In this document: positions 1-64,000 of the stretch, one piece after another
Layout: every line of letters begins with the position of its first letter
How positions within the stretch are numbered: position 1 is the first letter of the stretch
Assembly: GCA_900095095.1 (NCBI GenBank)
Contig: FMBT01000451.1
Coordinates: 33,488 to 97,487, forward strand
DNA from: Fragilariopsis cylindrus CCMP1102
Taxonomy: Eukaryota > Bacillariophyta > Bacillariophyceae > Bacillariales > Bacillariaceae
Direction: 5' to 3'
DNA length: 64,000 nucleotides
The notes under the pieces: generated by a model
The model's database searches: none
Told to the model about the DNA's origin: nothing
The model's input: only the letters and a program-made list of their open reading frames with translations
Translations under genes and position numbers: made by a program

Positions 1-609
1 AAAGAGTCCGAAAGACCCGAACCCAAATCATGTGTTGTTGCACCCGCAACAACTGATTATAATAAGTTTGCTCCGAAAATTTCAATTCAAGAAGCTTCAT
101 CTCTTTCCGTTGCAGTACTAAGGAAGCAAGGTACCGATTTCGAAAGCGAGGCTGCCGTTATTAAGGGTTGTGTAGAAAAGATTGCACTAAGACGATGGTT
201 GCCAATGATATACGATGAACGGGATTTTGTTAGCTACGGAGAAGTGCGTCGATATGTTTTTGTGAAGGGGAATTGCATCTTTGTTTATGGACAAAAAGAT
301 GACCCTAAGCCGTTGTTTGTTATTCAATTGGAATCAATCCGAGCCGAAATCGAAGATCCGCACAAACCTCATAAAAATAGCTATTCAATTTCACCACAAG
401 CTGGTACTGATAACTTGCCAAGTGTTCACTTAGTAACGGTACTCCTTATGGATAAAAATTCTATAGATAAAAATTCTAAAGGATATGGGAAGCAATTGTA
501 TCAAATTACCTTTGACGATCGTAACGACAAATCTGTAGTGAAAAGATTTATGGATACATTGAGGACCAATGCAAAACATTATGGAGGTGAAGTTGTAGTG
601 CATCTGTAG
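1..609 (+). CDS. 3' part of a PH-like domain protein, 5' end outside window
   Basis: The frame is open from base 1 to the TAG at 607-609, giving about 202 residues, so the gene starts upstream of the window. The first ~60 residues are low-complexity and polar. The rest resembles a PH-like or GRAM-like fold: strands around YVFVKGNCIFVYG and PLFVIQLESI, a loop rich in K and N, then LYQITFDD and a C-terminal helix VVKRFMDTLRTNAKHYGG. No catalytic motif is visible and I do not recognise a specific family, so the PH-like assignment rests on the strand and C-terminal helix pattern only. The 167 bp between its stop and the converging RabGGTase gene include a short CAAA-type repeat. Confidence 0.6.
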   Translation, partial: KESERPEPKSCVVAPATTDYNKFAPKISIQEASSLSVAVLRKQGTDFESEAAVIKGCVEKIALRRWLPMIYDERDFVSYGEVRRYVFVKGNCIFVYGQKDDPKPLFVIQLESIRAEIEDPHKPHKNSYSISPQAGTDNLPSVHLVTVLLMDKNSIDKNSKGYGKQLYQITFDDRNDKSVVKRFMDTLRTNAKHYGGEVVVHL

Positions 610-776
610 TAGAAGCAGTATCAAAAATGGACATCAAAGATGATTCAAAATAGTAAGAGTGAGGAGATCGTGTCACGCAAACAAACAAAACAAACAAACA
701 AACAAACAGACACATACACACACGTAGATCCCGTAGAAATGAAATTTTGGCGTCCCTTATTTTCTACAGTAGGGCT

Positions 777-2349
777 TTATGTAGGATAATATATGTAAAT
801 ATAACTGGACGTGTGAATTGATGTATCAATAATAATATCAGTATTAGTATTAATATTAATGACAATAATATAATCTATTTTGTTCTTTCCTATAGTATGT
901 ACATCATAATGACTTAATCTTTCGTCCTTTTCGTCGCCAACTCTCCGACTAATTTGTGCGGATAGACCACATCGTAAAACGACATCTAATGGTAAAGCGT
1001 AGACTGGATCGATCGTTCGATACGACTTGGGAAGTTTTCCCAGCAGGGAAAGGCCGGAAATTCCAAAAAAGGTATGAAAGATATCTGGCATGTCGTCTGG
1101 TCGATCTGCAATACCACCATCATCTGGATCTTGTGCTTTAGCAATAAAGCCAGCCAATTTGTCTTTAGAAATCCAATCCAATCGACCGATTATACTAAGG
1201 ACACTAAGAATCCACCAGGAATAACACACATCTGCTTGCTTTTCGGGTCGTCCATTCAGACCACCGGAATCAACCTGCCTTTCTGCTAACCACCAACCCA
1301 ATAGATCGGGATGACGGATCACATCTAATGATTTGGCAATACTTAAGGCTCCGACACAACAAAAGACCTGACCGGCATGTGATTCTGCACCCTTCATAGA
1401 ACCAAATCCACCATCCAAATTTTGCACGATGCAATATATTCAACAGCTTTGCCAAGGTCGATACATTCAAAACCACCAGATACACTACTTAAAAGTGATA
1501 AAATACTTAAAGAGCAGTAACTGAATCTTGTATCGATCTCTCCAAATTCGTCACCGGCAAAGCTCCCATCGTCCTGTTGTAGTGAAGAAACGAAATCCAC
1601 AATATTTTAAAATTGAGTTTATTCAAGTCGTACTCGGCAATTACTAGAATCTGCAATGCTGATAATGTATACAGAAGATGTCCATCGTGACCGATATTAC
1701 CACCAAATCCACCTGATTCTTTATCGTAACACAGTAATACCCAATCGACTATGCTCGGTCGCTGTTTTGTTACTTCTTCTGGACCTGATTTGACCCCAAG
1801 AATTTTGTCTGCCTCTGATGGAGATACCAACAAAGATAGTGCTGTATATGTCCAATATATACCACTCATTCTTAAATGTTCCGTAACGGCACCCTCGTAA
1901 CTAGAAGGAGAATCAAGTTTGTTGGCTAAGCATTTTATGTAATGTAAATGACGTTCGCGATAAAATAAAGGAACGGCGCCGGTGGTGAACAACATGATCC
2001 TAAATCAAGACTTATTATGTTTTCCCATCGTCCTCCTTTTCATCCTTCTTATTTGCGACATACTATTATTGTCTTTTAAATTGATGTTGCTATTTTAAAT
2101 TGTAGTGGTAAACATATATTTCATTACGTATTGCTGCTAATACCGTAATATGCATGCAACATAAACAAGGAAAAAAAAATCAGGCCTTTTAAAAAGTTGA
2201 CGATCAAAAATTGAGCGAAAAAATAAGATTTCTCTTACCCCTATCCAACGTGCACTCAATACTGATGATGTACGAACATGTTTTTTTTTTGTTTTTTTCG
2301 TCAACCGATTTAATTCGGCATCATCGACACATGCAGCCATCGACGACAT
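777..2349 (-). CDS. RABGGTB: Rab geranylgeranyltransferase beta subunit
   Basis: This is the catalytic beta subunit of the Rab prenyltransferase, which attaches geranylgeranyl groups to C-terminal cysteines of Rab GTPases together with the alpha subunit and REP. Diagnostic stretches include [72 protein letters not shown] and [20 protein letters not shown], with the zinc and isoprenoid-pocket residues (D, C, H) in place. The reading frame slips twice, at T-runs 1605-1608 and 1420-1423 on the plus strand. One extra A on the coding strand at each site restores the alignment. A short first exon (start ATG at 2349, Lys-rich, donor GTAAGA near 2240) probably joins at an acceptor near 2000, but the phase is unclear. 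The true C-terminus is also uncertain; the frame ends at 777. Confidence 0.85.
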
Positions 2350-2507
2350 TTATATTCAAATATTAAAGCCTCTTTCTCATTAGAACAACAAGTACGTTGT
2401 CCTTCTAGTTAATGAAAAGTGGAAAAAGGGTGTTGCATGTTCAATTTCCTCCCTCCTTCTTCGAACAGTACATTCTTTAATCCGCGGAGACTGTTATAGC
2501 GACGGCA

Positions 2508-4084
2508 ATGACGATGGCAGCATTACGTCGTGAACAATCGGTATTACTTGTTGTCATTATTGTTACGATTTCATTGATGATTATGATCATTAATACTGGA
2601 GAAGGAGACGCGTCAGCGAAAAGAGTAGTTGATGCATTTCATTATTCAACAACGACCATATCATCAACGTCGAGGAAATTAAGCAGGACGATAATATCAA
2701 GGCAAACAAAGATAACAACAGGTACGACATCATTATTGATATCGTCAAAACAAGCAAAATCCATGAGAGATAAAATGATTGGTGTGAGTCGTCCGCTGTC
2801 GTTCCCATTATTTGCAACTGCCAACAGAAAATCTTCGTCTTCATCGACGTCGTCATATTCGTCTATGTTCAATCTTCTAGAACAATACAAAGAGAGGGAA
2901 GGAGACTGTGTTGTTCGCGAAATCACAAAGAAGATGGAAAAATCTTGGCGAATGGTTCATACACGAAGAATGGACAAAAAGAAAGGACGACTTGATGCCG
3001 AGAAAGAAAAGGAAATGGAGGAGATAGGGGTTGTGTGGGATTATATTCTAAACAGTGGCAGGATTCGTTTACTCTTCTTTTACAATACAAAGAGAGGGAA
3101 GGAGACTGTAATGTATCACAAAATCACAAAGAAGATGGAGAGAACCTGGGACAGTGGTTGAATAGACAGCGTGCTAATAAGAAGAGCGGAACGATGATGC
3201 TGAAAACAACAGCGATTAGACGAGATAGGTGTTGTATGGGATGTATTATCTCATGTATTATCTCAAAGTGGGAGACTATGTTCGCTCTACTTTTACAATA
3301 CAAAGAAGGGAAGGAGACTGTAATGCATCATTAATTCACCAAGAAGATGGAGAGAACCTGGGACAGTGGTTGAATCATCAGCGTGTATGGAATCAGAGAA
3401 GAAAAATGGATGGAGGAAGAAAAAGAAGATTAGAGGAGATGGGTGTATCGTGGGATTTGTTTTCTCAAAAGTGGGAGAAAAATTTCAATCTTCTTGTGCA
3501 ATACAAAGAAAGGGAAGGAGACTGTAATGTTCCACAGAGTCACAAAGAAGATGGAGAAAATCTGGTAGATGGTTGACTACACGACGTATGGACAAGAAGA
3601 AAGGAAACTTGATGCTGAAAAACAAATACTTCTAGAAGAAATAGGTGTTGTATGGAGTATTAGAAAAAAGTGGGAGACGATGTTCACTCTACTTTTACAA
3701 TACAAAGAAAGGGAAGGAGACTGTAATGCATCACAACTTCACCAGGAAGATGGAGTGAACCTGGGACAGTGGTTGAATCAACAGCGTGTAGAGAATCAGA
3801 GAAGAAAAATGGATGGAGGAAGAAAAAGAAGATTAGAGGAGATGGGTGTATCGTGGGATTTGTTTTCTCAAAAGTGGGATAAAAATTTCAATCTTCTTGT
3901 GCAATACAAAGAAAGGGAAGGAGACTGTAATGTTCCACAGAGTCACAAAGAAGATGGAGAAAATCTTGGTATATGGTTGACTACACGACGTATGGACAAG
4001 AAGAAAGGAATACTTGATGCTGAAAAACAAATACTTCTAGAAGAAATAGGTGTTGTATGGAGTATTAGAAAACGAAAGATATAG
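2508..4084 (+). CDS. Helicase-associated (HA) domain repeat protein with signal-like N-terminus
   Basis: The N-terminus has a strong hydrophobic segment (LLVVIIVTISLMIMIINTG) followed by VVDAFHYS, resembling a diatom signal peptide with a DAF-type plastid motif, then a Ser/Thr-rich linker. From about 2860 there are six HA domains (pattern F-x-L-L-x-Q-Y-K-E-R-E-G-D-C-N ... LGxWLxxQR ... LEEIGVVW). HA domains are frequent in diatom proteins and are thought to bind nucleic acid. Frames change several times. Comparison of the internal repeats shows why: CAAAGAAGGG versus CAAAGAAAGGG, TCAAAGTGGG versus TCAAAAGTGGG, and ATCTGGTAGA versus ATCTTGGTATA. Each is a lost A or T. The last two repeats (3569-4084) are intact. 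The stop at 4082-4084 may be another slip (AGAAAACG), in which case the protein continues into the chromodomain protein 17 bp downstream. Confidence 0.65.
3266..4070 (+). repeat. Tandem duplication of a two-HA-domain unit, period about 400 bp
   Basis: The stretch 3266-3664 is almost identical to 3666-4070, each unit coding for one AS-type and one VPQSH-type HA domain. Differences are mostly single-base indels in A/T runs, plus a few substitutions. This indicates a recent unequal duplication or gene conversion within the HA array. Confidence 0.8.
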
Positions 4085-4101
4085 CATTTTCCAACTTAAA
4101 G

Positions 4102-4662
4102 ATGCATATTAAATTCAAAAAGGCCTGTCCTTACGAGAAGGACGACAAGATCCAAGTAGAGTATTGCACGGACGGGAAACGGTCTTATCATGGTAAAAAA
4201 GTGAGCCCAATATCGTACCATAGTGGTATTATCAAGCAGGTCATGTCCGCTACGATTGTGCTAGTCGAATTCGATTCAAGACGCGGACGCGGCGAAGATG
4301 AATGGGAAGATGTCAACGTAAGTGATATCGTAAAAAAAGGCAAGAGAAGCTGTACTTTGGATATGAAGGTGGATGTTTACAAGGAGGATACTATTACTGT
4401 CATCAGAAAGAAACCAAAACCGCAAGTGTACTTAGATACAGAGACATTCGACGTGGAGGATGTACTCGACTGTAGAACACACGACTGGATGGTGGAGTTC
4501 CTCATTAAGTGGGTGGGCTATTCTGCATCAGAGAATACGTGGCAGCGTCGATCTATGTTAGTACCAGCGATACAACAGGAAGGAGATGATTTGATTGCGA
4601 AAAAAATTGAACAAGGACAATTAGAATTACGAAAATTGAAACGAATTCAAAGAAATTATTAA
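4102..4662 (+). CDS. Chromodomain protein with Tudor-like N-terminal region
   Basis: There are 186 residues from the ATG at 4102. Residues ~15-75 (KDDKIQVEYCTDGKRSYHGK ... VLVEFDSRRGRGEDEWEDV) look like a small Tudor/SH3-type barrel. Residues ~112-155 form a chromodomain (FDVEDVLDCRT, VEFLIKWVGYSASENTW), retaining aromatic-cage positions W and Y. The C-terminus is a charged helix. Chromodomains read methyl-lysine on histones; in plastids, cpSRP43 uses them for protein binding. The start lies only 17 bp after the HA-repeat frame, and one extra A in the run at 4073-4076 would join the two in frame (IRKTKDIAFSNLK-MHIKF). A single HA-Tudor-chromodomain protein is therefore likely; a separate gene is the alternative. 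Confidence 0.7.
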   Translation: MHIKFKKACPYEKDDKIQVEYCTDGKRSYHGKKVSPISYHSGIIKQVMSATIVLVEFDSRRGRGEDEWEDVNVSDIVKKGKRSCTLDMKVDVYKEDTITVIRKKPKPQVYLDTETFDVEDVLDCRTHDWMVEFLIKWVGYSASENTWQRRSMLVPAIQQEGDDLIAKKIEQGQLELRKLKRIQRNY

Positions 4663-4769
4663 ATTGATGTGATTATATAAAATACAACCAGAACGAAAGA
4701 AAGATGATTACCGTGATAATACGTTAAGTTAGTAGAGTGTAAATGAAAACAATAATATATGTAAATAAA

Positions 4770-5037
4770 ATTTAAATGTAATTGAAGTATGTTTTATCTC
4801 GTCAATCAACGTTCCTAATTGTGTAACTTGTTCAAGTCGTAAGTCTCGTATTGCGTTTGAACATCATCGTGAGTATCGTACTAAACGAAAATTGTTGCTA
4901 CCATTGGACCAACATCTGAACAAGCAGAACCATTAAAAAAAGTCGTTGAAGCTGGAATGAAAATTATGAGACTGAATTTTTCCCATGCAACAACTGAAGA
5001 AGTCGAACTACGATTGACTAATCTTGCATTGTGTCAG
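4770..5037 (+). pseudogene. Pyruvate kinase 5' exon fragment
   Basis: Translation gives RKSRIAFEHHREYRTK, then TKIVATIGPTSEQAEPL and VVEAGMKIMRLNFSHATTEE. This is the N-terminal barrel segment of pyruvate kinase, with the conserved TKIVATIGP and RLNFSHA motifs (the Arg and Asn that contact substrate and K+). A single A is missing at 4882-4884 (ACTAAACG). The exon ends TGTCAG followed by GTACGT, a good donor. No later pyruvate kinase sequence (metal-binding, MVARGDLG or C-terminal domains) can be found in the next 850 bp, and no in-frame ATG precedes it. It is therefore best read as a truncated gene remnant. Confidence 0.7.
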
Positions 5038-5892
5038 GTACGTCATTTTTGTTCTTGATTTTTTTACCTCACTATTATTAGGAGGTTATCAGTCAAAGCA
5101 ACATAATTTTGTAAAGGAAGCAAGAATAAGATGTATGGTAATCTCTTTCAGTGTGTGGAAGAACCAAGCCCCACTGCTTTGCTTCAACAATTACAAGTTC
5201 TCGTATCTCTTGCAAAGAAAACCCTTGGAGCAGCAGCTAGATCCACGCTACGATTACCATCGATCTCTAGACGATTACTATGGTTGTCATCGACTTTTAC
5301 CCAAGCATACACTATACGCTATACGCTATATCATTTTCAATGCGGAAGAGAGGAAGGATATAATATAGTATCGGGTTTACGTAGAAAACCACCACACCAC
5401 CACAACGTTACGGTACTTATACGCACAGTTCATTCAGAATGCAAGATACTGTACAACATGAGTTTAAATTACCCCGTCATTATTGCCTCCTTACGTTGGT
5501 ATATGAATATACTATGTTGCGAAAGGAGGGGGAAGGGGGGGGGGAGCGACCTAGCTAGCTACCAGAGCATCGAATGTCCATACAAACAAACATGAAAGTA
5601 TAGTCGAAAAGAGAAAAATGACCTAATATTTATAATATAATGTTTATATCATTCCTTAATTACTGTATCTCAATTGTTTTGATTGATATCGTCACAATAA
5701 AATTAGACTTAAAATATATTAATGTACTACTACTTGGCCGAAAAAAAAATTAGAATTTTCTTTCGTAATATTATCTTAGTTTGGATAAATGTTTGTTGTC
5801 ATGGTAACGATGAAACAATTTACGTCAGTAAAGCAAGGCCTAAACCAGTCGAAGGCTTTTAATAGTAATTTTCTTCGATTTGATCCAATGCA
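5038..5892. other. Region between pyruvate kinase fragment and NhaD, no supported gene
   Basis: Open frames here (for example 5131-5595 on the plus strand) have no recognisable domain and include simple repeats such as TATACGCTATACGCTATA (5308-5325) and a G-run near 5527-5543. I see no continuation of pyruvate kinase. The stretch 5600-5840 is A/T-rich and probably holds the 3' UTR of the NhaD gene. Confidence 0.5.
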
Positions 5893-8439
5893 TTACATGG
5901 ATATTTGTGGTAGGAGGGTCATCAACGATCCAGACATGACTGCGTCTTGCAATATATAGGTAGCAATACCAGCAAAGTATCCAGCAGTAGCTCCTACGCT
6001 TACTTTCTTGGCATACCAGATAAAATCGACCTTCTCTAAGCCCATTAGTGCTACTCCACTTGCTGAACCGATCACCAAAATTGAACCACCTGTTCCAGCA
6101 CAAAGTGCGATTAATTGCCAGAGTCTATCGTCCGTTCCGTAGTCAGCAAGGTCGTACATTCCCATTGTTGCGGCGACCAATGGTACATTGTCAACCAATG
6201 CTGAAGCTAAGCCAATGACGGTGGCAATAATGTCTAAACTTGGCAAGTTATCGCTCAAAAGCACAGCTAGCGTCTTTAATAAACCACTTTTGTCCAAAAC
6301 ACCGATACTCATTAAGATTCCCAGGAAGAATAAAATACCAGCAGTATCCAGTTTAGCCAATGCTTCTGGAACCTTAAGATATTCTTCATCTTCTTCACCC
6401 ATGTGAATTATATCCGTTAATGTCCACATGGCACCCAACCCTGTTAACATAGCTAAGTACGGAGGCAGGCCTGTAAATTCTGCAAATACCGGTACGCAAA
6501 GTAGACATAGAATACCACTCCAGAATACCAACTGTCCACGAGTAGAAAGCTCGGACGGTTCAGGAAGATTTGATTTTTCCAATGAATCATCTTCCTCAAC
6601 TTGACTAACAAGAAACGCAAGAGATACAACCAAACAAGCAACTGATGGTAGAAAGAGTTGCGTGACGGTTGGTACCGTTGACAGTTGATTGCTAATCCAA
6701 AGCATGGTTGTTGTTACGTCACCAATGGGCGTCCAAACACCACCCGCATTAGCAGCAACAACTACCATACCACCGAAGAGTTTTCTATCATCGACTTTAG
6801 GAACGAGTTTTTTCAACAATGAGCACATAACAATCGTTACGGTCAAGTTGTTAAGGATTGCAGATAGAAAAAAGGTAAGGAAACCAATCGTCCAAAATAA
6901 TTGCTTCTTCGATGTTGTCGTGATTTTATTCGTAATGACCTTAAAACCTTGGTGAGCATCGACAACTTCAACAATTGTGGATGCTGCAAGTAGGAAGAAA
7001 CAAATATCGGAAACTTCCGATAGTTGTTCCCCTAATTGTGTTTTGACGGTTTCGGATGCGACACCGTTACTTTGAAAAAAATCAGCGTAGGTCACCCACA
7101 ACCCGGTACTCATTAATAATGCAACAGCTGCTTTATTAAATTCAAAAACTTCTTCAAATATGATACCAATGTAACCCAAAACAAAAATTCCAATCATAGC
7201 AATATCGGCATGCTCGTGTAACCATGACGATTGCGAGAAGAATAATGTTAACGCAGATAATGCTAACACACCTGTACCCACACGGATGATATCAGACTTG
7301 CCCTTTTCAGGGTTATCTCTTGCTAACGCATTAGCTCTAGATTTCATTTCTTCTCTCATTTGATCCATCGGATTACGAATACCTGGATATTTCAGTGCAA
7401 TACTTTGTAAACTTATCGTTCATCTTTTTGTACGACGGACATAACATCTTGCATATTAATAACACCAACAATGTCACTAGCTTGTAATTTGCATTTCTCC
7501 TCGTCATCAATCCCGCACATATCAGCCACATCAACTACAACTAAATGTCTTACATTAGCTTGTTTCATAGCAGCAATTGCAATATTAACGGTATCATCTT
7601 TATTTAAGGCAATAACGTCCTGAATGGGTGTAATATAATCCTTAACAGGTGAAATTAAATATTTCGCTGATTCTTCTTCTGAACTTGATGCCGTAGCACG
7701 TTCCATGGAGAACTATTTTCAAGACAAATAGTAAGTTAATATCAATTAAAAAAAAGAGAAAGACGATACAAAAGAGAGTAAGAAAGAAGAGAGAGAGTTT
7801 AGAGATGAAATAATTTACAACATTTGTTCAACATCAGTGAACGTTAAATTAATGTATAACTAAGCCAAATTCGCTAACCGAATTCGCTTCGTATTTATAT
7901 CAGTAGCGTACGATACTAAGGTATCGTATTATCTTGTTTCGTACCTTAATATAATCGGATTCAGTAAAAATTCCTTTGATTTTACCATATTCATTGCTAC
8001 CATCACCGTTATCATCTTCAAATACAAGTGCAACATCTGCCATACCATTTGTAATTTCATCCATAACATCTGTAACAACATTCGATTCTTTTGCTTTGTA
8101 GTACCCACCATTCCGATTAGCGATATCAATAACTCGGCTAACAGGACTAGAAAAACCAAACCCTTCTGGTGTAATACTAGTATTCTCTTCTCCTAATGGT
8201 AAGATTTGATTTGGATCATCCATCGTATCTGGACTATTACTGACCATATTCAATTTGCTACTTCTCGCCGTAGTTTTAGATGAGAATAAGGATGTTGTTC
8301 TTGAACCAACATCTCTTATTATTCCGTTGTTGTTGTTGCTGCTGATAATTGTCGAGAAGGCATCTACTTTTGAGACAAAGACTAGCAGTAGTAATGTAAT
8401 TGAGGATAACGACGACATCGTCATTGTCGAATTCGTCAT
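5893..8439 (-). CDS. Plastid-targeted CBS-domain/NhaD-type Na+/H+ antiporter
   Basis: Exon 1 (7945-8439) encodes a signal peptide ending VDAFSTI, a plastid-type presequence, then the first CBS half (IKGIFTESDYIK). The donor is GTACGA; the intron is 232 bp. Exon 2 starts at 7712 (FSMERATASS) and carries the second CBS half (VRHLVVVDVADMCGI ... GVINMQDVMSVVQ). The frame apparently stops at 7413, 45 bp before the ATG of the antiporter at 7368. One extra A at 7419-7420 (GATGAACG) reads through QSIALKYPGIRNP into the antiporter, so I treat both as one gene of about 770 residues. The antiporter part has some 12 membrane segments and the NhaD-like motifs SAILNNLTVTIVM, GGVWTPIGDVTTTMLW and SALVDNVPLVAATM. 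It would exchange Na+ and H+ across a plastid membrane, with the CBS pair sensing nucleotides or ions. Confidence 0.82.
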
Positions 8440-9099
8440 GGTTGGTTGGTTGGTTAGCTAGCTAGGCAAGAAAAGGAAAGCGAAGTTTTTTGGTTATATT
8501 ATTTTATGCCTTTCTTTGTTATCAGTCACAAGCGAGGTCTGATCGATGAGAACCCGTCGTTCTTCACGAAGAAGGCAAATAAATTAAAAAAAACATCATA
8601 ATATTATCATCGATGATCGAGCACCACACATCGGCAACTAAAAAAAAATGCATTAAAAATAATATTCATTCGCCATCATATCTTTTTGGCGCGGGCGCGA
8701 CACCCGATTTTTTTTTAATCATGACGTCATAGGCACAAAATCGGTAGGTGTGATGTCGATCTCAAACAAATCCGTGTCAAAAATGACAAGTACGCTAAAG
8801 TATGTGATAAACACTAAAAAGATTTGCTCGCTACTTCTACATCGTCTGACCAGCAATAATTGGCACGTTGTCACCTATATTGCATTCAAAAGATTTCAGT
8901 AAGGTAGTTCAAAACGAGAAGATACCAAGTTAACATAGAGATACTTATAAAATCCAGAAGATAAGTACAAGTCTAGAAGCACTCCAATCCACCATCTCTC
9001 ATTCTCTCTCTAGTTAGTAGTAGACTTATAATAAGCATCCCGATACTAGTACAGCCGATACAGAATTGCATAGAATAATATAACAAAAAAATATCAATA
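8440..9099. promoter_or_regulatory. Divergent promoter region between CBS-NhaD and KAS II
   Basis: This 660-bp region separates two divergently transcribed plastid-protein genes. It contains a GC-rich block TTTTTGGCGCGGGCGCGAC (8683-8701), poly-A/T tracts and a palindromic CRE at 8722-8729. The sequence immediately before the KAS II ATG is A-rich. No TATA box can be assigned with confidence. Confidence 0.5.
8722..8729. promoter_or_regulatory. Palindromic CRE/bZIP site TGACGTCA
   Basis: A perfect TGACGTCA lies in the divergent region, 283 bp from the CBS-NhaD start and 371 bp from the KAS II start. CRE-like motifs bound by bZIP factors control CO2/cAMP-responsive plastid genes in the diatom Phaeodactylum. 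A role here is inference. Confidence 0.45.
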
Positions 9100-10651
9100 A
9101 TGAAAATCGCAACGTCTCTTTTGTTCTGTACAACTTTCGCTGTGCAAAATATAAGCACGGTTTCGGCCTTTTCGACTACCAACACCAGGGCTAGTAGTAA
9201 AGCGACAACAACAAGAACAGCAACAGAACTGGGAGCAACGGCTAAATCTGATGAATCGATACGTGTTGTTGTTACCGGATTGGGTGTTGTGAATGGATGT
9301 GGGGTCGGTCATGAGGATTTTTTTAATGCATGCCTAGAAGGGAAATCAAGTGTGAGGAACGTAGAAAGATTTGATATATCTAAAATGCCATGTACGATTG
9401 GTAGTGAGGTTCCTGATGAGATATTTAATCCATTAGATTGGTTTACAAATCCAAAAAATGTGAAATCCAATGATCGGTTTACACACTTTGCGGTTGCTGC
9501 TGCACGACAGGCATTACAAGATTCAGGATTAGGTGATACACCTGAAACATTAGAAGATCCTGCACGAATCGGGTGTATGGTCGGTACTGCATTTGGTGGT
9601 ATGGAAACATTTGAAACACAAACACTTAAATTAGCAGCTAAACCTGATCGGCCAAAGGTAAATAAATATACATGTATATATTTGCAATATGCGATGCGTG
9701 ACATTGTCTTTGTCGTGTTATTTTTCGAAAGTTGTTAATTCTTGTATTCTAATTGTATTCTTACTGTTATATTTTTTCAGGTGTCTCCCTTTACCATTCC
9801 AGCCCTTCTTGGAAATACTGCATCAGGTGTGATTGGCATTGAAACAGGATGTCAGGGTCCTAATTATGGTGTTACCTCAGCTTGTGCTAGTGGTAGTCAT
9901 GCTATTGGAGAAGCGTTAGGTATGATCCATCAGGGAAAGTTGATAGGATGTTAGCAGGAGGAACGGAGGCTACAATGACCCCATTAACCTTTGCTGGATT
10001 TTGTGCAATGAAGGCAATGAATACCAAATATAACGATAATCCCACGGGAGGATCACGACCATTTGATGCTGGTCGGGGTGGATTCATCATGGGTGAAGGT
10101 GCCGGTGTAATTCTACTTGAAAGTTTAGAATCTGCAAAGAAACGTGGTGCTAAAATTTATGCTGAAATGGTCGGGTATGGAGCAACGTGTGATGCGTACC
10201 ACATTACCACACCGGCTCCAGGAGGTCGAGGTTTAGCTGCCGCTATGGAAATGGCTATAGAAGAGAGTGGTATGGACAAAAAGGAAATTAATTATATAAT
10301 GCACATGGGACATCAACTGCGTACAATGATAAATTCGAAACCATGGCAATCAAATCGGTTTTTGGTGAACAAGCAACAGCTAATGATGGAAGCCTTGTTA
10401 TTTCATCGACGAAAGGCGTGACCGGCCATACCCTTGGTGCTGCAGGTGGGATAGAGGCTGTTATAGCTGTGAAAAGTATATCAGGTGGCGTCGTCCCTCC
10501 AACTATCAACTACGAAACACCCGATCCTGAATGTGACCTCGATTATGTTCCAAATAAAAAACGAGAAATGGACGTAACAGCGGCCATGAGTACAAATTTA
10601 GGCTTTGGTGGACATAATGCAGCCATTTTATTCAAAAAGTACGAAGAGTAA
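9100..10651 (+). CDS. fabF: Plastid 3-oxoacyl-ACP synthase II (KAS II)
   Basis: This enzyme condenses malonyl-ACP with acyl-ACP in plastid fatty-acid elongation. Exon 1 (9100-9657) encodes a signal peptide with the cleavage-site motif VSAFSTT, a Thr/Ala-rich transit segment, then [14 protein letters not shown]. The intron 9658-9780 has a GTAAAT donor and a TTTTTTCAG acceptor. Exon 2 (9781-10651) has the catalytic Cys in [14 protein letters not shown] and the two catalytic His in NAHGTSTAY and [13 protein letters not shown]. Two single-A losses break the frame, at 9936-9938 (GGGAAAGTTG, before MLAGGTEA) and 10299-10300 (TATAATGCAC, before the first His motif). Adding one A at each gives a full-length enzyme of about 475 residues ending [16 protein letters not shown]. 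Confidence 0.9.
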
Positions 10652-11277
10652 AACAATAAACAAATAATAATTTTTCTAACGCTATTTCAATCAGTTCCTT
10701 TTTTTTTAACTTACTTTAATTGTATATACCCATGGTTGATTGTAAAATATTGTGTCTATTGATTTTCCCTCCCTCCTTTTTTTTGTCATTACTGACTATG
10801 ATATGTGTTAACGTGTCTTTGCTTTCATCACCATCATGGTATGTGTTTTTGAATTTTATTTTTGTGTCCAAACATATGCAATGTATTGTTACTGTTACTA
10901 TTATAAATCTGACCGCCCCTCTAGAAGTAGTAATAATGTTCTAATTCTTATGATTATTATTATCATATAAATATATGATGTTAGGGATATGCCGATATCA
11001 TATATATTGTTATTATTATAGATCAGAATCATGACCTAGGAAAGACAATATAATTGGGTCACACACAGTGGTATATATAGAGATGAGATACTTACTTATA
11101 CCGTATTGTGGGATTTGCTCATATACAAGGACACACAAAGTTTATTATGTGTGAAATGGGGGAAGCTGTAGTATTACATACAGTATTAGAGCAAATAATA
11201 AGAAGGCAAGCATCAAAATTCCAACAACAACAACAACAACACCAACACCTGCTATCCTTGTACATAAGCATAGTCAA

Positions 11278-11280
<3 letters not shown>

Positions 11281-11313
<33 letters not shown>
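11281..11313. repeat. (TA)n microsatellite
   Basis: About 16 uninterrupted TA units lie upstream of RPB5. Confidence 0.9.
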
Positions 11314-11315
<2 letters not shown>

Positions 11316-11525
11316 TTAGCTAAGGTAATATGGTGTGTGGTTTCCACTAGCTATCTAGCCTAAAGAAACTGAGAAAAAACAATGCGTAATCACGTCCTTC
11401 CTTCGTCCGCTCCCAATCGAGCCGAAGCCAGACATGAATATGAAACTTTTCATTTTTAAGTTCATGCATTCAGCATCAAGCTCGAAAGCGTCGTACCGAT
11501 GATAACTAGTATCTGTGACAAACAA

Positions 11526-11600
11526 AACGACAACAACAACAACAACGACGACGGCGACGACAACAACAACAACAGCAGCAGCAGCAACAACAGCAAACAA
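11526..11600 (+). repeat. CAA/CGA/CAG trinucleotide tract in the RPB5 5' leader
   Basis: Nearly pure triplet repeats (ACAACAACAACAACAACGAC, then GCAGCAGCAGCAACAACAGC) end 12 bp before the RPB5 start codon, so they probably lie in the 5' UTR. Confidence 0.75.
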
Positions 11601-11611
11601 GATAAACAACA

Positions 11612-12295
11612 ATGGCAGATGTAATGATGGATACCGACGACTCTGCAGCAATTGCTGCACCAACTGTCAGAGGTGGACTTAATCCTGACGCAGCTCGATT
11701 GTTTCGTGTTTATCGGACTATATCCAATATGTTGAATAGTAGGGGATATATGGTACCAAAGGAAATGCGCGACATGACACCAATGTCATTTAAGGCAAGA
11801 TTTGGTGAACATCCAGGTAGAGAATCATTAACAATTTTAGTTGAAAAGGCAGACGATGAAACGAATCAATTATTTGTATTCTTCTCTGAGGAGGAAAAGG
11901 TTGGAGTACGACCCATTAAGGTCATTACCGATCGGATGAGAGCGGAGGGTGTAACGAATGCGATTATGGTTTTGCGCGTTGATATAACACCATTTGCCAA
12001 GTCAGCATTAAGTGAAATGAGTGATAGTTTCAGAATTGAACATTTCAAGGAGGTTGAACTATTAGTTGATATTACACAGCATCAGTTAGTTCCTGTCCAT
12101 CAGGTATTAACTCAAACGGAAAAGTCAGAACTATTAAAGAGATATCGATTAAAGGAAACTCAATTACCAAGAATCCAACCAAATGATCCTGTTGCACGTT
12201 ATTATGGTATGAAAAGGGGACAGGTCGTGAAAATTATCCGACCATCAGAAACTGCGGGACGTTATGTTACCTATCGTGTATGTTTGGGAGGTTAA
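11612..12295 (+). CDS. RPB5: RNA polymerase I/II/III shared subunit RPABC1 (RPB5)
   Basis: This single-exon gene encodes 227 residues, close to the usual ~210. RPB5 sits in the lower jaw of all three nuclear RNA polymerases and contacts downstream DNA. The N-terminal eukaryote-specific jaw domain is clear (ARLFRVYRTISNMLNSRGY, FGEHPGRESLTIL, VFFSEEEKVGVRPIK). The C-terminal archaeal-H-like assembly domain is strongly conserved: VPVHQVLTQTEKSELLKRY, LPRIQPNDPVARYYGMKRGQ, KIIRPSETAGRYVTYRVC. The start ATG follows ACAACA directly after a triplet-repeat leader. No frame slips occur here. Confidence 0.97.
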   Translation: MADVMMDTDDSAAIAAPTVRGGLNPDAARLFRVYRTISNMLNSRGYMVPKEMRDMTPMSFKARFGEHPGRESLTILVEKADDETNQLFVFFSEEEKVGVRPIKVITDRMRAEGVTNAIMVLRVDITPFAKSALSEMSDSFRIEHFKEVELLVDITQHQLVPVHQVLTQTEKSELLKRYRLKETQLPRIQPNDPVARYYGMKRGQVVKIIRPSETAGRYVTYRVCLGG

Positions 12296-13085
12296 TAAAT
12301 AAATATATTCTAAAAACCCCGCTGTGGTGGTTTCTATATTCTAATCGGGCTGAAATGGATTCGTGTTTATATATATTATCAAACTACTATATCCACCGCA
12401 TTTGATTCAATTAAGTTTAATGAATGAGGCGTCTAACATTGGAAGCTGTGGTTGATTTAATAATAATGATAACAGTATGTAATGTATTTAAAGATAAAAA
12501 ATTAGTTATAAATAAATATGTTCACATTCACTAAAACGATAAATGTGTCATGTGTTTATCCCTTTGAACAATTCGTACAAAACTGATACAATAACTATAT
12601 AGTATCAGTATCTATTTGGCACACATGAATTATTCCGAACAAATGAGGACGAAGGACGTGTAGTGTGCTTTTATCTTCGCCAATCAGTCTCATTTCCTAC
12701 AGTATTTGCAGTCATTAGAAAGAGATTCTTACAGTGCTTTAGTTTAGTAAAGACATGTAACATAAGATCTATCTAGTAGGTAGTTGTAAATTCCTCAAAT
12801 GGTACGAATACATACTACTTGTGCGTTGTAATTGAGTTGGAAGGCAAAACAGAAATCGGAAATTATAAATTTTAAGGATAATTTTATTGTTAAAATCTAC
12901 TTGTAACTTTGCGACTGCTCCGATTTTTTTCTCCTTCTACTTCTTTTCTGCATATCAGATCTATCAACAAAGTTAAAAATTCCAACAAATTAGACAACGA
13001 CGTCAGCATAAGCATAGTTTTATTTTGTTTTCAATAGGTCTGCAAAGCCGTCTCTGTTTCTATATTGATAATCTCATCATATTAT

Positions 13086-13125
<40 letters not shown>

Positions 13126-13152
13126 CTGTACCCAATATACTGTATGTTAATT
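12296..13152. other. Intergenic region with (AT)n tract, no gene seen
   Basis: The 3' flanks of two converging genes (RPB5 and the small basic protein) make up this region. It is A/T-rich and contains a 37-bp (AT)n tract at 13088-13124. No open frame with recognisable content was found. Confidence 0.6.
13088..13124. repeat. (AT)n microsatellite
   Basis: About 18 uninterrupted AT units lie 3' of the small basic protein gene. Confidence 0.9.
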
Positions 13153-13539
13153 TTACCGACTTCGTTTACCAATTTTTTCTTGTCTTTTTCTTCGACCAGT
13201 ACGCGAACATGGTCGACTTCCTTTATTAGCTTTCTTAGGTTTTCGAGAATTTCGACCCGCCTGGATGATTAATTCTAAATTATTATTTAGATTATTTACA
13301 AGGAGAGATTGATTTCTGTTCAATGATGTCCCCATATTGAATATATTATTATTATTACCGTCGTTATCCATAGGGAAAGTACCAGGAAGAGGAACATTCT
13401 TGACGCGTTCGTCGATTGCTGCTCTTCCGACGATTGAAGAGAAATATGATAGGGACGTCGTTGGACTGCAATTATAACGCACCAGTTTTTGCATGCTGCT
13501 TGTATTGCGAGATCGTACCAGCATTTGTGAAAGCATCAT
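13153..13539 (-). CDS. Small basic protein, probably mitochondrial
   Basis: A single frame of 128 residues starts ATGATGCTTTCA. The N-terminus (MLVRSRNTSSMQKLVRYNC) is rich in Arg and Ser with no acids, as in a mitochondrial presequence. The middle is Asn-rich and poorly structured. The C-terminal ~30 residues are very basic (KPKKANKGSRPCSRTGRRKR, then KIGKRSR) and look like an RNA-binding tail of an organellar ribosomal or ribosome-assembly protein. I do not recognise the exact family. The coding call rests on length, composition and the ordered N- and C-terminal parts. Confidence 0.6.
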   Translation of the reverse strand: MMLSQMLVRSRNTSSMQKLVRYNCSPTTSLSYFSSIVGRAAIDERVKNVPLPGTFPMDNDGNNNNIFNMGTSLNRNQSLLVNNLNNNLELIIQAGRNSRKPKKANKGSRPCSRTGRRKRQEKIGKRSR

Positions 13540-14536
13540 CTTATTGTTATTCGTGCTGAACTTGTTTCCCCTACAATATTTTGTCTTTAATGATCGGTAT
13601 GTTGATACTGTAGCTGAAGTGATATTTTAAAGCTCTAAGCTATTGTAGCATTAAAAGCAGCAGCAACGTTGACCATGCATTTTCAATTTCTTTACAGTAT
13701 TGCGATTATCGTCGTAACCTGACCATGCGGTTAAAAATTGAACGAAAACACCCTACAATTGTATTTTCTCGAACACCCCCGAATCTCTCCTTTATCTTTT
13801 TACTACCGTATTAGTATTCTATTCTAGATAGTATTCTATTCTACATAGTAACTTATACTTTATTTGTTATCAGACCCAACTACTGTATGTTGAACCTTCT
13901 ATTAGATGGGTACATATGCAGCTCCCGGATAATTAATTTCAGGTGGCGTTTTTTTGCCACCTAAAAGAATAGGTCAATAAGTAGACAACAAAAATCAGGT
14001 TAAAAGCTGTCAATGTACGTGATAGCTACTACTTGCTGAAGCTAGCTCTAACGATATTGAATTCAAAGGACAGTACTCCAGTGATATATGGGAAGGCATT
14101 ACGTCCAGTATTTCTAATATATCCCCAGCATTGAAATGAGTAGTGAAGTAGGACTTGCAAGACCAACCGCGTCACATATCTAAAACATTACTTGCTTACG
14201 GATTACAAAAAAATAGTTACTTGGTTATTAAGAAGTGATTTGTGGTTAATGGTTATTATATCCAGGTAGCGGTGGCTGTGTTGATTGCTGAATTTCATCT
14301 CAATTAATCCGTATTTGATTGGTTGAAGTAGAATCGACTCCAATCAGATCAATAGGTGATGAGTACATTTGTTACTTTGCATATATTCTTTCGTTGCGTT
14401 CTTTGTATGAAATAAAATGCACGAAGGGGTGGATTTTTTCTTCTCAGCAGTATCAATCGTTACAATTGTGGCGCCCACGATAGAAATGATTATATAAGAA
14501 GGTGACAATGAATTTCAATTTTTATAGAAATTTATA
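13540..14536. other. Intergenic region, no gene seen
   Basis: Both strands lack a convincing frame. Short dispersed repeats occur (ATTCTATTCTA type near 13815-13845). An inverted repeat lies at 13941-13962. Confidence 0.55.
13941..13962. other. Short perfect inverted repeat (hairpin)
   Basis: AGGTGGC (13941-13947) and GCCACCT (13956-13962) flank a GTTTTTTT loop, giving a 7-bp GC-rich stem. It has no assigned function. It lies between two genes with no transcript evidence, so it could be chance or a transcript 3' structure. Confidence 0.4.
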
Positions 14537-15008
14537 TTAAAGACCAGTTTTTCGCTTAGCTTGTGATGAAATATGCAGAACATTATTTCCCCGAATGAAG
14601 CAGTCACCATACGTTGCTTTTAATTGTCCATCCAAACCAAACTCCTGTGTTTGTTCCATTGCAATATTCAAGTAACCATCAAGACATGCCAAAACCCCTC
14701 TATATTCGATCCCCGAATTAAGCTTAACAACCGCTGGACGCCCTAGAACACTTTTTAGGAAATCAGAAGGTGTTCGTTTCTTTTCTACTTTTTTATCCTA
14801 AAGAAAGATGACGAGTCAGGTGACAGTAAAAAAGGGTATAATTAATTGTGAGATGGGAGAACAATAAATGCCGATCATACTCATACTATTAAAGTAAAGC
14901 GGTCTACAATGTATGTATTGGTATATACGTAGGATGAAAACTCACCGTATCTTCCGGAGCTGCCGTCTCAGGTACCTGAGGTGTTCCAGTATTTGTTGGT
15001 TCTGACAT
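14537..15008 (-). CDS. LSM6: U6 snRNA-associated Sm-like protein LSm6
   Basis: Two exons make 107 residues. Exon 1 (14946-15008) encodes MSEPTNTGTPQVPETAAPED plus Thr and ends at GTGAGT. The 148-bp intron ends TTTCTTTAG. Exon 2 (14537-14797) starts DKKVEKKRTPSDFLKSVLGR. The Sm1 motif (VVKLNSGIEYRGVLACLDGY) and Sm2 motif (GDCFIRGNNVLHIS) match LSm6 very closely, including its characteristic LNSGxxYRGVLACLDGYxNIA. LSm6 is part of the LSm2-8 ring on U6 snRNA 3' ends and the LSm1-7 ring in mRNA decapping. The gene is too fragmented by its intron to show as one long frame, but both splice sites and phase 0 fit exactly. Confidence 0.95.
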
Positions 15009-15663
15009 GATTATAGCTATAACTACTGCCTGATTGTTTTTAAACTGTATGTATTGTACAAACGGAACGTCAGATGGCGTTCATAAATTGATAGCTAGTT
15101 GTTCGAAGTTTGTGAATAATATGATGTACTATGTTGTTCATTGTCGCGTCGTTGATCTTCGAAGCAACAAATTAACATTGGCGTTCCCAGACATGGATAA
15201 AAATTTATATGAGGAATTTTAAAAACCACAGTCCCCCAACGTTTTTTTGTACCTAATAATTCATTACGAAAGTATAGTTTGTTGACACCAAAAGTTACTA
15301 ACTCCTCCCTATATAGTCATATGCTACCGTGTACTCAAACAGACCAAGCAATTATTCTTCCTATAGAACATATCTAGTTCTTTAAATGCACAAATAAAGG
15401 CTAATCTGAATATTTAGTAATATAGCCTTTTATATTAATATGTCTAGAATAATCTGAATTATGTCACACATACCATTCTTTTGGAAGTGTATATGTATCT
15501 TGATATAGCCGCAACTCTATTATATATAAAACTTTATATTGATACGAGTGAATTAATTTCGTCTAAAGCTAGAAGGATAATATTACTAATAGTTACATTG
15601 TCTACTCAATATGTATACATACATTCCATCCAGCCTCTTGTAAAGTTGGCTCAATTATCCCTT
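15009..15663. other. LSM6 upstream region and dehydrogenase 3' flank
   Basis: This A/T-rich stretch has no supported gene. A short plus-strand frame at 15034-15222 has no recognisable content. The LSM6 promoter should lie just right of 15008. Confidence 0.5.
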
Positions 15664-18274
15664 TCACTCAAGCAACTCCAGAGCGAGAATGACCACGCTA
15701 GTGAAGATAATTATTCCAGCAGAAATCGAATTGATCATCACAATTCTGGCTGAGCTTTCATTATACATAATAGTTATAGATTCCTCTGAATTTGATCCGA
15801 CTTCATCAACATTATTTTGTTCTCTAGAATATACTCTTCCTTTCCTATATTGATGTGTATTTCATCATTCTTTATTTCAATTGCTTCATTTTCATGTTCC
15901 ATTTTTTCGTCTGTTTCTTTATCATGATTGACAACTTCATTGTTCTCAATTTCGTCATTTTTATCTTCGTCGTCGTCGTCGTTGTCATCATCTTCTGTTA
16001 TATTGCCAATTTCATTTTCGTTACTTTTAACCTCATTTTCCAGATTATATATGTCATAAATAAAGCTGTGAACTTATCTTCTCTTTCTCGAACAACGATT
16101 GTTCGTTCTGTCCCAGATTCTATTCCCAACCCATCATTATCACTCCATACAAGGAACTTAAAACCGTCCCTTTGATCAGCAGAAACCTCCACATGAAGTT
16201 CGTGGTTAACCCACGAGGTTACAACTGATGGAGTAGTAACAGAGTATCCATCTAACACAAGTTCCATACCACTTTCAGGCTCTGAGTCAAAAACCAGTTG
16301 TACCATCTTTGGCATAATATTCCTGCTTGTGGTCGTCGATAGTCCAGTTTTTGAGTCAGTTACCGTTAATAACACTTCTAAGTAAGAATTTGTTGATGCT
16401 AAGAAGTCCTCAGGAGAAGGTCCGGGATCAATACGAATGTTATTACCCTTCGTATGATCCAAGAATGGGTGAAAGTGATCCTTATGATGTTTTCTCACCT
16501 CCCACTCTAGAAGGTCACCATTGTCGTCGTTGTCATCGCCCGTCATTCCTTTTAGAATAAAAACATCTCCAACGGCAAAGGTAGCGCCTACTTCCGGGCT
16601 TTCAATAATAGGCTCCGGTGGAGGAGTTCCTATGCTCACCAATATTTGCACCGTGTCAGAAATTCCACCAGGATCTGTGACAAGAAGATTGACAGTGTAC
16701 ACGCCCGGTTCGTTATAGGCGTGTGAAGGATTACTTTCAGTGGAAGAACTTTCATCATCGTCTTCCACTGTTGCCGTCACCAAAAGACCAATAATATGTG
16801 AGATCACCCCCGTCTGGGTCCAAGCTTTCACTACCATCGAATTGAATATCCGTCCCTATGGAAGCTAATAGTTTATCGGCTGTTGCGGTAGCTATCGGTT
16901 GACGATGAGGCTTGGCATCATCATCTATGTCATTATTAGAATTGTTATCGTCCTCATCATTATTACCACCATCGTACCAAATTCGACGAATGTTTGGACT
17001 ACCGTACCTCGTCGTATAATACAAAGCCTGGGTATCTTTATATGGTCCGAACAAAAGCTGTACAGGCTTACCAAGATCCTTTTCTAAAGGTCAAAGAATG
17101 TAGAGTTGAAGTATTCCGGAATGGGAATATCGCATTCGCGACAGGCTCCAGCGATGTCTTCCTCAAGAAGATATAATTTATCAAAGACAAAATCAAGGTA
17201 CATCATCGCATTCTCGTACTTTTCTGGCCATCCGATCCCTTTTGGGACGACAGCACTTCCAGCCACACAAGCGGCACCTTCGGAATCATGAGGATACCAA
17301 AACGTAGGATCCTTCAATGATCTATCACTCGGAATTTTGCATTCGTCATACGATTTCTTTTTACATGGACCCTCCCTAATTGGAAACCCATAGTTTCCTC
17401 CCGACTCGATCTCGTTAATCTCTTCCCAAGTCGTACCACCCACATCTGACACATAAATTCTAGTTGTTGACGAGTCCGGATGTTGATTCATCCTAAACGG
17501 ATTTCTAAATCCAAACGCGAATATTTCCTCGCAGATCACGTCCGTATTATCATTATGACCTCCAAAGTTACAACGTCTACTATCTTCATCTTCGTTGTCG
17601 TCGTCATTCTTCCATGGATTATCAAGCGGGATTTTCCCATCGTCTGTAATACGAATAATCTTACCAAAAAGATGATTCAATTCCTGAGAGGGTGTTTCGG
17701 GATGTTTCATCCCTGAGTCCCCAATGCTGAAATAAAGATATCCGTCGTCTTTTCCGAAGACTATATCTCCGCCATTGTGTGTTTTGGTTCTCAATGGATC
17801 AGTCTCTAACAGAACTTCCTCACTATCTGCATCGATCTTCAATTCATCAAGATCAAAAAAAACCTATAACCTAGTAACTGGTCCATCTTTTAACGTGTCA
17901 ACTAAACACTCTCCCTGCTTGTTATAAGTGTACGATACGTAAATATAACCATTCTCTTCAATTTGCGGATGTGCACGAACCTGATGGAGCCCTAGCTCAC
18001 CGTTGGTGCAGATTCTATCCGATAAATCTAAGACAGTTTCGGTTTTTATATCGTTGGACGATTCCGATCCTGGATTAAGAATTAATTTAATTACACCATT
18101 TTTGACAGCTGCAAGGAAAACGAAATCATCTTTCAACGGAACGAAACCGATGGTACTAACACCGTTGATCTTGACAATTCCCTCTTCTCTAAATCCTGGA
18201 GGGAGCGCCATCGAGTTTTGAAAGCAAAAGCAATAGATGACAAGAATCAGAAAGACGTGCATCATCATATTCAT
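15664..18274 (-). CDS. Secreted/membrane glucose-sorbosone dehydrogenase-like protein with PKD domain
   Basis: The start ATG at 18274 gives MNMMMHVFLILVIYCFCFQN, a signal peptide. A beta-propeller of the soluble aldose dehydrogenase/HIPL type follows: GELGLHQVRAHPQ, NGGDIVFGKDDGYLYFSIGD, FGFRNPFRMNQHPDSS, VSDVGGTTWEEIN, FGPYKDTQALYY. Next come an acidic spacer, a PKD domain (FDGSESLDPDGGDLTYYWSF and HAYNEPGVYTVNLLVTDPGG), a beta-rich C-terminal domain, a D/E/N-rich stalk and a final membrane helix (NSISAGIIIFTSVVILALEL). This suggests a cell-surface sugar-oxidising or sugar-binding protein. The frame is broken at about 17088, 16765, 16052 and 15839, mostly one lost T or A. A TAG at 17864-17866 lies in frame with both sides. 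Either several sequencing slips or a decaying gene is possible. Confidence 0.72.
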
Positions 18275-18876
18275 CTTGATTTTTTGTATAATGTCGAATG
18301 TATAAATTGATTTATTTTGTATTTCATTACAATACACTGTACTTGTTTATCATGGAAAGTACAAGCATGTAGTATAGTTATTATTGTGCGTATTCGATGC
18401 AAGATCACTAGAACAAAACAATCTAGTATCTGTTGCAAAAGTATGTGAAAATTTCTAAATTGTATGTTTTGTTTGACAAAATCGTCGTACATAACGTTAG
18501 TACAACTGTGTATGGTCCTGTACTTATAGCGAACACGAACTGCTCTTCGAAATAGCCCTTTTACTCATCTCCGCTTGATTTCTATTTTTTGTATAAGTGA
18601 GAATGTCCTGGCGCCAATTTTATTACAAGTCGTATTCCCATCGAACGGAAATTTAATTCACGAAACACCTAGGGTGATAAAAATAATGGTCCTGTAAAAA
18701 GTTCATCACGAAAAGCGTGTCTCGTCGTTGCGTAAAGTCTCGAGGAGTCTTTATTCACGTTTCATCTTTGTTGCTGTTCGCCGTCACACACGCCAATAGC
18801 AAATAGCACATCAATATCTTCTTGTTATTCAGTCAATCATTACAAACATAACGTTCAACTGACGACAACCACCATC
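18275..18876. promoter_or_regulatory. Divergent promoter region
   Basis: This 602-bp interval lies between the minus-strand dehydrogenase and the plus-strand BAR-VASt gene, so it should hold both promoters. The last ~60 bp before 18877 are AC-rich (GACGACAACCACCATC) and probably form the leader. No specific element can be assigned. Confidence 0.45.
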
Positions 18877-21800
18877 ATGGAGGTGCCGTATAATCCTTCC
18901 GAAAAAGAGGTATCGGTAACGAATCACGTCCCTCATGATGCAGATAATAGGGACGATGGAAAAGATGACGTTCCGGTTCTGGAGGAGTGCGCCGACGAAG
19001 AACAGATGCTAACACCAGTAGAACAAAAAGAAACCCCCGAGGAGGAGGAACAGGAACATGAGGAGGAGTCGATGTCAACTAGTGTGAATTCTCCAAGCAT
19101 AACACTTCCAATTGAAGAAAAGTTGAATACAATGGACGATATATCAACGGAAATTATTAATGACGATACCGCCGATACGACATCAGAAAAGATTATATCA
19201 TTCTCCTTCGATTGGTCTGAAGCATTCAAGAGTCCAAACGTAATTGGATTTTCACCTAGCAAATTCGGTAGTCATCATGGATTGGGTAAGATACTATTAG
19301 CCAGGGGCATGCGAAGAATATATGATGTCATATGAATTTCACATTCATTCATTTGTTTGTTCTAGTTGGACATTGAATAATGAATCGTTGACTTACTTTG
19401 TTGTTTATTTATAAATATTTATTTTTCCGATTCTTCTTCTTAGGATTGCAGCTGGCTGTCGAAAGAAACAAAAATACGGCTCAATTTCTCGGCAATATTT
19501 CGGTATTTCTATCTAGTGTTGCTACTCTCTACGAACAGTTAGGAATTTATCTAATAAAAACATCGCAATCTATCCATCCACAACAATTATCTTCATTCAA
19601 AATATCGATCGATGACGATTTTCAATCACTATACGAGTCAATCCTCCATTTAAGTAGTGGCTTTCGAAATTCTGCAATCTGTTATAGAAATACAATTGTT
19701 TCTTCCCTGCAAAAGACTTTGACAGACAACGGAAAGGTAACAGGTGCTTTCATTAATCAATATAGAGAAGTAAAGCAGGCAAGCCTTGAAGCAAGAAAGT
19801 TGGCATTAATGAATTACTCGAAATGTACAAATGCTGTAAAAGCCGCTGAAATGGAGATTCAAATATGGGTATCAAACATACAGCAAAAGAAAAACGATAG
19901 TGGAATTGTTGGTGAAGAAAGTAAAGAACAGGGAGAAATTCAAATATCGGATACAGATTTGCCATGGGAAAAGTCTTTGAAGGTACTCGGAAAAAAGGAA
20001 AATGAAATAGAATCTACATTACGTCTCATCCAAAAACTTAAAGGGGTCCAATTGTGCGAAGCTCGGTACGTCGAGAGTGTTTCGAAAGAGAACGAATTAG
20101 TAAAAGTCGTGGAAGAAGCGGAGGTTCTTGCGTTGGGCAAAACACAACAGATGGAACGAGAATTACTGAATTCTTTTGTAAGCGTCATACTTGGGAAAGT
20201 TTTTCCAAAAGATAATAACGCAGAATTCGTTTCTGTGACCCCAACAGGTATTCGAAGGAGTGGTGATGTAGATAAACCTTCTACGGAAGGTATCGAGAAA
20301 AAAGGAATAGATTTACTTGCAAACTTATTCAAACAACAGTCCGTTCCTTATGAAGAGGGAATGGGTGTAATGGACGCAGAGACTCTAGGACTTCCTGAAT
20401 CAGTTGGAATAAAGAGAGATAAGGTCAAATCCTCCTTTTCAACTCGTGGAAATCGTATCAAAGTTACCGAAATTGTCATAAAACTTTTTGAGGAAATCGC
20501 CGACGTTACTCTTAAATCCTCGTCGAGAATGCGATCACAAATTGTGAATCAGAGGTAAGATGATTTGTTTTCTTTCTGGTATCATAGTTGAGTAGAACGT
20601 TGCAACAAATTGCAAAATTTTAGAAATTACCTCACATATTCCTTAATCGCCTCTGTTCACGACTTTTGTAAAACTAGGGGAAGATCTTCCGAGGATAACT
20701 CACCAGCTGCAAATCTATGGCGTTTCTCTTTGAATTTGCTTCAAGACGAAGCTAAGCTGATTTCGGAGTCCACTTTTAAAATTTCTAAACTAGAAAATTG
20801 GCTCACTAACTCAAGAAAAAATCTTGCAAACGAAATTGATATGGATGATGCGGGTTGGAAACATGTATGTGATGCAGCCCGTGCCGAAACGAGGTTTGAA
20901 GCAAGATACAAACAAACGAAGCAACAAAGGCAACGGGCTTCATCTAAGGAATTCTCCAAAAGGGGATCCGGTGTACGACAGCGGGCTTCTTCTAAGGAAC
21001 TCTTCCGACAGGGATCCAGTGATTCTTCTGATGATATTCTACAATCACAAAGAAAACGAATCGATTCTTCGGGATCGATAGGAACGACCACTCCCAATAG
21101 AGTTGGAAGGGCATTCTTTAAAGGAGGCGAAGCAATGAAAAAACTAGCTGAGCAATCAATTACTCAAATCGCGAATATCGGCGTCGAAGCAGATCAAAAA
21201 GAAGCCAATGATCAGCAAGCATTAGAAGAAGCGAGGACGACAAAGAAGCGAGCAATTCTTGCGTACACAACATACACAACAGCGCGCATCGACAAAATTG
21301 AGTCAGAAGACGATGCTGGATGGATCGAAATGAAAGAGACACTCGGAAAGCTTACGGAAAGTATTAGAGCTTTGCATAAGGTCCGATGCACCGTGTTCGA
21401 AGAGAGACTTACACAGGAACTAGATAAGTCTTTTCAATCGCTGGTTGGGAATGTGGCCGTATGGTCGGAAAGTGTTCGAGAGAAAATATTGAAAAGCGAT
21501 CAAACATCTTCCTCAGCAACGGGTGATATTCCTGGAGAGTATACCCTTACACCAAAGGTTGCCAAAACGGATAATATCGTTCAATTGTTGGAGTCAGAAA
21601 TAGGGCAGTCAATAATATCAAAGCTGAAGGTTTCAAGTGGATCAACAAATACCCGATCAGAGGAGAAAGAAGTCGGCAACCACGAAACCACTGTAATGAC
21701 AGAACCGGAACCCCCAAATACTAGCGCTCTAAACAAAGAGATTCCCCAAAAGCCACAGATAAAAACGATTTCTCCTTCTACTAATAGCCCAAATCCTTCC

Positions 21801-23258
21801 GAGATTTCGGGAGATGACAGTCAGTCAATATCTACCTCCACTGAGACTAATATCGTTAAAGAGAAGGAAGAAAGTTCGGAGTTAAAAGCTTTTGTCAAAC
21901 AATTTTGGTCGAAGAAACCGAAAGATGAAAAATTGCCGGATATACTAGAAATATACACATGTGCTTATCGTCCAAAGGAAAGGGTAACATTTTTAACCCC
22001 GCACTTTCCAGGGAGAATTTACACAACTACAGAAGGAATGTACTTCCTTGGCCCTGAGAAAAACTTTACTTTACAATGGGAAACAATCTCAAGTATCAAG
22101 AAAGAAATAGGATTCATGGGATCAAATAATGAAAATGATTTGGTAATCACATATCGTTCTAAAAGCACGCTTGTATCGTTCGTTATTTGTCGCCTAATAT
22201 CAAGGGATAAAACGTTGATACACTTACGAAACTTGAAGGCAGAGAGAGACAAGTCCGAAGTATCAAAAACGCAAAACAACAACGACAACAACAACAACAA
22301 TACTGTTAGTAACACTAAAGAAGTCCAATTACCGCCAGTTCCACCAGATTTGTTATTGAAAAATATGGAGATCGTTGTATCAAAGACGATTAAAAATGTT
22401 TCCATTACGTCTATTTTTGAAAACGTATGGGCCGATCTCTCTGGAAATAAATCGTTTTACAGCTCTTGGCTTGAGGAGGAAGAATGTTTTGACATAACAA
22501 CGGAAGACTGGAAGTATGAAGGTGAATTAAGGAATGAATGGTGCAACGAAAAATATACTCAGGAGCGTCTTGTTACATTCAAATTCAATCGAACTTCGCA
22601 TCTTTACATCGGTCCGCCTGTGGCTTTTGTGAAGCAACGACACTTCTGTAGAGTCGAAGGGGACGATAAATGTATCCTTGCGATTTCGGCTGAATTCGAA
22701 GGCATTCCTTATGCTGATAATTTTGCCGTAGAGATGCGTTGGGTAGCAACGAGGAAGGGAACGAATAATGTTCATGTTCAGGTAGGACTTTTTGTGGTGT
22801 TCAAGAAGAATACGATGCTAAAATCACAAATCAAGTCAGGAACTATTGCCGAAACGAAGAATGTACATCTGCGTCTTTTCGAAGCTGTTAAAAAGGCCTG
22901 TGTAGATTCTGAAGATGTTCAATTAGGAAATCAAGATTCTAAAGATGAAGGAGAGGAAGATGTCGACGATGACAACGATGACAACGACGAGACCGAAATC
23001 ACCAAGACAGAGGAAAATCTACTTGATAAGCTTCAACGGAACTTTGCAGAGAGATCTATTGCCTCATCAATGGGTGTGGTAGCCTTTCTTTTTGCCGGAC
23101 GACTTTTGTTCCGTGCTATCTTTGGATCAGGTGCTCTATCGGATACTCAACGTCTTGAAAATCGGATCGAAGACTTACAGAGCGAAGTCCGTGCCCTTCA
23201 TACATCGATCGATTTAATCACTGGTCTTCTCAAAGAGATGAGAGATGAGCGTGAATAA
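18877..23258 (+). CDS. BAR-GRAM-VASt membrane protein, likely sterol transporter
   Basis: Three exons (18877-19285, 19444-20554, 20624-23258) join in phase to 1384 residues without any slip. Donors are GTAAGA twice; acceptors are TTCTTAG and ATTTTAG. Order: acidic N-terminus; a long helical BAR/sorting-nexin-like region (~140-690: LQLAVERNKNTAQFLGNISV, ALMNYSKCTNAVKAAEMEI, VCDAARAETRFEARYKQTKQ); a low-complexity linker; a GRAM domain (~835-925: RVTFLTPHFPGRIYTTTEGM); a VASt domain (~975-1160: ITSIFENVWADLSGNKSFYS, FKFNRTSHLYIGPPVAFVKQ); an acidic stretch; one membrane helix (SSMGVVAFLFAGRLLFRAIF); and a short coiled coil. Yeast Ysp1/Sip3 and Lam proteins share BAR/PH/GRAM-VASt-TM plans and move sterols at ER-plasma membrane contacts. 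That function is inferred here. Confidence 0.85.
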
Positions 23259-23365
23259 GTTCTGAATACAGTACGACGTATAACTAGAATTTTGGTTGAA
23301 TAAAAGATTCAAAAAAAGAAATCCCTATTAATTATCATTTAAATAATTATCATTTAGAAAGAATG

Positions 23366-24667
23366 TCAGTCGATATCCGACAAAGATACTTTAGCCTTGG
23401 GTGTATCAAACCGTAGAGAACATGTCACATGTAGGAACTTGGAATCGTACCTGCTGTAAAATTTGCAGGCTTGGTCTCTGTATGACGATGACATAACATC
23501 CTGCAAAGGATCAACACGATGATGTGACTGTAAACCATCATTAAAGGTATCATTATCTATTGGAGAAGGCGCCTCCAGCCTGTATCTAGCCATGTCTATG
23601 TATTCTTCTCGCACGTGAAACGATTCGTCCTGTCGAAGCTCTGAAATGAGTCGAAGCATTTGTCCACGATTGATTGGTCCGAATATATGAACTTTGGAAG
23701 TCTTTTTACGTTTCACTAAGCCTTTCATCGTGCTGATAAGGGCAACAATATCAGGATAGCGATATGCACATTCGCAGGCAATAACTGTATCGTATTTTTC
23801 GGCATGATCCAAGGACTTCCCTGTTCCCCTGAGAAAGTCGTGCCAATCCAACTTCGTCACTTGTATTGAAGAGGAGGCTGCTGCTGCGAAAAACCTGGAT
23901 ACATTTTCTTTGCAATATTGCAACACTTCATTGCTGTAATCAGTTAGAGTCATTGAGTGAAAAGGGACTGCGGAAGAAGAGTATGATCGGAATATAGTGT
24001 TTAAAATACCTCCATATCCCACGCCACTTCCTAGTTCAATTACGTTACCGAACATTAACTCGGGATGGGATGCAAAGTATAATGACATAGCAATAGAACT
24101 ATCCCATGTCATACTTCCTGTTCCGGCCCCAACAATCCCATCTGATATCTCTTGCAGAAGCAAAGAATCCTGATGACGTCCCAAATGGATAACTGGTTTA
24201 TGTGCATTATTCTTACTTCTCACGTTGGTCTTCTCCCGAATGAGAAAGACCTTGCACGCTCTTTTAAGGTCATAAAATTCTTCAATCATCAATCCATCAT
24301 TAGTGGAAGACATCTTATTATTACTATTACTATTACTGTTACTGTTGTCAGAAATCGTTATCGACGTATTTTCTAGTTGGTAGAGAGACCGTGCAATCCC
24401 ATCATCTGAAATATGGTAATGATCTCCCTCTAGAAGCAAGATGGGTTCGGTTAATGTTGGAGGCGATGGTGTAATAATCACGTCTGGGGTAGAGTAGTAT
24501 GGAGATTCTCTATTATCTTGCGAGCTCGTAGGATACTTCGCGGAAGAAGAAGAAGCCGAACGGTTAATAAAATCCTGTTGATGACCCGTTGTTGTCGAAG
24601 TTGTGTCAGCAATAGTATCAGTTTGATTCCGGGATATCATACTTTGACGAAATCGTATTCTTTTCAT
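23366..24667 (-). CDS. Family-16 (lysine) SAM-dependent methyltransferase
   Basis: This single exon encodes 433 residues from the ATG at 24667 (MKRIRFRQSM). The N-terminal ~130 residues are Ser/Thr-rich and probably disordered. The core begins near VIHLGRHQDSLLLQEISDG and contains TGSMTWDSSIAMSLYF, the SAM-binding motif I NVIELGSGVGYGGIL, motif II MTLTDYSNEVLQYCKENVSR and the post-motif YDTVIACECAYRYPDIVALI. These are typical of METTL21/FAM86-type protein lysine methyltransferases, in which a D/E-rich motif replaces the usual NPPY. The substrate is unknown. It converges on the BAR-VASt gene with 107 bp between stop codons. Confidence 0.85.
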   Translation of the reverse strand: MKRIRFRQSMISRNQTDTIADTTSTTTGHQQDFINRSASSSSAKYPTSSQDNRESPYYSTPDVIITPSPPTLTEPILLLEGDHYHISDDGIARSLYQLENTSITISDNSNSNSNSNNKMSSTNDGLMIEEFYDLKRACKVFLIREKTNVRSKNNAHKPVIHLGRHQDSLLLQEISDGIVGAGTGSMTWDSSIAMSLYFASHPELMFGNVIELGSGVGYGGILNTIFRSYSSSAVPFHSMTLTDYSNEVLQYCKENVSRFFAAAASSSIQVTKLDWHDFLRGTGKSLDHAEKYDTVIACECAYRYPDIVALISTMKGLVKRKKTSKVHIFGPINRGQMLRLISELRQDESFHVREEYIDMARYRLEAPSPIDNDTFNDGLQSHHRVDPLQDVMSSSYRDQACKFYSRYDSKFLHVTCSLRFDTPKAKVSLSDID

Positions 24668-25317
24668 CTTCAATAATAATAATATTGGTTGCGTTAGCGT
24701 AATTTTAGTATCAAAGACGGCTGTTGACGACAGTTCGGCAAGTAAAAGCGAAGATTTTGATTACAGTTTCACTTGATTAGTGAGATTGTTTACTATGATG
24801 TCCAACAATTTGTATCTGTACAGTTTACTGCATGTGACTGCTGATCGGTCAGTAATCTTGTGAGGAAATCTTCGTTGCGTTTTCTCATTAGCATTCTATC
24901 TTTATTTCAATCGTAAAGAACAGAGATCAATCAAAAAAGAGGTTGAAGAAGCTGAAAGCAGTGATTCGGGTCACGCACGGCACATTTCCGCCACATTCCC
25001 GGCACATTCCAGCACATTTTGAATAAATTAGTTTTTCTTCTTTTTATACGAAAATTTAATTCGCCGAAACGCGCTAATCTACTTGAAGTACTTCAGAGTA
25101 GGGTGAAAATGGTCCAATACTGTACGCGTGCTGTACTAGATATGAAAGCTATTTTACTACTAGTAGAATAATAAGTTGGAGAGATGCATCCACTTCTTGG
25201 CTTAAAGTATTCTATTCTTAGGAAATTGCAGCCATAAATAAATGGTCGTACTTAGCACGTTATGATAAAGACGATGGCATATTCATTGTAAACGTTTCTC
25301 TATTAAATATTTATTCA
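24668..25317. other. Intergenic region with a short imperfect tandem repeat
   Basis: No gene is seen. At about 24976-25020 a roughly 10-11-bp unit resembling GGCACATTCC is repeated four times (GGCACATTTCC, GCCACATTCCC, GGCACATTCCA, GCACATTTTG). The rest is A/T-rich. Confidence 0.5.
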
Positions 25318-27985
25318 TTACGTGGCAACAGCATCGTCTATCTTAAATCCGTTCTCATCATCCATGTCTTCAGCAGAAGGAACCACACATGATAGTTCCA
25401 GCTCGTTTTCGTCCTCACCAAGTCCGGGGAGCTCCATTTGCATTGCATAGTCTTTTGCGTGTGAATTAGGTCTCCACAATATACCAACGCCAAAGAGAAC
25501 GAATAAGTAATTGACATGCGTGACGGCCTGCATGATCCACATTTGATCTTGGTTTAAATAGTTGGTGAATACCTGAACAATGTTCAACGCCAATAATAAT
25601 CCAACAATTACCAATGATGTAATGATTAAGCACCGCAGCTGCATGTGTCGCCGTAATTTTGACGTCTGGTTCATGTTTCTCAAGTATTCTGTTGTCGATG
25701 AAAGAGAGGATATAATCCAACAGTAAAAGATTATATTGATAACAATAATAATGGGAGTAAGGACGAGTGCTAGATCCAACAGCTCTTCTTCTTCTTGTAT
25801 TTGTGACAAATGTTGGACTGACTCGGCAGCAATCGCAAGAAAGTCACGAGCAAGAGTTAAACCAGAATACAAAAGTCCAAGAAAAATAATCTTAGCCAAT
25901 GTCGCTCCTAGAGATTCTCGTACAACGCCCCAGCCCATAGCAACCATCACCCCTAAACATCGCGAAGAGCCTCTCTTCAGGACTCCCAAACCGAGAGCTT
26001 TCGTTGTGTAAGTAATGATTTATAAAAAAAATAGAAGTAGAAACAGATGAGATTTATTATATATACATTTTTTAACATCCAGAACGACCTCATTTGTAAT
26101 TGAAAAAAACTTACCAGTATACGCAACAGCAGGATATCTAAGTCCATTAATATTCCAAATAAACAAATCAATTCCTAGAAAAGCAACTTCAAGGAAACCA
26201 ACAACCATGGTTGCAAGAATATACTTTTGAATAGGAATCGCAGCTTCCTGGTACATCTTCATTCCACAGTGGTACCACAATGTTACAACGAAATAAATAG
26301 CTGCAAGTCCAGCATAGAAAAACATTAGACCAAAAATGTCTCCGGGCTATTATAGAAGATAAATATACAAAAAAGTAGAACATAAAAAAAGATGTGGATA
26401 CAAATAATATATGAGTGTACGGTCTTGCCTTTTGCGAGAGACCAGTAGCAGTAGCAGTAGCAGCAGCAGTGACAGCAACATCGGACGTCTTTTACTTACC
26501 AGGAATCCTCCTACACTTTTCCATTCCATAGACCCAAGTGTTACGATTGAAAGACCATCATCGTTACAGTTGGCAATTACCATGACATAATCTCCTGAAA
26601 CCTCCACATCAAATTTCGGATCATTTAAGTTGAAAGTCTGAAGTGGCTCTGATGGTACGTCAGCATGACGATGATCTCCTTTAAAAATACTATGATCAAT
26701 CATTAATGTTCCTATGCTATCAGAAGTACATACTCCTCTCGCTGCTAAATCTTTCGCACAACAGTAACTCATACCACCCTCCATTTCATCATCATATGCA
26801 CCTATTCCTAGCGTAACCCAATCGCAAGTTCCCCAAATATCTGTTTTGCAATCACTAGGGACTAGAAACAAAACAATGTCCATAACTTGATTTATGCTAG
26901 AAGTCTCATCAGCTAGAACACGGATTGCTCGTCCTCCTCCTCCTTCGTCGTCGTTGTTAAGTGTTGGACTGGGTGTTGGTTCGTCTACTTGATTATTATT
27001 TTCAGAAGTTTTTTCATCTACTTGGTTACCTTGATTTTTACTTTCGTCATTGTTATTATTTTCAGAAGATTTAGGATCTTTTGGTTCATCAGAGCCGTTT
27101 TCTTCATTATCTTCGTCATTATTATCCACAACTGGTGGTGTGTCGACGGCGGGAGTATCTTCAGCTTCAGTCTCGTCGTCATTTTTATCTGGTACATTAT
27201 TTTTGTTTTCCTCATTGCCTTTGTCTCCCTCGTCCGAGCCATTGTTATTCTTTTCTACTTCTCCAGAAGGAATAACTGGTTCTGATGATGGATCGACAAC
27301 ATCTTCTTTTCCTTCATTATCTTCGTCATTATTATCCACAACTGGTGGTGTGTCGACGGCGGGAGTATCTTCAGCTTTAGTCTCGTCGTCGTTTGTATCT
27401 GGTTCTTCATTATTGTTTCCCTCTTTGTTTTTGTCTTCCTCGTTAGAGCCATTGTTATTATCTTCTTCTCCTCCAGAAGGAATGACTGGCTCTGATGATG
27501 GATCGACAACATCTTCTTTTCCTTCATTATCTTCGTCATTATTTTTCTCTACCTTAGGAACGACAGGTGCTGGAACTGGTGCTGAAAACTGGGGATGATA
27601 CTGGCTCTGTTGTCGATTCATCAACTGCGTCGTCATCAACTGCGTCGTCATCCACATCGTCAACAGCATCGTCAACATCATCATTTCCATCCTCGAATTC
27701 ATCATCTTCGTATTCATCATCACCTTCATAGTTATCTTCATACGATTCGTATTCGTCATCACCATGTATGAAGAGTGGTTCTTCATTTGTTATTAATGTA
27801 ACAAATGACAAATCAATCGATGCAGGTGCTTGTAAAAATCCTCGAACGAAATGTACCTCATCACTACTAGCATCGATGATCATATCCAACTCGATAATTT
27901 CAGAATATACGATGACCGATAATTGACCTAATAGAATCAAAACAGAGAGAACTATTATACGTGAAAAAGATGATCCAACCATCAT
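25318..27985 (-). CDS. GOST-family seven-transmembrane protein (GPR107/TMEM87-like)
   Basis: The start ATG at 27985 (MMVGSSFSRIIVLSVLILLG) gives a signal peptide. A very acidic, repetitive lumenal stretch follows, then a beta-rich lumenal domain with paired Cys (CKTDIWGTCDW, SYCCAKDLAARGVC), then seven helices beginning PGDIFGLMFFYAGLAAIYFV and including ALGLGVLKRGSSRCLGVMVA, typical of the Lung-7TM/GOST domain. Introns: 26347-26499 (phase 0, GTAAGT) and 25998-26114 (phase 1, GTAAGT). The frame slips once at the T-run near 27583, where PVSSPVF changes to the frame reading SAPVPAPVVPKVE. GOST proteins act in Golgi trafficking and as chaperone-like receptors. The acidic cytosolic C-terminus ends IDDAVAT. 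Confidence 0.83.
27091..27545 (-). repeat. 210-bp coding tandem repeat in the GOST lumenal region
   Basis: A 70-residue acidic unit (NNDEDNEGKEDVVDPSSEPV ... AEDTPAVDTPPVVD) is repeated about 2.2 times with a 210-bp period: the GTCGACGGC block is at 27142 and 27352. The DNA copies are nearly identical, so the expansion is recent. The in-frame period keeps the protein open. Confidence 0.85.
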
Positions 27986-29360
27986 GATGTAATGCGTGTA
28001 CGTAGCTGATTGATCCACAAGTCGTCGTCTTCCTTTTTCGTTTTCCTTCCTCTTCCAGTTCTTCTTAGTACGATTTTTAATCGGTTGTTTGTACAGTATA
28101 CCAATTCGACTATTTGTGTTTTATCGTGGCCTCATTCAATAGTCGTGTTATTATTTGACGGAAAGAAAGGGGTCATAAATAATTTTCGATATGCTTCCGT
28201 TAATTTGATAAATACGACTGAGATTTTTTTCTGGTTAATAAAACACTTTTACAGTACTACCGTATCTAGCTGGCTTAAGAAAGATCATTAAGACACTGAC
28301 TACTACACAACATACCACACAATATATAGAATATATATGTATAACTTTAGAGAATTATGTTGAATAGGTGGTGTATTCGTTTACGAGCTTTGTTTTGAAT
28401 TCAAATTGGAAAAAAGTCACCCCACATCTGCAAGGAACCCACCTGTATTAGTAACTTACCATGCAACAAGAATGAATCTAGTCACAAAATATGTTCTCGT
28501 TCCTATCTTAATTCATAGTCATGGGCCCAGAAATTATCATATAGAATAATCACCACTATTTGCTTACATATCAGCAGCTCTATAGTACCACATTTAGGCT
28601 TCACATACAGTATCATATCTTCTTTATTTCTTTCTTTTATCTTGATGATCTTGTACTACTGCTATCCATTTTATTTTGATGGGAAGAAACATTGGTCTTG
28701 TTCCAAATATCTACTTTTAGAAGTAGATTGAAATAGAATTGAGATGATTGTTGCCAAAAGCTTATTCAGAGCAGATTCTTTCTCAAAAGCAAAATTGATG
28801 GCTGGCTATATTAGATGGGAATTTTATGGTATATTTTCAAATTTTATGGTATAGTCATTTTATATTTCATACAACCAATGGTAGCCTTTTATATCTTTTA
28901 ATCTTCTGTTGTTACAAGAGGAAGCTTCCGTTAAGCAGTGAAATGGAGCATTACCTGCCAAAATAAGTAGTTGATTCATATAATTTTATTAGTCTCGATA
29001 TTCGTGCCCATTTTGATGGTGTGTTCCTACAGGATCATAATGATAGTGAGTAAGAATAACTATACCGCAACTACCCATAAGGATGCCAGTGACGGTTGGG
29101 AAATGTGAATTTAATAGCGATTAATTTTAGTTTACGCCTCATGCTCCCATACCTCCGTTTAGATTGAAAGTAAGAGCATGCGACGCGAGTTACACATCAA
29201 ATATTATATTAATCTTTCAAAGGAAGCGACATCTAAATCATTGATCCTGTGTTATCGAGAAAGTAACTCAATACGTATCAAACATATCACTATATCTCAT
29301 AACTCTCGTAGCAAAAGAATGTTAAATGAAACACCGGGGATATCATTCATGCACAATAAT
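27986..29360. other. Large intergenic region, no gene supported
   Basis: This is A/T-rich DNA on both strands. A direct repeat ATTTTATGGTATA occurs twice at 28829-28852. Open frames are short and have no recognisable domain. The right end (29178-29360) holds the 3' flank of the minus-strand nuclear protein. Confidence 0.5.
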
Positions 29361-31105
29361 TCAAATCTCGGACATAGGTGCGCTCTGGAACGAACGCCAC
29401 AAATCATCATCGGAAAGACAAATCAATTTGTCCGGAGTTGCGAACTTTCCTGCAGCGATCATCCCCGCGAGGGTTCCCTTCAAGCGCTTTCCGCTGATAC
29501 AAGCTACAAGGTCGTGAATTTTACTCCAGTACTTATCTACCCAAAAATCTACGGAGTCGTTATCGCTATTCTTATTTTTGCCTATACCCTGATGCTTCTT
29601 GCGTTCTTTGGAATCCCCAGTCGACCAATTGTAGATGGCTAATTCGAGGTTGTGCACAATAGCGCTGTGGTTAACATTTTTGCTTTCAGGAATAAACGAG
29701 GCAGCTTGCTGTAAAAATTCTAAACCAAAAAGTCGATTCTCGTTTGAAGGAGTCTCAGTAGATATAGCTTGCAATGTCCATGATGGGATCGATTGGTTCT
29801 GCTTCGACGATTGTGAAGATATTGCAGATGGTTCCCCGCCAGAAGAAGAGGGCAGATCGTCCCCAACGAGTCCTGGGTGAGACGACGAACTCCCGGAGCG
29901 CATTAACTTCGTAAGGGAAAACCTTTTCTTTTTATCTACCTTCACTGTCGATAGTTGTTTTTTCTGCGAAAATGGCTCGAGCTTCAAGGAAGTCTTTGAG
30001 TCTCCATCAGATGCACCAACTCGAGATTGTTTTATAGATTTAGGAATTCTTTCCGTCGGTTTATCTTGGTCTATTTTTTTTGCATCCTCCTCCAATTTTG
30101 GCTGCACCGCCGGCGTTTTGGTTCGCTTTGACTTGTCAATTGATATATCAGTTTTCTCATCGATCGAAGTGGTCTTCCTTTCAGATTCCTTTATCGCTTT
30201 AAACCCTTCAGGGACGGCGTCTTTCTTTTCTGTATACACTTTCTTAAATTCCGTCATGACTTGCTTGAACTTATCTTTGTCGTCACCAATTTTTTTCGAT
30301 TGTTTCATTAGATCACTCATACCATACTCTTCAATGAATGGTGCAGTGAAATGTTTCATATTCACAAGAAGCTCGTCATATATTCGTGAAAGTTGATTGG
30401 CATCTTTGTTGCCAGTCGCAATTTCCCAACGACGCACCAATTGTAGAAACTTTTTCTCGCAACTACTGAATCTTTCCTGCTCTTTTTTTGCCCGACTGAT
30501 TTTCTCTCTCTTCAAGGAGTTTCCTTTCTCCGATTTTATCTTAGCAGCCTTTTTCTTTACTGGTTCCTTCGACGTCACAGGCTTTTTCTCTTTTTTTAAC
30601 TTCTTTTTCTTCGTTGCGTTCGATTTCCATTTTTCCATATAATCCTCATCCTCTGAGTCATCTACGGATTCAATGTCATCAATTTTCATGTTTTCGTCAT
30701 CGGTCTCTCCATGTGAGGACTCGTCGCCTAGTGCTTGAAATTCCTCATACGCACTTGGTCTAGCGTCTTCGACAATCGCAGTCCCGTTTTCATCCGAAGC
30801 TCCTGCGTCTCCGAATAGATTTGCCGTTGTGGATTTAGCTACAGGATTCGTATCGTCAGCAGAGATTTTTACTTTCTTTTTAGGCCGCGAAGGATCTGTC
30901 AAGTTTTTGTCTTTTTTACTTCCTTTTTGATAACCTTTTTAGTTTTCAATTTCTCCCCGTTTTCAACGAATTCTTCAGTTTCTGCCTCTCCCGTCGTCAT
31001 TATTTGATTATCCGGTTGCGTCGATTTTTTTTCCTTCTTCGCCTTTTTCTTCTTTGGCTTATCTTTTATCAGTTTTTGTTTCTTCTTTGGCTCGTCTTGT
31101 TCTAC

Positions 31106-31136
<31 letters not shown>

Positions 31137-31974
31137 AACTGAAGATGATACTCCTCGGGAAAATCAAATCCAACATAACCAGATCGTTCCCCTGGACTTT
31201 TCTTTAGATCACTTTCCATTTCTTCCATCCCTTTTAGCAGATCAGCGTCTTTTCTAGCCAATTTTTTCCCTTCACTTAATTTTCTTCGAAGAACAATTAG
31301 CTTCTTTTCTATACTTTTACATCCCGCCTCATAGCTAATGAGTTTGTTTGTTTTTTGAAATGAGTAGGCACTCTGAAGGTCGTGGTAACACCCATACCAA
31401 TAAGTTAGATGTGTCATGTCATTGCCATTGTTTTGGCACTGAAAATAAATTTTTATTTGTTCGTTTGTTACGTTCAATGATCCGTGTATTCATTCAATTA
31501 GAAACATATAAATGTAATGTAAATCATAATCCATGTGAGTTACTACCAGCAAGCGATTTATAGCGATCGGAAAAAGTGCTCTTCATTCATAGCTTACACA
31601 ATAAACTTAAAACTTACATTTTTGAACATTTCGAGCCAATTATCCCTTAGTGGACCTGGTGCCACACTATATGGACTCATTACCAGTACTGGTCCAGTAA
31701 ATTTAGCAAAACTGCCAAAGCATATTTCACCAAAGCGTTCCTTTGCTTTACCTGGAACACGAGATATAATATCCTCCCGATTTCTTTCAAACTCTTTCTT
31801 CCTTTTTTGGTCAACTGGATACGGATCATTAACAACGCCGCTCACGCTCGCCTCATTTTCGCAAGTCAAATCATTGCCTTCGATCTCTCCAACCATGTCA
31901 TCGACACTTTCCATATTAAAAGATATTTCATCCAAATCTGGCGCGGGGCCGGTATTAGCATCTGTTGCAGACAT
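29361..31974 (-). CDS. PWWP-like / TFIIS-like nuclear protein
   Basis: Exon 1 (31618-31974) starts MSATDANTGPAPDLDEISFN and encodes FGEICFGSFAKFTGPVLVMS and YSVAPGPLRDNWLEMFKN, then GTAAGT. Exon 2 starts at 31438 with CQNNGNDMTHLTYWYG and AYSFQKTNKLISYEAG. Together these look like a divergent PWWP-type chromatin-reader domain. A long Lys/Glu-rich segment follows, then an LEDGF-IBD/TFIIS-N-like helical bundle (QLVRRWEIATGNKDANQLSR), a disordered region, and a C-terminal segment like the TFIIS middle domain (RLKGTLAGMIAAGKFATPDK, LSDDDLWRSF). One A is missing near 30903-30907 (ACAAAAACTTG), which splits exon 2 into two frames. It probably links methylated histone H3 to transcription elongation, as HDGF/LEDGF proteins do. 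Confidence 0.7.
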
Positions 31975-33393
31975 GATGTGTTTGTTGTTCAATGCTATTT
32001 TCCGTTTATTTCGTTCCGTTCCCTTTATTTCGTTCAATTTCAGATATAATAATGCAGAATATTTTAGTGCTTCTGTTCCATTCATTAATAATAGTTATAT
32101 CTCTATCTGATCATCTCGTCCACAATGCAAATTTAAGGACTTCAGAGTATCCTACGATACTGTATGCAATGGAGACGGACGAAGACGATATTATTGAATA
32201 AGATGTGAATTTTTCAATAACAATAATGACACTAACGTTAATTCGAGCCGATGATGAACAGAGGAGCTTCGTTGATTTTTTGATTTTGGGGAGGGCAGTA
32301 GCGTTCTTATAGGGGAAATTACGAAATTAAAATACCGGTTGGGCTGTTAAAATCCTGATTTTTTAGGGTTTATTATTTGTATTATTATTATTAATATACA
32401 GTATAGTTTTCTAGTAGAAATCCTAACAATCAGTCCAGGACCAGTGAAAATTCTTCTTCATTGTTGAACATCCTTTCTCGGATAGTTGTACTGTAGCTGC
32501 TGCTACTGATGATTCTACAAAGAAGGCATCGCAAATACTAAAAAAACAACTTTTGCTGCTTTCTAGCAGAGAGTGTATCCTTGGTGCAAATTTTTTTCTT
32601 AAAGCTTATAAATCAATGAAAGACTAAGAATCATAGTCCAATGTTATCAAAATAATGCTGTAGAGAATAAGTAAGTGATGATGAAGATGAATAGCCTCCC
32701 CCGCACTGCCCAACATGACATGATGTATGTGTGCTACTTATTGTTCAATGCTATGCTACTCCAAATGAGACGCATAATATATGGAATTCTATCTTTTCAT
32801 CCCAAATGATCAAAATTAGCAGAACAGATGATGGTCTGGTTTACTAGCTACTGTATTTAATTAAACTTGAACCAATCGATTTGATTTTGGGGAAGGGGAG
32901 TGCTTGGTTGATTAAAAGGGGAAATTGCAGGTAAATTAGCGGAGTAGATTTTTTGTTGTTGCCAATTTTGAAATTTTTCGTTTTTATTTTTTGTGAGCGG
33001 TGAATTTCTACAACCCTGTACCGTCCACGATGAGATACAAGTACCAATTGTAGTCTGAAATGAAGAAGGATGCTGCGATATTTAAAAGTATTGAACTCGA
33101 ATCTGACAATGAAACGGAAGGAGACGACAGACATGGACGATACCATTGCCCGCAACACTGCGTTCTCCCGCTCATCGACACTCTCGACGATCAACACCAT
33201 TGACACCTTTCTTACAACCAACTCGTCGCCATCATCATATTGGCGATAAGAGGATGATGCTGATGATGCATGTGATGACAGGGGTCTGACATCCACGGGT
33301 CGTCTTTTCGGTGACTCAATATTTGTATCGCCACGACGAAATGAAAATCACAATTTATCAACAGAAACAAATAATGATGTTTCATCCAAATCA
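31975..33393. other. Divergent upstream region; possible MFS N-terminus at its right end
   Basis: Mostly A/T-rich non-coding DNA. From about 33109 an ATG frame (MKRKETTDMDDTIARNTAFS ...) is in phase with the MFS gene but is stopped by TAA at 33247-33249. After the stop the frame remains open into the MFS start (EDDADDACDDRG ... SSKSM). Either the MFS protein starts at 33394 or its N-terminal extension is broken. Confidence 0.45.
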
Positions 33394-34899
33394 ATGCGCC
33401 CGGAGGGTATGACAGGCTGGTTTTTTGGTTTTATGTACGAAGAAGTATATAATGAATCTTTCGATTTCGATGAAGAAGAAGATGTGAATGTTACGACGAG
33501 TGTATGGAATCATCTTAATTTACCACTTTTTGCAACCTATGCTCTCACAACTGCTGCTGCTGCACTTCCAGTCATATTAATTCCTGTAATCGGTCAAGAT
33601 TTTTTATCCGATGAAAGTGAAAAATCTGCATTTTCTTCTCGAGCTGCTTCTTCTGCCGTTCTTGGGATAGCATGTGGTAAATTTTTTAACGCACAAGTGG
33701 GAGATTTCTTAGGTGCAAGACGAACTTCATCATTGTATTCTATCTTGTTGGCAATAGCTCTTTTAAGTCTTTCTATCTCCCGAAATGCCAGTTCTGCTAT
33801 TACGGCATGTTTTTATGTGGAATTCTTCCAAAGTGTCCAGTGGCCATGTATCATTATAATTCTCGGTACGCATTACCGCCCTCCTCATCAAACACAATAT
33901 GAAAGTGGAATTTTTCTTACCAGTATCGCATCGCGATTTGGAGCTCTTTTAGGGATTCCTATATTTTCGATTTTGTTGCGTCAGTCGAATTGGCGTATTG
34001 CTGGCCTTGTTGGGGCTTGGGTTGCATTAATAGGTTCGTCTATAATGTATCTTTATGTCGCAGATTCGCCGACGAGGACCAATCAGCCACAAAACCCACT
34101 ACACCCTACTCTCTTACAGCAGATGTCAAATCTAGATACGTTCAAGTATCCAAAACGATCGCTGATTGTATATATTAAGATCATCCATTCGATAATAATC
34201 AACAATATGCTACCATCATTTCGGCATGTCCTCTCGAGTGGTACATTTTGGGTTGTAGCTCTTGCGCATACGGGTTCGTCTATGGTGCGAACTGCTGAAC
34301 GGATTCTTGGGACATATTTCTATGATACATCCTTTGGTTATTTATCCGAAAGTAAAGCGGCTGGTCTTGCTATCTTTTTGTCTCTAGGAACGGTATTAGG
34401 GCTTGCTATCGCTGGAAATCTCTTTGCACAACGGAAAGGACGGCAACGGAAATGGCTCGTAACACGACTTTACATTATCACAATTATTGCATGCTACTCC
34501 CTGGCGATATTAGCTATCCCCCGGCTACGATATTTCGTGGATTCTCCTGAGCTTATAATATTTTTTCAAGTTGTTAGTTCTCTTTGTATGGGTTTCGGTA
34601 TTGCTGTCATGTATTCGCTTATTCCAGGCCTAGTAGGATCAGCCTTTGGACGTCATAGGGGTTCGTATATTGCGTACACAGATGGAGTTGCATTCGGAAT
34701 TAGTTCCATAGTCTGGAAGGTTGTAGCAAATGCGGTTGGAAATGGCAATCCAGATGGTGGTGGTTGGGCGTATGGTTGGGCTGCTGTGGCGTTATTGATC
34801 GTACTATGTGCTATTTTGATGGTTGAATTTATGGAACATTATTTCGTCAGAGGACACGGAAAACATAATGGAACATACGAAACAATTATTCTTGCCTAA
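33394..34899 (+). CDS. Major facilitator superfamily transporter
   Basis: The ATG at 33394 gives 501 residues in a single exon. About twelve hydrophobic helices are visible. The first follows an acidic N-terminal segment (ESFDFDEEEDVNVTT). The MFS motif-A-like loop lies between helices 2 and 3 (GKFFNAQVGDFLGARRTSSL), and a helix 4/5 segment reads FQSVQWPCIIIILGTHYRPP. The central loop (~220-270) is cytosolic and basic. The closest general resemblance is to SLC37/phosphate- or organic-anion-type MFS proteins (sensing W-P in helix 4), but the substrate cannot be read from sequence. In-frame codons continue upstream for 48 triplets to a TAA, so a longer N-terminus is possible. Confidence 0.8.
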   Translation: MRPEGMTGWFFGFMYEEVYNESFDFDEEEDVNVTTSVWNHLNLPLFATYALTTAAAALPVILIPVIGQDFLSDESEKSAFSSRAASSAVLGIACGKFFNAQVGDFLGARRTSSLYSILLAIALLSLSISRNASSAITACFYVEFFQSVQWPCIIIILGTHYRPPHQTQYESGIFLTSIASRFGALLGIPIFSILLRQSNWRIAGLVGAWVALIGSSIMYLYVADSPTRTNQPQNPLHPTLLQQMSNLDTFKYPKRSLIVYIKIIHSIIINNMLPSFRHVLSSGTFWVVALAHTGSSMVRTAERILGTYFYDTSFGYLSESKAAGLAIFLSLGTVLGLAIAGNLFAQRKGRQRKWLVTRLYIITIIACYSLAILAIPRLRYFVDSPELIIFFQVVSSLCMGFGIAVMYSLIPGLVGSAFGRHRGSYIAYTDGVAFGISSIVWKVVANAVGNGNPDGGGWAYGWAAVALLIVLCAILMVEFMEHYFVRGHGKHNGTYETIILA

Positions 34900-35102
34900 A
34901 AAGTGAGGTTGTGAATTGCAACGAAATAATACGAATACCATTCAATGTCCCGACCAACCTTATATTTGAATTCCAATATTCAATACTGTAATATTATCAA
35001 ATAGAAATTAATCTAATAGAAGCAATTATTTTAAATTAATTATAAATACACGTTTTTAATACATTCAATACATGCCGATGCATTTTTTAATATTTAGTAG
35101 AA
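34900..35102. other. Short convergent intergenic spacer
   Basis: This holds the 3' ends of the MFS and ISCA1 genes. It is A/T-rich and no gene is seen. Confidence 0.5.
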
Positions 35103-35934
35103 TTAAACGGTGAAACTTTCACCGCATCCACATTCACCTTTCGAATTTGGATTTGTAAAAGTAAATTCACTAGATAATTCTGATTCTTCCCAATCCATAA
35201 CAGTTCCTACAACACTAAATAGAGCCATAGGTTCAACGAATACTGTAACACCACTAGAATCCATTTCTAAATCCTTTTCTGGTTTCTCGAAGGCATAATT
35301 AAGTGTATACGATAGGCCATTACATCCTCTTCGTTTGACGCCCAATCGAATCCCAATTGACCCTTGTGCGTTATCTCCTTGTAAAATTTCCTTTATCCGA
35401 ATCGCTGCTCGTTCTGTCTATATACGTATATATTATATTATATTATATTATCCATTCGTGACGACGAGATGGTAATAAATTTTTCGTGTAATTAAAATGA
35501 ACAAAAAGATAAAACCAAAGAAAATGTAAATGTGAGTAAAATAAAAGGATCGTCAAATATATACAATACTATTCCGCATGTCGTGCCGTCACACGCATCT
35601 TTCCTTATACAGAATTTATATTATATATATATATATATATATACTTACCACTACAATAGGATCTTTAGTTTTTAATGTTCTTCTTCTTCGCGGTTGTTCA
35701 ACTTCAACAGCAGCAGCAGCCGTCGATAAGCCTCGAATTCGAACAGGCGAGATCAGGAACAGGTACAGCTCTAGAAAAATCAAACACTGATAGTCCCGCT
35801 GACGATGTATGATTAAATGATCTAAGTCTAGTAGCAGCACATGTATTCATAGAAGTAGGAATACTATTATTAGTTAATCTGATATGACGAATAATACCGA
35901 CGCGATTGACCAATGGAGTTATCGAAGACCGCAT
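35103..35934 (-). CDS. ISCA1: Mitochondrial iron-sulfur cluster assembly protein ISCA1
   Basis: Exon 2 (35103-35417) encodes [40 protein letters not shown] and the C-terminal GECGCGESF. The three cluster-binding Cys of A-type carriers are present (RGCNG and CGC). Exon 1 (35649-35934) starts [20 protein letters not shown], a good mitochondrial presequence, and ends [10 protein letters not shown] before GTAAGT. The intron contains (TA)n and ends TATATAG. Within exon 1 the frame must change once near 35750, between VPVPDL and [15 protein letters not shown], so one base is in excess or two are missing. ISCA1 acts with ISCA2 in making mitochondrial [4Fe-4S] clusters. Confidence 0.9.
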
Positions 35935-36905
35935 GCTTTTGCTTTTGTTGCTATCTGGGAGATTTGGTGGATGCTGGAAGTGTTTGCTTTCAAATTAGGT
36001 GCGTTAAAAGTTATCTATGATGATCGGTTTGACAGATCGAATTTGTTGAATTGTTGAATTGTTGTCTATCGGTTTGACCAGATGTTGAATTGTTGAATTG
36101 TTTGTGACTGAAGCAAGAAGCATGCAAGAAGCAAGATTCAAGATGATTCAAGATTGAAAAGATGATTTTCTTGTGAATGAGAATTATTATTTCTCTGTTC
36201 ACTCTCTCTCTCCTCATTTAAGACTGCGCAAATCGGCGAAATAAATTTTACTTCGCCGAAAATTCAGAAGGGGGCGAAAAAGAACCCAAAATGCAGAATT
36301 CCGGCAAGCCACCAAACAATCACAACCAGCACGTGCGCGCGCTACTGTACACTCAAAACACAGTGTGTTAAAGTGTGTCAAAAAATAAGACTAAGTATTA
36401 GTACGGTATCACAACAAAATGTTTATTTACGAATAATGCTGTTAACAGACTTTAGGTACTGCTCTACTAGTAGGTATTTTTCTATTTCAACACAGCCAAC
36501 CATACAATACACGGTAACGGGTTAGTTGGTACATACAGCCATTGAACATCGAACGAGAAAGAGCATGCGTTTGACTACTGGGTAGTCTATTAATCATCAA
36601 CGAACTGAAAGGAAATTATTTACCGAAGCCGTTCCAACGAAGACTACGAAAATCTACCTTCGCTTTATGGTCCTTTTGTTGTCACGGTAACCACACATCA
36701 TCATAATTAATCTCTCGAAAAATCGACACTGTGGTTCTAATTCATACCTATACACCATATTTAAAATAGGTATATATTGCAAAATTGCTAGAACGAGCAA
36801 GCGAACGGAAAGAAGTCCCGACTTTCAAAACTTTTACAGAAAAAAATCATCCTACCTCTTTTATTTGATATTATATATTGTCGCCACTATACGGTACTAT
36901 CTATT
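35935..36905. promoter_or_regulatory. Divergent region between ISCA1 and the SAPS gene
   Basis: This 970-bp stretch has no gene. It includes a short direct repeat (GTTGAATTGTTGAATTGTT near 36045-36062 and 36082-36100), and two GGCGAAAT/TTCGCCGAAA boxes at 36233-36262 that also occur near 25070 and may be shared promoter elements. A TATA-like TTTGATATTATATATTG lies about 40 bp before the SAPS start. Confidence 0.4.
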
Positions 36906-39900
36906 ATGTCATTACTAGACTCAGCAGGAATAGTGAACGGGGATATATGGTGCAATGGTGCCTTTTCTTTTGAATCACCCCTCAAAGATTTATTAGACTC
37001 TGGTGAATACACTTTGGATCAATTACTGGCGGAAGATGAATTATTACAAGAATTACGGGGAATGCATCCTCAATTGATCGAATTCTTTTCCTCGGAAGAG
37101 GCTGTAGCGGGACTGATACGGTACATTATTTCTCCTCCCACAAAAGAATCCCCATCATCATCATCTGCCATTATTATTGACGAGGAAAAATTGGACGACG
37201 ATGCAGAAAACAAAAATAAACTTGAAGAAGAAAGTACATCTAATGAGGAGGATGAGCCAATATCACCTAATAATCATAACCCAAACAATCGAATAGAACA
37301 AGAAGAAGAAAAGAAAGAAGCGACAAAGGAACTAGGCAATCTGGAAGATGATAATACCATAGAATATGATCTCACGCAACAAAAAACCAAGGAGGAGGAG
37401 CGAGACGCTGTTTATGTTCGTTTTCCGTACATGGCATGTGAGGTTATTTGTTGTGAGATGAAAGGTGTTATTGACATACTTATGGACGGGTTTGTCCCCT
37501 CGTCTACGGGTGAAGCGGAAGAAGATGTAGATGCAGATGCAGATGCAGATGCAGATGAAGAGCAATCAGATATTGTTGAGAAAGACAATCAAATAAACTC
37601 GACGAGTACTGATCGATCCCAACGTATGCTTGATCTTTTTTTCTCAGTCTTATACGACTCTAAACCTGGAGAGATTGATGATTATCGAGCGGGATACTTT
37701 GAAAAGATTTTGTCTATCCTCTTTCGAAATCGGCCAAAGGACATAGCTCAATATTTGAATAATGGTGGTGGGAAGGGCAATGTGACGCTAATGTCAGCCT
37801 TGTTCAAACACTTGTATTCTCATTCACTGATGCAGATTGTGCAACGATTATTACTACCTGAACACCCCGTAACACCACAAAATTCCGAATCTATGGAAGA
37901 CTCCAATGAATGTGAAGACTTATTTAATGACAGTATGGAGGGAGCTGATATGGATCCATTTGATACGTTCCGCTGTAGTTGGTCAGAATCAGAAATTGCA
38001 CTTCATATGATACTCGATTGCCTTATTGGAAGCAACAAGACCATAGACATAGAGAACGAAATTGACGAAGAACAAACGCTCAATTTATATCAAAACGCAT
38101 CAGAAGTGCTTATCACTATCATTCAAAACTCTCCCGTAACGTCATATGCGCTTCACTCATTGACAACAGATCCGATACTGGAAAAGTTAGTTCTTGCTGC
38201 TACACACGTTGAAGATGGATCACAATTTAGTCGTCACGACAGTAGATTAACATGTGCTATGAATGTGCTGGAGAGTTTAATTCTACAGCTGGGAGGATAT
38301 GGTTCGGTCGGTATGACGATGAATACTGAAGAAGAGGGTGGAGGAGAAGGTGCACCTGCGGATGGGATAGGAGAAGAAATAGTAGGAGACAAATCATCGA
38401 TGTCGGAGTCAATGGAGGGACAAACAACTAGCCCGAATATTACACCTAATAGTCTGCAACAAAATTATGCTACGCCAGAAACGCTGATACGTCATCTTCC
38501 TACAATGCTTTCATCGTTGAGTAATCTTTTACTTGATCCGGTTACTGAAAAATGGTTATCTCCTATGCAATTCTCGAGGAAAAAGCCTCAGCAGATTCTT
38601 GGCTCATCAAGGCTCCGTATAGTCCGGCTTTTAGAATCGCTTGTGCTACTTGGTAATTCAGACATTGATTCTCTTTTATGTGGATGTAATTGCTTAGAAA
38701 TATGTTTGGATCTGTTCTGGAAATTTCAATGGTGTTCGATGCTTCATCAGTCTGTGGCGAACTTACTAGTACATGTATTTGAAGGGCAAAATTCAAGATC
38801 AGAACTGCAATCATATTTTCTGTTGAAATGTAATTTGCTTGGGCGTCTAATGTATTCGTTCTGGGATAAAGTTGACAAGGGGGTTGAGTCAATTGTGAAC
38901 GATTCCAATACCGAAGTTTCTGAAAGTATAATGGCAATGAAGGATAGTGACAATCCTCCTACTCCTCAGTCTTCTGTTGCAAGTGAGAAAGGTAGCATGG
39001 ATGATGTCCTTCCTGTGTCAGATGACGATGTGGATGCTGCAATGGAACAACAGCAAGATTCTATATCAATCAATGCAATAGATGTAGAAAGCAAACATTC
39101 AGACGGAAGTGATGAAAATAAAATCGAGGTTAATCCCATGGGAGATCATTATCCAGCAGAGTCATTTCGCCTCGGTTACATGGGCCATGTCATCATCATA
39201 TGTCAGGCCTTAGTTCACGCGTGCACCGAAGATAAGAACGATGATTCCCCAAGTTTGGAGACCAATGAATTCCCAGAAACGATGTCTACTGAGAGCGAAA
39301 ATGTTGAGATTAATCTGAGAAAAGAGTTTCGAGAGTCACCGAAACAAGATGAAGATTCGGACGCTCTTTCTAGGAATAGTACTGATGGTTCCATACCTAC
39401 TAATGAAGCTCCGCCCAATTCGCTCATGTTGGCGCAGCTTGTAAACATGCACCCTTTGACGAAGATATGGCAAGATTTTGTAATGACAACACTAGCTTCT
39501 GAAACTGCTCTACAGACGACTCCTCTTGGTGGATTTCAAGCCCCAACTCTAGGAATGGATCCTCTTCATATGCATCGTCCAGGTGCCGATAATGGTGAGT
39601 ACGATGACGACGATGATGATGATGATGGGGGAGCTCCTCCCGTTCCTCAAAGAGGGATTTTGGTTGATGGAGATGTCATTGACATGGATGACAACGATCT
39701 GGATGTTGCAGCCAGTATGATGGCGGGCTTGAGTCTTGGACAAGTTGCTGGTAATCGTGGAGACAGTCAGACAAATCAAGATACTCTGCCGGGTCAATCA
39801 AACCAAAATGTTTACATATTTGATGACCCTCTGGGTGGCGGACGATTTGGAGATAATGTTGATGATGATGATAGTAGTGACAGTAGCGATGAGGATCCAG

Positions 39901-40253
39901 ATACCTCAGAAAAAATGGATGATGAAAATGACGCCCCAATTATGGATCTTTTTGCTGGTAATTTCGATACTTTTGGTGGGACGGATAGTGGAGACCAACA
40001 ACCATCTTCTGGAAACTGGTCAGATTTTGCCAACTTTGATGATGCTTTTGCAGGAGTACAGACCGTTGAGGATAACCCAAAAAACGAGGAAAAGAACGAC
40101 TTTGATAATATTTTCGGGGACGTAAAAAAAGGTCATGATATACTGTTAGATGATCTAGAGAAACCATCAACATTCGATAATGGAACGCTTTCGAATGACG
40201 TCGTTATTGATGTTAAAGCAACTAGCGGCGTACAGGGATCTACTGGTTTATAG
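36906..40253 (+). CDS. SAPS/SIT4-associated PP6 regulatory subunit
   Basis: One exon encodes 1115 residues with no frame slip. The N-terminus matches the SAPS domain: LDSGEYTLDQLLAEDELLQE, LRGMHPQLIEFFSSEEAVAG, RFPYMACEVICCEMKGVIDI, LDLFFSVLYDSKPG with YRAGYFEKILSILFRNRPKD, and LFKHLYSHSLMQIVQRLL. A helical-repeat region continues to about residue 850 with acidic insertions. The C-terminal third is a low-complexity D/E-rich tail (GEYDDDDDDDDGGAPPVPQR; WSDFANFDDAF). SAPS proteins (yeast SAP155/185/190, human PPP6R1-3) recruit the PP6/Sit4 phosphatase to substrates in cell-cycle and nutrient signalling. The large acidic inserts in the first 250 residues are typical of low-complexity expansion. 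Confidence 0.92.
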   Translation: MSLLDSAGIVNGDIWCNGAFSFESPLKDLLDSGEYTLDQLLAEDELLQELRGMHPQLIEFFSSEEAVAGLIRYIISPPTKESPSSSSAIIIDEEKLDDDAENKNKLEEESTSNEEDEPISPNNHNPNNRIEQEEEKKEATKELGNLEDDNTIEYDLTQQKTKEEERDAVYVRFPYMACEVICCEMKGVIDILMDGFVPSSTGEAEEDVDADADADADEEQSDIVEKDNQINSTSTDRSQRMLDLFFSVLYDSKPGEIDDYRAGYFEKILSILFRNRPKDIAQYLNNGGGKGNVTLMSALFKHLYSHSLMQIVQRLLLPEHPVTPQNSESMEDSNECEDLFNDSMEGADMDPFDTFRCSWSESEIALHMILDCLIGSNKTIDIENEIDEEQTLNLYQNASEVLITIIQNSPVTSYALHSLTTDPILEKLVLAATHVEDGSQFSRHDSRLTCAMNVLESLILQLGGYGSVGMTMNTEEEGGGEGAPADGIGEEIVGDKSSMSESMEGQTTSPNITPNSLQQNYATPETLIRHLPTMLSSLSNLLLDPVTEKWLSPMQFSRKKPQQILGSSRLRIVRLLESLVLLGNSDIDSLLCGCNCLEICLDLFWKFQWCSMLHQSVANLLVHVFEGQNSRSELQSYFLLKCNLLGRLMYSFWDKVDKGVESIVNDSNTEVSESIMAMKDSDNPPTPQSSVASEKGSMDDVLPVSDDDVDAAMEQQQDSISINAIDVESKHSDGSDENKIEVNPMGDHYPAESFRLGYMGHVIIICQALVHACTEDKNDDSPSLETNEFPETMSTESENVEINLRKEFRESPKQDEDSDALSRNSTDGSIPTNEAPPNSLMLAQLVNMHPLTKIWQDFVMTTLASETALQTTPLGGFQAPTLGMDPLHMHRPGADNGEYDDDDDDDDGGAPPVPQRGILVDGDVIDMDDNDLDVAASMMAGLSLGQVAGNRGDSQTNQDTLPGQSNQNVYIFDDPLGGGRFGDNVDDDDSSDSSDEDPDTSEKMDDENDAPIMDLFAGNFDTFGGTDSGDQQPSSGNWSDFANFDDAFAGVQTVEDNPKNEEKNDFDNIFGDVKKGHDILLDDLEKPSTFDNGTLSNDVVIDVKATSGVQGSTGL

Positions 40254-40356
40254 AGCCGTGTTTGATGTTCAAAAAATGTTATTAATTTATATATCTATCT
40301 ATATATCTATTTGTTTGTAAATAACTTGCTATTAAACTGTGAACGCATATCATCAA

Positions 40357-42147
40357 TTACTCTTCTTCTTCTTCGACAATATCATCAAAAAAGTTATCAA
40401 TTTCAAGATAGACAGTTTCAAATGCTGCATCTTGCAAGCTCACCCGATGGTAAACTTCGGAGCCTATTACCAGCAGTAGTACGCAAACCAAATTCAAACT
40501 ATCGATTGCAATTCCGTAGCTAAAGTCTGGAATGTGTAAGTCGTACACGTATAGAGATATAACAGAAAAGATGATCCCTATGCTAACTCCGCGATACATC
40601 ACCTTCGTGGCTGTATGATGAACCAAGAAGAAGAAAAAAGAGAGAACGTTGTACGAAGAATCGTATTGAGAACAAATAATGGGCAAGGTATTGTGATCAA
40701 CGTTATTCTATTTACATTCAGGTACACCAAATTTAAATATGCTTGACTCACCTCCGCCATTGACGATCTTATCCACAGCAACACCAACTGAGATTACCGA
40801 AAAGCAATACATAATTAATAATGGAAATGTGCGACTGCAATCAGCTTCATCGTGGTATCCATGTTTCTCTCGCTCGGAGCTTAATATTCCAATAAAGCAT
40901 TGAAAGCCTTCAGCAAAGTTTTTGCTAAATTCAGATGAAGGATACAACTTAGGCCAATCATCAGCGGCAGCAAAGCCTAGAAGTGTATAGACCAATGGTG
41001 ACATTATAGAAGCGAAAATTATTTGGAAAAGTGACAACACAAAATTCAGATAGTCTGGCTGTACAGGTTGTTTATACTGAAGAAAGATATGTTCCTTGTA
41101 TAATTGAGATGCAGCAGCTGGTATACAGCTTGAGACAAACAAAAGCGTGTTGAGAGCCGTTTGTAAAGGAATCTCGGTTATTGTTGCGTAACGGAAAAAG
41201 TCCTTATCAATCAATGTATATATTGATGGATATAGGGCTAATAATACAGCAAGAGAGATGATAATCGAACCAGAAATGTGTTCAATGGAAAGACCTCCAT
41301 ATCCAGGCAAAGGTTGTCCAGTATTATCATATACGTCATTAATTTGTGGTTGCTGTTGTTGTTGTTGTTGTTGTCCGCAGCATTTTTTGAAGTACCCATC
41401 CGGATGGACAAATTGAGATATCATTGCAGTCAATGGTAACGTAAACTGGACCAGAATCACGGTCAGTGTTGGTGCAACATGGTACCCTGTTAGGAACACG
41501 AGCTGCATATGTAAAGTATCGAGTAATGCCATCAAACCAACGTCGACAATCGGAATTCCTAAGGGCTGCATCTTATAGTTTTTTCGAGATATTGCAGATA
41601 CTAACATACCGCCTCCTACCAATAGAGCATGCATAAAGGATACCATTTCAACACTAAAGAGACGGAACGGACCTGCGGCATCAAGCAGCAGTTTGAATGC
41701 TGTCCGCTCTGCCGTATAGGATATAGCCAAGATGAAGAACCAGAATAGAATAACTGCATGATTGCGTCTACTGATTTCACGGCCCCGACTACTAGCTGGT
41801 GAATCCCAAACATTTTCTACATTTACAACTACCGTGAAACACCCCTTAGTGATATTCCAGACGCGAATCAAAAATCCGTTCCTCCTAATACTATCTGTAA
41901 TGGACCTTTCTGTTTGCCAGTATTCTTCTTCTTCGTCCTCGTCCTCGTATTCTTCTTCTTCGTCATCTTCGTCATCATCGTCATATATAGCACTATTCCC
42001 TTCAAAATCATAGCTATCTACTCGTGATATATCATCATGCTGTTGTTGTGGGAGGAGATTGCTATTTTCAGTTTGTTCTTCCTCTTGATGAAACTGGTGT
42101 TGCTGTTTTTCTTGGTTCTCGGCCTCGTCTAGCGCCCGGCGTAGCAT
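40357..42147 (-). CDS. CRT-like (chloroquine-resistance-transporter-like) DMT transporter
   Basis: Exon 1 (40752-42147) and exon 2 (40357-40610) join through GTGAGT and CATACAG in phase 1, giving 549 residues. The N-terminal ~90 residues are Q/D/E-rich and cytosolic. About ten helices follow, with the family landmarks ERTAFKLLLDAAGPFRLFSV, HMQLVFLTGYHVAPTLTVIL, VQFTLPLTAMISQF, and VSSCIPAAASQLYKEHIF before the second half. A poly-Q stretch lies in the loop after helix 5. CRT-like proteins (plant CLT1-3, Plasmodium CRT) move glutathione, peptides or basic compounds across plastid or vacuolar membranes. There is no obvious plastid presequence, so an endosomal or vacuolar location is equally possible. 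Confidence 0.85.
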
Positions 42148-42504
42148 TTTTTGTTATTGCAGAATGAACGAATCTTTCAATTTTCTATCGAAAAAATTGA
42201 AATGATAAATCTAATCGACTAATTACCTCTTAAATTGCTAATTAGTATGTTGCATTCGTACGGCTTCTTAATGTTGTTGTTTTGTAATGATTCTTTATCT
42301 ATTGTATTGAGCATGGCCTTCTAAGATACGGTAAGTAGAAGTAGTGTGAAGTGATACTGTAAAAGCTGCGAGTGATAGAATTATTATTTATTTGTATTTT
42401 AAATGAGACGACGAGATGAGATGCGCTGGATGGAGTTTTGCAGTAAAAAGTAAAATGCAAAAGTGTTTGATTTAGGGCTAATTCAGTCCTAAACACTACA
42501 AAAA
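42148..42504. promoter_or_regulatory. Divergent promoter between CRT-like and RAB5IF-like genes
   Basis: A/T-rich, 357 bp, no gene seen. It presumably serves both flanking starts. Confidence 0.45.
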
Positions 42505-43192
42505 ATGCATTTGAGATTGATGATGAATTTCATAATAGCTATCTATTTCTTAACATTACAATCGCTATTCGCATTACGTCTACTGAAAGGAGATATTGGC
42601 CTATCTGAAATAACCACGACCGCAAAAAGAAAAAGAAAGCAGAAAGCAATAGAATCCGCATCATTTAGAACACAGTAAAGACATAAAAAATAAAATTCGA
42701 AACAATGGTGGAACGACAAAAGATGAAAATAATTTTGAAAAAATTCTTCTCACCAAATTCTAAGCCAACGGCTGAAACTTTTCCTGAATTGGTCGACTGT
42801 ATATATGGATGAGATTTGTTTTGGCGGTATTCTTCGGGATATGGGTCGGTCATGAAAAACAAAATCGAGGTGGACCCAACATCCTGCTGGGATTAAACTT
42901 CATTGCGTTTTTGCCTATTCTTTATGCTAAAACATTTTTAGGAGCCGATCAAGATTCCTACGGGACGAAATTAATGTTCCCAGGAATTATGCAAGGTATG
43001 GCATTGAGTATGTTGATTTGGTTTTACTTCTATACTGCTGCTCATCCCGAGGACGAAGCTGCATTCGTGTCAGCATTCAGTAAGATACTAGTATTGACGA
43101 ATACGGACAGCGCTAGCGACGAAGGAGGAATCTCCTCCCAACAGTCAGTAGAAGACGAGCCTCAAATAATTGCCGAGGATTCAGAATTTTAA
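42505..43192 (+). CDS. RAB5IF/OPTI-like (Rab5ip family) membrane protein
   Basis: The C-terminal half matches RAB5IF (C20orf24/OPTI, subunit of the ER GEL complex with TMEM147-associated translocon partners). ELVDCIYxWMRFVLAVFFGI aligns with the human FLDVIYWFRQ segment; YGTKLMFPGIMQGMALSML and IWFYFYTAAHPEDE align with the conserved C-terminus. Three helices are expected. Upstream, an ATG at 42505 opens a frame with a strong signal-like segment (MMNFIIAIYFLTLQSLFALR) and a basic stretch that stops at 42678. Three A/T-run slips (near 42678, 42740 and 42803) separate this from the family domain. The conserved part alone starts at ATG 42809. Whether the signal-like N-terminus belongs to the same protein needs a cDNA. 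Confidence 0.7.
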
Positions 43193-43955
43193 TCAAATCT
43201 TGTAGGAGGCGTGGCCTTCAACGTTATCCATTGTACGCTGACAGTATCTTAAATCTAAAATTGATGGATTGATTTTCTCAAGCAAACATTTAGTCGGTTT
43301 TTGAAAAGATCGATCTCGGCTGTCTAATATTTGTTGAAAAAGTAACCTATCATCTATACCGGTCGAATTGATAATATAATAACATATAGAAACCTCTTAT
43401 CGGAAGCCAATATTTCAATACAATGCATTATATAATCTCCGCACGCCGATCCTTTGAGAATCCAAAGATCATATAATGTCTAATAGCTGTGTTGTTCCTA
43501 AAATATCGACATCTATCATAGAGATGGCTCCTATGATTTAGATTATGTTCAAACAATATTTTGCTCGATTTAATCAGATTTTATGTGAATGGTGAACATT
43601 CGGTTTGTCTGTTATCTTACATACATTAGTATATATTGAATCAATATTTGTATGTTTACTCTCTTACATTGTTGTGCTTAACAAAAAGTAGGATACAAAA
43701 CTATGTGCAATTTGGTGATCACTCATACCCTATTTACTTGGTTCTACTCTTAAATAACAACAACAACATTATCAATACAACGCACTAGTAGTTAACAAGA
43801 AAACCTCCCACATTTAATAGGGAACAACCATATTATATACGAATTTGCCTTTAGATCAATCACTACAGACTGGATGGTATCATATTGCTATATTTGACTA
43901 GATCCATTTGTAGAAAAAATTGATTTAATTGTTGTAATCTCTTAAATTACTACTA
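43193..43955. other. Intergenic region, no gene seen
   Basis: This is A/T-rich, with converging 3' flanks of the RAB5IF-like and oxygenase-like genes. No repeat or RNA gene is recognised. Confidence 0.55.
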
Positions 43956-45466
43956 CTACGTTGGTTTTGCTGTCATGGCAAAGGGGCAAACAGAAACAGT
44001 GTCATACTTAACATCGTTTGCTGAATCTTCCTCTTCTTTCAGAACACTTGCCTTTTCATTTCTAGCCAAAGCCTTTACCATTTTTGATTTGTGAGTTTTC
44101 ATCCATTGTTGATGAAAGGCAATTGACGCTTTTTTATGCAACCTATGATCCATCTCCTCACCGGACCTGGTGACTTCATCGCTACAATACAATACACCCG
44201 TGTAGAAACTAAAAATAATGTTGATACCAGGTATATATTTAGTCGTATCCATGGATTCGGATGAAGAGGCAATTCGAGGGCATTTGCTAGTTCATCACCA
44301 ATCATGCGTCTACAATTGAAACAACGATAATAAAATAATTTGTTTTTGTAAAATTCCTCAGGGATTTTGTTGCTTTGCATCGAAGGTGGTTTTCGGTCAG
44401 TGATCTTCAGTAGATGATGTGCTATTTCGATAGATGATTTATCTGGACACAATAGATGGAAAATTATCGACTGGAAGATAGATTGGGAGTTTATTATTGA
44501 ATTAGGTTTGGCATGAACTCCGGGACCGCACGGATCCAACGGTGGTAACTCATCCATCGTTGGTTGACCATTACTTCTACAAGTATTGTCAGATTCAGCA
44601 GTTTCTACACCAAGAAGCCATCCAAGATACCTCCACAACGCCATATAGTCAATTCGTTCTTGATCTGAGATTGATAGTCCAGTTATAAGATCCACTCCGA
44701 TAAGAACGTTCGTACTAAAAGCTAGTGTTGTTGCTGCCATATCTTCTTGGTTTATTGGTACTCCAAACTTGTCGAGATTCCACTTTTTCTTTCCTTTTCT
44801 ATTGAGGATGGCAAAACGCACCTTGGCATGTAGGAATCGAACATGAAGGGCTGTCTTCCATCCTATTCCACCAGGTAGCAATGCATCTACTCCCAATGCG
44901 GTGCATGCTACTGTAAATTCCCCCGTATCTAGTAGTCGTTGAAGAGCCTGATCTGGTCGGGATGGAGGTGCGAGGTAAGCGGTGCTTTGAATAACGGCGG
45001 CAATTTTAGGTATAGAAAATCCAGCAATCAGACTTCGATAGTAGAGAGAAAGTGAGACAGCTGGAAGATACGCAAGGAAGACTTCCTGTCCTCGTTTCAA
45101 CTGATCAACGTCTACCCAAGTTGGAAGTTTGTTGAAAGTTTGCATAAAAGACACCATTTCTTTTTCGGCAGTAGAGAGTACGGAATTTTTCGTCGTATTC
45201 TTCAAAGCAGTTTCTGCCATAAGAAGCAAATCATCACCAGCCCCAAGACTCTCTCCGTCTTCATCTAATAGCTTCAATATCTTGTCTACAGGTGGATCAC
45301 CAATTAAACGATACGGCTCTAGTGTCTCAGTCGATAGATGATATCCACCATCTTTTCTTTCTAACCAAAGAACTTTCTGACCAAACTTAGTCCTAACGTA
45401 TGCTCCCTCGGGCCATGTTTTTTGGTGGGGAATGCGATATGCAGGAATGTCAATGGCATTAAACAT
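43956..45466 (-). CDS. DUF2236 / MpaB-Lcp oxygenase-like protein
   Basis: The ATG at 45466 opens MFNAIDIPAYRIPHQKTWPE. The core has the family pattern of the ER-bound oxygenase MpaB / latex-clearing protein fold: a helical protein with a heme-ligand region (LARGQEV-like segment RGQEVFLAYLPAVSLSLYYR, then AYLAPPSRP) and the invariant R-x-x-H-x-x-V-R type helix VRFLHAKVRFAIL, followed by NQEDMAATTLAFSTNVLIG. Members bind b-type heme and oxidise hydrocarbons or prenyl chains. The C-terminus shifts frame at the T-run 44238-44240 on the plus strand; one extra A joins LHPNPWIRL to KYIPGINIIFSFYTG and ends at 43956, giving ~500 residues. The retrotransposon begins 72 bp upstream of the start codon. 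Confidence 0.8.
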
Positions 45467-45538
45467 CGACTGATACCGATAGCCTACTATTATACGACCT
45501 ATTAATTTCTATGATCCCATGGTGATCGTAATATAGTG

Positions 45539-45836
45539 CTAAATTAGTGACACAAAGACCAATAATTTAGCCTAAGTTAGGTACCAGACAATCCGCTCGT
45601 GATTCATTCCTTGTTATATTTTACCAATGTCGTAACACAGATCTATGGGTCTACTCTCTTCTGGAGCAGACAGTCTTCCGATTCTTCCTATGGTTGATTG
45701 TTGGGTCGTGAAACGACTCGGGACTGAATCATAGGTGAACTATGGTGGCGCTGGGGTCCGGCGTCAAATTTCCCTTTTTGAGGGGAATTTGGCTTCGAAT
45801 CCGTGTGCTACTATGAATACTGAAAAATGCTTTCTC
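45539..45836 (-). repeat. B2 split direct repeat (3' terminal)
   Basis: 298 bp, essentially identical to B1 at 46037-46334, starting CTAAATTAGTGACACAAAG on the plus strand. It forms the 3' end of the element in coding orientation and abuts host DNA (ATATAGTG) 72 bp upstream of the oxygenase-like gene. Confidence 0.92.
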
Positions 45837-45858
45837 TAGGAGTGAGGTTTGGTTGTGG
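45837..45858. other. 22-bp non-repeated spacer between A2 and B2
   Basis: The sequence TAGGAGTGAGGTTTGGTTGT (plus two more G) lies between B2 and A2 and is absent at the B1 and A1 boundaries. B1 and A2 join directly. This could mark the recombination overlap or the leftover of circle resolution. Confidence 0.6.
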
Positions 45859-46036
45859 GAAAGCATATACAGTAAGGTTACTTCAGTCGAGTCTTTTCGA
45901 CGACATAGGTCAAATCTGACAAAGAATGAGAGTGTAATAGGTGTATACTATTTCACTCTGCCTCCGCCTTCCTTGCGCGTAGGTTGTACGCGCAGGAGGC
46001 GAATTCATCACTGCACTTGCTGGACCTGCGTGTCAA
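45859..46036 (-). repeat. A2 split direct repeat (internal)
   Basis: 178 bp, matching A1 at 55680-55857 over its full length. It contains a 15-bp-stem hairpin (45965-46001). It is directly adjacent to B1. Confidence 0.92.
45965..46001. other. Conserved GC-rich hairpin in the A repeat
   Basis: CGCCTTCCTTGCGCGTA and TACGCGCAGGAGGCG pair around a GGTTG loop with two bulged T. The same structure occurs in A1 (about 55786-55822) and in the second element copy (about 62676-62713). Confidence 0.75.
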
Positions 46037-46334
46037 CTAAATTAGTGACACAAAGACCAATAATTTAGCCTAAGTTAGGTACCAGACAATCCGCTCGTGA
46101 TTCATTCCTTGTTATATTTTACCAATGTCGTAACACAGATCTATGGGTCTACTCTCTTCTGGAGCAGACAGTCTTCCGATTCTTCCTATGGTTGATTGTT
46201 GGGTCGTGAAACGACTCGGGACTGAATCATAGGTGAACTATGGTGGCGCTGGGGTCCGGCGTCAAATTTCCCTTTTTGAGGGGAATTTGGCTTCGAATCC
46301 GTGTGCTACTATGAATACTGAAAAATGCTTTCTC
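46037..46334 (-). repeat. B1 split direct repeat (internal)
   Basis: 298 bp, identical or nearly so to B2 with an offset of 498 bp. It is followed inward by the untranslated 3' region of the element. Confidence 0.92.
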
Positions 46335-46753
46335 CACAAACCAAAGCTACCGTAGGTGGCAAGGCCCATGATCGTGGAAAACCTGTAATCTAGATCCTCA
46401 ATAACGTGGGTGTGTTAGTCCGCGTTAGAGGCGGGTCTAGATTGAGGTACGAGTATATAATAGTCGGACTGAATGGAGGTTTTTCGTGTAATAGAAAATA
46501 CTAGTGCTGGAATCTATGTAGTTCTAGAGTTGTTACTGACTAGGTTATAGATGTAGTATGTTGTTGATCATTACAGAAATTATATGTATTAGAATTGAAT
46601 GTGGTTATAAACGAATATCTTGCTGATGTTGTTCGACAGTGGCTAAGCTGTGTCGTGAAATCAGAGTATTGTTGTTGACGTCTTATGTATAGCGTCAGTG
46701 CTTAAGTAAAGATGCGCTCGACGATGCAGACACGTGTGTCGATGCTTTCGTTG
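46335..46753 (-). other. 3' untranslated region of the retrotransposon
   Basis: This lies between the fourth ORF and B1 and shows no coding frame on the element's sense strand. It contains a short inverted pair TCTAGATCC/GGGTCTAGA (46392-46442) around a GCGTTAGAGGCGG loop region. Confidence 0.5.
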
Positions 46754-48282
46754 CTATCGTTGACTCTTTTGTACAGAGTCGGTTGGATGAATGTGTTGTT
46801 GGTGGACGCAAATGGTGGTGCATTTGTGTCTTATGGAGTTTTGGAAACGATGACTGCTCGTTTCAATGTGACAGTCGTTCCTGCTCCTCCTCCAAAGATC
46901 TTTCCCTCCGATGCGCTTGTTGCAGACGTCGCGTCTACCGGCTAGTAGGGTAGTATTTTTGACTTCCTCGTAGAACTGATCTCTCATGATCCAAGTGTTT
47001 CGGACACGTTGGTGTTTATCCTTCATATCAACGAAATCGTTGATGGTGATGAGCATGAGGATGTCGGGGAGGAAAAGTGCGTGCTCGTAACAGGTCCCAC
47101 TGATTTTGGGTACTTTTGCTTCGCATTGCAAGATGATGACACAGTTACTTGGTGGGAGATTCCGTGGATCGCTGTAGAGACTGCCTCTGATTCCGAGGAG
47201 AATGTCATGGAGTTCGAATCCAACCCCATGTGTATCGTAGTGGTCTACATCGTGGGTTGTGACAGTTTGGAGGTTCAAACGGTTGACGCGGGTTGATGGA
47301 TCGACTAGGTCAGCTTTGCCCTTTGCAATAACTGAGATTTGGTCTGGCGACAAAGTTGTGCCTACGATTTTGGTCGCCAAGGAGAAAATGCGTTGGAGGC
47401 GATTAACGCCGGAGTTGAGTCGTAGCCTGTATCCATGTCCAACGCGAAAAGCGTAGTGTCGTTGAAGTGCCTCGATGACTTCAGTTGGCTTGAACCATTT
47501 GTTGCTACCTTTACCGTGTCGCTTCGTGAGTCCAACCCGTTTTTCTTGACGAATAGGGCGGGCTGAACGATGGTGTTGTCCCACAGAATCGTCTGAACCG
47601 GATGAGATGGACTCAGCTGCGCTGTGGTAGTCGTAGTCCGAGGCGGCATACTCTGGAAAGTTGTTGTTGAGGTTACGAGGTGGTACTCTAACGAAAGGGG
47701 CCTGATCCTGTCGAGGATGAGCGGCAGGAGTGACGTAACGTGGTGACGCGAATGCCTGACTTGTTTGAATGCTGTTTCCATTTGTTCCGGTGTGAGTCCA
47801 CTGAGTTGAGCCATGGATGCCATGGATTGCTGAGTTGGAACTGGAAACTTTGGACGTTTTGGTGGAGGTGTTGATACCATTGTTGCAGAATTGGTTGAAT
47901 TTGTTGATGATGGTGTAGAAGAAGCGTTTGTGTGAAGCCTCTTTTTTGGATTGTGAGCTTTCAGATTTGTTCTGATTATCTGCAGTGGTCGTTTCACGTA
48001 GAAATTATTGATTGTTGTTTGTTTTCTCAAAGTTGATTTCACTACCGTCGCTGATTCTCGTGTATTTGAAGTGTCGGTTGTTGTGATTTCCACGTTGGAG
48101 TCGTCCGTTTCGGCAGATGAATCTGAAATTGGAGCGACTCCCGCGGAGGCGGGTAGCGATAACGCTGCTGGGGCTTGTGCTGGTTTAGAAATTGGCGCTG
48201 GTTCTTTGTTGTTCATGGCTATAGGTTTTATGAGCCTGTTGGTAAACGGTGCTAAGCGTACAAAGTAGTTTGTATAAACCAA
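46754..48282 (-). CDS. Retrotransposon ORF4, unknown function
   Basis: Two overlapping minus-strand frames (47362-48282 and 46754-47584) become one ORF of about 500 residues if one A is added in the run AAGAAAAACGGG near 47548-47552. The join then reads ALFVKKKRVGLTKRHGKGSN. The N-terminal half is Thr/Pro/Ser-rich with a basic patch (KRPLQIIRTNLKAHNPKKRL). The C-terminal half is more ordered (WFKPTEVIEALQRHYAFRVG, RLQRIFSLATKIVGTTLSPD, NCVIILQCEAKVPKIS). It follows the recombinase stop by 63 bp. I recognise no domain: no SGNH hydrolase, methyltransferase or OTU motif, which some DIRS/Ngaro relatives carry. The antisense frames at 46712-46945 and 47009-47296 also look somewhat protein-like, so the strand call is not certain. 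Confidence 0.55.
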
Positions 48283-48345
48283 CGTGGAATATCCGTTTTG
48301 GTTTTGTTGTGTGATGGTGTAGTAATCGCGGAAAATGTAACGTTA

Positions 48346-51300
48346 CTAGTTTTGCACCGTTGTTGCGATACGGAGTTCTGGCGAGTTGATTGGCTCAAAC
48401 GTGCGTCGTATGTTTTTGAAATTAACGTGCTGGCCCATCTGTTTAGATACGCCCCTTGAAAAAGCGGCGATTTGTTCGTGTATGTATATGAGGAATGTAT
48501 CGCTGCTCCAGCGTCCCATTTTTTGTATGGTACGATCCGAGATTCCGTTTAGATGCATGGCTGTCGCGCCGCCGGCTCGCAGGCTATGTGAGCTGACTTC
48601 GCTTGGGTGAATGCCTTGTCGATCAAGGCGTAGATGTGTGACTGCTTTTTGTAACGCGCGTGTCATGCACCCAGTGCGTAGCGCTCGTCCGTTTGGATAT
48701 TTCTTGTCGAAAAAGGTGCTTATAATTGTAGCGGTATCTGTTGTATGCGCTAATATATGTTTTATTTGACGTATTAAGCATGAACTGGGCAAGGTGGTGT
48801 ATCTGTTACATCTTGGTGAATTGTTTGTGCTCTTTTGCCATTCTTTTGATTCGAGATATGGAGGGTAGCCTCTGTTGCGTCACGAAATAAAACGTCGATT
48901 GGGAGTGAGTGCGGTAGGATGGTATTGTTGTTCCAAAATGTTACGTCACAGACTCGAAACTGTTTAGTTCTTCGTCGTTGTTTGGGATCGACGAACGTGT
49001 ATTCTCCTCCTCGGAGTAGGTAGTGGAAAGCTATGGTGGCCATATTTCCTACTGTTTGTTGCTTGGGTGCATTGGACGACAGACCCGAGAGTACTAAGTA
49101 TGTTGGGACAGATAACGGTATAGCTAATTTCGGTTTTGACGGAGGATCTTCGCGTCGGTAGCTCTCAAGAAGCTGGCCGATTTTTTTCGTATACTTTCCT
49201 TGCGACGTGACCAAGGGACTAGGTTCATGGTCCATTTGGAACATCGTGCTGATGGCGCGAAGCGCCACCTCGACTGTTTGGGTGCGAACTTGCTGAGTTC
49301 GTCTAGAAACGCCTCCGGAACGCACATGGTGGGCGAAGGCAGCCAGCAGTTCGACTCGTTGAGGTGGAGTGAGAGCACGCATTTTTGGGTCAAGTTTGGG
49401 AAAGTTGAGTCCGAGGAAATTGCACCAAGCCGACCAAAAACGCCTTTTTTCGTTGGCAGTTGATTCCACGATGCCAAGGACGACGGAGCGTTCAACATCT
49501 CGGAAGAGATCTTTGATAATAGATTGTCGTGAAACTGGAACAAAGTCCAGAAGTTTCCCTGAGGAGGTGTGAAAGTTTTTGTAAAATAATCGAGGAATTG
49601 TGTAGGGTTAGAAACATGCTTGCGTGAAGCGACGTCGGCCATAATATTGTAAATTCCTGAGATGTGGTCGATTGCGAGTAGACCCGATTGTTGATGCTGG
49701 AGTCGAACTGCTAAGGCTCGAAGTATGCGTGAAGCAACCGGTGATGTGCTGGTGCGCATTTTGTATATCCAAGACACTGCTGGTAGATTGTCGCACCAAA
49801 TGGCGATGCTGGAGTGTGTAAGAGTGTCGTTGTCCACTGATGCTTCTAGGACGAGCCAGTGGAGCAGGATGCCCATTAGTTCTAGATCGGAGATGGTTAG
49901 GCGGCCTTTTCGATTTGAGGAGGTGACGAGATTGTTTCGAACCTCTGTAGGCCATTCCCAGAACCAAACGATTGGTGAAATTTGGTTTGTTCCTCCGAAC
50001 CATACTCCTCCTACGCCCCATTTTGATGCATCGACGAAACCTTGATACGAAGCTTTGTGCAACACTAATTCGTTGACGTGTGTAGGGCGTTGTCCTAACT
50101 GTCGAATGAGTGCAATCCAATCCCTGAGGCAGAGTCGAATGTTGTCTGTCAATGTTACATGATGTCTGTTGTGTCGTTCTGCGATGGCGATGGCCTGGTC
50201 GAGAGGACCTAGAAGTGGTTTGCCACATGGGATTGCTATCGATGTGAATTGGAGTTTGCCGTGAACTTTTTGGAAGTCTCGTGTTGGTACTCGTTTGGAT
50301 TTTCCTCGCAGTATACGCTTGACTTCGGTTCGTATAGTTCTGCCTTTGTTTTCTGGCAGTTCTATAGTTCGTGCGATGCCATCGAACAACCATCCTAGGA
50401 TTTCCTTCCTTATTTCCCAAGTGCCTTCGGCAATGAGTTTTTTAATGGAAACTGGTGGACCCATTGCACTGTTGGTGATTTCTGGTGGTGGGAAAACGTC
50501 CGTTATTGCGCTGAGGATTGTGCGTGAAAATCGGAGCAGATGATCTTTGTTTGTGCTTTGAATGAGGCCGATGAAATCATCGATGTACACTTCGAGAAGG
50601 TTGACGAATTGGCGCTTGGAACGTTCTGTTGTTGGTGGAGGGACTGGACTTGGGACGGTGTTCCAATCGATGTCCATCATGATGTCCTCCATAGGCTGTG
50701 CTGGGACCGGAGTATGGTTGTCGAATTTTTCCTGTGCAATGTCGCGTGCCGTTTCGGTTGCTGCACAGAAAAACGGGGGTGATTCTCCCCATCCCATTTG
50801 TAGGGCCTCCGGTATGACCAACTGGATTGGATCTGATTTTTGACCACCTGGAAGGACGTAAGCGAAGTTCCAGGCGTCGTCGCTGTTAAACACACATCCG
50901 CCAATACCCGTCTTTGAGGTCGACTTTCGTGAACAGAAATGGTGTTGTGGTGTCGTGCGATGTTGCCATTGCCCAAATGATGCGTGGGATGACGTTGCCG
51001 AGTTCGTACATGGCATGCTGTGGTGCTAAAGATTTGTCGGAAGTTTCGTTTACCGATTGTAGCTTTTTGCCGTTCAGCGTGATTTGGAATGACAAATCCA
51101 GGATCATGCGGTAAATACGAGACTTGTGCGGTACTGCAGCTATTGGTGAGACCTTTAAGTTAGGAGGGATGTTGTGTTTGATTTTGTCCCAAGTGACGAG
51201 GCGACAGCATCCGTCAGCAACTCTTTCGAGTGCTTCTTTACGACATGCTTCTGCCGCTCCTGGAGCTTCTGCGCTGGCATGGGCTCCTTTTTCGATTGCT

Positions 51301-51416
51301 GCTTCGATTCTTTCGCGAGACCATTGGTCGCCACAGTCAACAGGGCAACCATCGACTGCGTATCGGAGGAGGTCTGGACCTGCAGGGTGTGTTAAAACTT
51401 CATGACGCGGGAGCAT
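48346..51416 (-). CDS. Retrotransposon pol: reverse transcriptase - RNase H - tyrosine recombinase
   Basis: The RT begins near LPRHEVLTHPAGPDLL; the open frame extends upstream to ~51775 without an ATG. RT motifs: FLFTKVDLKDGYWRM (motif A), NFAYVLPGG, and the active site YIDD at 50576-50587. RNase H follows with GFVDASKWGVGGVWF (D), SDLELMGILLHWL (E), IAIWCDNLPAVSWIY (D) and ISGIYNIMADVASR (D). The recombinase (48346-~49520) has LLRGGEYTFVD (first Arg), SSHSLRAGGATAM (His-x-x-Arg) and GRWSSDTFLIYIHEQ (Trp and nucleophilic Tyr). Frame slips occur near 50990, at 49510 (TCAAAGATC) and at 48775 (GCTTAATAC). Correcting the second fuses RT-RNase H and recombinase into one polyprotein (LLSK-DLFRDVERSVVLGIV). 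Confidence 0.92.
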
Positions 51417-51912
51417 GAGCCCCTTAAATTTTGGTAACTTACTTTGTATTGGCGTGTGTGCCGGTGGTTCAGTCGTTGATGGTCCTCCTCCTCGTGGTCG
51501 CAGGGGTGGAGGTGTAGCAGGTAGCTGCGCTGGGGTAGGCGTAGGTGGTGCTGTCGGTAGCTGTGAAACATGGATTGCTCGATGGCGTGCGTGGTCTATG
51601 ATTTCCTGAGTGGAAGAGTTTCGTGTGGCAGCTAGTCGATTGAGTTGTTTGTTTTCCTCGAATGCCCGTTGTTCGGAATTGCAGGAGATGTAGCGAGTGT
51701 TGTGCTGATGTGAGTATCTCTGACTGTTGCTAACCCGAGGTGCCGCTGGCCTATGTTCTAGGTTAGGGCGTCTTTGTTATAGCGCGAGAAGCAGAGTAGG
51801 AATATAAGAATAGAATAGATTTAGTGATGCAAAAAGTATTTTATAGGTAGTTTAGTATAGAAACGTAAAGAGATGTAAATACACGCGTACGCGTAGAGCA
51901 GCAAGATGTGTC
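51417..51912 (-). other. Spacer between gag ORF2 and pol, partly open pol leader
   Basis: From ~51775 to 51417 the pol frame stays open and encodes a polar, Pro-rich segment (QLNRLAATRNSSTQEII, then TAPPTPTPAQLPATPPPLRP), without an ATG until KGLMLPRHE. It may be translated by readthrough or reinitiation. From 51777 to 51912 no frame is supported. Confidence 0.5.
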
Positions 51913-53410
51913 TTACTCTGGAAGACCTTTGCGGAGGATGTCCTCTGCCGCTGTTTCTGCAAAGCCTGCAATTGTTTGAGGATGATCGCGTTTGCAGTTA
52001 CTGCGGCAGCTACCTAGTAGTGCCCAGCGGATGCAGGTGGCGGCGTTGAGATTGAGTAGCGTTTGGAGCGCTGCGTCGTCAGCAATGTCGCTTGCCTTTC
52101 TAAAATCTAATATATTAGGCATACGGGCCTTATTGTGTGCCTTTTTCCAATCGTTGATAAGCGTGGTCATGCCGTTTCCCATTTGACGAGTAACAGTGCT
52201 AGACTTTGTTGGTTGCGTGGCTGGTGGTGCGCCTTTGCCTTGACCCTTAACCTTGGGTGTTTTTGGACCACGTGGTGTTCCTGGTGCAGGACGTGCTTTC
52301 GTTTGCGCTGGTACGAGAGCGAAGGACGCGTTTGTGACGTGTTGAGATTGTTGTTTCGGATACCCTCGATGAGGAAATTGAAATTTAAGGTCGGTAACTG
52401 TCCTTGGAGTAGTTGGCGTTCGCTTGTAGCTTGGCCGAAGAACTGCTCCGCTCCGCGTGTGAGCTGGAATAGGCATTCTGCACCGACGGTGGTGCCGAAA
52501 CTGGTTTGGTGTTCGTAATGCTGATTTCCCTCATACAGTGCTAGAAGGCTGCCCTGTGCGAGGTTGACATAAGGGCATCTGGGAGCCCACAAAAAATCAT
52601 TGACCAATGCGCATGATTCGATGGTAGAGGTGGTGCCGGAGCGCCATCTGGAATTTTTGGACGCCCGAGGCGTGTTTTGTCAATATCCGAAGTTGTTGGT
52701 GAATCGGATTGTTCGTTGATGGATATCTGATGAGACATCATCTCAATTTCCCGGCGATCTCGAGGTACGAATGCCATAGGACCTAATCCTAATGTTGGTT
52801 TGTCGCTTTCTAGGTTCACCGGTTTGAAGCGAAAGTTGATGATGGTCTCGATCAAATCGTCGTGGAGGCAGGTGATGAGTTTCGGGTGCTTGTGTATGAG
52901 ATGTTGGAACATCTCCGTTCGTACGACGTGCCGTGCGTCGGGCTTGTTTTTGCAAGCATTGAGTTTAGGCCAAAAGTAATTGTTGTGATTGTTAAGGTAA
53001 TCTACGTCGTTTGGATGTACGTTTGCCCATGCAAGGACGCTAAACTGTTGCATGCCTAAGAAATTCTTCTTGGTTTCGTCAGTGGCCGATGTAGTAGGTG
53101 AACCGATCATGGCATTGAGAATGTTCCACTGGTTCATTTCTGATGTTGTTGGTGGACGTTGGGTGCACAACTCGCTGAGTTCTTTGAGTTTATCGGCCGC
53201 GCTCGATGACGGACTGGAGCCAAAGGGACTCAGGCCAGAGCTTGCTCTGGTGGAAGTGGTGAAAATGTTCGGTTCACGTGACCTGAAGGTGGAGGTGCCT
53301 GTGCTGTGCCGATTGATAGGAGGTGGTCCCGAGTGAGCTCCCCATGAGTTTCTTGGAGTTTGAGTCCAAGGATGGGTCCCAGAATTGTTGTTGTAGCTGT
53401 TGGAATCCAT
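51913..53410 (-). CDS. Retrotransposon gag-like ORF2 with CCCH-type knuckle
   Basis: The ATG at 53410 opens MDSNSYNNNSGTHPWTQTPR. A helical capsid-like middle follows (LGMQQFSVLAWANVHPND, TEMFQHLIHKHPKLITCLHD, TIINFRFKPVNLESDKP). The C-terminal part is Lys/Pro-rich and ends in a Cys/His cluster, C-x8-C-x3-C-x3-H (CIRWALLGSCRSNCKRDHP), a plausible nucleic-acid-binding knuckle. Two slips (T-run near 52585, A-run near 52386) split it into three frames. One added base at each site gives a single ORF of about 500 residues: SMIF-LWAPRCPYVNLAQ and PTLK-FQFPHRGYPKQQ. Confidence 0.75.
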
Positions 53411-53512
53411 GGCAGCGTAGTTCGTGCGTGCTGTGAAATGTTCCGATGCTAGTGGAGGGCATTCGAGGTTGTCGCTGGTGTTCCATTGGACGCACCTGTT
53501 TGGGTAGCGTCC

Positions 53513-54409
53513 CTAAGAACGTTGCTCGTTGTAAGGAGACGTGGTACTTGGTCGGCGGGTGTGTTGCCGGTCCTGATTGTTGCGACTTGCGTATGCCGGA
53601 GTGACGTCTTCGATGTCGGAGTCGTCGTCTGCTGGCTGTGGTGGACGTTCAGTTTGAGCTTGTGGACGGTCCTCAGTAACGGCGGCGTTATCTGGCTCCA
53701 TTCGGATGATTGGGTTGAATTCCTTTAAGAGTGCAGCGACAAAGACGTCGTGAGCATCATCTTCATCGACGAAGGCATCAGAGATGTCTCGGTACTTCTG
53801 GTATGCGATTGGATCGGCAAACTGTGGCAGAATGGTAGGAGAGAGTTCGATTGCACTTCGAATTGTGAGTGAGCTGGTTTTAAGGCAAGCTGCCTTTGCC
53901 CAAGCTTGGATCATGCGGACATTGTCGTCCTTGATATCCTTCAGGGCATGGTAGAATTCATGAGGATGGCGAGGGGTGGCGTCCTCGTTTGAAAGCGAAA
54001 TGCAAGTACTCCGTTCGGAGTGGGGCAATGCGAAGACCACGGCGGAGGCCGTTGGCGCATGATGTAGGGACAAAAAGTTTTGTGTCTTTTTGGGTGCTGA
54101 CTTTTGGCTAACTTCATAGGGATTTGCATCAGGTCGTCGGTGGTGAATTCGACGAGTTTCGGAGTGGACTCGAGAGTGATGGCGTAACGTTTGTCACCTT
54201 CAACTCCTACGATCATCATCGCTGTTACCACTCCTGGTTCGTGTTGGAGCATAGCAACGCAAATGGATCCGGTGTTCCACCAAGCATCCGAGATGGGGAA
54301 ATGTTCCGAGTTTGTTTCGAACGACGCTGTGTTGAACAACGCTGTGTCCTGTGCTGGGCGATGTGCCTCAGACAAAAGGAGGGATGCAAGTGTGTTTTTG
54401 AAGAGACAT
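53513..54409 (-). CDS. Retrotransposon gag-like ORF1
   Basis: The ATG at 54409 opens MSLQKHTCIPPF. Two lost T, in CCTTTTGTCTG (54375) and ACTTTTTGTCC (~54070), break the frame. Corrected, it gives about 300 residues ending RRPSTTSPYNEQRS. The middle has a helix-rich segment (HEFYHALKDIKDDNVRMIQA, KYRDISDAFVDEDDAHDVFV). The C-terminus is acidic, then basic and polar. No zinc knuckle is present. It lies directly upstream of ORF2 with a 102-bp gap, so it is likely translated first from the genomic RNA. Confidence 0.65.
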
Positions 54410-55349
54410 GATTGCTAAGAAAACGTTGATGTTGTTTGAGTTGCAAAGAAGGTTTTGATTTGAAGTCAAGTTTGTTTTGTGACTAGAAGGAGACCGGAAC
54501 ATTTAATAGGTTTGAAATGAACGACGGAAATGCTATGAAAGTCGTGTAGATTAACGTAACTACAAGTAAAATTTCGGTGGAATACTAGAGTGTAAAAGAA
54601 TATTTTAAGTAAATCTTTGTCAAATGTTGTTCATTTGAGCGTTAGGGCAAGGAAATATAGCTCTAACGGAAGCGTTGGTTCCGTTTGCGTGATCTAATGC
54701 GTTTGACGCTACCGTTGGTTCGTATGTAACCTGTGACGGAGTCGAGAGTGCACAGAAGAGGTGCTCGTTCCCTATATGGTTGTAGCAAATGTTGTTGCAA
54801 TGTTGTTGTACTTAGAACATTCGTGAATTTGAAATAAGCGGCATATAAGGATTCACTCCGGCGTTGAATTTGTACGGTGGCGTTGAATTTATCGTACGCT
54901 GGTGTCGAGCGTTGGAATGGAAGTTTGATTCCGGCATTGTCTCTTTCCCGTGGTAGCAGGTGGAGAAACCACATGTGACTTGTGAGCGAAAAGGTGTTTC
55001 GCGTTTTGCCTTATCATGTTAAAAGGTGATCGTAACGATGAGTTGTGCCTGACGGCGTGTGGCGAGCCAACCGTAAATGATAAAAGGTATGAGTGGCTGG
55101 CGCGTGCTGATAGTGTTTATAGCCCGTAGTGCCGGCTGTTTTGAAGGTTCGTCGACGTATGCGTCGAGATCCCTAAAAGCGCGCTTGTGTGCGGTGGTGT
55201 TTCCGTTGTTCCTCGTATCGTGGTAGTAAAGTGAAAGTGAAAACTAAAAGTGACGTGCCGGTGGCAGTCCTTAAGTGCAATTGGCTGGTTTTTGGTGACG
55301 TGAGCGCGGCGTGCGCTGTCACAAAAATTTGGACCGAATCCGTATTTGT
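54410..55349 (-). other. Retrotransposon 5' leader
   Basis: About 940 bp lie between the RT-like fragment and gag ORF1. A 103-codon frame (54663-54974) is present in both copies, but the second copy has compensating indels that change about 15 residues near its C-terminus, so it may not be selected as protein. The leader is shared almost base for base with the plus-strand copy at 63152-64000. Confidence 0.6.
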
Positions 55350-55679
55350 TTACTGCTTTTGCATTGTGATTGATGCGAGAGCTGATGGTGTCGTTGCACC
55401 TTTGGTTGTCCTCTCGGTGTGTACCGGTGTGAGGATTATGAGACCGGAGGTCGATTCTTGAACAAGACGATGGCAGACCGTTGCTCCGCTGTGGAGTGTG
55501 GTGCTATGGCGCTGTCGTTGTTCAAATGTTTGTGTTGTACTGTCTACAACCCACCCAAGTATTGATTTTCGCGTCGTCGTGGCTCTGGTGTCGAGTTTTT
55601 TGACGGAAATTGGTGGTTCCATTGATCTGTGTCCTGTTGTGAAGTGTGTGTTGATACTCTTACTGTTGGTGTAGCCCAA
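55350..55679 (-). other. RT-like fragment in the retrotransposon leader
   Basis: An open frame of 109 codons directly inside A1 includes MEPPISVKKLDTRATTTRKS and ILGWVVDSTTQTFE. These resemble MGPPVSIKKLIAEGTWEIRK and ILGWLFDGIARTIE in the element's own pol, just after the YIDD box. After that the similarity fades. It looks like a captured or rearranged piece of a related element's RT, now part of the leader of both copies here. Confidence 0.7.
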
Positions 55680-55857
55680 GAAAGCATATACAGTAAGGTT
55701 ACTTCAGTCGAGTCTTTTCGACGACATAGGTCAAATCTGACAAAGAATGAGAGTGTAATAGGTGTATACTATTTCACTCTGCCTCCGCCTTCCTTGCGCG
55801 TAGGTTGTACGCGCAGGAGGCGAATTCATCACTGCACTTGCTGGACCTGCGTGTCAA
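55680..55857 (-). repeat. A1 split direct repeat (5' terminal)
   Basis: 178 bp, matching A2. In coding orientation the element starts TTGACACGCAGGTCCAGC. The right flank is AGTTGAGAATAATTTG (host). Confidence 0.92.
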
Positions 55858-56390
55858 AGTTGAGAATAATTTGTCGAAGATTGTGCGCGATGAGTCACGA
55901 TTTTTAAGAAGGCGACTGGAAATAGAGAACTATTTTGTTGTTGCTGTTAATTTTTGTTGTTGTTGAAAAAAATTGTGCGAAAGAAGATTTAGAAGATGAG
56001 AAGATGTTGGTGGTTGATGAAAACTAAAAAGAAATATGGCATAGCAGAAAAATTGACTGGAAGAACAAAATACATCTCTCATCTACGAAATACTCTTGCC
56101 GATAGCTCAATTTTTTGATCGCTTGTGTGAGGTGCACTTATATCTATATATATCATATTTTTTATATAATATTCCATTGTACGTAGTTTACTGCTACTAT
56201 CAGTGAGCTATTGTCAGTATAGAAGCTGTTCATACCAGTAAAAATGTGTGTGACTTATATTTTGAATCACCTGAGAGGTAAAGGTATTAGAAAATTATTA
56301 GCTAGTATTCTAGTATCTCTACTTTTCCTACATTTGTAGGAGCGAATCCTTCAAGAAGTACTCTTCAGTGCCTTGTTTTTGAATCATATA
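55858..56390. other. Host flank between retrotransposon and Q-rich gene
   Basis: A/T-rich 3' flank of the minus-strand Q-rich gene. No gene is seen. Confidence 0.55.
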
Positions 56391-59300
56391 CTAGGAAGTC
56401 CTTGAAAATGGATCAAAAGAATTAGCTGGATTTAGATTCATTTGGTGGGTTTGATGCTGCTGCTGTAAATGCTGTTGGTGTAGTTGATTCTGCTGTAATT
56501 GCTGTTGCTGTATTTGCTGCTGCTGCTGATGTAACTGTTGCTGTATTTGCTGTTGCATGTGCTGCTGTTGTAATGGGCCTCCGGAAAATTGTTGACTCTG
56601 CAAGGCATTTCCTTGATGTTGGTGTGGGTAAGTATTTGCCCATTGGCCACCAATATTCGCTACTATCTGTTGCTGCACTCCACCTGTCAGCTGGTCAAAC
56701 ATGATCGGTTCTTGTCGTGGGACAACCATAAATTGTTGATGCTGCAATCCGTGGTACCCGTTCGCGACAAGCGTTTGTTTTCCAGGGGCAGGTGACGGGT
56801 GTTGGTCAATCGTTCCTTCAGTAGCTCGTATGGTAGATGGTGCCATTCCAAGCACAACAAACGGATCTTGACTTACGAATGTGTTCCCCATTTCAGACAT
56901 TGGGTTCATACTATCAGATGTGAGAGAACGTTTGATAGGCAATGCCTCAAGCGAAGGAGGTGTGGGAAATGAGATGACTGGCACCGTTGATTTCAGTGGA
57001 TCAAAATCGTGGAGACTTTGACTGTGTTTGTGGCCAGTAGGTTTCGGTGTATTCTTGGGCGGTCGAAGAGGAGGTATGAACGGCGGTGCCCCTGCCGAAG
57101 TCGTCCGACTTCTTACCTCAATTTCATTTCCACCACCGTTGATTCTATTCAAATTCGGGCGAGTTGTTGTATCAGGTGCATTCTTCGATTCATTTTTCTC
57201 TTTTTGATTGGTTATAAAAAGTTTTGATTTTTGTGGTACTGGTGACGACGGCAACATCGCTGTAGAAGTATGAGATATTGAGTTTCCTGTTACCGCATTT
57301 GCATCACTCGCGATTGTGTCTCTTATTGGCGAGGATCCATTCACTGTAGTGATTTTTTTGTTACAAGTTTCATTTTTTCAGGAGACTTACTTGTAACGGT
57401 ACAACTGACGTTTCCGTTACGTAATTTCTCGGAGTTTGATTCAGTATCTTGACGTGGGCCTTCTTTTTCTTCTTTTGCCTTTTTTCCATTCTGCTTCCCA
57501 GCTTTTGCTGTTTCACCCTTTGCATCACGTAATTTCTTTCTGAGATCCAAGTTTCGCATCTCAACCTTCTCTCGGAGTACCTGTTCATCACGTAATTTCT
57601 TATCTAGCTCCCTATTTTTAGCCTCCAAGTCTTTATTGTTATCACGCTAAAGAAAACGAGATCAAAACATGATTCATGTGAGTATAAACATTAAAGAAAC
57701 ATACGAAAGTACAGTACACATGTAAAATCTCACCAATAGTTTCATATCCGTCTGAAGCGACTTGATGCATTGATCAGCCTCTGTCACCTCCGTTTTCATC
57801 TGTTCCATAAGGTAAAAACCTTTCCAAGTCCCACTGAGCTCCATGTGCCATTGCTACCAATAGTTTGGGGTACTTTGCCACTTCTTCCTTGGACGGTTTT
57901 CTTTTTTTTGCTCACTGTTTTTAGTTGATGTGGTGGTTGTTGCTGCTGTTTGTCTGTATTTGTGGAAGTTGGTGGCTTGAGGATCGGTGCAATTGGCAAT
58001 GAGGAATTTAGAGATGACGAACGACTGTGCATCGGCGACGGGACATTTAATTGTGAGGTTACACCCCCAGGAGTAGGAGGTGGAGTAGGCACGTTATAAG
58101 ATAGAGAAGTCGGAGGTCCATTCGTAGAAAAAGGTATCTGTTGTTGATGGAGATACTGTTGCTGGAAATCGTGCTGTATCTGAGCTACCGGAGCAACAGA
58201 TATTGGTCCTGATACCGTATATACAGATGGATCTATTGTATGTTGGACTTGTGGCAGATTTTGAACGTACTGTTGCTGATTCTGAGGATAAGATTCTACA
58301 GGGATTTGCGAAAATTGTACGTTGTTGGACGCGACATTTTGATTGTTTTGCATCGGTGCTTGGAGAACTGCTGCTGATTATCTTGGGCTGCCGACACCGG
58401 AAAATGAGTATAATTCTGTTGAACCTGTTGCTGTTGCGAGATTTCGTACACTGCTGCATGGTAGTAACAGGCTGGATCACAACCGGTTGCATAGGAATCT
58501 GAGAAACATTCGACTGTTGTATATTTTGATGGATGATAGAAACTGGCTGATTTTGTAATGGTGATACTTGTTGATGTTGCTGTTGTTGAAACTGCTGCTG
58601 CTGTTGCTGTTGTAATCGTACTGCACTGATATCATTTTCGTTTACTATCAATGCTCCTGTAGTAGCTTGGATCTGAAGGTTTGGCAGTATAGAGCCAGGG
58701 TCTTTTACATTGGTTACGAAAAATCTGCCTTTCTTTTTTACCGTTGGCGCACTTTTTCCATCAAAAGTTTGTGTGCTGCTATCCCCGCACTAGTATCCCT
58801 CGGAGGCATAGGCGATTGACTTCTAGAAGAAACACCAGCTGGCACACATTATTAGGCATAACCGGTGTCTCTTGTAACAAACTGAAGCGACCCTTCTTTT
58901 TCTTCACATAATGCATACCTCCGCTTTGTAATTTTATTATGGGTATCGCCCCAACCATCCCAATAATCTGATCTCCTGCTTCTATTTCGTTTTGATGCTT
59001 GTATTGTATCTGTTGTATATGTTGTTGTTGTTGTTGATGATGATGCTGTTGCTGCTGCTGCTGTGGTGGCTGTTGTTGTTGGGTCGTACTGTAATTATTT
59101 TGGGTACTATCATGCTGGGACGAGTCGACCGGAAGGGTTACAACACTGGGAATCTGAGGAATTTGATAATATACTGTCTGTTGTGGTTGTTGTGACCACT
59201 TGTTGCGCTTGAGTAGATTGGTCATAATTGTATGCATTTTCCTGCTTATCCGACTGTTGCGGTGGCGGCGGCTGCTGCTGCTGCTGAATTGCGGTTCCTA

Positions 59301-60049
59301 AAGTTCCGTTCTGGTTTGTGCATTGTCCTGACACGGAAGACGATTCTATTTTTTGTACATGAGATGTTTCTATATGCTGTTGATGCTGAGATGTTGATGG
59401 CAATGACCTCGTTTCAATCAGTGAAGGATCATCCTTTTCCATTCTATTCTTGGGAGCGTCGCTACGACCAACGCTACTATCGAGGGCGGAAGGAAGAGAC
59501 CCTATAGATCCCGTATCAAAAGTTGAAACAGGTGTAGATAATGCACGTGATGAGTTCTTGTCTAGTGGTTTTGGACGAGAAGTATTCAAAGACCACTTAT
59601 ATTACTTGTGGTCGTAGTATGGTTAGCATTTGAATCGCCATTAACTTTATTTGATTTTCCCGCATTTGTCGACGTCGTCGTCGTACATATAGCTACAGGA
59701 GGATCATCCCCAAGGTTTTGTGGTTCCTCCGAAATTTGATCTTCCGAAATTTCCGTTAATGATACTGTTGCCTCGCTTGACAATAGAGCCTCAGCGGTCT
59801 GAGTCTTTTGTCCACATGAATCCGAACTTGCTTCCAAAGGTTGTTCTGCTGAAGGGTATTGATGCGAATTGTTGTCGTCGGAATTAGTATTTGTCTCAAC
59901 TTTACTCACTATGAAAACGCGCTTCTTCGGTTTTTCCACTTCTATACTTTCTTCTGTTATATCCTCACCAGCTAATTTTTCTGTTGTATCATCATCCGTT
60001 CGGGAGAACCGGAGGAGCCGGATGAGAGTATCGGAATTGCAGTTCATTA
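56391..60049 (-). CDS. Q-rich coiled-coil protein with RFxV-like motifs
   Basis: This is a long gene read from ATG 60049 (MNCNSDTLIRLLRFSRTDDD) to 56391. It is mostly disordered with many CAG/CAA-coded poly-Q tracts. Basic-aromatic motifs recur: KKRVFIVSK, KKKKGRFSLL, KKKGRFFVTN and QKSKLFITN; the third is an exact RFxV, the docking motif bound by OSR1/SPAK-type CCT domains. A coiled coil lies at ~57400-57800 (KSLQTDMKLL, then DLEAKNRELDKKLRDEQVLR) and spans an 87-bp intron (57647-57733, GTGAGA ... CTTTAG). Slips at 59592, ~59170, ~58780, ~58370, 57815 and 57352 break it into several frames; most are one lost T or A. RFxV motifs plus a C-terminal coiled coil recall TSC22D-type scaffolds, but homology is not shown. 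Confidence 0.65.
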
Positions 60050-60588
60050 TTTTTAAAGAAGGTTTAACAGAATAATGATGTTCGAATTTTATGAATACAA
60101 AATAAAGTATCACGCTTCAAACTTCGGACCCGAAACTTTCTCTTCTTTAAGGCCAGTTTCGCAGAAAATGATGGGGGTAGTCTGTAACAGTTTCAAATTA
60201 CTTTACTAGTGTAGCAAGAGAATGTTATTGCATCACCTTTCGAGTGAGCAACACGATGAGAAATTCTATTTTAATTGTTCGTCTATTTTAGAGCATTTTC
60301 TCGGAAGCTTCTACTATAACTGTTACGGTAACGTGCGTTAAGTATGACTACAAGAATGTAAATGTACTACTAGTAGGAAAATTAATTTACTTTCGTCCGT
60401 ACCTCGCTTCGCTCATATCATATTTTCTCAGTCCATCCATTCATTCATTATATTCATTCACATTAACTCTTTCGAAACCAAAAAAAAAAAAAACTAAGAT
60501 AACATTGTTTATTTTCTTGTTTTAAAAGACAGCAACTCCACAAAAAGATAGCCTAACTAGCAATATAACAAAATAGAAAGATATAAAG
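60050..60588. promoter_or_regulatory. Divergent promoter region
   Basis: 539 bp between the Q-rich gene and the plus-strand basic protein, A/T-rich with a poly-A run at 60481-60493. Short CATTCATT repeats occur at 60437-60460. Confidence 0.4.
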
Positions 60589-61684
60589 ATGGCGGCTGAA
60601 TTTGACGTTTCTGGATTTTCTGCGGTGGATAAGTTCTTTGGGAACGACGAAACGAAAAATAAATCGACAATATCATCCAGTAGTGCCACGAAAGAAGGAC
60701 ACGTAGTTGGCAGTAAAGGTAAACGACGAAGAGGAGGTGTTGGTACAAGTACCGATGTTGATGATGCTTCTAAAAAGTTACTATCATCCGATGCTCTAAG
60801 CAAAAAAATATTGAATGTTGGAAGAAAAAGACGATCTCGTGAAGATAATGTTGATGACGACGAGGAGGACGAGATTATATCGACGGTGGTGATCATGGCG
60901 TTAATGACGACGACGACGAAATGATAGACGGTGGACGAACGAACATCGTAGAAAAATCAGCTTTATCAAAGAAGGGAAAGAGTGTCAGGATCATCTGATA
61001 AACTAACGAATGATCAAGCTATAGTAGGAAGCAAAAATCCAAAGAAAAAACTAGGCAAAAAGGAACGACAAAGACAAAAACAACAAGAGGAAACATCAGC
61101 AGCAGCAACACAGGTGGAAGTATTTGAACCAGTCGCTGAAAATTCAGCTCATGAACAGGACGACGAAACCAGGGATTCCGCTGCTGATGATACCAAAGAT
61201 TCTGCTGGATTAATCACTCACAACAACACCGAAAAATACCCGGGCGCCAAAAAGAAACGTAAGAAGGTACGGTCACGACAAAAGAATATTTATAAAGATA
61301 ATCGTACTAAAGATGAAAAACCTGCACATCTAACTAGGGGAAACCCTAACTACCAAGGACGACCAATGACAGAAGCTACACGTGAAAAATTGAATTTACC
61401 TCCACCCAAAAAAAATACGTCCCAGTTACAACAATAGTAGTAAGAACCAAGATATGGTAATACTTTATTTGTTATCGATCGAAGTCCAGATTCACCTGTC
61501 GTGGTGGAGGAGATGACGTTGGAGTGAAGCTGGCTATTGATGACTTTATGAATACCGACGATACAAGTCCATCAAATACAAATAAAGAGAGCAAAGACGA
61601 CGATAATAAGGACTTAAAAAAGAAGAAACGTGAAAAGTCTGGTGTGAAGAAGAATAAGAAAAATCGCTTCAAGAATTGTAGATA
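60589..61684 (+). CDS. Conserved basic nuclear protein (unknown function)
   Basis: The ATG at 60589 gives MAAEFDVSGFSAVDKFFGND, followed by a basic patch (KGKRRRGG and GRKRRSRED) and a D/E-rich stretch. Frame slips lie near 60872 and 60988. A second part (from 60990) has KNPKKKLGKKERQRQKQQEE and the most conserved-looking block KVRSRQKNIYKDNRTKDEKP followed by GRPMTEATREKLNLPPP, stopping at 61437. Beyond that, a frame at ~61515-61684 (GVKLAIDDFMNTDDTSPSNT ... KKKKREKSGVKKNKKNRF) looks like the true C-terminus after further A/T-run slips. Composition suggests a nucleolar or RNA-associated protein. I do not recognise a named family. Confidence 0.55.
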
Positions 61685-61922
61685 ATAGTATAAAATATAT
61701 AAATATACAGTAATACTATATATTGTAATATAGTATAGCATAGTATAATATAAAAATTTGAGTCAATCATTAGCATTTATACTGTAGAAGTATTTAGTAT
61801 AGAAATTACTTTTTATATCTGTTATCACAGTACATTATTCCCTTCCTATTAATTTATCCTGATTTTGATTTATTCCTTCAGCGATGGATTTGATTTCATT
61901 CATTTTCTAGTTTATTTCCAAT

Positions 61923-62496
61923 TCAATCCAAATCAGAATCATCAGAATCGGAATCATTAACAGCTTTTGTTGCCTCTAATTCTAATCGTTCTTTTAACAT
62001 ACCAACAATAGCTTTTTGTGTCCTTCGTTCTAATTTTGCTAATTTATCACTAATATCACGTTTCAAATCCCAATTAATCTTTTTAGGAGCCATACTAGTA
62101 ACTGCAACAGTAGCTGCTGCTGTTGTGTTATTGTATCTTGTTTCGCCTCTAACAATGCATTCTGAAGTGCTTTAGAGGATGATACCGGGGCCACTACTTG
62201 TGCTGCATGTGATGACGATGACGTATCGTTGTTGTCGCCCGTTTTTTGTCTCTTTGATAAGGGATCCGATGATGATTGTTCTTGATCTTGTTCTTGTTGT
62301 TGATTGTTTAAGGATTTGTCATTCGGTGCATAATTACGAAAAACAACAACCTTTTTCGTTGTTGGTACAACAAATGCTTCATCTCCATCTCCTTTGTCGT
62401 TGTTGTTGTTGTCATCGTCATCGTCATTACGCGCTTCTTTGACGCGACCGGCACGAGCTGCTAATGCCTTCAGTTTCGCTTTCCTTCATCGGCCAT
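61923..62496 (-). CDS. CCDC12: CCDC12/Cwf18 splicing factor
   Basis: The ATG at 62496 gives MADEGK, then, after adding one A at GGAAAGCG, AKLKALAARAGRVKEARN. A VVVFRNYAPNDKSL block and ALLEAKQD follow. After one further added A (TACAATAAC, ~62131) comes MAPKKINWDLKRDISDKLAK with LERRTQKAIVGMLKERLELE and an acidic tail (DSDSDDSDLD). This matches CCDC12/Cwf18 throughout: LKALRxKxGR, LRNYxP, and the diagnostic WDLKRDxxxKLxKLxRRTQxAI. The protein belongs to the U2/NTC-associated spliceosome. The length of 574 bp needs two bases to reach 192 codons, exactly the two slips. The second retrotransposon copy begins 146 bp upstream. Confidence 0.9.
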
Positions 62497-62641
62497 ATTA
62501 TTTTCGTTATATATCAACTTTTTCGAGGGGGGTCGAATAGGTACAAGTATTGTAAACACAAAGTAGCAAAGTGTTAGGTTGTGTTGTTGTTACTTCTGTC
62601 TGTCAAATCGTTGAATAATTTAAAGACCTCAAGGGAATTTC

Positions 62642-62820
62642 TTGACACGCAGGTCCAGCAAGTGCAGTGATGAATTCGCCTCCTGCGCGTACAACCTACG
62701 CGCAAGGAAGGCGGAGGCAGAGTGAAATAGTATACACCTATTACACTCTCATTCTTTGTCAGATTTGACCTATTGTCGTCGAAAAGACTCGACTGAAGTA
62801 ACCTTACTGTATATGCTTTC
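62642..62820 (+). repeat. A1 repeat of the second copy
   Basis: 179 bp, matching A1/A2 of the first copy with one extra T (CTATTGTCGTCG versus CTATGTCGTCG). Confidence 0.9.
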
Positions 62821-63151
62821 TTGGGCTACACCAACAGTAAAGAGTATCAACACACACTTCACAACAGGACACAGATCAATGGAACCACCAATTTCCGTCA
62901 AAAAACTCGACACCAGAGCCACGACGACGCGAAAATCAATACTTGGGTGGGTTGTAGACAGTACAACACAAACATTTGAACAACGACAGCGCCATAGCAC
63001 CACACTCCACAGCGGAGCAACGGTCTGCCATCGTCTTGTTCAAGAATCGACCTCCGGTCTCATAATCCTCACACCGGTACACACCGAGAGGACAACCAAA
63101 GGTGCAACGACACCATCAGCTCTCGCATCAATCACAATGCAAAAGCAGTAA
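62821..63151 (+). other. RT-like leader fragment, second copy
   Basis: Same frame as in the first copy (MEPPISVKKLDTRATTTRKS, ILGWVVDSTTQTFE), ending SITMQKQ. Its conservation in two separate insertions shows the fragment is a fixed part of this element family, not a private rearrangement. Confidence 0.75.
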
Positions 63152-64000
63152 ACAAATACGGATTCGGTCCAAATTTTTGTGACAGCGCACGCCGCGCTCA
63201 CGTCACCAAAAACCAGCCAATTGCACTTAAGGACTGCCACCGGCACGTCATTTTTAGTTTTCACTTTCACTTTACTACCACGATACGAGGAACAACGGAA
63301 ACACCACCGCACACAAGCGCGCCTTTTAGGGATCTCGACGCATACGTCGACGAACCTTCAAAACAGCCGGCACTACGGGCTATAAACACTATCAGCACGC
63401 GCCAGCCACTCATACCTTTTATCATTTACGGTTGGCTCGCCACACGCCGTCAGGCACAACTCATCGTTACGATCACCTTTTAACATGATAAGGCAAAACG
63501 CGAAACACCTTTTCGCTCACAAATCACATGTGGTTTCTCCACCTGCTACCACGGGAAAGAGACAATGCCGGAATCAAACTTCCATTCCAACGCTCGACAC
63601 CAGCGTACGATAAATTCAACGCCACCGTACAAATTCAACGCCGGAGTGAATCCTTATATGCCGCTTATTTCAAATTCACGAATGTTCTAAGTACAACAAC
63701 ATTGCAACAAAATTTGCTACAACCATATAGGGAACGAGCACCTTTCTGTGCACTCTCGACTCCGTCACAGGTTACATACGAACCAACGGTAGCGTCAAAA
63801 CGCATTAGATCACGCAAACGGAACCAACGCTTCCGTTAGAGCTATATTTCCTTGCCCTAACGCTCAAATGAACAACATTTGACAAAGATTTACTTAAAAT
63901 ATTCTTTTACACTCTAGTATTCCACCGAAATTTTACTTGTATTTACGTTAATCTACACGACTTTTCAAGCATTTCCGTCGTTCATTTCAAACCTATTAAA

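Follow-up and report, generated by a model that had tools for sequence, protein, structure and literature searches.

Ngaro- and PAT-like retrotransposons are already known from stramenopiles. DIRS/Ngaro-like elements have been reported from Ectocarpus (PMC3145265), for which a later account gives 15 Ngaro and 5 PAT-like families (PMC12477816), and four Ngaro types are described from Cafeteria (PMC8547959), so that the uncommon lineage expected for such a host in the initial annotation of the present locus is not supported. A table for P. tricornutum gives 14 DIRS copies (PMC5859163), and 'Gypsy/DIRS1' is given as 1.11% for Chaetoceros tenuissimus (PMC8613185). No detailed description of a diatom Ngaro element was found among the open-access papers listed.

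The locus analysed here lies in a stretch of 64,000 bp (the window; C532:33488-97487, the right edge being the contig end) of a genome of 67.9 Mb in 818 contigs. A diatom host, as previously proposed, is very probable, judging by the 27 silicon transporter matches in the genome (best 757 bits), a search in which one of 14 control genomes gave a match, under the cut-off. Other silicifying algae also carry silicon transporter genes. We conclude with high confidence that the locus, together with the replication cycle proposed below, represents a young multi-copy tyrosine-recombinase (YR) retrotransposon of the order DIRS, Ngaro-like by layout. This agrees with the earlier identification of a YR retrotransposon with split direct repeats, and the parts, exact repeats, copy number, constant termini, coding motifs, PF00589 match and selection on the reverse transcriptase (RT), YR and gag are set out in the following sections. 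The locus thus provides a young YR retrotransposon with clear limits and many copies, whose probable diatom host carries two families next to each other.

Organization and copies of the element

The element spans 10,319 bp of the minus strand (45539-55857), on which all its parts lie in the order A1, gag, RT/RNase H, YR, ORF4, B1A2, a 22-bp spacer and B2. The 5' terminal repeat A1 (55680..55857) has 178 bp and recurs as A2 (45859..46036), which abuts the 298-bp B1 (46037..46334) without a gap; the spacer CCACAACCAAACCTCACTCCTA (45837..45858), conserved between the two families, separates A2 from the 298-bp 3' terminal repeat B2 (45539..45836). Alignment showed 100% identity between A1 and A2 and between B1 and B2, which bears out the split repeats A1...B1 A2 spacer B2 of 178 and 298 bp described before. 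Exactly two direct-repeat families of at least 40 nt were present within 44000-58000, those of 298 and 178 nt, and exact repeats of these lengths are far beyond chance.

The gag region (51913..54532, upper limit approximate) was assigned by position only. In the window copy it is broken into four pieces (53941-54375, 53513-54073, 52541-53410 and 51913-52476), formerly read as two ORFs, gag and gag2; since the frame is open across approximately 847 codons in copy C635 (two sets of coordinates combined), these are pieces of a single ORF. Pfam gave no convincing match for the window pieces, and the Cys-His cluster CIRWALLGSCRSNCKRDH is readable close to the gag C-terminus, a zinc-finger Pfam match being absent. 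Translation and relatives placed the N-terminal piece of the RT, through motif A (DLKDGYWRM), at 50886..51416, while motifs and relatives identified a 630-aa ORF with the YIDD motif and RNase H at 49124..51016. None of the six relatives scanned one by one reached the Pfam cut-off for RVT_1, and only 16 of 44 relatives gave E<=0.01, so that the RT was identified by its motifs, its fold and its homologues: the predicted fold of the relative P0002 matches RT-RNase H structures, and the relatives listed (the best 120 of 824) are nameless or 'hypothetical protein'.

The YR was recovered as an N-terminal piece (48774..49469, in a frame open from about 49607), supported by translation and sister copies, and a catalytic piece with HxxR and the tyrosine (48346..48792), which matched PF00589 at 29.5 bits against a cut-off of 27.1. 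It lies on the same strand as the RT with R...HxxR...Y readable, and the YIDD, four RNase H acids and recombinase residues named in the initial annotation can all be read in the translations. The single RT/RH/YR frame given there does not stand, as the YR sits in a frame other than that of RT-RNase H, with an ORF overlap of about 480 bp; inspection by eye found no convincing -1 slip site between them. ORF4 consists of an N-terminal piece (47362..48282), whose N-terminus is shared by P0122, and a C-terminal piece (46754..47584) that is conserved among homologues and without known domain. Only three ORF4 homologues occurred among the proteins searched, Pfam found no known domain in the window pieces or the relatives, and AlphaFold on four sequences gave an unusable pLDDT of 40. 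Rfam and tRNA scans across the window had no match, and a profile of A1 against PDB sequences gave four weak matches, all to pol-type proteins and with E between 0.017 and 0.48. The element, previously called complete, is so in structure, its coding being interrupted by frame breaks in gag, RT, YR and ORF4.

Searching the genome at the DNA level with the RT region as query returned 27 matches, comprising 12 copies at 98-100% identity (family 1) and 15 pieces at 67-69% in 13 places (family 2). The 3'-end block of 298/178/22/298 was complete in eight of 12 contigs examined; C648, C774 and C341 had it with a cut or slightly altered end, and C81 had a single B and no A2. No difference separated A1 from A2 in 8 of the 10 comparisons made, or B1 from B2 in 6 of 8, so most insertions look recent, subject to the caution on flanks given below. 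One further locus (L052, G000:C184:445727-448999) is a 3.3-kb deletion derivative, in which A1 and the first 3.07 kb are joined to the last ~209 bp of B.

The single family-2 copy that was read (C349) has A repeats of 178-181 bp, B repeats of 266-269 bp and a 21-bp spacer in the same order, and its A and B gave no convincing alignment with the A and B of family 1. Comparing the two families makes the conserved cis parts visible, namely the A2-B2 spacer and a palindromic B|A junction. The spacer (CCACAACCA..CCTCACTCCTA) is identical at 20 of 21 positions between families, a score reached by none of 5000 shuffles, and is far better conserved than the surrounding repeats; the genome holds 28 such sites (12 with 22 nt and 16 with 21 nt), the reversed control giving 0. 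By eye, short inverted arms lie on either side of it, which read ATGCTTTC/GAAAGCAT in family 1 and, in a shorter version, GCTTC/GAAGC in family 2. The segment directly before B1 (TTTGGTTTGTGG) also appears similar, by eye, to the reverse complement of the spacer. The B|A joint is the palindrome ACTAA(A)TTTAGT in both families, its single-strand DNA fold being no more stable than shuffles, and family 2 has the 3-bp AGT at both ends.

In the proposed cycle, transcription would presumably run from A1 to B2, and the transcript would be copied into DNA by the element's own RT-RNase H. The cDNA ends could then be joined over the internal B1A2, where the 3' end already stands beside the 5' end, giving a circle whose B|A junction the YR would recombine into the genome without target-site duplication. 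The circle and its recombination by the YR are inferred from the model published for PAT/Ngaro elements.

Frame change within the reverse transcriptase

The RT frame changes directly after motif A in all 12 family-1 copies. In 11 of them the sequence GTT-TAA-C (50885..50891 in the window copy, minus strand) is followed by the +1 frame, and the twelfth, C648, in which single-base gaps are frequent, has an extra T; the change is absent from all eight family-2 copies checked. The public record P0001 (39 members, 8 contigs, sources lgn and ena), with 100% identity over 93% of the query, begins at the frame change, and the nearest relative after it, at 82%, reads through the site. Among 123 protein records, 105 cover the site, 104 of them in frame across it and one, P0001, the family's own, starting there; 15 further RT records begin 30 to 232 residues past the site and are uninformative, and the remaining three are ORF4 records.

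Substitution counts among seven copies, all shifted, gave 4 nonsynonymous versus 16 synonymous changes in RT-RNase H downstream of the shift, where 74% nonsynonymous would be expected (P 7e-7). The corresponding counts were 4 to 13 for the YR, 6 to 10 for the gag C-terminus and 9 to 11 for the RT upstream of the shift. All counts omit C306 and C648, which have many indels, and the first also omits C774, C706 and C605; with these three added it became 11 nonsynonymous (one of them a stop) versus 17 synonymous (P 1.2e-4). The RT beyond the frame change thus still shows purifying selection, as judged from these counts. In the RT of the three added copies (L017-L019), a common mosaic segment contains a stop and a net insertion of 20 bp and looks like a patch taken from a diverged copy.

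RNA folding predicted a hairpin just 3' of the frame change (50842..50881, minus strand), at -17.1 kcal/mol and starting at most 12 nt from the stop. Its z score was -2.4 over 59 nt, a stretch picked after seeing the sequence, but -0.9 over 99 nt, and the stem is found in all but one of the 12 family-1 copies, whereas all eight family-2 copies lack it.

These data leave two alternatives, either +1 frameshifting by the family or a defective lineage multiplied with outside help. The second, to which we give slightly less than an even chance, holds that all copies stem from one defective copy mobilised in trans, for example by family 2. It accords with the presence of the frame change in every family-1 copy, with the open RT frame of 836 codons in family-2 copies C340, C299 and C260, with the nearly identical A2-B2 spacer of family 2 and with the deletion derivative in C184, which keeps both ends; however, a dead RT would be expected to drift, and the ratio of 4 to 16 after the shift argues against this. 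The selection signal could still stem from recombination with a lineage that lacks the shift and is missing from the assembly.

Selection downstream of the shift and the hairpin together make programmed +1 frameshifting possible, and we advance it tentatively, as somewhat improbable. The RT would then be made by a slip within its catalytic core, where GUU is read, UAA is met, the ribosome slips and AAC is the next codon, with the hairpin as an aid. The bacterial RF2 site, CUU-UGA-C, resembles the GTT-TAA-C site. In Euplotes and related cases, ribosomes have been described to slip by +1 when a stop codon occupies the A site and the P-site tRNA pairs anew (PMC5009743; PMC5011710). If the frameshift works, its location would be unusual, inside the RT domain and not between genes, and shifty-stop decoding in diatoms would become testable.

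Ngaro-like and PAT-like affiliation

The element has the Ngaro-type layout A1-ORFs-B1A2B2, in which the internal repeats follow the YR. An Ngaro-like affiliation is favoured over PAT on the basis of one negative, the absence of a methyltransferase match by Pfam: none was obtained in 44 relatives at E<=0.01, where RVT_1 was the only domain, or in the window pieces at E<=1. A PAT-like element of the DIRS/PAT clade, with its methyltransferase lost or hidden, is unlikely. Split direct repeats also occur in PAT elements, the gag Cys-His cluster could fit the Pat1 zinc finger, and one source reports for DIRS-type elements an RT-YR overlap such as that seen here, which it considers unusual in Ngaro and Viper (PMC3266345). 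Against this stand the lack of a methyltransferase match in any of the 44 relatives, the scant space from RNase H to the YR and the description of fungal Ngaro elements in which the YR can also be frameshifted relative to RT-RNase H (PMC3783388). The two sources thus differ in how strictly Ngaro elements are held to lack a long ORF overlap.

Other recombinase loci were noted in the same genome. The region G000:C88:322526-326285 (L066, L067) holds a third YR-retrotransposon lineage, with the RT 31% and the YR about 30% identical; it has a 179-bp repeat pair downstream with 204 bp between the copies, and its A1 was not found in 5.8 kb upstream. The loci G000:C184:663684-664904 and C762:4381-5601 contain 452-codon YR frames about 27% identical to the element YR, beside which no RT match was listed, and these are possible Cryptons. 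A scan of viral contigs for relatives gave 30 pattern matches, none of them a relative.

Flanks, assembly and comparison with described elements

Comparison of 15 copies revealed ten different 5' flanks, one common to six copies while nine copies had their own. The common flank is that of the window copy (C532), C706, C523, C306 and C605, at 1.00 of 20-mers, and of C774 at 0.93; the 3' flanks of the first five are all mutually different, and C648 and C166 have a 3' flank in common. Within the 5' part of the element, C706 and C306 showed 0 substitutions over approximately 3.2 kb and C523 and C706 showed 4, with divergence further on. A second copy stands head-to-head with the first, its start 6785 bp away; its 5' end (A1 and leader, 62642..64000, plus strand) is cut by the contig end, and five contigs terminate at the identical point in it, 1358 bp beyond the start of its A repeat. 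Contigs may have been led through the repeat into one single flank, and the two window flanks are perhaps not partners, because five contigs with the common 5' flank differ at 3'. A simple contig chimera is countered by the 14 to 18 substitutions in the 5' part between the window copy and C706, C523 and C306. Target-site duplications longer than 1 bp were not found in the five copies inspected, of which C60, C635, C81 and C184 have both flanks unshared and C166 has a 3' flank common to another copy. An MPAB/Lcp-type oxygenase ORF (44099-45466, minus strand) starts 72 bp from the 3' end of the element.

Compared with its sister copies (11 for the RT-YR part and six for the gag part), the window copy alone carries 8 single-base indels and about 11 substitutions. 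That indels are so frequent beside the substitutions suggests that long-read errors were left uncorrected in the repeat. In C648, dozens of single-base gaps are clustered close to the contig end; the long host ORFs within the window are open. That the assembler itself created the repeat duplications is very improbable and, for the repeats, largely refuted: the gaps of C648 and seemingly misjoined contigs such as C706 and C306, substitution-free in their 5' part with different 3' flanks, would fit it, but the B1A2-spacer-B2 block was found again in many contigs, the genome holds 12 copies at 98-100% identity, the 15 copies compared have ten different 5' flanks, family 2 shows the identical order although its repeats are unrelated, and the spacer occurs 28 times against 0 for the reversed control pattern.

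Among described elements, the DIRS1-like type, in which RT-RNase H and YR can likewise overlap in different frames, is characterised by inverted terminal repeats and an internal complementary region (PMC3266345), which are absent here; it was ruled against by the finding of no inverted repeats of at least 40 nt within 44000-58000. The 3-bp AGT of family 2 resembles the 3-bp circular junction given for DIRS1-like elements in the same source. The PAT/Toc3/Kangaroo elements share the split direct repeats, but the group is defined by a methyltransferase, to which nothing matched here, and the Kangaroo YR is inverted, unlike the present one (PMC4157794). Compared by description, the Ngaro and PAT-like families of Ectocarpus also reside in a photosynthetic stramenopile (PMC12477816). 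The Cafeteria burkhardae Ngaro, from another stramenopile, has the same A1-[ORFs]-B1A2B2 arrangement, with a Gag-like ORF1, RT-RNase H in ORF2 and a separate YR in ORF3; as described, it measures about 6 kb, whereas the element analysed here has 10.3 kb and a fourth conserved ORF (PMC8547959).
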